The translations under genes and the position numbers were made by a program. A model generated the notes under the pieces. That model did not search any database, was not told where the DNA came from, and saw only the letters and a program-made list of their open reading frames with translations. From a virus, in IMG/VR virus record IMGVR_UViG_3300000233_000006, positions 1 through 38,216 of that record: a stretch of 38,216 bases of DNA; one strand, written 5' to 3'. Positions 1 to 38,216 of the stretch are shown one piece after another (position 1 is the first letter of the stretch; each line of letters opens with the position of its first letter).

Positions 1-28
1 CTGCGTTTATATCGGTGCAGGTGACCGT

Positions 29-45
29 TGAACCAAGATGGTTCA
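29..45 (-). promoter_or_regulatory. Palindromic leader hairpin (copy 1)
   Basis: The minus strand reads TGAACCATCTTGGTTCA, a 7-bp perfect stem with loop TCT. It lies 41 nt downstream of the TATATTAC box. Related hairpins occur in two other TATATTAC leaders (802-816 and 4554-4570). Its function is unknown. Confidence 0.55.
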
Positions 46-86
46 TGTACGTGCGTTATAATAAGATAGAGCGTACGTTCAACCTG

Positions 87-94
87 GTAATATA
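87..94 (-). promoter_or_regulatory. TATATTAC early-type promoter box
   Basis: The minus strand reads CTATATTACC here, matching the TATATTAC box of phiKZ early promoters. It points toward the left edge, so the gene it serves starts outside the window. Positions 1-86 are leader, including a palindromic hairpin at 29-45, and hold no supported gene. Confidence 0.65.
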
Positions 95-151
95 GGTTTG
101 AAGAATAACGGAATCTAGAGAGTTATGTTAAAGCCTAACTAAGAAAAAAAA

Positions 152-175
152 AATAACCCGCCTAGGCGGGTTATT
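152..175. terminator. Hairpin terminator of the transglycosylase gene
   Basis: A perfect inverted repeat (AATAACCCGCC and complement, centred on CTAG) is followed on the minus strand by a long U-tract (the A-run at 142-153). It lies just after the stop at 182. Confidence 0.85.
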
Positions 176-181
176 TTAAAT

Positions 182-763
182 CTAACTATACCGCTTTACG
201 GCGGTATTAAACCTCGACCAATAGGTCGAGTTATATTGTCCTCTTTTATAGGCTGTAGGGCCTACATTATAGGACAATATTGTAGACCTTAAATTACCGT
301 TGTTTAAGCGGTAATAACTCTTCAAGACAGCGATGCCCTGAAGAACATTTACCTCAGCATTCTTCAGCCTATTTCTAGGCAGTTTCCAAACGCCTGCGTT
401 GACCTGCATCAGACCAACAGAGGAACTCGATTCCGCATCCTTACGGAACGAACTCTCGATCTCTATCACCGCAAGAACCTGCGGTGCGGTCGGGAAGCCA
501 CCCGACTTGGTTTCTTTCAAAATTAGTGAAAGAAGTTCTTTAGACTCCTTATCACCCACCTTGAAAGTTTTCCTGAGAGTCTCCCTAGCCTTGACGGCTT
601 GGATCGAGTCGACTAAGGAATGACCTTGGTCAACTGGTGGAGGTGACTCCCTTAAACGAGGTGCTTCCACCCCGTTAAAAAAGTAGGTTACGGGAGAGGC
701 GAAAGCCTCTCCCGTAACGATGATGATAATCGTCATCAGAAAGAAAATTACGAATCGACTCAT
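182..763 (-). CDS. Secreted SLT-like lytic transglycosylase
   Basis: 193 aa. The start is at 763: it has GACGAGG 8 nt upstream and leads straight into a hydrophobic signal peptide ending AFA|S near residue 23. An in-frame ATG 18 codons earlier lacks a ribosome site. The C-terminal domain has the SLT/goose-lysozyme signature: VLAVIEIESSF with the presumed catalytic Glu, GLMQV, and a closing SYNVGP motif. The family cleaves the MurNAc-GlcNAc bond of peptidoglycan. The signal peptide suggests export to the periplasm, so a lysis or wall-modifying role is more likely than a virion enzyme. It has its own TATATTAC promoter at 857-864 and its own terminator. Early expression of an exported muralytic enzyme is unusual for a lysin. 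Confidence 0.85.
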   Translation of the reverse strand: MSRFVIFFLMTIIIIVTGEAFASPVTYFFNGVEAPRLRESPPPVDQGHSLVDSIQAVKARETLRKTFKVGDKESKELLSLILKETKSGGFPTAPQVLAVIEIESSFRKDAESSSSVGLMQVNAGVWKLPRNRLKNAEVNVLQGIAVLKSYYRLNNGNLRSTILSYNVGPTAYKRGQYNSTYWSRFNTAVKRYS

Positions 764-801
764 GATAAAACCTCGTCTCGTTAAAAGGTGAGACGTACCC
801 G

Positions 802-816
802 TGACCAATATGGTCA
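802..816 (-). promoter_or_regulatory. Palindromic leader hairpin (copy 2)
   Basis: The minus strand reads TGACCATATTGGTCA, a 6-bp stem with loop TAT. It is 40 nt downstream of the TATATTAC box at 857-864 and 38 nt before the transglycosylase ATG. It is one of three related leader hairpins. Confidence 0.55.
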
Positions 817-856
817 AATGAAATTTGTGTCTTAAGACAAACTAAACTTCGTACGA

Positions 857-864
857 GTAATATA
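857..864 (-). promoter_or_regulatory. TATATTAC early-type promoter box
   Basis: The minus strand reads CCTATATTACTCG between the 76-aa gene and the transglycosylase gene, which it should drive. The leader is about 94 nt and holds two palindromes, one around 825-842 and one at 802-816. Confidence 0.7.
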
Positions 865-889
865 GGTCTGAGTAAAAATGCAATGTTGG

Positions 890-1120
890 TCAGGCGTTTA
901 GGTTTTTGTCCGATAAGTCTTCAACTCTTTGTTCCAGACCTTTGGCAAGTTTAAGTGCTTGTCGAGCGCTTTCGATGTAACGCATAGCGTCCTCGATTGA
1001 TTTTAATGCAGTTTCTGCCGCAGAAGCTGCGGCTCCATAAGCTCGTTTCGTATCTTCAACAGCTTCAGTGTATGCTACGATTCTTTTAGTTGTTTCAGCG
1101 GCTTTTTGCAATTCATTCAT
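890..1120 (-). CDS. Small alpha-helical (coiled-coil) protein, unknown function
   Basis: 76 aa, not recognised. Nearly the whole protein is predicted helical, with heptad-like alanine and leucine spacing (YGAAASAAETALKSIEDAM, then RQALKLAKGLEQRVEDL), so a short coiled coil or helical bundle is likely. AAGAGGATCC precedes the ATG. It is last in a three-gene minus operon with the two paralogues at 1135-1937; the gap to the upstream stop is 14 nt. Confidence 0.65.
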   Translation of the reverse strand: MNELQKAAETTKRIVAYTEAVEDTKRAYGAAASAAETALKSIEDAMRYIESARQALKLAKGLEQRVEDLSDKNLNA

Positions 1121-1134
1121 TGGAATGGATCCTC

Positions 1135-1527
1135 TTAAATTAAAACGATTTTGACTTCGTAAGTGTTAGATACGGCGTCATAGGTAAATTTGATTTTTGA
1201 AAAATCTTTGACGTTTGTAGTGCCTAAAGATGTTTTTACCATAACGTTTTCAGGATGGTTTTTAACATCGTCATCGATTTCGTTAGGACACATATGTACC
1301 CCATTTAAACGTTCTCCTTGCTCTCGATACACAACCTTTTTGTTATGTTTTTTCTGAATTTCAGATTCGAATGTAAGAATTAACGTCGCACCAGGTTTAG
1401 TTGGGGCATTGTACATAAACGAGGCTTTATGTACAAAGACTGGACGCCAGTCACCCACTTCATAAACTGACCCTTCGACAATATCCAGGCTGATAATGTC
1501 CAGGTAGTATAGCGTGATTTGTTTCAT
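1135..1527 (-). CDS. Hypothetical protein, paralogue of the upstream gene
   Basis: 130 aa, unknown function. It starts MKQITLYYLDIISLDI and resembles the next gene upstream (MKQITLSFLDIVSLTI) over its length: a VY-x-D/G-x-x-x-PVF segment, a T/A-x-L-x-L-x-F strand, and a closing F-x-YD-x-x-SN-x-x-V-x-I strand. Both look all-beta. AGGAAACG precedes the ATG, which overlaps the upstream stop by ATGA, implying translational coupling. No catalytic motif is seen. Confidence 0.7.
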   Translation of the reverse strand: MKQITLYYLDIISLDIVEGSVYEVGDWRPVFVHKASFMYNAPTKPGATLILTFESEIQKKHNKKVVYREQGERLNGVHMCPNEIDDDVKNHPENVMVKTSLGTTNVKDFSKIKFTYDAVSNTYEVKIVLI

Positions 1528-1937
1528 AACGTTTCCTGATTTTCGTCGTAAAAGTAAATCATGACGTCTAAAACGTTCGATGTCTCGTCATAGAAAAAGT
1601 TAATATTTATAAAGTCCCTATCGACATCTTGATTTTTGGTTCTCAGAAGGTAATGTCTTGACGTAAAGATTTTATTTACGTCATCCAAGTCGCGCTGATG
1701 AATAAGGTGTAAAGAAAGCATCGTTTCACCACATTGTCTTAACAAATCAACTGTCCCATTTTCATGAAGCTTATTTCGAAATCGTAATGTAAGAGGCGCT
1801 CCGTTGTTTGTTTTTTCTGGTGACGTGTAGAAGAGATTTAAATTAAAGACAGGTTTTAGAATACCGTCTTTATATACTTGCGTTTCTGAAATGGTTAAAC
1901 TGACAATGTCTAAAAAACTAAGAGTGATTTGTTTCAT
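1524..1937 (-). CDS. Hypothetical protein, paralogue of the downstream gene
   Basis: 137 aa, unknown function, first gene of the three-gene minus operon. It shares N-terminal MKQITL-x-x-LDI-x-SL, the PVF segment and the C-terminal FFYDETSNVLDVMIYF strand with the downstream gene, so the pair arose by tandem duplication and then diverged. The ribosome site is GAGGTC, 6 nt before the ATG. The probable promoter lies in 1940-1990, but no TATATTAC box is present there. Confidence 0.7.
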   Translation of the reverse strand: MKQITLSFLDIVSLTISETQVYKDGILKPVFNLNLFYTSPEKTNNGAPLTLRFRNKLHENGTVDLLRQCGETMLSLHLIHQRDLDDVNKIFTSRHYLLRTKNQDVDRDFININFFYDETSNVLDVMIYFYDENQETL

Positions 1938-2000
1938 AAAGCTGACCTCAAAAGTGATATCAAAACGGTTACATAGCGATTATGTCGTTAGATTAAAAAA

Positions 2001-2034
2001 TACAGTAAGACGGGTAAATACCCGTCTTACTGTA
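2001..2034. terminator. Strong hairpin terminator
   Basis: A 15-bp perfect stem (TACAGTAAGACGGGT and complement) with loop AAAT, followed on the minus strand by a U-tract (A-run 1995-2000). It ends the operon of 2047-3599. Confidence 0.85.
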
Positions 2035-2046
2035 TAGTGAGTGAGA

Positions 2047-2673
2047 TTATTTACGACCAAAGACGATGTAGGCGAAGTTCATAAGGTCTCCGATACCCTG
2101 GCTTGTCGAAAGCCATTTTGAAATAACGACGTCGACGTTATAGGACGTACGTTGACCTTGTTCGTCAAACATTCTCTTAATGTAATGCAAAAACACTCTT
2201 TTTTCTTGGAGAGGTAATGTTGAATACCCGAAATCTCGCGTAAAGATGTCGAGATAGTACATCGGGTTTGTTGCGCGATAACCTTTGAAAATAAATTCAA
2301 CTGTTTCTTTAAGGAAGAAAATGTGTGAGCTTGTGACGTAAGGACTTTCAACTTGGATCGTCAGCCAGTCGTAAAAGGATTCGGTTCCCAAAGACTTTTT
2401 AAATTGACGATAAAGTGTTTCTCGATCGTCGAACTCCCGAAGAATGTGTTCTCCGCTTAACCACCGTTGACCTAATTCATTCAACTTCATATTGAAGAAA
2501 AACGATTCCTTGTCTCGCGTCGATAGTACATTAGGAACACCTCCGACGACGGTGAGGATCTTGATTCTGGCTTCGTCAGAACCCCGACGCATCGAATCAT
2601 CAAGGGAACTAAACGTAAGTTCTTTCGGATCGTAAGAGAGGTAACCGGATTTAAGGATGCCTGCCTGAATCAT
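2047..2673 (-). CDS. Hypothetical protein (208 aa)
   Basis: Not recognised. It is a mixed alpha/beta soluble protein without membrane segment or catalytic motif. The C-terminal half is aromatic-rich and helical (EFIFKGYRATNPMYYLDIF, then FLHYIKRMF). Its ribosome site (AAGGAC) lies inside the last codons of the gene upstream, only 2 nt separate the two, and the pair shares the terminator at 2001-2034. Co-translation with the 307-aa protein suggests a joint function. A virion or assembly role is possible but nothing in the sequence decides it. Confidence 0.7.
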   Translation of the reverse strand: MIQAGILKSGYLSYDPKELTFSSLDDSMRRGSDEARIKILTVVGGVPNVLSTRDKESFFFNMKLNELGQRWLSGEHILREFDDRETLYRQFKKSLGTESFYDWLTIQVESPYVTSSHIFFLKETVEFIFKGYRATNPMYYLDIFTRDFGYSTLPLQEKRVFLHYIKRMFDEQGQRTSYNVDVVISKWLSTSQGIGDLMNFAYIVFGRK

Positions 2674-2675
2674 AA

Positions 2676-3599
2676 TTAATGTCCTTCTTCAATTTTAGAC
2701 ATTTCAAAATCGATATCGTCGATACGACTTTGAAGGTAGTCGATTTGTTTTTCAAGTTTAGGATCTTTTTTATCTTCGGATGCGAACTTAAGATTCATCA
2801 ACTTAAGTTCAAGGATCGTCTTTTTGTCTTTGTAGCTCTTGTATCGTGCCGCTTGCCATTCGCTAATCGCCATACGTATATGGTAGATCGGACTGTATTC
2901 AAACCCGACCAATGTGGGGGGTTTGACTGGGTCGTACGTCGATTCATCAAAAAGTTCGGCAATGTGTTTGTATTGCATAGCACTTAGAAAGACGTCGGGA
3001 ACTTTGTTGTAGTAATCCTTAAACTCTTCAGTTTCAATAGAGAAGAAACTGAAGACGACCGCGAAAACCGCGATGTTTTTCTCAATCGCATCCGATCGTT
3101 TTTTAATGAGATCGCTCGACTCATCTGACCCCATCGTCTTGAGTTCTTTACTATAGATGTAGTTAAGTAAGTCAATGGAGAAGCGAGAAGCAAAAGAAAA
3201 ATATTCGGAGGCACGCAATAACGCCGTCTTACGTGCAGTCATACCTTCTTTAAGAACGTCCGTATCGAACGCAGCTTGAAGGCGTTCTTCGAGATCCTCG
3301 GCGTTCTTGACAAAATTCTCGAAACGCGATTTTACGGTCTGAACCATATTCAGACCGTACTTGTTCTTATAGGTATTTTTAAACCCTTGAACCTGATCGA
3401 AGTTCCTGTAGAAAATTTCGGAGAGCGCCTTGACTTCACTACTCTTAATAGAGTCTTTGGATGTAAAAAAACGAGCCGCTTCGTCCCATGAAGGACGTGC
3501 AATGTTATCGATCTCTGCCCGCGTAATACGCATATCTTCAAGGATAGACGTTTTCTTGATATGCGGGATAAGTGATGACAGGAATTTTGAGATGTCCAT
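2676..3599 (-). CDS. Hypothetical helical protein (307 aa)
   Basis: Not recognised. It is predominantly alpha-helical and charged. The N-terminus (MDISKFLSSLIPHIKK) is amphipathic, and the C-terminal 50 residues form a probable coiled coil (KKDPKLEKQIDYLQSRIDD). One hydrophobic helix near residue 185 (IAVFAVVFSFFSIE) is too short and isolated to call a membrane anchor. GAGG lies 8 nt before the ATG. It is first of a two-gene operon with the 208-aa gene. No TATATTAC box precedes it; a weaker CATATTAG variant lies near 3633-3640. Confidence 0.7.
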   Translation of the reverse strand: MDISKFLSSLIPHIKKTSILEDMRITRAEIDNIARPSWDEAARFFTSKDSIKSSEVKALSEIFYRNFDQVQGFKNTYKNKYGLNMVQTVKSRFENFVKNAEDLEERLQAAFDTDVLKEGMTARKTALLRASEYFSFASRFSIDLLNYIYSKELKTMGSDESSDLIKKRSDAIEKNIAVFAVVFSFFSIETEEFKDYYNKVPDVFLSAMQYKHIAELFDESTYDPVKPPTLVGFEYSPIYHIRMAISEWQAARYKSYKDKKTILELKLMNLKFASEDKKDPKLEKQIDYLQSRIDDIDFEMSKIEEGH

Positions 3600-3663
3600 T
3601 TTCGATCCTCGAAACGATTAAACAGGTTGCTAATATGAAAGTCATAAGATCTCGCTTAAAAGA

Positions 3664-3849
3664 TCACGCTTCCTTTAATCTTTCTTTGGCGGCGTGAGTC
3701 AATACGTCGTCTATAGATGAGATATGGCTTTTAACATAACCTTCTTCGTCCGCATAAAAAATCGTTATCGCGCGCGTTGAAGAGGTGTATTCAAAAGTCA
3801 ATACGGTATTTCCTTCACCTACAAAAAGGTCTTCTTTTAAAATAATCAT
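3664..3849 (-). CDS. Small hypothetical protein (61 aa)
   Basis: 61 aa, not recognised. A short beta-rich N-terminus (IILKEDLFVGEGNTVLTFEY) is followed by TRAITIFYADEEGYV and a helical tail ending KERLKEA. A good ribosome site (GGAG, 6 nt) precedes the ATG. It stands alone: about 62 nt separate it from the 307-aa gene downstream, and a hairpin at 3928-3962 isolates it from the gene upstream. Confidence 0.6.
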   Translation of the reverse strand: MIILKEDLFVGEGNTVLTFEYTSSTRAITIFYADEEGYVKSHISSIDDVLTHAAKERLKEA

Positions 3850-3927
3850 AAAAACTCCAAATTTTGAGAAAGATTTTATACTCCATAAGAGTTACTCTTA
3901 CTCAGTCATAGTCGAGCAAATTTCGAA

Positions 3928-3962
3928 AGTACGTTTAGACGGATAATCCGTCTAAACGTACT
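3928..3962. terminator. Hairpin terminator after the 185-aa gene
   Basis: A 16-bp perfect stem (AGTACGTTTAGACGGA and complement) with a 3-nt loop, directly after the stop at 3978. The U-tract on the minus strand is weak. Confidence 0.7.
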
Positions 3963-3977
3963 GCCTGATGTTAAAAC

Positions 3978-4535
3978 TTAGCCGTTACGGATGCCCCAGA
4001 GCCCGTCTTCAAGTAGGCTCACTTGACAAAACATACTATCGAAGCTTCCGAAAATAGTTAAGTTCGAGCCGTCTTCTCCAAAATCAGTGTCTTCGATTGA
4101 CATTACACTTAGCAAGGAGGTCGCTTCACTTGTAGATAGCATGATGTATTTGTCTCTGGCGACTTCGTTCTCGTTATCGAGAGTAGCTTGAACAATCGCG
4201 ATGATTTCTTCGTTGTCCCGATCTTCTTGAAGTTCGACGTTAGCCGACTTTAGGAAACCGTTTAAAAATTCGTCCGCGTTTTCTTTGAGTGTTTCGGTCA
4301 ATGCCTCAGTCAATTTAGAGAGGAGTTGGGTCTTCCTTTCTTGATTTATCTTGCTTATGAAGTATTCAAAAGGATACGTCCTTTTTGCAGAATTACCTTC
4401 TTCATCGGTAAATTCGAGTTCAATCGTTGTTTCACCAGTCTCTTGACTAACGAAACGTCTTATGGTATTGAAATCGTAATTACCAAGGACCAGGGTATCA
4501 ACGATTTCACATAATTCTCTTTTTAAGCCATCCAT
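3978..4535 (-). CDS. Hypothetical acidic protein (185 aa)
   Basis: Not recognised. The start is at 4535 (MDGLKREL), with GAGGTGG 5 nt upstream. The longer reading would start at a GTG inside the leader hairpin and is rejected. The protein is acidic, with helical segments and a central region QLLSKLTEALTETLKENADE. It has its own TATATTAC promoter at 4576-4583 with a leader of only about 40 nt, so it is probably an early gene. Such early phiKZ-type genes often encode host-takeover factors, but nothing here identifies the role. Confidence 0.7.
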   Translation of the reverse strand: MDGLKRELCEIVDTLVLGNYDFNTIRRFVSQETGETTIELEFTDEEGNSAKRTYPFEYFISKINQERKTQLLSKLTEALTETLKENADEFLNGFLKSANVELQEDRDNEEIIAIVQATLDNENEVARDKYIMLSTSEATSLLSVMSIEDTDFGEDGSNLTIFGSFDSMFCQVSLLEDGLWGIRNG

Positions 4536-4553
4536 AAACCACCTCGTTTTGAC

Positions 4554-4570
4554 TGACCCAACATGGATCA
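4554..4570 (-). promoter_or_regulatory. Palindromic leader hairpin (copy 3)
   Basis: The minus strand reads TGATCCATGTTGGGTCA: a 7-bp stem including one U.G pair, loop TGT. It begins 5 nt after the TATATTAC box and ends 18 nt before the start codon. The fourth stem pair differs from copy 1 (U.G against A-U), so pairing is kept. Confidence 0.55.
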
Positions 4571-4575
4571 CATAG

Positions 4576-4583
4576 GTAATATA
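4576..4583 (-). promoter_or_regulatory. TATATTAC early-type promoter box
   Basis: The minus strand reads AACTATATTACC preceded by an AT-rich stretch. It drives the 185-aa gene at 3978-4535. Confidence 0.7.
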
Positions 4584-4653
4584 GTTTTGTAAAAATTTAC
4601 CTTATATTTAGATAAAAATGTAATAAAGTGAAGTGCGTAACAAATGTCATAGA

Positions 4654-4685
4654 TACACCAGTCGCTACGTTCAGCGACTGGTGTA
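4654..4685. terminator. Hairpin terminator
   Basis: A 13-bp perfect stem (TACACCAGTCGCT and complement) with a 6-nt loop, placed after the stop at 4699 of the minus-strand virion-type gene. Confidence 0.8.
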
Positions 4686-4698
4686 GTATGGTGATTAA

Positions 4699-5904
4699 TT
4701 AAAACGAAGGTGCTGAACCCATAGATAGAGATTTAAGGATATCGACGATATCCGGACCTTTACCTTGTGAAGCTTGCTTAAGATCTTTAACGCTCACGGT
4801 TGAACCGGCACTAATACCGCGCGTATAGAACGTCACACGTTCCCATTCGCGATCAACCACGGCAATGATCATGGCGTACGTGTTTTTAAACAGTCTGTCG
4901 CGAACGGTTTTATTTGACATCTTACCAGACATCTTACGTTCAATGTTCTTAGCATCTTCTTCAGTGATGATGAAAATGTTTGATGAGGTTGCTAGGGACG
5001 GGTTGTTTGACAAAAACCCATAGCCTTTATTACGTTTCACGCGATTTAGAATTTCGGTATAAATACCGTCCTCATCTTTGATCATGAACTTACGATGTTC
5101 GTCGATAAGATCTTGCGCAAAAATCAAATCCTGAATCAAACGGATGCGACCGGAACGCCACGCGTGCCAGCGTTCAATAAAACTTTCTTCATCGGTTTTA
5201 ACAGCCAGAAGACGCGCGATCGATTCGCCGGTCATACTGGCTGTGGCAAGACGTACGGCGATAGGTACCTCAACCTCTTTTTCGTCAATCGTAATTTTAA
5301 CTGCGATAAGCTTACCAACTGAAAGATTACTGGTTTCAATGATGTTCTTTAGGTTATCACGATGATGGATAAGACTATCGGCATCGGACCGGAGTGCACC
5401 ATCCTCAACGTCGACAGGGTCATACATATTGACCCTATCACTTACGCTTTCAAGCGCTACTTTCTTTTCTTGACGAATACGGCGTACTTCAGATTCCAAG
5501 GCAAGCTGATTACCTGGTGTAGGAAGACGATATTTAAACGATTCTTCGTGACGAAGATGGTAACCCGGCATCGACTCGGTAATCACGGTAATGTCGTTAA
5601 ACTGACGATTCGGATTAAGCTTGTCAAGGATGCGTATAACCCTGGCGCTATCGACTGAACCTACGATAGATATGGCTTGAAGATAGTACGCCGCAAATAG
5701 ACTTAAGAGCGATTGCAGGACATCAGGTGTATAGCTCAAGGTTAGGCAATCCTTTGATATGACCGTCAAAGGTTCAACGCTTGCAGCCTGACCAACCTCG
5801 TTCAAAGAACGCGTTTCAAGATTACGAACGGCACGGTATATGTTCGAAGGAACGTCTCCTACAGAAGCAAATAGGTGCTGGAATGCATCGGTTAATGTTG
5901 CCAT
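4699..5904 (-). CDS. Putative capsid-internal virion protein (401 aa)
   Basis: Not recognised by motif. The start at 5904 (MATLTD) has AGAGGT upstream; the extra 27 codons of the longer frame cross the divergent intergenic gap and are rejected. The protein is mostly helical, with a hydrophobic stretch at about residues 60-82 (LLSLFAAYYLQAISI). Two ALES motifs lie at residues 135-138 and 150-153, either side of a basic stretch RRIRQEKK. In phiKZ-type phages the prohead protease cuts after A/S-x-E, so these may be maturation sites of an inner-head protein. That is inference from motif and from neighbouring virion genes. It is divergent from the plus-strand gene at 5937, with only 32 nt between the start codons. 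Confidence 0.65.
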   Translation of the reverse strand: MATLTDAFQHLFASVGDVPSNIYRAVRNLETRSLNEVGQAASVEPLTVISKDCLTLSYTPDVLQSLLSLFAAYYLQAISIVGSVDSARVIRILDKLNPNRQFNDITVITESMPGYHLRHEESFKYRLPTPGNQLALESEVRRIRQEKKVALESVSDRVNMYDPVDVEDGALRSDADSLIHHRDNLKNIIETSNLSVGKLIAVKITIDEKEVEVPIAVRLATASMTGESIARLLAVKTDEESFIERWHAWRSGRIRLIQDLIFAQDLIDEHRKFMIKDEDGIYTEILNRVKRNKGYGFLSNNPSLATSSNIFIITEEDAKNIERKMSGKMSNKTVRDRLFKNTYAMIIAVVDREWERVTFYTRGISAGSTVSVKDLKQASQGKGPDIVDILKSLSMGSAPSF

Positions 5905-5936
5905 AATGTCGACCTCTAGAGAAGGAGAAAATAAAA

Positions 5937-7127
5937 ATGAGTAGTATCGTAAGTCATACTTTAGATAAGTATTTCGAATCAACACCTATAGGATCAGTGG
6001 CTAAGGCGATCGGTAACACCCTTTACGGAATCGACCATCGACTAACGCCTTCCGCCGTTCCTTCAAACGTCGACCAATACGGTTATACCTTCTTTGTACG
6101 ACCTCAGTTAAACTTAACTGAAGGTAACTGCCGTATGGATCGAAAGTTCTTCCAAATCCTTAATGATAACTATACATCCATTCAGACGTACGCGCGCTCG
6201 ATCCTAGATCCTCGACTTGAAAACGGGTATAAAAACCCCGTAGCCTTTGGTTTCGGTGATCAGACCGATATCATCAAGAGAACCATCGCAGGCGTGAAAT
6301 GTCCTTTGGTTCAGAATGAAAATCCTTTTATACCTGTGCTCACTAATCAGCTCAGATCGGTTTCTGGATGGCCGGATATTACCTTACCGACTTTCACGAC
6401 GCCTCAAGGCATCTATAATGAAGAAATGGTGCTTGGTGATGGAATCGTTTCGAATTATAGTTCGTTTGATATTACGGCAACGTTCAGAAACACTCGTGGA
6501 GACCCTATCGTCTATATGTTCTACGTTTGGATGAATTATATCGCGAATGTCTTTGAAGGTAAAATGATGCCGTATGCAGACTTCATCATTGAAAATGAGA
6601 TCGATTACAATACACGAATCTATCGCTTCGATCTTGATCGCGAACGCAGGTTTGTTACAAAGGTTGCTGCAACAGGGGCGTCGATACCTACGGCACTAAG
6701 CGTTGGTCAGTTTTTTGATTACAATTCTGAACGCCCGTATAACGACCAGACAAAAGAAATTTCGATACGGTTTTCATCTATGGGCGCGCTTTACATGGAT
6801 GAAATCTTACTCAATGAATTCAACCGGACAGTCAATATTTTTAACCCTTCGATGCGCGTAGTGAACGGTTATGACGGTCGCATTCCTTTAACCGATCCGA
6901 GTAATATACTCCCTAATAAAATGGTTAAAATACCATGGGAGCTTCTTACAATTTTTAATAATCGAGGTATTCCTCGTATTAACCTTAAGACGTTTGAATT
7001 CGAATGGTGGATAGAAAAAGATGTCTACTTAGCGCGTTTGGCGGACTATAAGAAAAATGGGATTACGAAATCAATTTATGTCGGACCTCATGCCGATTCG
7101 TATTATCTTGGAAGTTACGGAGCTTAA
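5937..7127 (+). CDS. Putative virion structural protein (396 aa)
   Basis: Not identified. AGAAGGAG precedes the ATG at good spacing. The protein is long, beta-rich and aromatic, without signal peptide or membrane segment, as in phage tail or neck components. Segments such as YGYTFFVRPQLNLTEGNCR and YVWMNYIANVFEGKMMPYAD look like tail-structure proteins. It is followed after 3 nt by the 984-aa baseplate-wedge-like gene, and the pair is bounded by a terminator at 10089-10120. The context supports a tail or baseplate role. Confidence 0.65.
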   Translation: MSSIVSHTLDKYFESTPIGSVAKAIGNTLYGIDHRLTPSAVPSNVDQYGYTFFVRPQLNLTEGNCRMDRKFFQILNDNYTSIQTYARSILDPRLENGYKNPVAFGFGDQTDIIKRTIAGVKCPLVQNENPFIPVLTNQLRSVSGWPDITLPTFTTPQGIYNEEMVLGDGIVSNYSSFDITATFRNTRGDPIVYMFYVWMNYIANVFEGKMMPYADFIIENEIDYNTRIYRFDLDRERRFVTKVAATGASIPTALSVGQFFDYNSERPYNDQTKEISIRFSSMGALYMDEILLNEFNRTVNIFNPSMRVVNGYDGRIPLTDPSNILPNKMVKIPWELLTIFNNRGIPRINLKTFEFEWWIEKDVYLARLADYKKNGITKSIYVGPHADSYYLGSYGA

Positions 7128-7130
7128 ATC

Positions 7131-10085
7131 ATGCCAGAGATTAATGAATATACTAATGTTTCGATTAGAGAACTTTTAGGCGATCTGCGAACCTATCGTT
7201 TTGACCCAAGTCGTATCCAACGTCTTTCATTGGATTATCTTGAACGTATCACGAACGGCCAGGTCGATATTATCGACCCCACAAATCCGTTTATTTACTT
7301 ACTTGAAATGTCTTCGGTTCACACGGCACTTGCTATTTCAGAAAGCGAGTACTTTTTGCGTAAGCAGTATCCGGCACTTGCCCAGACGCCTTCGGATCTT
7401 TATCGTCATATGTCTGACTTTGATTACGCTGGACGTTTTTCAACACCAAGTACGGCGTACTTTAAAATTCTCTGTGAGATGACAAGTACACTTAACAACA
7501 TGGTTCAAGAACCGTCTAAGGGACGTAAACGTATCACGATCGGGCGTGATAGCGTCATTAACGCGGGACCTGCAAAATTTATGACATTGTATCCGATCGA
7601 CATCTTAGATTACGATGTGGGTGGTCTTCGTGTCGAATATGACATCGCGATCAAATCGCCTGTTTACGACTTACCTTCGTACATTATCGAACATGACATT
7701 GTTCGCGATCAATCGGGTCGCTCCTGGATCGTATTTACTATCCCAACCAACCAAATCGAAATCGTAAGTGATTATAGCGTGGTCGAAAAGACGTCGGTCT
7801 ACCGTCGTGACATCGCGTTTAAAGACCAGTTTTATTACGCGCGTGTCTTTTATCGTAAGGCCGCTTCACGAGATCCTTGGATCGAAATGAAAACAACGCA
7901 CAGTGATCAAGTTTTCGATACCCTGATCCCTACCGCACTTTTTCAACTACTTGAAAATACGTTACGCGTAACAATACCTTACAACTATGTCCTTGACGGA
8001 CTGGTGAGTGGGGAAGTACGTGTCGACATTTATACGACGCAGGGCGATCTCGTTATGCCACTTCAAATGGTCAACCCTGATACGATTCGGTATGATTTTA
8101 ACGTGACCGATGTTATTCAGGACGATACGACATTTACTTCACCGATGATACGTGTTCCTTTAATCGCCGCCTCGTCAGACATTACGAGTGGAGGTAAGAA
8201 CGTCAAAGGTTTCGACGAACTTCGAAGCGAAGTTCTCGATAATGCGATCGGTAGTTATAAATTACCGATTACCGAAACGCAAATCGTTAACTTTCTTAAT
8301 GATCGAAATTACGTCTTGACGCATAACGTCGACGTCGTCACCGACCGTTATTTCATCGCTTCAAAAACACTCCCTAAGCCACGTAACGACACGCTCGTAT
8401 CGTCTGCCGTTATTACCTCAGGATCTCTTTATACGTCCATTGACGATTTAAGACAACAGGCGTTACTTAAACAGAATATAAATAACATCGTTATTCCGTC
8501 AAACACGCTATTTCTTGATGATCTCGGAACGTTGAAAATCGTACCTGAAAATGAAGTGAATAATCTTAAGCAACTAAAGATTATTAATCCATTAGGATTT
8601 TCTGAAGTTGCTAATTTAAAGACGTATCTTTTCACACCCTTTTACTACGTCCTTGACTTTTCGGACGATTTCTTTAAGCTTAATGCTTTCGAGCTTGATT
8701 TACCTAAAAACGAATTTACGAGTTTTAGGTATCATTCGACAAGCTATCGCGGTACGATGACAACTCAAAACTTCGCGATTGAGAAAATCGATGTTGGCTA
8801 TCGCATCATCCTAAATACAAAAGCCGATGATCTTGTTAAAGCTCTTGAAGATTCGTCTATTGATGTGCAACTCTCATTCTTACCTTACGACGATAATCAT
8901 CGCGTCTTTTTTAAAGCATCGCTTATCGGTAAAACAACCGATCAGAACCGCGTTTATGAAATCATTATTCGTACCAGTCATTTTGTAAAGAATACGATCG
9001 ACGATGCGGTTATAGAAATCACCAACGGCTTCCAGAACGACGATGAGGCTAGAGTTTTCTCTAGGCTATACCAAACCATGGATCTTGTCTATACGTCGCG
9101 TGAACGGCCGTTAGAACACGTTTTAGACTATGATCCGCTTATCGTCAACCATGACCTTGCTTCAAGAAGTTCTTTTGTGATTGTTCATGAAAAATACTAT
9201 ATTAGATTTGGTTCAAGTTTAAGGTATTTGTGGACTGAATCAAGAACACATTTCTACGGGGACGATTACGTCGTCTACGACCGTGACATTCCTTTGACCT
9301 ACAGCGAAGATGTTTACGAAACCGACCCCAGTACAGGTTCACGCTTCAGATTTACTAATGACTGTAGTATCGAATACCTAGGTATCCTTCATTACAAGGG
9401 CGATCCTGTCTTGGATGCGAACGGGTTGCCGGTCTATATCCATCGAAAAGGCGATCCTATACTGGATGCGAACGGACTACCTATCCCAGACGATCGGAAG
9501 ATTCGGCGCACGCTTGACATGACTCTTGTCGAAGCTAGCTATTTGTTTGCAACCGGTCTTGTTTACAAAGACTATAACCGTGAAGCTGTAGGTATTCTTA
9601 CAGACTATATCACAACCGACATGCCCGAATATAACAAACGTGTTCTTGAGAAGACTGAAATTATGTTCTATCCTCGAAGGAGTAAGGGCATGGTAAACGT
9701 CCTTCTTAAGGACAATACGTACACCTTTGTTCTTGCAGATCAAAAGTTCTTCATTGACTTTTATGTCAGTCGTGACGTTTATAAAAATGAAGTTCAAAAA
9801 GAACTGATTAAAGAAAAGACGATTCGCTTCCTTGTTATTTACTTTGAAGCTAAGCGTGTTTCGATAAGTGAGATCGTAAGTGAGCTTACTAAAATCCTAG
9901 GTTCGTCTATAGTATCGCTTGCCGTACGTGGACTGGGTGGGAATAAAAACTACGACGTCGTCACGGTAGACGATGTGTCTCAACTGAGTTTAAGAAAACG
10001 CCTTCGTATGGTGGATTCGGGCGACCTCATCGTCGAGGAATGCATTGACTTCAATTTCTTCACACACGAGTTAAAAAACTACTAA
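7131..10085 (+). CDS. Baseplate-wedge-like virion protein (984 aa)
   Basis: 984 aa, large beta-rich virion protein. The N-terminal 120 residues (NPFIYLLEMSSVHTALAI, then LRKQYPALAQTPSDLYRHMS, then STPSTAYF) resemble the N-terminus of T4 gp6/baseplate-J-type wedge proteins in large myoviruses, from memory of family patterns. These proteins form the inner ring that links baseplate wedges. Residues around 756-784 carry a short internal repeat, KGDPVLDANGLP then KGDPILDANGLP. The C-terminus (LGSSIVSLAVRGLGG and onward) is compact. It follows the 396-aa gene by 3 nt and ends at a bidirectional terminator. The start is the first ATG after that stop; the ribosome site is weak (GGAG within the upstream stop region), suggesting coupling. 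Confidence 0.7.
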   Translation: MPEINEYTNVSIRELLGDLRTYRFDPSRIQRLSLDYLERITNGQVDIIDPTNPFIYLLEMSSVHTALAISESEYFLRKQYPALAQTPSDLYRHMSDFDYAGRFSTPSTAYFKILCEMTSTLNNMVQEPSKGRKRITIGRDSVINAGPAKFMTLYPIDILDYDVGGLRVEYDIAIKSPVYDLPSYIIEHDIVRDQSGRSWIVFTIPTNQIEIVSDYSVVEKTSVYRRDIAFKDQFYYARVFYRKAASRDPWIEMKTTHSDQVFDTLIPTALFQLLENTLRVTIPYNYVLDGLVSGEVRVDIYTTQGDLVMPLQMVNPDTIRYDFNVTDVIQDDTTFTSPMIRVPLIAASSDITSGGKNVKGFDELRSEVLDNAIGSYKLPITETQIVNFLNDRNYVLTHNVDVVTDRYFIASKTLPKPRNDTLVSSAVITSGSLYTSIDDLRQQALLKQNINNIVIPSNTLFLDDLGTLKIVPENEVNNLKQLKIINPLGFSEVANLKTYLFTPFYYVLDFSDDFFKLNAFELDLPKNEFTSFRYHSTSYRGTMTTQNFAIEKIDVGYRIILNTKADDLVKALEDSSIDVQLSFLPYDDNHRVFFKASLIGKTTDQNRVYEIIIRTSHFVKNTIDDAVIEITNGFQNDDEARVFSRLYQTMDLVYTSRERPLEHVLDYDPLIVNHDLASRSSFVIVHEKYYIRFGSSLRYLWTESRTHFYGDDYVVYDRDIPLTYSEDVYETDPSTGSRFRFTNDCSIEYLGILHYKGDPVLDANGLPVYIHRKGDPILDANGLPIPDDRKIRRTLDMTLVEASYLFATGLVYKDYNREAVGILTDYITTDMPEYNKRVLEKTEIMFYPRRSKGMVNVLLKDNTYTFVLADQKFFIDFYVSRDVYKNEVQKELIKEKTIRFLVIYFEAKRVSISEIVSELTKILGSSIVSLAVRGLGGNKNYDVVTVDDVSQLSLRKRLRMVDSGDLIVEECIDFNFFTHELKNY
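9396..9482 (+). repeat. Two-copy coding repeat KGDPxLDANGLP
   Basis: Two 36-nt near-copies at 9396-9431 and 9447-9482, period 51 nt, inside the baseplate-like gene. Both encode KGDP(V/I)LDANGLP, probably a short beta-hairpin duplication. Confidence 0.7.
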
Positions 10086-10088
10086 GTT

Positions 10089-10120
10089 ATACACCTGGGG
10101 CGTTCATGCCCCAGGTGTAT
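10089..10120. terminator. Bidirectional terminator between convergent genes
   Basis: A 13-bp perfect stem (ATACACCTGGGGC and complement) with loop GTTCAT. It lies between the plus-strand stop at 10085 and the minus-strand stop at 10124. Confidence 0.85.
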
Positions 10121-10123
10121 ATT

Positions 10124-11302
10124 CTATACGTGTGTCTTAAAGTAAGGGACAAGTGAGTTAAAAAGACTCATGACTAATAAAAGTCGGTTACGTGATCCTT
10201 GTAAGAAATGACTTTTTTCGATCATTTCGTTAAGTGACTGACTCTTTTCAAGGACCGCCTTATTAAGCGTGTTGTCGGTTTTATCGACTACGCTATCAAT
10301 CGCGGTATTAAGTTCGTCGATAAAGATCTTGTCTTTTTCAACTTGATCAATAAGTCGCATGATGCAAACGTTGATACGGTCGTCGCTAAAGAGAGTGCAG
10401 AGCGACTGTAACGTCAGTGCATTCATTTCGTCTCGAACAGAGATATCGAGATGACCCATAACCAATCCGACCAACTCTGTTTCAGGGTGGCTTGCAAGCC
10501 ATAAGAAATTTTCGAAGTGGTTGCATTTTAAAAGATTCATGATTGCCTTAAAGGCATCTTGAACAACGCCGGTATATTCAGCTTCTTTACCGTGGATGTC
10601 ACGAGTATCGAGCATACCCGCGTCGAAATTTCTAAGTGGTTTTGCCGCAATCGATTCGAACTTACCTTCAAAAATGGCGATAAATTTTTCAGGTGACGTC
10701 GAGAGTATCCGAATGATCTCAATGTTAGACGTTTTAAATGTTTTAAACTCGATCAGAAGATCGTCAAGACTTTCAAAGACATCGTTCGGATAAATCGAAA
10801 AGATACCCTTTTGAACGGAGGCTTGAATCGCAACTGTCGCGACGATCATTTCAGATTCAAGAGCGGTACGCTGACGTTTTAAATGGCGCTGAACCACGCT
10901 AAGCTGAGTTTGAGATTTAAATGGAGTGAACGATTCAATGATCGTTCGGTCATTAAGTAAACCATTGAAATACGATTCGATCGCTACAGCCTCTGTTTTA
11001 GAGACACCTGCGTGAATTTGTTTTTCAAGATCGTCGAGTGCGATGAGTTTGTCTTGCCCATCAACCACAGTACGTATCGCGGTTTTTAGCGTATCACCGT
11101 CGAGATGATCGCCGAGAAGCGTCTGGCTATCGAGCGCTTCGTTATTATGAATATCAACAACGTCGGTCTCATCATCGGGACGAAGTAAAGAAGTTTTATT
11201 TTCTTGACTTTTTGCTTCGATAACGATGGGTCCGTTATTGTCAGTGCTTTCTAAAGCTACGGATTCGGTATCGGTTTCAGGATAATAGAAGATGCTATTC
11301 AT
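10124..11302 (-). CDS. Putative capsid-internal virion protein with ALES/AIES motifs
   Basis: 392 aa, not recognised as an enzyme. The first 100 residues are acidic and probably disordered; the rest is helical. Motifs ALES (16-19), AIES (107-110) and ALES (147-150) match the A-x-E pattern cut by the prohead protease of phiKZ-type phages, suggesting a propeptide-bearing inner-head protein. This is inference. It is last in a three-gene operon with the 157-aa protein (TAATG overlap) and the metalloprotease. The order after the putative virion RNAP beta' subunit matches the region of phiKZ where virion genes follow gene 80. Confidence 0.6.
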   Translation of the reverse strand: MNSIFYYPETDTESVALESTDNNGPIVIEAKSQENKTSLLRPDDETDVVDIHNNEALDSQTLLGDHLDGDTLKTAIRTVVDGQDKLIALDDLEKQIHAGVSKTEAVAIESYFNGLLNDRTIIESFTPFKSQTQLSVVQRHLKRQRTALESEMIVATVAIQASVQKGIFSIYPNDVFESLDDLLIEFKTFKTSNIEIIRILSTSPEKFIAIFEGKFESIAAKPLRNFDAGMLDTRDIHGKEAEYTGVVQDAFKAIMNLLKCNHFENFLWLASHPETELVGLVMGHLDISVRDEMNALTLQSLCTLFSDDRINVCIMRLIDQVEKDKIFIDELNTAIDSVVDKTDNTLNKAVLEKSQSLNEMIEKSHFLQGSRNRLLLVMSLFNSLVPYFKTHV

Positions 11303-11775
11303 TATCTAATCTCGGTCAGGAGTTTATCAATGTTGATAACGAGAAGATTGATGTCTTGACCTTTTTCATCAATCGCTTTAAGTGTCTCGGCATTAAGTGC
11401 GCAGGCTACGCCAAGGAACTCGGATACACATCGATTGTGGCTGACATAAGTCGCGTTATTTTTAGCTGACCCAAAAGCCGTATTGTAACGGAACGAATAG
11501 ATTTCATAAATGATTTCATTAACCTTATCAACGTCAAGTGAGATCCAATTATTAATCATGTCGATATGATTGAAAGATTCGGAAACCCCGATATTATTTC
11601 GGTAATAAGCACGGAGATTGTCAACCCTAGACGAAGGCAGTGTCAATTCATAAGCAATAACCTTGGCCACGGCAATGGACGTGATTAACGACCTTGAAAG
11701 GTCTGGGACGTTGTACGAAGATACGAAACGCTGGGTTTCTTGACTTAACTTAAGGAAGTCGTTGACATTGCTCAT
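11302..11775 (-). CDS. Hypothetical protein (157 aa) in metalloprotease operon
   Basis: Not recognised. It is helical and soluble, with an aromatic stretch INEIIYEIYSFRYNTAFGSA and no membrane segment. The ATG overlaps the metalloprotease stop (ATGA), and its own stop overlaps the next start (TAATG), so the three proteins are probably made in fixed ratio. GGAG lies 9 nt upstream within the end of the protease gene. Confidence 0.65.
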   Translation of the reverse strand: MSNVNDFLKLSQETQRFVSSYNVPDLSRSLITSIAVAKVIAYELTLPSSRVDNLRAYYRNNIGVSESFNHIDMINNWISLDVDKVNEIIYEIYSFRYNTAFGSAKNNATYVSHNRCVSEFLGVACALNAETLKAIDEKGQDINLLVINIDKLLTEIR

Positions 11776-13118
11776 GAGGGGTACTCCATTTTGATTTCTG
11801 AGGACTTGACGTAAAGAGGATTGAGGATGACTGTTTCAAGCATTTTTTGGATCGCGACTGTACGTGCGGCACTTCGATGGGTCGGGAAGATGACGTTCGA
11901 GATTTCGGCATATACGTTTGGACTTTGTTTAATCTTGTCCATAGACGCATCAATCTCTTTAATCGCAGCAAGCGCCGGACGTACTTCTTCACGACTTAAA
12001 TCTTCGTCCATTAACATCTGAACATATTGATCACGGATACGCTTGTAACGCGTTACAAGATCGTCATACGTCATGTCTTTAAAACGATCGCCTGACATGA
12101 AGATAGTGATTGCGGTCAGAGCAAGTGCAAAAACAGTCAGTGGCGTTGTGACGTAGACCAGCGTGTTGAACGTTAAAGAAATAATGTTGAACGTAGGGAG
12201 AAGCGTGTCGAAGAATATCGACAATGCAAAAACGCTCTCGTGAGGACCGTGATAATGACGGTTAATTTTTTCAAGTGAAGATACGAGGTGTCGGCCATAA
12301 CCAAAACGTGCCGAAAACTGATCGGCAAGTTGTTCGGATGCCGTATAGTCGTAACGATCGTCTTTATACTGACTTTGACTTTCTTCAAAATAGAGGTCGA
12401 AGAGTCGACGGCCTAAAATGACGCGTTCAGAATCTTTTGTTAGGTCTGTAAACGCTATGGGTTTCTTTGAAGACGCCATATCTTCAAGCTTAATGTACTT
12501 GTAATTAATCACATCGTGTCGATTTTCAGAATACATTTCCTTGGCGATATCTGCGATCACTTGATTCATACTTTCCAAACGATCGCTATATTCAAACGTT
12601 GTGAACGCATGTCCGATTTCATGGAGAACGATCGCCACCATCTCTGCGGCTGTTAAATTAAGAACCTTAACATTTGACCATAAGTCAAAAAAGACGTGAT
12701 GGAGACGCTCTGAGAACATACCTGAGACACGCGCAAGTCGTAGGTTGACCGTACCTCGATTCGACTTGAGGTTTTTAATTTCGTCTTCAATGTATTTGAT
12801 CGCATCTTTATGGTCGAAACGATCTTTGAACAATACGTTATGCGGCGGCAATGGCAGTATCATGATCGCTGCCGTAATGGTCGAAGAGAAGTTAAAGCTT
12901 ACCTTTAAACCGAAGCGTTCAAAAACCAAAATCTCCATCAGTTTCTTAGACGGGATTTGACTAAATTTAACATCTTTTCGATGGTCAGTTTTGTTAATGA
13001 TTTCCCGAAGTACCTCAAAATGTTTTTCAAGTTCCTGACCAAACGTATCGCTTTGAAAAGAAATCGTTTCGAGTGAAGGTGTGACGCGAAGGCGTCCAAA
13101 CGATGGCGTGTAATCCAT
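11772..13118 (-). CDS. Membrane-anchored HExxH metalloprotease-like protein
   Basis: 448 aa. HEIGHAF at residues 166-172 is the zinc-binding HExxH helix. EQLADQF at 262-268 supplies a plausible third ligand (ExxxD), as in gluzincin peptidases of the M48 type. Residues 296-341 hold two hydrophobic segments (around ALSIFFDTLL and TPLTVFALALTAITIF), giving a probable membrane hairpin after the catalytic domain. SLE|T near residue 17 could be a prohead-protease site. AAGGAATTCC precedes the start. It heads an operon with two probable virion proteins, so it may be packaged and act on host envelope or on virion proteins. The substrate is unknown. It is not the canonical prohead serine protease. Confidence 0.7.
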   Translation of the reverse strand: MDYTPSFGRLRVTPSLETISFQSDTFGQELEKHFEVLREIINKTDHRKDVKFSQIPSKKLMEILVFERFGLKVSFNFSSTITAAIMILPLPPHNVLFKDRFDHKDAIKYIEDEIKNLKSNRGTVNLRLARVSGMFSERLHHVFFDLWSNVKVLNLTAAEMVAIVLHEIGHAFTTFEYSDRLESMNQVIADIAKEMYSENRHDVINYKYIKLEDMASSKKPIAFTDLTKDSERVILGRRLFDLYFEESQSQYKDDRYDYTASEQLADQFSARFGYGRHLVSSLEKINRHYHGPHESVFALSIFFDTLLPTFNIISLTFNTLVYVTTPLTVFALALTAITIFMSGDRFKDMTYDDLVTRYKRIRDQYVQMLMDEDLSREEVRPALAAIKEIDASMDKIKQSPNVYAEISNVIFPTHRSAARTVAIQKMLETVILNPLYVKSSEIKMEYPS

Positions 13119-13176
13119 AGGAATTCCTTTTTTATGAAGTGGGTCAGATGGTATGCAAAAAAGAGGTATTTAAATT

Positions 13177-14823
13177 ATGTCAAAAGTTACTGGTAAGGAA
13201 TGTCGTTTTGTTGTCAGACTGCCGGATCACGTAAGTCAGGGACAAGACTATCATCTGATAAAAGAACAGGTCCATCATGATGACGGGTCAGTCACTCCTA
13301 ATCTACATATCGTAAAGAATTTTAAAAGGCCTTTTTGGGTAACTAAAGAAGGTCATCGCAACCATAAAGAAAAAAAAGAAAGTGAAAACGTCGATAACCT
13401 TATTGAATTTTCAAGCACTGAGAGTGAACTTGCCTTTAACGTATCGAAAGCTTTAAAAACATTTTCATCCAAGCCGAATATCCAGAAGTTGTCAGACAAC
13501 CCTTACCTGTACGGAACTGACATTTCCTCAAGTTCAATTATTAAACATATCTATGGCGAACGGTATAATGTATCGCCAACACCTTATACGTACTGTACAT
13601 TAGATATCGAAACGGACGTCATTGGTGATCTCGATATTCTCATGATTACGATTTCTAATAAAACAAATATCTATACCGTGATTAATAAAGAATTTGTTAA
13701 AGGGTTTTCAGATCCTCTTTCGGACATTCGACGTCTTAGTAAGGTATATTTAAAAGATATACTTGAAAAAGGTATCGTTAGCGACGTCATTATCGCTGAA
13801 GACGCCATGGACGTTGTGGTTAAGACTTTTGAAAAAATTCACGAGTGGCAACCTGATTTTCTTTCGATATGGAATATGAACTTTGACATCAGACGTATCA
13901 TTGAAACGTGTGATAAAAACGGAGTCCATCCTGAGGACATATTTTCGGATCCGACGATCCCACAACATTTTAGATTTTTTAGGTATAAGGAAGGTCGAAG
14001 TAAGAAAGTGACGTCAAGTGGTAAGGTCATGAGCGTACCTCCTGCGGCTCAATGGCATACGGTTTTCTCACCTTCAAGCTTCTATGTGATCGACGCGATG
14101 TGTTCGTATAAACACATTCGTCTTGGACAACCTGAAGAACAGTCCTATAAACTGGATGCGATTTTAAACAAGGAACTTAAAAAGGGTAAGTTAAAGGTTC
14201 CTGGAACAGAGGAGCTTACAGGCATCCTTTTCCATCAGGTAATGCAACGTGATAAGAAAATAGAATATATTGTTTACAATATCTTCGACGCTTACGACAT
14301 GGTTGAACTTGAGGAAAAAACTAAGGATATCAGTATTTCTCTTCCATTGTTTTCAGGAGATAGCGAATTTTCTTCTTTTGAATACCAGCCTAAGCGCGCA
14401 TCTGACGCACTCCACTTCTTTTTCTTAGAGAACGGACGCGTTATCGCTTCGATGGGTAAGAACGCCAAATCCGAAGACGATGATGAGTTTGAAGCTGACT
14501 TATCAGGCTGGATCATTACACTTCCTGCTTACTTAACCGAATCAAATGGCGAGGCTTTGATTCAGGAAGGCTCGATGGTGAATAATAACATACGTCGCTA
14601 TGTTGCCGACCTTGACATTTCTGCCGCCTATCCAAGTGGACAGATTTGTTATAACATGTCTAAGGAGACAACGCATAGCGAGCTTGTTTCGGTTGAAGGC
14701 ATAAGTGAGGAAGTTTATCGAGCGCAAAATATTAACCTGTCTTCAGGTTCTGTTAATGCAATCGAATACTGTACGTTTATGTTCGGTTTTCCTGATGTTG
14801 ACGATATTATTAACTTAATCTAA
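13177..14823 (+). CDS. Family B DNA polymerase, N-terminal part (exonuclease and motif A)
   Basis: 548 aa. It has 3'-5' exonuclease motif I (TLDIETD, 141-147), Exo II (IWNMNFDI, Asn/Phe/Asp around 233-237) and Exo III (YNIFDAYD near 367), then polymerase motif A DLDISAAYPS (478-487). The stop comes about 60 residues after motif A, and motif B (KxxxNSxYG) and motif C (YxDTD) are absent. A strong terminator follows at once, with no exon-like continuation, so the palm must be completed by another gene outside the window. This makes it one chain of a split replicative polymerase, or a truncated copy. The sequence is intact up to the stop. AGAGGT precedes the ATG. It is a lone plus-strand gene between minus operons. 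Confidence 0.85.
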   Translation: MSKVTGKECRFVVRLPDHVSQGQDYHLIKEQVHHDDGSVTPNLHIVKNFKRPFWVTKEGHRNHKEKKESENVDNLIEFSSTESELAFNVSKALKTFSSKPNIQKLSDNPYLYGTDISSSSIIKHIYGERYNVSPTPYTYCTLDIETDVIGDLDILMITISNKTNIYTVINKEFVKGFSDPLSDIRRLSKVYLKDILEKGIVSDVIIAEDAMDVVVKTFEKIHEWQPDFLSIWNMNFDIRRIIETCDKNGVHPEDIFSDPTIPQHFRFFRYKEGRSKKVTSSGKVMSVPPAAQWHTVFSPSSFYVIDAMCSYKHIRLGQPEEQSYKLDAILNKELKKGKLKVPGTEELTGILFHQVMQRDKKIEYIVYNIFDAYDMVELEEKTKDISISLPLFSGDSEFSSFEYQPKRASDALHFFFLENGRVIASMGKNAKSEDDDEFEADLSGWIITLPAYLTESNGEALIQEGSMVNNNIRRYVADLDISAAYPSGQICYNMSKETTHSELVSVEGISEEVYRAQNINLSSGSVNAIEYCTFMFGFPDVDDIINLI

Positions 14824-14861
14824 GTTAAGTGATAGGGTGCCTAGGCACCCTATCACTTAAC
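14824..14861. terminator. Perfect palindromic terminator after the polymerase gene
   Basis: A 38-nt perfect palindrome (GTTAAGTGATAGGGTGC, centre CTAG). It serves the plus-strand polymerase gene and probably the minus-strand gene ending at 14881. Confidence 0.85.
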
Positions 14862-14880
14862 TACAGTACGTCTGAGTAGT

Positions 14881-15147
14881 TTACAATACAGTCTGTAAAA
14901 TGCCGTTTTTAAAGATCACGGTCGTTATGATGCGTTTTACTTTACTATTTTTATAACTCAGATAGTTTATTTTAATGCCTGTAAGGCCTTTACCTCCAAC
15001 ATCAATTTCATCACTTGTCGCGTAGGAGTTAACGTCTTTAAAGGGAACGTGAATTTCTCGATTCTTTAAAATCTCTCCCTGCCGAACCGATACAAGTAAG
15101 TTTTTGGTGACTGGAGATTCGAGGAGAGTAATCATGATGCCGTGCAT
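14881..15147 (-). CDS. Small hypothetical protein (88 aa)
   Basis: Not recognised. It is beta-rich and basic at the C-terminus (SYKNSKVKRIITTVIFKNG). Two in-frame starts (MHGI and, four codons on, MITLLES) are possible; neither has a strong ribosome site, so the start is uncertain. It follows the 165-aa gene by 19 nt and probably shares its transcript. Confidence 0.5.
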   Translation of the reverse strand: MHGIMITLLESPVTKNLLVSVRQGEILKNREIHVPFKDVNSYATSDEIDVGGKGLTGIKINYLSYKNSKVKRIITTVIFKNGILQTVL

Positions 15148-15166
15148 TGGAAAAGTACTCTTAAGT

Positions 15167-15664
15167 TTAGTGACAAAAGGAAAGGTTTGGAGGGTAGTGA
15201 CAAAAGGAAAGGTTTGAAATGATTTCTACGCGCGTGTCAACTGAAAAGAGTTTAAAAGGTTTAACGGTCTCTCTTCCTGAAAGCGTATAGTACATGCCGT
15301 ACGCTTTATCATAGCGACGAATAGCAATCTCTATTTTGATTCTTGCATTCGTGTTTATCAAACCGTACTTAAGCTCAAAAGATCCTAATTGAGCAAGTAA
15401 AAACACGTTCCCATTTTTCTCGACAACGATTTCAGTCTTCGGACGAGGTATTGATCGACGCTCATTATTAGAGTTTGAGAGCGTGACTATAGTGTGTTTA
15501 AAATCTTTTTTAAGCACGTCGTCGGTTTCGTTTTGAGTTTTGTGAGTTAGGAAGTACTCGGTTTCTTCTTGAGAAAATAAAACGACCTGACCTAAGTTAA
15601 GATGCTTTATTTTACTAAGATACTCCGAATCTTTATCTAAAGCGATGTGATGAAAGTCGTCCAT
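15167..15664 (-). CDS. Hypothetical protein (165 aa) with duplicated C-terminus
   Basis: Not recognised. The N-terminal 40 residues are acidic/helical, followed by beta-strands (TEIVVEKNGNVFLLAQLGSF, then ARIKIEIAIRRYDK). The C-terminus ends NLSFCHYPPNLSFCH, which comes from a 27-bp tandem duplication of the 3' end of the gene and looks recent. AAGG precedes the ATG. Confidence 0.6.
   Translation of the reverse strand: MDDFHHIALDKDSEYLSKIKHLNLGQVVLFSQEETEYFLTHKTQNETDDVLKKDFKHTIVTLSNSNNERRSIPRPKTEIVVEKNGNVFLLAQLGSFELKYGLINTNARIKIEIAIRRYDKAYGMYYTLSGRETVKPFKLFSVDTRVEIISNLSFCHYPPNLSFCH
15168..15216. repeat. 27-bp tandem duplication at a gene end
   Basis: Two identical 22-nt copies (starting TAGTGACAAAAGG) at 15168-15189 and 15195-15216, offset by 27 bp. 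They duplicate the last nine codons of the 165-aa gene in frame. Confidence 0.85.
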
Positions 15665-15717
15665 AATTTAGCCTTTAATGTAGTCATACTAAGAATACGA
15701 TTTGTTTTTTTAAACCA

Positions 15718-15746
15718 TATGTGTGTAGGGTTACCCTACACACATA
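15718..15746. terminator. Hairpin terminator
   Basis: A 13-bp perfect stem (TATGTGTGTAGGG and complement) with a 3-nt loop, flanked by an outer pairing (AAGAATACG with CGTATTCTT). It lies after the stop of the 241-aa gene, and a U-tract follows on the minus strand. Confidence 0.8.
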
Positions 15747-15755
15747 CGTATTCTT

Positions 15756-16481
15756 TTACTTTGTGTAAAACATCATGACGTTTTGACGTGCTTGTTCATT
15801 ATCAAGCGTATTCGTTAGGCGCGGAAGATTGACTGACTTAATCGCGAGTTCGCGTGATCTTTGGTCAGTCGAAACTTTCAATAGGTTAACAATCGCCCTG
15901 AAGGCATTTGCTTCTTTGAACGGGATAGTCCAATGACTAATGAAGCGGTTGATGTAACGATCGGAAAGTACGCCGTCTTCATGATGTTTGAAGAACAAAA
16001 TGACGATCGACCATTGGCGACGAAACTCGGTCAAGGTTGGTTGAGCGAGAACGTCTTTGAGCGTTGCCCAGAACGCGATGTCATTACGCGCGCCCTGATC
16101 GAGCGATACTGTTTTGCCAGTTTTATTGTCGTCTGCAAACTTATCGAGTCTTGAAATAAGACTTTTCAGTTTGGTTTCCTGGCTTTTACGGATGAATTCG
16201 CTCGCCGACAGGTAAGTAATTTCGTCGGACTGACTTGGAGTATCGCTGACAGGATCTTCTTGAACGTCTTCAATTTCAGGAAGAGAATTGTCTTCTACAG
16301 CCTCAATTTCTTTGATATCCGAAAGATCGTTACTGTCGATGGGTTCTGACTGAACGTCTTCGACGACGACAGGTGCAACAGCAACTTCATTAACTTCATC
16401 GGTCTGAACCGGCAATGTAGGTTCTGAAGAACCGTTTTTTACTTCGGTATCGGGTTTTGGTCGGATAGGTACGCGAGCCAT
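15756..16481 (-). CDS. Hypothetical protein with acidic disordered N-terminus (241 aa)
   Basis: Not recognised. Residues 1-85 are low-complexity and rich in Val, Glu, Asp, Pro and Ser (PVVVEDVQSEPIDSNDLSDI), clearly disordered. Residues 95-241 look like a compact helical domain with conserved-looking aromatic positions (RRQWSIVILFFKHHEDG). AGGAGATATTC precedes the ATG. It lies downstream of the putative virion RNAP beta' gene after a 49-nt gap and may be cotranscribed with it. Confidence 0.6.
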   Translation of the reverse strand: MARVPIRPKPDTEVKNGSSEPTLPVQTDEVNEVAVAPVVVEDVQSEPIDSNDLSDIKEIEAVEDNSLPEIEDVQEDPVSDTPSQSDEITYLSASEFIRKSQETKLKSLISRLDKFADDNKTGKTVSLDQGARNDIAFWATLKDVLAQPTLTEFRRQWSIVILFFKHHEDGVLSDRYINRFISHWTIPFKEANAFRAIVNLLKVSTDQRSRELAIKSVNLPRLTNTLDNEQARQNVMMFYTK

Positions 16482-16530
16482 GAATATCTCCTAGAAAAAA
16501 CAAAAAAAGTCCATACGATAGTTAAAAAAC

Positions 16531-17823
16531 TTAAGAAAGAACTTTACTGAGATCGAGTTTAACGACCGTGAGTGCACTACCGTGCATCTTTTTCATAAAC
16601 GTATACATCATAACCGAACCGTAATTTGCGACAGCCGTTGGTATCATCGTTTCACTTGAACTTAAAAATGTTCCAACACACCTTTTACAAAACGACATTC
16701 CTTCACTTTTACAGTACATCGGACTTCTGACGATGACGGTTTTATTAACGAGGGTTTTTGCATCTGCTTCATTTTTAATGAGTAAAGGTTCTTTCGTTCC
16801 TACGATATAGAGACCTACGATCTTTTTATAATTCTTTTCGGTGATGAGAAGGCGTCGACCAAGACGTGTACCGCAGTCATCGATCGTAACTTTAACACCG
16901 TTACTTACTCTGAAAAGCCACTTTGTCATTTCCCCACCAAGCGATGTCTGGGCGCCACGGTTATACGATCCTGAACGCGAGTTGTCGATGTACATAGGAA
17001 GTCGTGTAATATCCCAGCCTTCGTCAAGTGATTTAATTACAGGCTCGATACGTTCGGTTTCGTTAAACCCTATTTCAGCACCAAAAGCAAGGTGGAGTTT
17101 CTTACGAGAAACCCCACGTAATTTCTCACCTGTCGCAAATCGTTCTGCGGCTAAATCGCCTTTGAGGTATTCGTCATCAAAAGCTCTAAGCTTACCTTCA
17201 AACTCAGCCATCGTAGCTGGGTCCTTTAAACGACCTTCGTATTCCGTGACAAGTTTAGCTTTGTATTCGGCTATACCTTTAGGTCCTGTAATCGTTTTTT
17301 CGCTATTCGCCCAAACGCACAGTTGACTAAAGTTTTCAAGGTAAGACAGTGCGTCAACAAACTTAATACGTTCTGAAGGATAGAACGTGTTAGGATCCTT
17401 AGGCTGATTGTCCAAAGGCTCATCTTTAAAATTAAGTGAGATCGTTTTTTCGATTTGACCAACGGTCAACTTTCCTGTTAGAAAAGGAATTTTGTTACCA
17501 AAAGGTTCAATGATGGCGACGAGGTTAAATAAAGCATTACCGATAGTTGTCGATACCGATCCCTTAACATTTGAAAAAATGTCTTCGGTCGCAATAAACT
17601 TTTCAAGGAATGCAAAGAGCGGTTCGTTAGGCGACGCATCCTCGATGACGTGGTACGTACCATGTTCATCTTTAAATCGATACCCTTTAATATCGGATTC
17701 GATTCGGTACGGATAGTTATATAGCGTATCATTTCTAAATACAGAGAAAGCCCGTATAACCCAATCCGTCTTTCGGTAAAGTTTTAATTTAAAGGCGATG
17801 TTAAGGTATTCAAACCGTTTCAT
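16531..17823 (-). CDS. RNA polymerase beta'-like C-terminal subunit (probable virion RNAP, phiKZ gp80-like)
   Basis: 430 aa. It has the C-terminal half landmarks of beta': a segment like the bridge-helix approach (RSGSYNRGAQTSLGGEM near 285-301), the conserved DDCGT motif, the RSP-x-x-C...C-x-x-C block (YCKSEGMSFCKRC) that precedes the trigger loop, and a trigger-helix-like YTFMKKMHGSA. The beta' N-part with NADFDGD is not here, so this is one chain of a split enzyme. A second, different beta' C-part lies at 23501-25934. From the order after the helicase, this one corresponds to the phiKZ virion RNAP subunit gp80, packaged in the particle to transcribe early genes. Assignment as virion enzyme is by synteny; the beta' family call is from motifs. 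AAGGAACC precedes the ATG. Confidence 0.75.
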   Translation of the reverse strand: MKRFEYLNIAFKLKLYRKTDWVIRAFSVFRNDTLYNYPYRIESDIKGYRFKDEHGTYHVIEDASPNEPLFAFLEKFIATEDIFSNVKGSVSTTIGNALFNLVAIIEPFGNKIPFLTGKLTVGQIEKTISLNFKDEPLDNQPKDPNTFYPSERIKFVDALSYLENFSQLCVWANSEKTITGPKGIAEYKAKLVTEYEGRLKDPATMAEFEGKLRAFDDEYLKGDLAAERFATGEKLRGVSRKKLHLAFGAEIGFNETERIEPVIKSLDEGWDITRLPMYIDNSRSGSYNRGAQTSLGGEMTKWLFRVSNGVKVTIDDCGTRLGRRLLITEKNYKKIVGLYIVGTKEPLLIKNEADAKTLVNKTVIVRSPMYCKSEGMSFCKRCVGTFLSSSETMIPTAVANYGSVMMYTFMKKMHGSALTVVKLDLSKVLS

Positions 17824-17836
17824 GAACAGGTTCCTT

Positions 17837-18685
17837 TTAGTGCTTTGACGCGCGTTTAAAATCTGAAAAGGTAACCGTGAGACGATCTGTGATTTCTTTA
17901 ATCTTGATAGCGGCTTGCGTATTAATAATAAGTAAGTTAATAAGTTTAGCTATTCCTTGACCGTTATCACGATCGCCGTTTTTCGCTATAAGTGAAATAC
18001 TAAAGATATCCAAGGCCATAACTTCAACACGCGTTTCTTCAGTGAAATAAGTCGTGATGAAAGGTATATAATTTTCGATTTTCTGATCCGGGATAAAACC
18101 GCTTTCGATTAGTCCGTAACCAATGAAACGTGTATGTCCCACCATACTTGATAATGCCTTAATATCCGAAACAATTTGTTCGAAACGTTTTGAGTCAACA
18201 CTTAGTTCGTCGTCAACTTTAAAAGTATCATTAATTTTACTTACGAAGTCCTGGCCGACCGAAGTGATGATAGTGTGTAAATGCGTGTATTCAAGTGCCG
18301 TAGTACCTTCTACGAGACGTATAAAGTCATCGAGAGGATCGTCACTTCCGTTACTCAACATCTCAAAATAATAATTATCTTGAGAGCTTTGGAAAAGTAC
18401 GACGGCTCGCATTAATTCTACTCGATCCGACAATACTGATGCCGGATCGAGAATAAGTGAATGTTCTTTAAGTACGAAGTAGGATGCTTCATTAATGATG
18501 TCATGGAACGAACTTATAAAGTCGGTTCGAGTCATGTACGATTCTTTTCCAACTAATTCGTCAATACGTTCGAGGTAAGTAGGTGTCTTAAATTTTTCAA
18601 GTAACTCAACAGCCTCTGTCAGAACAAATGCGAGTTCAGGTGTGAAATTTATTTTAAAGAACGATTCGTTATTTGACAAAGACAT
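17837..18685 (-). CDS. Hypothetical protein (282 aa)
   Basis: Not recognised. It is mainly helical, acidic and without membrane segments; it may form an elongated bundle (ELAFVLTEAVELLEKF, then AAIKIKEITDRLTVTFSDF). GAGG lies upstream of the ATG. It leads directly into the RNAP beta' C-part gene (13-nt gap), so the two are very likely coexpressed. Co-occurrence with a packaged polymerase makes a virion role plausible, not shown. Confidence 0.65.
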   Translation of the reverse strand: MSLSNNESFFKINFTPELAFVLTEAVELLEKFKTPTYLERIDELVGKESYMTRTDFISSFHDIINEASYFVLKEHSLILDPASVLSDRVELMRAVVLFQSSQDNYYFEMLSNGSDDPLDDFIRLVEGTTALEYTHLHTIITSVGQDFVSKINDTFKVDDELSVDSKRFEQIVSDIKALSSMVGHTRFIGYGLIESGFIPDQKIENYIPFITTYFTEETRVEVMALDIFSISLIAKNGDRDNGQGIAKLINLLIINTQAAIKIKEITDRLTVTFSDFKRASKH

Positions 18686-18788
18686 GAACTAGGCCTCGTA
18701 GTAAATATAAAAAAAAAAGTGACTTCGGTATCTTTTGACTGAAAAGACAGTCTTTCATAGTATTTTAATCATTTCGGGAGTTTTTTTT

Positions 18789-19295
18789 ATGGCCGGTATT
18801 GTAAAAAAAGATTTTGCGTTGCCTAAGAAAAAGAAACTGGCTTCCTCAGTCAGTCATGAGATTCAAAAGAGCGCCGTGTCTGCGCCTGTACATAACTGGG
18901 ATGACCTTACGGGTCTATATCAAAGTATAGCGAATGCTATTATCTCGGTCGCGATTGAAGTTAAGAGTATCATTGAAAGAAAAGAAATCGCCGAACATAT
19001 TGAGAACCGCGTCGAATTCGATACGTTTGTTAATGCACTTTTTTCTGACTCGCAAAGATGTTCTGGGATCGTCAGGGATATTTACGAAAAACACAAGGAT
19101 TTTTCAGGTCTCGTGAAGACTGATGAAGAACTGAGACTTATTCTGACGTTGTACGAAGAATACATTGTCCTCAATAGTGACTTTCAAACAAACATCACGA
19201 ACAGCATGCTTGAAATTTCAATCATGGCTATGGATGCGAGTGAACGTTACGAAGCGACTTTAAAACAACCAACCCAGCCTGAGGCCGCGTTATGA
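18789..19295 (+). CDS. Hypothetical protein preceding the frameshift gene (168 aa)
   Basis: Not recognised. The start is at 18789 (MAGIVKKDF), with GGGAG upstream; 18 extra codons of the longer frame lack a ribosome site. The N-terminus is basic (LPKKKKLA), the rest helical and acidic. The ATGA overlap with the next gene implies coupling. With a frameshifting partner of CPxCG type downstream, a tail/baseplate assembly role is a reasonable guess. The 103-nt gap upstream separates it from a divergent minus operon and holds a palindrome at about 18740-18757. Confidence 0.6.
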   Translation: MAGIVKKDFALPKKKKLASSVSHEIQKSAVSAPVHNWDDLTGLYQSIANAIISVAIEVKSIIERKEIAEHIENRVEFDTFVNALFSDSQRCSGIVRDIYEKHKDFSGLVKTDEELRLILTLYEEYIVLNSDFQTNITNSMLEISIMAMDASERYEATLKQPTQPEAAL

Positions 19296-20866
19296 TTAGT
19301 ACAGAAAACAACGTATCGAGTCCTGTGGACGACGACGCAATTAACCTTCAAGTAGAAATGTCGGAAACTATGCAGCCTGTGCTCGAAGAGACACCGGTCA
19401 TCGATACTGATTTTACTCCAAAGTCCACGACAAAAATTAACTACCGTGTTTTGATCACAGAGCCGTTCAGCAAACCTACTAAATGGTCTGAGGACGACGA
19501 CATCATTACACTCCCGTCAGACACTGACAAAAATGTAACCGATCGCTTGCGTGATTCAGGCATCGCAAGTCTTATTGGTAATACCAATGTTCAGTTAAGT
19601 TCCGAGCGTCTAGCCTGGCTCGACGCTATTCGTCGAGGAAGTACGCTAACTTCATTTGACGGATCCTTTGTTCCAACGGTTGAAGACGAAGCGTCTGACT
19701 TTACAAACAACATGGAAATTAACGGAGCTAGCATTAAGCCGCGTCTACGTCAAGTCAGTCAAGTTGAAAACCAAAGTCTTAAAGGTGAAGCGGCCGTGTG
19801 GCAAGCTTTAAGCTATTTGGGTCAAGGTAGTTTCTTCCAGGTTCCCTTATGGCATACCGGTATCTGGGTGACGTTACGTACGCCAAGTGACGATGCACTT
19901 GTGGAGCTTCACCGTTCGATGATCTCAGATAAAATTCGTTTTGGTCGTTCGGATTACGGTCTTCCTTTCTCAAACGTTACTACGTACACCACTGACCGTC
20001 TTGTTGACTTTGTCATCAGTCACATCGACAAAAATACGCTTAGTGCCAAAACGATTCCTGACGGTGACTTGAAAAAGGTTATTGTGTCACAAGACATCCC
20101 ATCTTTACTTTGGGGTCTTGCATGTTCGATCTATCCTCAAGGTTTCCAGTATCGTCGTGCCTGCACCACAGATCCTGAAAAATGTACACATATTGTTGAA
20201 GAACTTCTTGCATTAAGCGAGCTACAGTTTGTCAATAAGAACGCATTAACGGACTGGCAACGCCAACATATGTTTGATCGTAAAGCCGGTTCCAAAAGCT
20301 ATGACGAAGTTAAGCATTACATCAGTGAGATGAAAGCTCTAAATCGTCGCGTGGTGAAGATCAAGAATAATCAAGGTCTTGAAATGGAGATTTGTCTTAA
20401 ATCTCCAACCGTAAGTTCCTACGTCAGTGCGGGTTATCAATGGATTGGTGAAATCATTGAAGCCGTTGAAACGGTCATTGAGGAAGACGCGTCTTCTGAT
20501 GATAAGGAACAACTGATGATTCGTCATGCGCAAGCATCATCATTACGTCAGTACGGCCATTGGGTTGAAAGCTTTAAGTTCGGTACAAATACCATTGAAC
20601 ATTACGAAACGATACTGAGTCTACTTAAGCGATTAAGCGCGGATAAGGCGGTGCGTGAAGGTATCATGGATGCTGTAACTAAGTACATTAATGAATCGAC
20701 GGTATCAGTCATCGCACTCCCTGTTTATGACTGTCCCGCCTGCGGAACCGAGCAACGTGATGGACTCTTTAATATCCCTGGCTTTGTTAATCTCTTGCCC
20801 TTGGATCCTCAACGGCTTTTTTTCTTCCTTCTCGTGCAGAGGATGGAGAAGATGAGTCTTCGTTAA
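19292..20866 (+). CDS. CPxCG tail/baseplate-assembly-like protein, zero-frame product (524 aa)
   Basis: 524 aa when read without shift. A CPACGTEQ zinc-knuckle-like motif near residue 485 is followed by LPLDPQRLFFFLL. A C-terminal CPxCG of this sort recalls the T4 gp26/gp51 baseplate-assembly family, but the protein is much longer and the link is weak. The frame ends 14 codons after a slippery T UUU UUC heptamer (20818-20824). The -1 frame continues without a stop for 153 more residues, to 21279. The ATG overlaps the upstream stop (ATGA). The N-terminal 60 residues are acidic and probably disordered. Confidence 0.7.
   Translation: MISTENNVSSPVDDDAINLQVEMSETMQPVLEETPVIDTDFTPKSTTKINYRVLITEPFSKPTKWSEDDDIITLPSDTDKNVTDRLRDSGIASLIGNTNVQLSSERLAWLDAIRRGSTLTSFDGSFVPTVEDEASDFTNNMEINGASIKPRLRQVSQVENQSLKGEAAVWQALSYLGQGSFFQVPLWHTGIWVTLRTPSDDALVELHRSMISDKIRFGRSDYGLPFSNVTTYTTDRLVDFVISHIDKNTLSAKTIPDGDLKKVIVSQDIPSLLWGLACSIYPQGFQYRRACTTDPEKCTHIVEELLALSELQFVNKNALTDWQRQHMFDRKAGSKSYDEVKHYISEMKALNRRVVKIKNNQGLEMEICLKSPTVSSYVSAGYQWIGEIIEAVETVIEEDASSDDKEQLMIRHAQASSLRQYGHWVESFKFGTNTIEHYETILSLLKRLSADKAVREGIMDAVTKYINESTVSVIALPVYDCPACGTEQRDGLFNIPGFVNLLPLDPQRLFFFLLVQRMEKMSLR
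20818..20824 (+). promoter_or_regulatory. Probable -1 programmed frameshift site (U UUU UUC)
   Basis: In the zero frame the codons are CTT TTT TTC, giving the canonical X XXY YYZ heptamer T TTT TTC. A 6-bp hairpin (CTTCTC at 20828-20833 with GAGAAG at 20846-20851) follows after a short spacer. Slipping -1 joins the 524-aa frame to the downstream open frame. Confidence 0.65.
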
Positions 20867-21279
20867 ATCACGTAGGCAGTCGTAATTATGATGAGTACGG
20901 ACATGTCTTTGACTCCATCTCTAAATTTACGATTGCCTCAGGATCACCTCTGTACGGAACCGATAAACAGATCGTTCTTAAGGACATGGTCGATTTTTAT
21001 TCGAACGTCTATAACCATGTAAGTGGATCTGTAAAACGTCCGCTTGCAAGCGTTGCTTTTTTTAAAGAACGTGACATTAACAAAGGAAGTCTTTTAGAAC
21101 AAACGATCGATACGTTTGTTTCAAGAAACATTTATGAAACGTTCGGTATCTCATATTTAGAATATATGCGATTGCCTTCTGACATTTGTAGGATGTTAAC
21201 TGAACGTGCCTTAAAAGCTCTTGAAGAAAAAAATAAAATGGCTGAAGGTGTTAATCGAGACCTTAAGAACTTTACGTAG
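20818..21279 (+). CDS. Frameshift extension of the CPxCG protein (153 aa; fused product about 662 aa)
   Basis: This frame is open from the slippery site to 21279. It begins FFLPSRAEDGEDESS and runs through the ATG at 20986, the only in-frame Met near the start. That ATG lacks a good ribosome site and lies well inside the open frame, so independent translation is less likely than fusion. The extension is acidic at first, then helical (DMVDFYSNVYNHVSG, then LERALKALEEKN-type tail) and ends before a strong terminator. Not recognised. A real indel in this isolate or an assembly error in the seven-T run would give the same picture. Confidence 0.65.
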   Translation, partial: FFLPSRAEDGEDESSLNHVGSRNYDEYGHVFDSISKFTIASGSPLYGTDKQIVLKDMVDFYSNVYNHVSGSVKRPLASVAFFKERDINKGSLLEQTIDTFVSRNIYETFGISYLEYMRLPSDICRMLTERALKALEEKNKMAEGVNRDLKNFT

Positions 21280-21281
21280 TA

Positions 21282-21314
21282 GAACACAGTGCGGCTTTGA
21301 GCCGCACTGTGTTC
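21282..21314. terminator. Bidirectional terminator
   Basis: A 14-bp perfect stem (GAACACAGTGCGGC and complement) with loop TTTGA, between the plus-strand stop at 21279 and the minus-strand stop at 21363. Confidence 0.85.
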
Positions 21315-21362
21315 TTTAATGTTAAAGTTTTAGATCGTGTAAATAGTCAGAAGGTCGTGGTT

Positions 21363-21635
21363 TCAACAACGAACGGAGTATGATACGCATCTACCCGTAC
21401 CGTGCTTTTCGACCGTCCTAGTTTTAACCAAGCGCGTCAGCGCGTTGGTGATCTGACGTTTCTTATAACCGGACATTTTTTCAACGATTTCGGAATACTT
21501 AACGATCTTTTCAGATATGAATATAGTGTTATACACCGCATCATCTACCGAAATAACCTTACGTATTTCGACAATGCTCGCTTTAGGAATTTTCCTAGCC
21601 ATAGAACAAAGTTCAGCGATACCTTCAGGAGACAT
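21363..21635 (-). CDS. Small winged-helix-like DNA-binding protein (90 aa)
   Basis: 90 aa. The pattern is helix, helix, recognition helix (IVEKMSGYKKRQITNALTRL), then a basic wing-like hairpin (TVEKHGTGRCVSYSV), the arrangement of winged helix-turn-helix proteins. It may bind DNA or RNA as a regulator. It follows the helicase stop by 3 nt, with AAGGAATAAATC before its ATG, so it is cotranscribed with the helicase. No close family is recognised; the fold call is from pattern only. Confidence 0.6.
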   Translation of the reverse strand: MSPEGIAELCSMARKIPKASIVEIRKVISVDDAVYNTIFISEKIVKYSEIVEKMSGYKKRQITNALTRLVKTRTVEKHGTGRCVSYSVRC

Positions 21636-21638
21636 GAT

Positions 21639-23213
21639 TTATTCCTTGTGTTTAAAACGTTCACGATAGACAGGCGAAATGCCGCGACTAAAACCTACCT
21701 CTTTAAATGTAAGAACCTCATCGACCAATAGATCTTTACGACGTTCGTTATATTCAATATGCTTAGGGACATCTTGACAGACGATATACAAAAACTTAAC
21801 GATGCGATCAGGGATGTTACGTAAACGCCCCATGGTCTGCAAGTTAGCTTGTATACTGTCGATCGCGATGGTCTGTATAACCACCGTCAGTCCGGGGATA
21901 TCGATTGCAGTACCTCCTGAAAGTACGGTTGTAACCCGAATATCGGGTTCGATGATGTTTTCATACGGGTCATCTTTAACATAGCGTTTAACGCTAAATT
22001 GAGGATAGGTTTCGGTGAGATACGTTGTGATCATCGAACAAACATTGACACCACTTGCAAAGACTGCGAGCTTATCGCCTTTAACGTAGTCCTTTAAAAA
22101 CGTAAAGTCAATCATCGACTTGATCATCTCAAGGTACGTTGTAAACAACTTATTTTTGATAACCGATCTCTCGAACGCGTGATGCGAATACATCCTCGAA
22201 TTACGCTCAGTCGTTTCAAGTACAACGTCACCTCGTACGGGGTAAGATACTGCATACGCATGAATGTATTTAGGCACATCCTTTTCTCTATATTGAAGAG
22301 GCTTAGGGTACGCAGTGTCGTACATTTTCATGATGAAAGCGTCACGCGTCTGCAATGTTGCCGAAAGCGATACAACACGCTTAACATGGGTGTTTAGATC
22401 AAGCATAAAGTTGAAGTGGAAATCTTGATGGACTTCGTCAATCAAGCGTGTACCTACTTTAAGGAGCTTAAAGAATGAGGAAGGCTCTACGCCGTACCAT
22501 TCTTCTAGCGCTTCGTCATAGGACTTTGTGAAGCTTTTAAGCCATATCTGAAGGGTCTTGTTGCTAAATATAATCACTTTAGATGTGAGTTTATTATCGA
22601 TCGCAAGTTCGAGAATCGCTTTAAGCTGTTTACCTCCCTGAACAACCATCAAGTCCTTTTTATCTACCGTTGTAATCTTTAAGAAATCCTCGATCCACTT
22701 ATCAATATACGACGGCTTAATAACAAGCGCGATACGCTCCCCAAGTTCAACCAGCGCATTAATTGCAATGAATGTTTTACCTCGACCGGTCTTAAGGTTA
22801 ACCATCCTCATGTTTGCGGTTTTATCGTTAACAATAAAATCCCTGACGATGAAGTCTTTAACCGGGATTTGGTAATCGCGCAGAACCCATCCTGGCTGGA
22901 TTGTTAAATCAATTTTTTCAGGTTCGTACATAGGCTCGTACGTAACATCGATCTCTCCGTGCTGGATGCCGTGGTCTTTGAGATAAAAGAGTAGATCGCC
23001 AAAAGCGTTCACGTGTATTTTGAACGATGCAGTTCGCTTATCCTTGACGTAGTAACGACGAACAACTTCATAACGAAAACGTCCGTACTGATCCCTTACG
23101 TAGCCAAATTGATTAAAAACAAAACAAAAGTTTTGGACGGTACTACGACAATGTTCCGTCAAGGGTTCTATACTAACGAAATTTGAGAAAACGTGTATTT
23201 TTATACTGGTCAT
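21639..23213 (-). CDS. SF2 DNA/RNA helicase (UvsW/type III restriction-like)
   Basis: 524 aa. Helicase motifs in order: Q-like RDYQIPVKDF near 115, Walker A LKTGRGKTFIA near 140-150, Walker B DEVHQDF near 260, motif III SLSATLQTRD, motif IV/V region LAVFASGVN and TTVLSGGTAIDIPG, and motif VI QTMGRLRNIPDR. This is a superfamily 2 ATPase like T4 UvsW, which remodels branched DNA during recombination-dependent replication. The N-terminal 110 residues form a separate domain. AGGAAA precedes the ATG. It is placed after the non-virion RNAP genes, as is a helicase in phiKZ. The 51-aa gene and the promoter at 23432-23438 are upstream. Confidence 0.85.
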   Translation of the reverse strand: MTSIKIHVFSNFVSIEPLTEHCRSTVQNFCFVFNQFGYVRDQYGRFRYEVVRRYYVKDKRTASFKIHVNAFGDLLFYLKDHGIQHGEIDVTYEPMYEPEKIDLTIQPGWVLRDYQIPVKDFIVRDFIVNDKTANMRMVNLKTGRGKTFIAINALVELGERIALVIKPSYIDKWIEDFLKITTVDKKDLMVVQGGKQLKAILELAIDNKLTSKVIIFSNKTLQIWLKSFTKSYDEALEEWYGVEPSSFFKLLKVGTRLIDEVHQDFHFNFMLDLNTHVKRVVSLSATLQTRDAFIMKMYDTAYPKPLQYREKDVPKYIHAYAVSYPVRGDVVLETTERNSRMYSHHAFERSVIKNKLFTTYLEMIKSMIDFTFLKDYVKGDKLAVFASGVNVCSMITTYLTETYPQFSVKRYVKDDPYENIIEPDIRVTTVLSGGTAIDIPGLTVVIQTIAIDSIQANLQTMGRLRNIPDRIVKFLYIVCQDVPKHIEYNERRKDLLVDEVLTFKEVGFSRGISPVYRERFKHKE

Positions 23214-23245
23214 GGTTTTTTTTCCTAGTGTTCAAAGCATAACTC

Positions 23246-23401
23246 TTAATGCTTTATATTTTTACTATACCGTATACGCAGATTTCTGAGTTCGGTTCTT
23301 AATTCGTCGATTTCTGATTGCATCAGAATTTTTATTAATAGGGGGGTGGGTTTGTCGTGTTTTAGACGATCGACCCACTTAATTACCTTTTTCCATTTCA
23401 T
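23246..23401 (-). CDS. Small basic hypothetical protein (51 aa)
   Basis: 51 aa, starting MKWKKVIKWVDRLKHDKPTP, with a C-terminal helix (SEIDELRTELRNLRIRY) that looks like a short coiled coil. AGGTGA lies 7 nt before the ATG, and a CATATTAC promoter box sits about 30 nt upstream, so it is positioned as the first gene of the helicase transcript. Not recognised. Its basic N-terminus and leucine/arginine helix would fit a nucleic-acid or protein-binding adaptor. Confidence 0.65.
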   Translation of the reverse strand: MKWKKVIKWVDRLKHDKPTPLLIKILMQSEIDELRTELRNLRIRYSKNIKH

Positions 23402-23431
23402 TTTTCGTCACCTGAATGTTAAGTCAAGTAA

Positions 23432-23438
23432 GTAATAT
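23432..23438 (-). promoter_or_regulatory. CATATTAC promoter-box variant
   Basis: The minus strand reads TCATATTACTTACTTGAC after an AT-rich run. It differs from TATATTAC in the first base but shares the downstream TTACTTA seen at 28473 and 33324. It should drive the 51-aa gene and the helicase. Confidence 0.5.
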
Positions 23439-23464
23439 GAGATTATATATTTTTAGATAAAAAA

Positions 23465-23496
23465 AAGATAGTGTGCTTTTCAAAGCACACTATCTT
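23465..23496. terminator. Terminator of the RNAP beta' C-part gene
   Basis: A 13-bp or longer perfect stem (GATAGTGTGCTTT and complement) with U-rich sequence on the minus-strand side, just after the stop at 23501. Confidence 0.85.
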
Positions 23497-23500
23497 AAAT

Positions 23501-23893
23501 TTAACTTTCCCGTTTCGAGACACTGCTTGGCTTAAAGAACATATCCATCGGATGGTCTGGTCGTAATAGTTTAAAGAACGATCTTGGATCAGTGATCCTT
23601 ACCGCCTGGTCTTCAAACGCGTAGGTTGCTGACATCGAACGCCTAAAGATATTTCGTTCAGCATGACTGACTTCAAAAGGCGTTGACGCATTAGGAAGAC
23701 GATAATCTTCGTCTTCAATACTTCGAACCATGACCGCATACAAAATGACTTCAAGGATCGATATGTTCACGTTAATTTTAGTATTAACGGTATCAAACAA
23801 CGCAGTTAGAACTTCACTTGGCGTGATATCCTTTTCAACGTTGGTAAGATACTTAACCGACGACTCGATGATCTTACTGATTTCCTTAATGTC
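23501..23893 (-). CDS. RNAP beta' C-terminal subunit, exon 2 (non-virion RNAP, phiKZ gp74-like)
   Basis: 130 codons after the group I intron. The reading frame is open from the 3' splice site at 23893 (DIKEISKIIESSV...) through the stop. The apparent ATG at 23800 lies inside the exon, has no ribosome site and is an artefact of the intron. The exon encodes the C-terminal helices of beta' (NISILEVILYAVMVRS, then PFEVSHAERNIFRRSMS). Joined to exon 1 (24318-25934) it gives 669 aa. Confidence 0.8.
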   Translation of the reverse strand, partial: DIKEISKIIESSVKYLTNVEKDITPSEVLTALFDTVNTKINVNISILEVILYAVMVRSIEDEDYRLPNASTPFEVSHAERNIFRRSMSATYAFEDQAVRITDPRSFFKLLRPDHPMDMFFKPSSVSKRES

Positions 23894-24317
23894 CAGTTAG
23901 CGCGCTACTGCTAACCCGGTGTGCTTCGACACCCGCCAACACTTTCATGTTGGAACAGACTATATCTTCACCTTCAGCTTAAACTGTTAAGGGTCTACTA
24001 TTTCGGCTTCGCTTGAAACCTACGCCTTACGGCTAGTCGTTGAACGTTCTTCATATCTCGTCTCACGACGATACGTAGAAGCTTCGCTGCGGATTACCCA
24101 ATCTTCATGTCTTTTACCGTACCCAGGTAATTATTCTGGCCACGCATATATTTCGATATGCGTTTGGTGCATGAAGCTCTAAAGGGACTTCCCGTCAATT
24201 AAATAGATATCGCTACGCCATTTCTGACATAGGTGCCATTAACAATGTTTGAGATCTAAATACCCAGCCTCCGGTAGGCTTTCCCGTATCTATTTTGGTC
24301 ACACATTGTTATTTTCT
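23894..24317 (-). ncRNA. Group I self-splicing intron in the RNAP beta' C-part gene (424 nt)
   Basis: The core matches group IA introns: P4 region GACGGGAAGTCCC, the AACGTTCAACGACTA element (P3/P7), and P7 3' strand AAGATATAGTCTGTTCC. The 5' site is set by pairing of exon AATGCT with internal guide GGTATT, ending in the required U.G pair. The terminal G is at 23894. In-frame stop TAA follows within three codons of the 5' site, so unspliced RNA truncates the protein. No ORF of useful length is present. A 46-nt block at 24058-24103 is identical to the intron in the beta gene (27032-27077). Confidence 0.9.
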
Positions 24318-25934
24318 AGCATTGTGATCCGCCATGTTGTAATGTTTGTAAGGCAGTACAAAAAGTGGCTTAGTATAATCCCATCGACTTAAGTCAAAGA
24401 CAAAGTTTGTGCGACCGTCGGTTCCGTACCCATATTTAAAAATGTACTCGATAAGTTCATAACTTAACATGGCTTTACGACCACTAAAGGTAAGTCGTAG
24501 CGGAACCGTCGTTTCACCGTCACGTGTCGTCGTAAACGATATCGCGGCATCACTTATCTCACTAACACGACTTAATGAAATGTTTTTAATATCTTCCATA
24601 GAGGTAAGGTCAGTAAGACTCGAACAACTTGTGATAGGTATCAAAATACTTGTCCTAAGTTCAAGCATCTCTTTACGTAAGTAATAGGAGTTCTTATCAT
24701 CACCCACTACAAAAAAGTTGACCTTAGTTTCATCAAGCGTTAAGGGTTCGATGTCGGATGAACCGTCGAAGTGCTTTGTTGACAAAATGTTCTGACCGGT
24801 TTGTTCCGTCATCGTTGCTGACGAAATATGGCCGAGATTATAATGTTCCGGAAGGTTGTGATGCAACTCTCCAAAACACACAGAACATATTATACCCTTT
24901 TCGATGTCTCGATGCTGACACCCTGCAAGGATGGAACGGATTTTTATCACCTTGTTTTCAAGATGTTTGTCTGTTATTTTAACGGACTTTAACGTTCCAT
25001 CATTATCGACATACTGTTTACCTTCAAAGTTAGCAAGGTCTCCTTTGTTGACGGTTCGTCCGCGTTCATCATAGACGGGAGGTTTGACAAGCCAGTCGAT
25101 GGTCTTGGTCGAACCACAGTCGCCATAATCAACATTCTTGATGATCATGGTAAGTAACTGAAGACGGCGCGCAAAATATTCAGAATCGCTCAAAGGGTCT
25201 TCTGCGAAGAACAATGATTTAGCCGCAGAACGCGATTCGATCACCGAATCATACAGGTCTCTAAATCCAGCAAAATAACCTCTTAAGATAGGTTCTCTAA
25301 AGATGGTCGAGTCAATGTCCGTAAGGAAACCGCGTGGACCGACGCATTGCAAAACCTGATTAGCTTTAACTACGTTAAAACGTACGGCTTTGGCAAGCTG
25401 ATTACGATTAAGGCTTTCAGAGCCTTTTAGACTCTTAAGGATGACCGAATAGCATTTGTCGATACTTCGCTGGGTTGGTCGAAGTTCTTTAAGGCTCTGA
25501 CTGATCTCCGGTTCGTCAACGATTTCGCAAAAGTCGAGTATGTCAATAGACGTGACATACGCTTCCGTATGCTTTGATAATTCATTATACGCTTCATTAA
25601 TTACCTCATAAATGCGTTTCTTTATATACTTTTTTGATTCAGGTGTGTTGAGTCTATAAACACTGACGACGTCGCGTAATAACGACGTCATACTTACACT
25701 TGAATTAAAGGCATTTCCTTTGAGTTGAGATTTGACGTGATGCCTGTAAAGAAGAGGCGTGTTGGGGTAAGAGCGTATGACGCCCCACATAAACCAAGAG
25801 AAAATAGTTTCTCTTGAATTCACCTCGACGACCTCCCCATCATCAAACGTAAGATTAAATGTTCCTCGAAGATTATTGACTAACGTCTCATAATCAAGGT
25901 TCATTAGTTTTCGTGCACTGAGATTAGGTTTCAT
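24318..25934 (-). CDS. RNAP beta' C-terminal subunit, exon 1 (non-virion RNAP, phiKZ gp74-like)
   Basis: 539 codons before the intron. Beta' landmarks: SRSAAKSLFFAEDPLSDSEY (bridge-helix region, near 235-254), YGDCGS, the IRSILAGCQHRD...GIICSVCFG cysteine block near 340-357, and trigger-loop segment TEQTGQNILSTKHFDG near 377-392. The start overlaps the stop of the beta C-part by ATGA, so beta and beta' C-parts are translationally coupled. That adjacency equals phiKZ genes 71-73 and 74 of the non-virion RNAP, which transcribes middle and late genes in the phage nucleus. It is the second beta' C-part in the window and differs clearly from the one at 16531-17823. Confidence 0.85.
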
Positions 25935-26830
25935 TCAGAGGACTCCACAGTTTTCCAACCCGCACACGCGGCGATATGATCGAAAATTTGCAATGACTTG
26001 GATAAACCATAGTCTTGCTTGGAACGATCAACCGCGCTATGTATGCGGCCTGGTTTATCAGCACCTAATATGGATGATACCACCATTTTGTGTGTGACAG
26101 GGTTATTGTTTCGATCCATGATTTCAGGGATCGCCTTAGGATGGCAGTACGATGCAATGATACGACCTTCGGTTTCGCCAACCGTTTTTACAGGGCTGTT
26201 CTTCCAAGGACGACCGTATTTTTCTGAACGCGTGATCGGTGACAGGATACCGAAGTGCTGCATCGTTGCTGACGATACCGCCGACCAGTCATCTGCAATC
26301 TTTTCGAGAACAAGAAAATACATCGGTGCAACACGTACGCGCTCTTTCGTGGTATGTCGACGACCTGAATTCCCTACGTACGATACCGGACCGAACGTCG
26401 GTTTGAATCGTGCTTCTAAGCGTCTCACGATAACCGGCGTTTCGATCGGGTTGTCTGTTGGGATAAAAAGGTATAGGCGATCTTTAAGGATCGTTCCCAT
26501 AATCTCTTCAACGTCATCTTCATTGAGCTTACTATAAACATCATGCTGTCTAGGTGACGCGATTTCATAAAACGACATGACTTCATTAACATGAAACGCG
26601 TACTTCTCTGGCAAAGTATTTTTGAACTGACTGAGTGTTAAAGTACCGACGTCACGCTTAAAACGTAATTCGATCTCAAGACATACCGAACCAAAATAAT
26701 GTTCGTATAAACGACCAATGTTGGTTCGGTCAATCGTTGAGTTACCGTCCATAATCACATCAGCCCGAACGCCAAGTTCGTTAACCGGCATGTTTTCAGG
26801 CTTTTCGATTTTACAAATCACTCCCTTACC
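25931..26830 (-). CDS. RNAP beta C-terminal subunit, exon 2 (non-virion RNAP, phiKZ gp71-73-like)
   Basis: 299 codons after the intron. The exon begins GKGVICKIEKPENMPVNE, continuing the universal beta motif (E. coli HGNKGVISKI...EDMPY), with the second catalytic lysine as its second residue. Further beta landmarks: RTNIGRLYEHYFG (equivalent to MNIGQILETHLG) and a C-terminal clamp anchor ending LQIFDHIAACAGW. The GTG at 26821 that would begin a stand-alone ORF is an artefact. With exon 1 the protein has 695 aa. Confidence 0.85.
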   Translation of the reverse strand, partial: GKGVICKIEKPENMPVNELGVRADVIMDGNSTIDRTNIGRLYEHYFGSVCLEIELRFKRDVGTLTLSQFKNTLPEKYAFHVNEVMSFYEIASPRQHDVYSKLNEDDVEEIMGTILKDRLYLFIPTDNPIETPVIVRRLEARFKPTFGPVSYVGNSGRRHTTKERVRVAPMYFLVLEKIADDWSAVSSATMQHFGILSPITRSEKYGRPWKNSPVKTVGETEGRIIASYCHPKAIPEIMDRNNNPVTHKMVVSSILGADKPGRIHSAVDRSKQDYGLSKSLQIFDHIAACAGWKTVESSE

Positions 26831-27241
26831 CTCGTTGTCCGGTTAGTTCGCAACGCTAACCCGGTGTGCTTTGACACCCGCCAACACTTTCATGTTGGGA
26901 CAGACTATATCACCACCTTCAACTTAACTTGTTCAGGTGCTTCCCGTTTCGGCCCCGCTTAAGGTCTACTCTACTTATCAAATACCGTTCTGATATATGA
27001 TTTTCGATAGTCGTTGGACGTTCTTCCTATATCGTCTCACGACGATACGTAGAAGCTTCGCTGCGGATTACCCAATCCTTGTCGTTTTTACCATACCCAG
27101 GATCATTACACTGGCCACAACGTAACTTTCGTATACGTGCTTGGTAGACAAGGCTCTTAGGGACTTCCCGCAATTAGAGAAGTTTTCGACCAGTATTTTT
27201 ACTGGAAGCGGCTTGATTTGAATTTTACCTCAAATCAGTTA
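26831..27241 (-). ncRNA. Group I self-splicing intron in the RNAP beta gene (411 nt)
   Basis: Group IA core as in the beta' intron: P4 TTGCGGGAAGTCCC, AACGTCCAACGACTA, P7 3' strand GATATAGTCTGTCCC, terminal G at 26831. Exon CGGT pairs with internal guide GCCG (U.G at the splice). The P1 loop contains a perfect TGATTTGA/TCAAATCA hairpin, and a second CCAGTA/TACTGG hairpin follows. The first intron codon is TAA, so unspliced mRNA stops exactly at the exon end. The last 45 nt are identical to the partial intron at the right window edge. It has no internal ORF and so depends on an external enzyme if mobile. Confidence 0.92.
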
Positions 27242-28429
27242 ACCGTGAATGTCGGTAATTTTGTTACCCATGTCAGGTTTAAGCGTATACTCTACCGTAA
27301 TCTCCACGCGATAGTCGTCTAACGTCGTTCGACGATAAACCTTTTCAATCTCCTCTACACCTTTCTTATTTTTTCTTCCAAGAACAGAATAGGCTTCAAT
27401 AAGAAGCCTATGAAACTCAGGCGATATTCTGAGTTTCTTTTCACCGTACTTACGGTAATGATCCTGTTTAATGTCCTTGTAAGCTTCAAGAATATCGTTG
27501 TAAAAAGAACGTAAGGCGCGTGCGTACTTGTCCGGAACTTCGCAAACTTCACGAGGTGTAGGGATGTATTCGTTATCGTCGTGATAGACCTTAATATCGA
27601 TGACGCGACCGCCTTTACCTCGCGTGTAAATTTGCTTATCGAAGATATAGTCGATTTCTCGACAATCTAGGAAAGACATTTCGACAGGAGCGAGATCAGG
27701 ACGGTATTCCCTTAGAGCCATGAGTACACCGTCATCACGGATCATGTCGCCAATTTCAGGAAATGGACGATAGACCTTATCGTCACCGTACATGTTGAGG
27801 GGAAACGTATTCTTACCGAATTCAATGACGCGTTTTTCAAACGTGTTAAATGACATGCGGTCGAGTACATCCTCAGATACGATGATACCGTCCTCAGATA
27901 CGCCAGGTAGAGACATGTACGCGATATTGAGTTCGATACCATAGGCATAACCACCCGAATGTATTTTCGAGCGACTGTCGTGACTTACAGTTCCTTTAGC
28001 GACATGGTTGCCCGGATAAAACTTTGTGGCGTCCTGCGTCTTAACGAGCTTGAAACCATGATATTGATGGTATGACCTGAAATACGGTACGGTAAAAATA
28101 CCGACGATACCCGTGACAGAAGATTCGTAAACGAATATTTTCTCAGGTGAGTGCGAAATATAATCCTTAGACAATGTCTTTGGATAGCGCTCAATCACTT
28201 TTAAGATGAGTCCGTCTTCGGGCATACGAACACCTAGCGTATGTTTACCGATCTCATATTCGATACCGGTTTGAAACCGATGTTCGGTAGCATCTTTGGT
28301 CACAAGACATTGTGATAGATGCGAACTAAACATTTGCTGACGGGAAGACGAGTTATGCCCCGCAAATGGGTTAAGTGCAAGGATAGATAGGAACTCAGGT
28401 TTGAGTTCCGATTTCGATTCTACGGTCAT
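27242..28429 (-). CDS. RNAP beta C-terminal subunit, exon 1 (non-virion RNAP, phiKZ gp71-73-like)
   Basis: 396 codons. Beta landmarks: NPFAGHNSSSRQQM near 20, NIAYMSLPGVSEDGIIVSED near 170-190 (equivalent to NGYNFEDSILVSE), and the final KPDMGNKITDIHG carrying the first catalytic lysine. The beta N-part (Rif pocket front) is absent and must be another gene, as in phiKZ. The leader AATAGAGGTGTTTT before the ATG is identical to that of the 510-aa gene at 33282. A TATATTAC box at 28473-28480 drives this operon of beta C, beta' C and two introns. Confidence 0.88.
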
Positions 28430-28472
28430 AAAACACCTCTATTTTAAAAAACGTTTGATCTTAGTCATGTAA

Positions 28473-28480
28473 GTAATATA
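28473..28480 (-). promoter_or_regulatory. TATATTAC early-type promoter box of the RNAP operon
   Basis: The minus strand reads CATATATTACTTACATGAC, about 45 nt upstream of the RNAP beta C start. It shares TTACTTA with the boxes at 23432, 33324 and 35282. Confidence 0.7.
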
Positions 28481-28511
28481 TGACTGAAAAAGCTTGGGGG
28501 AAAATAAAAAA

Positions 28512-28862
28512 ATGGAAGTTCATCGCTTAAGTACAGCTACTGGACAGTTGTTTAACTATACAGAAAAATATCACGTTTATCTTGAATCTTTAGCGCATCA
28601 TTTTAAACGCCTTGCTTCAACACGATATGTATCTCCTAAAATTGATCTGCATTATAAGTACGACGGTGATTTATACGGATATCTTGCCGATATCGAAAAG
28701 ATACCTCATCAACATCATCTTTTTATTGCCCGCATCAACGGTTATTCAAGCTCTGATCAATTCAGGTTTAATTACACTGACGTCAATGTCCTAACCTTAA
28801 TGATCCCTGACTCAGCCGAGATTACCGCTTTTAATTCAGTTTACCTTACGTTTAACAAATAA
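28512..28862 (+). CDS. Hypothetical protein (116 aa), lone plus-strand gene
   Basis: 116 aa, not recognised. The ATG at 28512 has GGGGGA upstream; a TTG start six codons earlier overlaps that ribosome site and is rejected. The fold looks alpha/beta (MEVHRLSTATGQLFNYTEKY, then HLFIARINGYSSSDQFRFNY). It stands alone on the plus strand between the RNAP beta operon and the 463-aa gene, breaking a region otherwise colinear with phiKZ 68-74, so it is probably a lineage-specific insertion. A terminator follows immediately. Confidence 0.65.
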   Translation: MEVHRLSTATGQLFNYTEKYHVYLESLAHHFKRLASTRYVSPKIDLHYKYDGDLYGYLADIEKIPHQHHLFIARINGYSSSDQFRFNYTDVNVLTLMIPDSAEITAFNSVYLTFNK

Positions 28863-28898
28863 AAAAAAGATAGAGGGTGTAAACTCTCTATCTTTTTT
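28862..28898. terminator. Bidirectional A/U-flanked terminator
   Basis: An A-run, then AGATAGAG and complement, then a T-run: a classical intrinsic terminator in both directions. A second stem made from two TGCGCGCA copies (28903-28924) follows. Confidence 0.85.
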
Positions 28899-28932
28899 AA
28901 TGTGCGCGCATCAGAATGCGCGCATAAGTACG

Positions 28933-30324
28933 CTAGCGATAACCCTGAGGTTGACCGTACATAGGCTGAGGTTGCTGAGGATAACCGTAACCTTGTTGCG
29001 GGTATGCTGAAGGTATGTTAGGTGCAGCCCATGATGGGGGTGTTGTACCTGGGGGTATGTTTTGCGAAGACGTCGCCCACGGTGGAGGAGGCTGTTGTGG
29101 ATACCCTTGAGGTGGATAAGGCTGTTGGGGATACCCTTGAGGTGGATAAGGCTGTTGGGGATACCCTTGAGGTGGATAAGGCTGTTGGGGATACCCTTGA
29201 GGAGGGTATGGCTGCTGAGGATAAGGCGGTTGTTTAGGCTGACCAGAATTCAGGATGTCACGAAGTGACGGGCCTGTTGGTTTTACCTTATTGGCCGGAT
29301 GAACCGGAGGGGTTGGCATCGTAGGGACTGATGCATAAGGTTTATCAAACGGTACCGTGTCATCAATGATATTCCCGTCCTGTTGACTTGAGGAAGGCGC
29401 ACTAATGTCTTGTTGAGGTCTTGACTTTTTACGACCACCGTCATTATGGGGTAAGGACGGTAGAAGCCGTGAAATCGACTTGAGTTCGTCGCGATCGTTA
29501 AAGACCTTGAGAACATTCTGCATACTTTCACTTTCAGAAACTGTGACTTCAACTTGCCCATATTCGTCGACATCGTCCTTAAACATCACGAGAATGTCTT
29601 GGATGCGTCCAAAGAGCTGACTGGATGTGACATAAAGCGCTTCAAGGAATGGTGCCGTTAGGGAGTTTGAGCCTTCGTTATAAAACTTAGGTTCTTCAAT
29701 CCCAGTAAAGACAAGTTCAAAAAGCGCCTTTAAGATGTCATAATCCTTAACGCGCATTTTACTTCCGTAGATCGTATCGTCCTTAGAAATGATTTTTTCA
29801 TACATCGGAAACGTTACTACGGCAACACGCGCAAAGTGCTTTCCACGAACATCGCCTGAGCGATTCAAGTGAATGTTTAAAAAGGCCTTGTCGGGAGATT
29901 CCTTAATGGCCTTGAGCATCATGCCGGTAAACGCCTTGACGATCTTATCATCAACACCCACAAGCCTTGAAATAAGCATGGACTGGTCAACACTTAATGT
30001 CGCATGACGTTCAGAACTTGACGCGATATGCAGAAGCGTCTGCATAACGATACCGGCCATAAAGTTAAGGCGCGTATTGATCGCCTTTCTAAAGACACGG
30101 ATAACCTCGCTTTCACCGAGAATGATGTTCTCGCTAAGTGGATGGAAGATGACGACGTTCGACGCGTCGCGAACATATTCTTCTGTAGGGAAGACAAGTG
30201 GCTTACTTTCGATACTTAGAGGTTGGCCTTTGTCGCCAAGCTTAAAGTTTAAGACGCCGTGATTGTCGTAGCTAAGTTTACCGATCTTAATCAAATCTTC
30301 ATAAAACGCTTTGAGCTTAAACAT
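28933..30324 (-). CDS. Hypothetical protein with Pro/Gln/Tyr-rich repeat tail (463 aa; phiKZ gp70 position)
   Basis: 463 aa. The start at 30324 (MFKLKAFYED) has GGGGAT upstream and overlaps the preceding stop by 8 nt. Residues 1-310 form a globular domain of unknown family. From about 330 on the protein is disordered: SRPQQDISAPSSSQQDG, then four 10-residue repeats QQPYPPQGYP, and a final Q/G/Y/P tail. Such tails favour phase separation or weak multivalent contacts. It is third in the operon 33282-28933, immediately upstream of RNAP beta C, the place of phiKZ gene 70. Function unknown. Confidence 0.7.
   Translation of the reverse strand: MFKLKAFYEDLIKIGKLSYDNHGVLNFKLGDKGQPLSIESKPLVFPTEEYVRDASNVVIFHPLSENIILGESEVIRVFRKAINTRLNFMAGIVMQTLLHIASSSERHATLSVDQSMLISRLVGVDDKIVKAFTGMMLKAIKESPDKAFLNIHLNRSGDVRGKHFARVAVVTFPMYEKIISKDDTIYGSKMRVKDYDILKALFELVFTGIEEPKFYNEGSNSLTAPFLEALYVTSSQLFGRIQDILVMFKDDVDEYGQVEVTVSESESMQNVLKVFNDRDELKSISRLLPSLPHNDGGRKKSRPQQDISAPSSSQQDGNIIDDTVPFDKPYASVPTMPTPPVHPANKVKPTGPSLRDILNSGQPKQPPYPQQPYPPQGYPQQPYPPQGYPQQPYPPQGYPQQPYPPQGYPQQPPPPWATSSQNIPPGTTPPSWAAPNIPSAYPQQGYGYPQQPQPMYGQPQGYR
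29091..29220. repeat. 30-bp coding tandem repeat (about four copies)
   Basis: Four 30-bp units at 29101-29130, 29131-29160, 29161-29190 and 29191-29220. The first three are identical except for one base, the last is diverged. They encode QQPYPPQGYP on the minus strand. Confidence 0.9.
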
Positions 30325-31753
30325 CTTGGATCCCCATGGGGTTTTGGGTGGTTTTTGAAACAAGGCCTAGAATGTAGCCCATGTCATTGGTGAAAGATTC
30401 GTGGAGTTCACGATTTGTAACAACGGGCGCTGACATACTGTCACAGAACGTTGGTGCGTTAAAAGGTACTTCGGGCATGTTATCAACAGAAACGTTTACC
30501 GACGTTTCACCAAAAATGTCGGCATTCACGAATACGGAAATTAACATTTGTCCCGAATAGGAAATATCAAGCATGACCTCTTGAATAACGCGCCATTTAA
30601 ACGCGTCAAAGTTTTGACGCATGTCGGCATCGACAATCGCTTCGTGACCAAGAATAATCACTTCAAACAAACCGTTAACGGTGTTATTGGTCACGCTCAT
30701 CGAAATCTTACCAAAAAGCAAATCCATCATGATCGAGGGGATTGCCTTTGATACGATCGACGCGATCTGAGCTTCGCGACCAACTGAAGACCAGTATTCG
30801 GTTTGCCCGTGACTGTGCGAATGCTGTAGCATCCTACCTTTATTTAAAACGATACGCGTTTTTGGATCAAGGTAATTATCAAGTTCTAAAAGATCTCCGT
30901 AATTAAATGTGTTCGAAACGCCAGTATTTCTCGCACCGTTCATGGCCATGATAAAAGGGTTGCGAACGATAGGGTGTTCAGATACCGCGCGTCTCGCCGA
31001 TTCCGTCGCATTAGAACTATTAAGATCATAACTTGACGCAACTTTGGCCTCGCTGTAGTTATCGACTAAACGACCAAGATACATCGACGGGATATCGTTC
31101 TTTCTTGATGAGAGTTTAGTTTCCCTGTTGATCATAGATCGCGTGTCAAGAAATTCGTGCTGATTCAGAATGTCTTGTTCAAACTCCATATTACCGTAAA
31201 TGTCCTGTGGACGTGTAAGGTATAACGGCTGGTATGCGTACTGACTCTGACTCATGTCACTTGTAATGACGCGATTCGATTCGATCAACCGACTCTTAAT
31301 TTGTTGACCGACCGGTGTCGTATAGACTGTGCTCGTTAAGACGCTGAAGCTATTGATGTAAAACACCATCGTCGGGTCGACAAAACCTGACGCCGTAACG
31401 CCAGCATGAGACGTAAATCCTTGAAAGATATGTGTCGCAACGCCGCCAAATGACTGCTGAACATCAACCTCAAGAATAAAACGACATCTCTTTTCTTGCC
31501 AGCCGTTAGCGATAGTGACTTCGCCTTGAGGCTGTGCCGAAGGTACGACAATGGACATCGAAAGACCTTGAAACGACGTCGAAGTTAGACGTCCATTAGT
31601 TTCTTGAAGTACGTCATCAATCTGCTGAATGATATCAGGAAGCGCCTGGGCGTTAGACGTGTACGGTCGATGAAACATCGGGTTATACGTCCCTGTCTCA
31701 GCGATAATAAGTCGTTTGATTACCGTGGTCATACCCAGAGATAATTGATTCAT
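30317..31753 (-). CDS. Hypothetical protein (478 aa; phiKZ gp69/PicA position)
   Basis: 478 aa, not recognised from motifs. It is soluble and mixed alpha/beta, with a histidine-rich spot (LQHSHSHGQTEYW near 310) and many Ser/Thr/Asn-rich loops. It is the second gene of the operon after the 510-aa protein (ATGA overlap) and two genes before RNAP beta C. In phiKZ this slot, between gp68 and gp70, is the nuclear import factor Imp1/PicA, which sits on the chimallin shell. The assignment is purely positional and needs a profile search. Confidence 0.6.
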   Translation of the reverse strand: MNQLSLGMTTVIKRLIIAETGTYNPMFHRPYTSNAQALPDIIQQIDDVLQETNGRLTSTSFQGLSMSIVVPSAQPQGEVTIANGWQEKRCRFILEVDVQQSFGGVATHIFQGFTSHAGVTASGFVDPTMVFYINSFSVLTSTVYTTPVGQQIKSRLIESNRVITSDMSQSQYAYQPLYLTRPQDIYGNMEFEQDILNQHEFLDTRSMINRETKLSSRKNDIPSMYLGRLVDNYSEAKVASSYDLNSSNATESARRAVSEHPIVRNPFIMAMNGARNTGVSNTFNYGDLLELDNYLDPKTRIVLNKGRMLQHSHSHGQTEYWSSVGREAQIASIVSKAIPSIMMDLLFGKISMSVTNNTVNGLFEVIILGHEAIVDADMRQNFDAFKWRVIQEVMLDISYSGQMLISVFVNADIFGETSVNVSVDNMPEVPFNAPTFCDSMSAPVVTNRELHESFTNDMGYILGLVSKTTQNPMGIQDV

Positions 31754-33282
31754 GTAAGTCTCCTAGTAGCGAGTTGAAGTATGAGATTCGCCAAAATTTG
31801 GCGAATGTTTTTATGGATAAGTAACGATCGAGTATGGCAAGATTTGCCGTATAACGAACGAAGCATGTCCATGGGTACAGTAGCCTCCCATTGCACTTTA
31901 ATTAAATCGTCAGTGAGTCTGTCGATCGACATAAGTGCCTGGTTGACAGGTTTGAAATCAGCCGTACGGTTACTTATCCTTCGTGTCAAATAAAGACGAT
32001 CAAGTTCTTTGACCGTTTCAGCATCCACTGGGAATTTCGTTTCAAGTTCGTAGAGACTAATTTCGGTTCGATTACGATCAAGTCGTGCGGTAGATAAGAC
32101 CGCGAGTTCGCGATGTCCGTACGACCATAAAACCGTCTGAACAACCGCCATCAACTCAATAAGTTTTTCTTTGTTGATGTATGAAACCGAACGCGGCGAA
32201 ATCACGCTTTTTAAAACCCACTGGAGGAGGATGATTTGCGGATCAAGAATGCGTTCAAATGCAAGAACCTGAGTCTGTTCAAGCGCCATGTCAAGCATAG
32301 CGAGATTGATATCAGGCTTAAGCCTTTGTGCTACAGCACGTATATCGCGAACCGAATGTTCGATACCCGCAATATCACCGATCGCGACCGTTTGTTTAAT
32401 ACGGTAACGTTCAAGCATAGAAACGTGTCCGCTAAATCCTTCTTCGGTTTCAACGGTTCGTTTGATGTCATGAGGTACTGAAGGATCTTCAAGCGGTTTA
32501 TCACGCTGCTTAATGAACTTGTAAATAAGCGTAAGAAGGTGCGTCTGATTGTTTTCGAACACAGGACGCACGAGTGAGAGTTTTCTAACCAGCGTAACTG
32601 CCGTGATGAATTCTGGATAGTCTTCAGATGAAATACCGTTAAGTATGACCGACAGCATGTTGTCCGAATCAATCGTTTCTTTAACGTACGCCATCATTTT
32701 AATGAATGCGTCAGATTCGATAAAGAGACTGTTGTTCAGGATTTGATATGCCATGTACTCCTTCTGATTTTTATTCACCGCATTACGCGTGCGATTCATA
32801 AAGTCACCCCATATCGGAACCATAGCTTTAATGGCTACAGTAAGAACGATCAGTTCGACATAATCTTCGTGAAGGTATGTTTTACTTAATGTCGTTTTAC
32901 GATCATGGTCAATGACAAATTCTCGCTTGAAAGAATCAGGTATGGTTATTGAAGAATTAAACCTTACCCAATGCTTAATGGTGTCGAGTGGCAAAAGGTA
33001 GGCAAGCTCTCGCGCGATTTCGTTTAAATCACTTATGAGACTTGCGCTGGTGTAGAGGCCGTCAAGCTCCCTTTTAAATCTTAAATAACATTCGAAGATT
33101 TTATCCTGATGTGCCATCGGCAAAGTTTCGACGAATTCATTGAATTCATGAAACATGTTCTCATCTTCGACGGTCCTCCGACCATAGATCGTGAGTGACC
33201 ACGTGATGATTTCGCCACGATGTTCAACACAGGCTTCGATAGCCTTATGTGTTTCTTTAAGATTAAGTACGCTTATTTTCAT
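31750..33282 (-). CDS. Candidate fifth subunit of non-virion RNAP (510 aa; phiKZ gp68 position)
   Basis: 510 aa, strongly helical, soluble, basic C-terminus (SCHTRSLLIHKNIRQILANL). No catalytic motif is seen. It is first in the operon that precedes the RNAP beta C and beta' C genes. Size (phiKZ gp68 is about 520 aa) and place match the non-canonical subunit gp68, which binds the core and acts in promoter recognition. This rests on synteny and length only. The leader and ribosome site (AATAGAGGTGTTTT) are identical to those of RNAP beta C, and a TATATTAC box lies at 33324-33331, so both genes are likely co-regulated. Confidence 0.65.
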   Translation of the reverse strand: MKISVLNLKETHKAIEACVEHRGEIITWSLTIYGRRTVEDENMFHEFNEFVETLPMAHQDKIFECYLRFKRELDGLYTSASLISDLNEIARELAYLLPLDTIKHWVRFNSSITIPDSFKREFVIDHDRKTTLSKTYLHEDYVELIVLTVAIKAMVPIWGDFMNRTRNAVNKNQKEYMAYQILNNSLFIESDAFIKMMAYVKETIDSDNMLSVILNGISSEDYPEFITAVTLVRKLSLVRPVFENNQTHLLTLIYKFIKQRDKPLEDPSVPHDIKRTVETEEGFSGHVSMLERYRIKQTVAIGDIAGIEHSVRDIRAVAQRLKPDINLAMLDMALEQTQVLAFERILDPQIILLQWVLKSVISPRSVSYINKEKLIELMAVVQTVLWSYGHRELAVLSTARLDRNRTEISLYELETKFPVDAETVKELDRLYLTRRISNRTADFKPVNQALMSIDRLTDDLIKVQWEATVPMDMLRSLYGKSCHTRSLLIHKNIRQILANLILQLATRRLT

Positions 33283-33323
33283 AAAACACCTCTATTTGAA
33301 AAAAAGATGACACTGTCATTTAA

Positions 33324-33331
33324 GTAATATA
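33324..33331 (-). promoter_or_regulatory. TATATTAC early-type promoter box
   Basis: The minus strand reads GACTATATTACTTAAATGAC. A palindrome ATGACAGTGTCAT follows within the leader. It drives the 33282-28933 operon. Confidence 0.7.
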
Positions 33332-33367
33332 GTCTTGAAGAAAACTGTATGTTGGTACAAATAAATA

Positions 33368-33402
33368 AAACGATACCCGCTCGCTTTCGCCGGGTATCGT
33401 TT
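33368..33402. terminator. Terminator of the SSB-like gene
   Basis: A 12-bp stem (AAACGATACCCG and complement) with an 11-nt loop, followed on the minus strand by U-rich sequence. It is just after the stop at 33415. Confidence 0.85.
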
Positions 33403-33414
33403 AAGTTGTATTAA

Positions 33415-34233
33415 TTAAAAGCTAATGTCATCTTCTCCAAACGAATCATTTTGAGTGTCTCGTTGCTGCTGTTGTGGTTTCTGATAATTATTCTTGTAGC
33501 CGCCACCTTGACTTCCCTGGCTCTTGTAGCCACCACCTTGATTATTGCGGTATCCACCGCCCTGATTATTGCGGTAACCACCGCCCTGATTATTGCGGTA
33601 ACCGCCACCTTGATTGCTCTGGCCTTTCGCATCACGCTCAGCCTTTTTTTCAGCAGTGAAATCGTGAAACTCATCAACAAGAATGGTGGGAATGAGGCTC
33701 AGTAAAAGCTTGGCATAACTGAGAGCCGCAATCCTTGATGACTGTGCTGCGGTCATAGGCTTATTATCCGACGATAAGAAGTCATGGAATTCAGAGATGA
33801 TGAAAGGAAAACGAATCGTTGACTTATTTCGTTCAAGGATCGTGATACCGGTAATGCCCGCTTCATCCTTATCAACCAGGATCTTAGATGCGACTTCGAG
33901 TTCAGGAGGACGGGCTTCACTGTCACGTACGGGACGACGGCAAATCACAGTGACTTTTTCACCAGGTTCTCCGTTAGCGATTTCGATGAGCTTGTCTAAA
34001 AGCGCCTGCGTTGTAACGGCGTCCATTGCCGCAAAGATACGACCGTATTTGTCTTCTTCGCTAAAGTCAGAAGGGTCTCCGGTAAACACCGTGAAACGAG
34101 GGTTATTTTTGTTGATAGAAAAGAGAAGGCGCGCATTGCCGCCCACGTTGTTTTTTGCACGCAAGGATAATTTTTCGTTATCAAGCGCGTTCTTTTTGTA
34201 TACGACTTGAGTAACTTGAGCAGTTTCTGACAT
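33415..34233 (-). CDS. Single-stranded DNA-binding-like protein with acidic C-terminal tip
   Basis: 272 aa. Residues 1-195 form a beta-rich domain not matched to a known OB family by eye. Then comes a glycine-rich linker with three exact QGGGYRNN copies plus related units, a Gln-rich stretch, and the terminal sequence FGEDDISF. A Gly/Gln linker ending in a DDxxF tip is the architecture of bacterial and phage SSBs, whose tip recruits replication and repair proteins. Neighbours (SbcD-like nuclease, RNAP subunits) fit a genome-maintenance role. GAGG precedes the ATG. If it is not an SSB, it is still a nucleic-acid-binding candidate by its RGG-like tail. Confidence 0.65.
   Translation of the reverse strand: MSETAQVTQVVYKKNALDNEKLSLRAKNNVGGNARLLFSINKNNPRFTVFTGDPSDFSEEDKYGRIFAAMDAVTTQALLDKLIEIANGEPGEKVTVICRRPVRDSEARPPELEVASKILVDKDEAGITGITILERNKSTIRFPFIISEFHDFLSSDNKPMTAAQSSRIAALSYAKLLLSLIPTILVDEFHDFTAEKKAERDAKGQSNQGGGYRNNQGGGYRNNQGGGYRNNQGGGYKSQGSQGGGYKNNYQKPQQQQRDTQNDSFGEDDISF
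33541..33612. repeat. 24-bp coding tandem repeat (three copies)
   Basis: Three 24-bp units at 33541-33564, 33565-33588 and 33589-33612 with only silent differences. They encode QGGGYRNN on the minus strand; partial related units flank them. Confidence 0.9.
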
Positions 34234-34298
34234 AATAACAACCTCAAAATAAAAACTATGATTAGAGAAAGGGACTATAAGATAGTCATGTTTGGTTT

Positions 34299-35162
34299 TT
34301 AAATACTTGCATAAACCTGTTTAACAAGAAATCTTTCTTTAACGTAAAGGTCGAGATCTTGCCTAATTTTGTCCTCCGTTGTAAAGACCGTCCATCGACC
34401 CTTTTCAGCCGCGTCAAGAATGATATCCCGGTACGCACTGAGCATGGGAGAGAACATAACCATGTCACCAAATATCGCAAGAAGTTTTCGGGTAAAAGGC
34501 ATCGGCCTCATTTCCTTACCTTTGTAATACTTGGTATACCACAACTCTTTTTTCTTAATGACTCCTGTATGACTTTCGAGAAGTACAAGTTCTTTAAAAT
34601 GCTTTTCACCTAAAAGATCATAAGGAACGTGCGTTAGAATGATCGCATTCTTTTCCCTTATTTCTTTACCTAAAGGATGAGGATGTGCGTTATAGGTCAC
34701 TACATCGTCTTCTTTGTGTTCTTTCAAAAAGGTTTGAGCACAATAAAGTCTGACAGACTCTTCTTTAAGTTGTTTTTCAGTCTTCGGTATTCTGAGGTTA
34801 ACGTAACGGTTCGAAAACACTGAAGGTAAAACATATCTCGGTTTGTAAAACACGGGTTTGATATGATTAGATCCTTCATTGATTAAAATCGAACGTATCA
34901 TCTCAACTTCTTCAACAAGGGTGTTGAAAACTTTAGTTTGGTCGAGTTCTTTAAACCCGACATCATTAAGTGACCCGATGATATTTCTAATAAGCGTGTT
35001 AATGTTAATTTGAAATTCACCGTAATCACTCACGTCAAAATGAGTGACTGGTCGTTCTGGATCGTACGCTGTCTGACGTCCAGCAAAAAGACTTTCAAAG
35101 GCGATCGACGTACCTATTGATAAAGGGAACGCCGAGACAGTACGGTCAAAGTAAGTGCTCAT
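34299..35162 (-). CDS. Hypothetical protein (287 aa)
   Basis: Not recognised. It is soluble, mixed alpha/beta, basic in the C-terminal half (KKKELWYTKYYKGKEMRP). A possible motif is YNAHPHPLGKEI near 160. It lies 9 nt after the SbcD-like gene, and a TATATTAC box inside that gene (35282-35289) could give it a separate early transcript. A weak hairpin at 34273-34287 follows its stop. Confidence 0.65.
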   Translation of the reverse strand: MSTYFDRTVSAFPLSIGTSIAFESLFAGRQTAYDPERPVTHFDVSDYGEFQININTLIRNIIGSLNDVGFKELDQTKVFNTLVEEVEMIRSILINEGSNHIKPVFYKPRYVLPSVFSNRYVNLRIPKTEKQLKEESVRLYCAQTFLKEHKEDDVVTYNAHPHPLGKEIREKNAIILTHVPYDLLGEKHFKELVLLESHTGVIKKKELWYTKYYKGKEMRPMPFTRKLLAIFGDMVMFSPMLSAYRDIILDAAEKGRWTVFTTEDKIRQDLDLYVKERFLVKQVYASI

Positions 35163-35171
35163 GATTTTATC

Positions 35172-36305
35172 TCACAAAACGTCGTTTAAAATCCCCTCAT
35201 AGCGTAACGTTAAAGCGTCAATGTGGTTTGGGTCGCTTTTAATTCGTGTCATAAGGAGGTCATGTAGGTTATTCCTTGTAAGTAATATAGGCGCGTAATC
35301 TTGTTCAAACGTACGAATGAGATCGTCGTCGTTAATGTTCGTCTCTTTTTGATCAAGAACTTTTTTACTCCATATCACAGAAGGGTATTTTTTCTTGACT
35401 TCGTCAAAGTGATTTAGCGTTGGGTGATCTGACAATGCTTTAAGTCTAACGTAACTTCCAAACGGTAGTGTTGAGACAAGCTTGTCAATTTTTTTCATTG
35501 CTTTATTTGAGTCAAGCTCTGAAATATCGATTGTTTTAAATACCTTCGCGTTCTTATTTTCGATGAAAAAATATTCCATCTGACCGTCACGATAGATATG
35601 ACATTCCATCATTCCTTTAGCTTCTTCTTCGTTATGACTTAGACGATCCACTGAACCTTGAGCCAAGATACGTGAGAAGACCGATGATGTATGAATATGT
35701 CCTATCGAAATAAAATACTTGACGATATTAAGATAGTTTTCCTCATTATGTCGCGGTATTTTCTGTATGTGAGCAGGAAGCTGGTACCCGAACTGACCAT
35801 GCATGATCGCGATATCAACTTTACTTACATGTCGTGCCTTCAGTTCTGAAAGCACGTCTTCATACGTCTTGTCTGTCGACGGATCCCATTCGTCAGGAAC
35901 GTAGAGCACATGGATATCTAGGTCTTCCATGTGCTCTACGTGTACCGTCGTGATGTATTTGAAGTCGATTGGGAGTTGTGAAACTGAAATCGTTGTTTCA
36001 AATTGCTTGCATTGAAGCCAGTCGTGACTTGGCGTACCTTCAAGCACACGAAGTTTAGTCTGGTTTCTAGCACAGAAGTTAAGTAACCATGCCATAAAGA
36101 GAAGACTTTCAGTTGCTGTATCTGAAGGTAGTGTGATGAGACGATCAAAAAGATCACCTGCGATAAAAATAATGTCAAGTTTATTTTTTCTGTCATAAGA
36201 CTTGAGCATTTCTTTAATGTTACTTATAATGTCTAAAGCATCGTTTCTAGGATTACCTAAGTGAACGTCGCTAAAAACAAGATATTTAATGACGTCTTTA
36301 GTCAT
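35172..36305 (-). CDS. SbcD/Mre11-like metallophosphoesterase nuclease
   Basis: 377 aa. The ATG at 36305 overlaps the upstream stop by 8 nt; the TTG two codons earlier is less likely. Calcineurin-like phosphoesterase motifs: I, FSDVHLGN (DxH); II, IAGDLFDR (GDxxDR); III, EGTPSHD in place of GNHD; IV, IAIMHGQFGY; V, IGHIHTSS (GHxH). With its C-terminal domain this is the nuclease subunit of an SbcCD/Mre11-Rad50-like complex that processes DNA ends. No SbcC/Rad50 partner is in the window. The gene lies among genome-maintenance genes, as does the SbcD-like gene in phiKZ relatives. Confidence 0.88.
   Translation of the reverse strand: MTKDVIKYLVFSDVHLGNPRNDALDIISNIKEMLKSYDRKNKLDIIFIAGDLFDRLITLPSDTATESLLFMAWLLNFCARNQTKLRVLEGTPSHDWLQCKQFETTISVSQLPIDFKYITTVHVEHMEDLDIHVLYVPDEWDPSTDKTYEDVLSELKARHVSKVDIAIMHGQFGYQLPAHIQKIPRHNEENYLNIVKYFISIGHIHTSSVFSRILAQGSVDRLSHNEEEAKGMMECHIYRDGQMEYFFIENKNAKVFKTIDISELDSNKAMKKIDKLVSTLPFGSYVRLKALSDHPTLNHFDEVKKKYPSVIWSKKVLDQKETNINDDDLIRTFEQDYAPILLTRNNLHDLLMTRIKSDPNHIDALTLRYEGILNDVL
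35282..35289 (-). promoter_or_regulatory. Internal TATATTAC box within the SbcD-like gene
   Basis: The minus strand reads CCTATATTACTTACAAGG inside the last 120 bp of the coding region. It shares the extended TTACTTA context with known-position boxes, so it may be a promoter for the 287-aa gene and the SSB-like gene downstream. Confidence 0.45.
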
Positions 36306-36867
36306 CGTCAAATTCCACGCCTGAGGCTTCGGGTTCTTTATTTATGACGCGACCTTCAACCTCGTCGGTATTTATACCGTAATAGCTAAAGATAACATCC
36401 CATTGACCGGCATAACGGTCGAGTCCTGTTTCGACTGACCGAATATGTTTTTCAAATTTTTTATCTAAGGCGTCATGGATCTTACCTTCGGCCAATGTAG
36501 GAAAGTCCTGAGCGGTGCGTTGATGCCTTTCCTGGATAACGGAATAATGTTCGCCGTCGCGCATCTTACTCATTTTTTTCGTCATGGAAGTACCGTATAT
36601 AGGCGGTACCGTGAAAAGAATGTTATTTTTTTCATCGACGATATCGACAGGAAGCTGCGCTGTTCCGGCGATCTGTATCCACTGATCCAAAAGCATAAGC
36701 CATTCTTCATTAGGATGTTGACTTAAGAAGAATGGTAAGAAAACTTCTTTAAAAATCGGTTCAGGAAGTTGGTTAGAGACCATTTTGGTATCGATGATAC
36801 CCTTTTTAATAACGATAAGGTCAGAACGAAGTTTTCTAAGAAGTGTGTCTGCAACGGGATTTGACAT
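36298..36867 (-). CDS. Hypothetical protein (189 aa)
   Basis: Not recognised. It is helical at the N-terminus (DTLLRKLRSDLIVIKKG) with an acidic C-terminal tip (EASGVEFDDD) reminiscent of protein-recruiting tails. The stop overlaps the SbcD-like start by 8 nt, indicating coupling; the gap to the upstream gene is 3 nt. It could be a partner of the nuclease, but that is only from context. Confidence 0.65.
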   Translation of the reverse strand: MSNPVADTLLRKLRSDLIVIKKGIIDTKMVSNQLPEPIFKEVFLPFFLSQHPNEEWLMLLDQWIQIAGTAQLPVDIVDEKNNILFTVPPIYGTSMTKKMSKMRDGEHYSVIQERHQRTAQDFPTLAEGKIHDALDKKFEKHIRSVETGLDRYAGQWDVIFSYYGINTDEVEGRVINKEPEASGVEFDDD

Positions 36868-36870
36868 TTT

Positions 36871-37287
36871 TTATATCTCGGTATCATTGTTTAGATCAGC
36901 GACCTTTTTAAGTACAGATCCTTCAGTCGTAAGGATTTTACCTAGGTTAATTGACCGGCCATAATTATCGATGCAGTTAACGTAAATCGAAAGTTCGACG
37001 AAAGAGGAGTCTTTTTCATTTCGATACCCTGTTTCAACCACAACTTTTTCAAAGTAACGTCTCAAGTAGGACGTGAGTACTGTCTTAATATTTTCTTGAA
37101 GTTCGACAGGTTTTTTCAGATAGGTTTCAAGGAGCCATGAAAAACTTTTGACGTTACCTATGTATAGGTACGTTTGCGTATAGTTAGAGAGCAAGAAATC
37201 AGAGAAGAGTTTGTCGAGTAAGGTGTTTGAGTCAGTGACCCAGCCTCCTTCATCAAGACTTCCGTACGTCGTTGAAATGCGCGTCAT
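36871..37287 (-). CDS. Hypothetical protein (138 aa)
   Basis: Not recognised. It is alpha/beta, with a central helix VLTSYLRRYFEKVVVETGYR and strand SFVELSIYVNCIDNYGR. The pattern is loosely like gp25/W-type baseplate proteins, but too weak to name. GGTGATTT precedes the ATG. It follows a terminator (37305-37324) and so starts a separate unit with the 189-aa gene and the nuclease. Confidence 0.6.
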   Translation of the reverse strand: MTRISTTYGSLDEGGWVTDSNTLLDKLFSDFLLSNYTQTYLYIGNVKSFSWLLETYLKKPVELQENIKTVLTSYLRRYFEKVVVETGYRNEKDSSFVELSIYVNCIDNYGRSINLGKILTTEGSVLKKVADLNNDTEI

Positions 37288-37304
37288 AAATCACCAAAAA
37301 ATAA

Positions 37305-37324
37305 TGAACCGCCGAAGCGGTTCA
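37305..37324. terminator. Hairpin terminator
   Basis: An 8-bp stem (TGAACCGC and complement) with loop CGAA, flanked by A-runs on the left that give a U-tract on the minus strand. It is after the stop at 37334. Confidence 0.8.
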
Positions 37325-37333
37325 AAAAATCAT

Positions 37334-37939
37334 TTACTCAAATGCGTTTGTCGGGTCAATGTCCTGGCTCATGAAACATTCGATAACATCCCAAGTAGAT
37401 AGAATGTAGCGCTGTTCATCGTGCGTAAGTTCACGGTCATTGGAATAGAGTTCTTCGAAATAGAGTGAGGCTAAATGATCCCCCTCATCTACAACCACGC
37501 CGTTCATTACGCGGCGATAATCGTAATGGTCTTCTTTCGTCGTTTCCCCAAAGACATTAACATACGTATCGTTATAACCGTCAACCCTTTGATCCAAATA
37601 CGCTTGCCTTAGCGTGGGTTGTGCCATAACCCAACGCTGCATCATGACTGAAGCTAACTGAAGATCCTCCAACGTATCGATTGGTGCGATCCGATTAGTA
37701 TCCTCAAAGAAGCCTTTGACCGTTTGACCTAACCGTCGCACAAGATTATTCATTTCAGTAATATTAAACATATTACCGACAACCTCTCTTGATCGATCTA
37801 GGAATGCGCGACCCTGTTCATTCAACGTATTGTACACGTTTGAAAGTTGGGATTCGATGACCCCAACATTATTGTACGATTGTTGTGGGTAGAAGAGTGC
37901 GTCAAACGCTCTCGACCCACCTTCAACAACAATAGCCAT
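37334..37939 (-). CDS. Hypothetical protein (201 aa) after RNAP beta' N-part
   Basis: Not recognised. It is helical and acidic (NLVRRLGQTVKGFFEDTNR, then YDYRRVMNGVVVDEGDHLAS). A strong GGAGG lies within the last codons of the RNAP beta' gene, and only one base separates the two, so it is translated with that subunit. It may be an RNAP-associated protein, by context only. A terminator follows it. Confidence 0.65.
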   Translation of the reverse strand: MAIVVEGGSRAFDALFYPQQSYNNVGVIESQLSNVYNTLNEQGRAFLDRSREVVGNMFNITEMNNLVRRLGQTVKGFFEDTNRIAPIDTLEDLQLASVMMQRWVMAQPTLRQAYLDQRVDGYNDTYVNVFGETTKEDHYDYRRVMNGVVVDEGDHLASLYFEELYSNDRELTHDEQRYILSTWDVIECFMSQDIDPTNAFE

Positions 37940-37940
37940 T

Positions 37941-38171
37941 TTAAACCTCCATTAATTTTATAAAACCTTCATCCATCGCACTTTCCTCGTTAACATACTG
38001 CATCCAGTTCGCGATATTCGAAATCACAGGACCTGGTATACTAATGTTTCTTGAAGTGGATAATACCTCTTGCCTTAGGGTAGTAAGACCGTTGCTAGGC
38101 GCAAGCGGACTCATGTAACGCTCCATGTCCTCATCAACCATTAACATCACGTTCATTTGATCGCCATCGAA
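37941..38171 (-). CDS. RNAP beta' N-terminal subunit, last exon (partial; phiKZ gp55-like)
   Basis: 76 codons from the 3' splice site to the stop. The exon begins FDGDQMNVMLMVDEDMERY, the second half of the universal beta' active-site motif NADFDGDQM, whose Asp residues bind the catalytic magnesium. SPLAPSNGLTTLRQEV corresponds to the LSPANGEPI region of E. coli. The apparent ATG at 38156 is internal. The upstream exon with the first catalytic Asp lies beyond the window. Position ahead of the SbcD, gp68-70 and gp71-74-like genes fits the non-virion beta' N subunit gp55. Confidence 0.85.
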   Translation of the reverse strand, partial: FDGDQMNVMLMVDEDMERYMSPLAPSNGLTTLRQEVLSTSRNISIPGPVISNIANWMQYVNEESAMDEGFIKLMEV

Positions 38172-38216
38172 CTCGTTGTCCGGTTAGTTCGCAACGCTAA
38201 CCCGGTGTGCTTTGAC
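38172..38216 (-). ncRNA. Group I intron in the RNAP beta' N-part gene (3' end only)
   Basis: All 45 visible nucleotides are identical to the 3' end of the intron in the RNAP beta gene (26831-26875), ending in terminal G at 38172. The exon that follows opens exactly with the FDGDQM codons in frame. The rest of the intron is outside the window. Confidence 0.88.

Follow-up and report, generated by a model that had tools for sequence, protein, structure and literature searches.

The window analysed here is a stretch of 38,216 nt that comprises bases 1-38216 of a 127,910 b phage record (G000), and the neighbouring DNA beyond its end was read in a segment covering bases 38000-50000 of the same record (L004). 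At the end of the window, on the minus strand, lies the gene for the N-terminal part of the RNA polymerase β′ subunit (β′ N), with two exons separated by a 426-nt intron. Exon 1 encodes 411 aa (G000 39830-38598) and closes with the codons GGC CCG AAC GCT GAT, for GPNAD (...KGPNAD). The intron occupies G000 38597-38172, its part outside the window being read in L004 598-173; it starts with AGTAAATG... (also given as AGTAAATGCTCC...), has a complete group I core behind this start, and ends with ...CTAACCGGACAACGAG. Its last 45 nt (38172-38216) fall within the window and abut TTCGATGGCGATCAAATG, which encodes FDGDQM and opens exon 2 (37941-38171, 76 aa plus stop), where the codons from 38171 downwards read FDGDQMNV. 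The minus-strand reading therefore agrees with the initial annotation, which took these 45 nt for an intron end next to an FDGDQM exon. Single ambiguous bases (N) occur at G000 38217, where the window stops, and at 38776 and 38787.

The intron matches the Rfam group I model RF00028 over its full length (model positions 1-253) at L004 223-529, with a score of 109.1 bits (E 3.7e-28; gathering score 50), and its boundaries were set from the reading frame and P1 pairing. The two exons join in frame (411 + 76) to give a protein of 487 aa in which NADFDGDQM is restored. The joined protein, from which exon 2 was assigned along with PhiKZ gp55, aligns with positions 1-475 of the 478 in phrog_2987 at 464 bits, compared with 411 bits for exon 1 alone. 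Because of the core score and the restored protein, chance is excluded as an explanation. PHROG labels phrog_2987 'RNA polymerase beta subunit', and the protein is the N-terminal part of β′. Its best solved relative is PhiKZ gp55 in PDB entry 7ogp, with an alignment that is unbroken through '..pnadfdgdq..'. The NADFDGD motif supplies the three catalytic aspartates and corresponds to 417-DFDGD-421 in PhiKZ gp55 (PMC8287921). The comparison of frames, core, and homologues thus confirms a predicted group I intron between GAT, the codon for the first aspartate of NADFDGD, and TTC. This position (NAD^FDGDQM, with ^ marking the insertion point) is where the initial annotation had placed the cut, between the first catalytic aspartate and FDGD; the exon ending in NAD and the intron core that it expected within about 400 nt are both present in L004.

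A homologue of the nuclear-shell protein chimallin (phrog_4795, L004 1964-3799) is encoded beside the β′ N gene, and the order of the shell gene, β′ N, and two downstream genes is the same as in Burkholderia phage FLC9, whose own shell homologue was matched. Matches to phrog_2987, phrog_3295, and phrog_3015 together make up a split multisubunit polymerase that has the DxDGD motif and the shell gene nearby, as is characteristic of chimallivirus non-virion RNA polymerase (nvRNAP). From the shell-gene neighbour and the FLC9-like order we therefore assign the record to a chimallivirus, one of the giant nucleus-forming phages, and the interrupted gene to its nvRNAP. A megablast search with 15 kb against phages returned no match.

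Splice-site pairing

The ends of the intron follow the rules for group I introns: the 5′ exon finishes in a U that faces a G of the internal guide, and the last base of the intron is a G (...ACAACGAG). Exon GAU would pair with guide GUC, leaving a U.G pair at the splice site, and the same GAU/GUC pairing occurs in the introns at this site in locus L037 and Aeromonas phage PS1. This part of P1 is only 3 bp long, compared with 6-7 bp and much stronger pairing at FDG^D sites. It is extended in the three NAD^FDG introns by stems that differ in sequence yet are complementary: GUAAA/UUUAC, CUUUAAACC/GGUUUAAAG, and GUAUUUA/UAAAUAC. Because GAU/GUC and an extension are found in all three, they support a 5′ splice site after NAD and standard group I splicing. 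A 5′ site three nucleotides upstream, after GCU, would offer a stronger pairing (ACGCU/GGCGU) and was rejected because its use would delete the catalytic aspartate, and because GAU/GUC is common to the two other NAD^ introns. The intron would cut itself out of the mRNA and join the exons at the predicted junction GCTGAT^TTCGATGGC, which would restore NADFDGDQM. The best explanation for the locus, to which we give a probability of about 0.93, is a self-splicing group I intron inserted exactly at GAT^TTC in the β′ N gene of a chimallivirus nvRNAP.

Two further group I introns in the same polymerase

The window holds two other group I introns, both on the minus strand, and no more were detected in the record. 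The first, of 411 nt (26831-27241; RF00028, 89.7 bits), interrupts the nvRNAP β gene at HG^GKGV, with a 5′ site after CACGGT and a GCCG guide that includes a U.G pair. Its flanking exons, exon 1 with 396 aa (27242-28429) and exon 2 (25931-26830), match positions 6-402 and 407-690 of the 698 in phrog_3295, and the joined β protein matches positions 6-690 of 698 at 673 bits. A lysine flanks the insertion on each side, with an eight-residue spacing between the two (NKITDIHGGK). The active centre of PhiKZ gp71-73 contains conserved lysines with the same spacing, K386 and K394 (PMC8287921), and the two pairs probably correspond. Introns occupy the catalytic centres of both large subunits, at HG^GKGV in β and NAD^FDG in β′, as originally noted. 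The second intron, of 433 nt (23885-24317; RF00028, 94.4 bits), interrupts the gene for the C-terminal part of β′ at HNA^EISK (EISKII), a less conserved position. Its 5′ site was placed from P1 pairing and alignment with FLC9 and is less certain. The frame agrees; exon 1 (24318-25934) matches positions 5-527 and exon 2 (23501-23884) positions 559-651 of the 653 in phrog_3015.

Introns at the same catalytic motif in other phages

A profile search of IMG/VR gave 46 loci, of which some are redundant and two represent cultured phages (PA7 and 2050HW). The β′ N gene is interrupted in nine of the 46, at RN^P, just before NAD, or at NAD^FDG, FDG^D, or FDGD^, and it is uninterrupted in FLC9 and most other loci. 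The closest counterparts of our intron are in Aeromonas phages PS1 (L018) and PS2 (L070) and in L037, an IMG/VR locus from an uncultivated virus, where the same gene is interrupted at the same nucleotide by an intron with the GAU/GUC guide pairing and a similar 3′ P9 module; by sequence, the exact NAD^FDG site is common to at least these two other lineages. They differ from our copy in that L037 has an HNH ORF, and PS1 and PS2 have a second intron 9 nt downstream; none is annotated as an intron in the records seen. In PS1 (L018 1994-3628) and PS2, the introns at NAD^FDG and FDG^DNM surround a 9-nt exon, TTCGACGGT (FDG), and the second intron holds an HNH ORF.

Other phages have group I introns in the same motif of the same gene at shifted positions. 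In the PhiKZ group, represented by PA7 and PS119XW (PhiKZ gp55 / gp56.1), the site is NADFDGD^Q, 12 nt downstream of ours and with a perfect 6-bp P1. In PA7 the core is followed downstream by a 345-aa ORF that has HNH-like sequence, and this phage also has a β intron at HGG^KGV, so introns in both large subunits were already combined in that phage. In Moabite-type Serratia phages (2050HW, Totoro) and Aeromonas D3 the site is FDG^D, 9 nt downstream of ours, and the Totoro intron carries an HNH endonuclease. Sequence comparison thus indicates that the arrangement is already known, as related phages, the PhiKZ group included, have introns here or a few codons away at most; we found no published account of phage introns at NADFDGD in the incomplete literature that can be searched.

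Several loci carry more than one insertion. In L028 (about 4214-4966; IMGVR_UViG_3300030508_000018), two group I introns flank a 20-nt exon that consists of the end of an F codon plus NADFDG. In L063 (4131-4871), L062 (4060-5400), and L023 (4115 on), the same gene is interrupted at RN^P, in the conserved RNP motif, where an Rfam match identifies the intron in L063, and those in L062 and L023 were judged from broken frames and core signatures. L063 and L062 are interrupted by another intron, at FDG^ or FDGD^, and an HNH-like ORF follows the break in L023.

Related insertions occur in other polymerase genes. The nvRNAP β intron of PhiPA3 (gp065 region) is the one that most closely matches our introns in their 3′ half; its site, HGG^KGV, is 3 nt downstream of our HG^GKGV. 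The virion-polymerase gene gp210 of PhiPA3 contains an intron with an HNH endonuclease that is directed against PhiKZ (Birkholz et al, 2024, PMC11620839). Like ours, this group I intron interrupts a chimallivirus polymerase where aspartates are conserved, and it shows the effects that such introns can have when phages compete; unlike ours, it interrupts a virion polymerase, lies after an aspartate pair aligned with E. coli RpoB D675, and has an endonuclease that was tested (PMC11620839). A group I intron with an adjoining ORF annotated as a putative endonuclease interrupts the virion polymerase β gene of Serratia phage 2050HW (L022 1410-2839). In Yersinia phage phiR1-37 (L019 1435-2830), the β′ gene g178, annotated as a structural protein, stops at GGDFDG; behind it come an intron-like core, which does not reach the gathering score of Rfam, and ORF g179. 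This is possibly another intron at the same motif, in a virion polymerase.

The β′ N intron contains no substantial ORF and no endonuclease gene within its 426 nt, and none of the phage's three introns contains an endonuclease gene. No HNH_3 or NUMOD4 genes are recognisable in the available 128 kb of the genome, and the one GIY-YIG match in the record is below the cut-off and contains stops. Occupancy of the site varies as for a mobile intron, being absent from FLC9 and most loci and present in PS1, PS2, and L037, where the L037 copy at the same NAD^FDG site carries the HNH ORF. These relatives suggest that the β′ N copy, too, has been mobile. In the simplest history, the intron would belong to a homing set that reuses the most conserved codons of this polymerase, into which it would have homed in the past, and it would since have lost its endonuclease, or may never have had one. 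The initial annotation proposed selection for unavoidable, highly conserved targets. That such codons are the target is well supported by the positions in other phages, since every intron located there in this gene is either at RN^P or inside a stretch of about 20 nt at NADFDGD; selection on target codons would be consistent with homing followed by endonuclease loss. That homing introns target conserved codons is an established principle that has already been stated (PMC12908238) rather than a new inference.

In a broader reading, the catalytic loop of nvRNAP would be a hot spot for docking: several group I lineages would compete there within some 20 nt, swap domains, and be able to stack with micro-exons. 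In this phage, gene conversion would keep the three endonuclease-free copies similar, and the copies would jointly form a splicing gate on late transcription. We consider this combined scheme unlikely. It is rather less probable still that the phage has kept its three introns for regulation, as a timing gate and not as selfish remnants, so that splicing of β, β′ N, and β′ C would all be needed before the late polymerase assembles: such a set would account for three endonuclease-free introns with near-identical 3′ halves in one enzyme, but all three are missing from the closest relative, FLC9, and the introns have a scattered distribution in the family, as would be expected for mobile elements.

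Apparent mosaic composition of the β′ N intron

The last 81 nt of the β′ N intron are identical to the β intron when the N at G000 38217 is read as T, and the 45 nt within the window correspond to 26831-26875 of the β copy. The identity with the β intron reported initially thus holds for these 81 nt, the 45 nt included, and not for the whole introns, which are 78% identical over 259 nt and have 5′ parts that cannot be aligned by BLAST. The phage's own introns have near-identical P6-P9 segments, and the P6-P7 segment of the β′ N intron matches both other copies at 96-98% identity. In contrast, its P2-P5 half is unlike them and is closest, at 82%, to the Aeromonas D3 intron at FDG^D, with shuffled sequences scoring far lower. 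The β′ N copy therefore looks like a mosaic that arose by recombination between intron lineages, apparently with the phage's own β intron as one partner, and the initial assignment of the introns to one family is half right. An exact-pattern scan of IMG/VR with the 3′ end of the intron gave no match.

A local assembly error could mimic such a mosaic, with the N lying inside the shared 81 nt. An artefact might extend to the whole intron, or the assembler might have filled in the 3′ half from the β intron. The identical 81 nt and the N within them would fit such an error, but the exon frames on both sides and the gene order match those of relatives, the intron's upstream half does not resemble the phage's own copies, and the same site bears introns in other viruses. 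An artefact could thus affect only the 3′ half of the intron and not its presence, and we regard it as very improbable.

Discussion

Jumbo phages normally have split RNA polymerase genes (PMC7598289), but the idea that β′ N is merely split, with two polypeptides translated and assembled without splicing, is scarcely credible and was rejected: the catalytic metal-binding loop itself would then be cut in two, the gap between the exons is occupied by a complete group I core, and the PhiKZ chain in the solved structure (7ogp) is entered as one polypeptide, named PHIKZ055 plus PHIKZ056.1.

The self-splicing group I intron proposed here at NAD^FDG provides a clear case, with an exact insertion site, of the rule by which phage introns insert into invariable codons. 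Several distinct intron sites lie in one 21-nt catalytic motif, sometimes two at once around a 9-nt exon, and this site cluster and the micro-exon most deserve further study. Sequence comparison and simple splicing assays can test how introns that compete for a target share or shift it. The split polymerase genes of jumbo phages have been proposed to result from intron mobility (PMC7598289), and the NAD^FDG intron bears on that origin.
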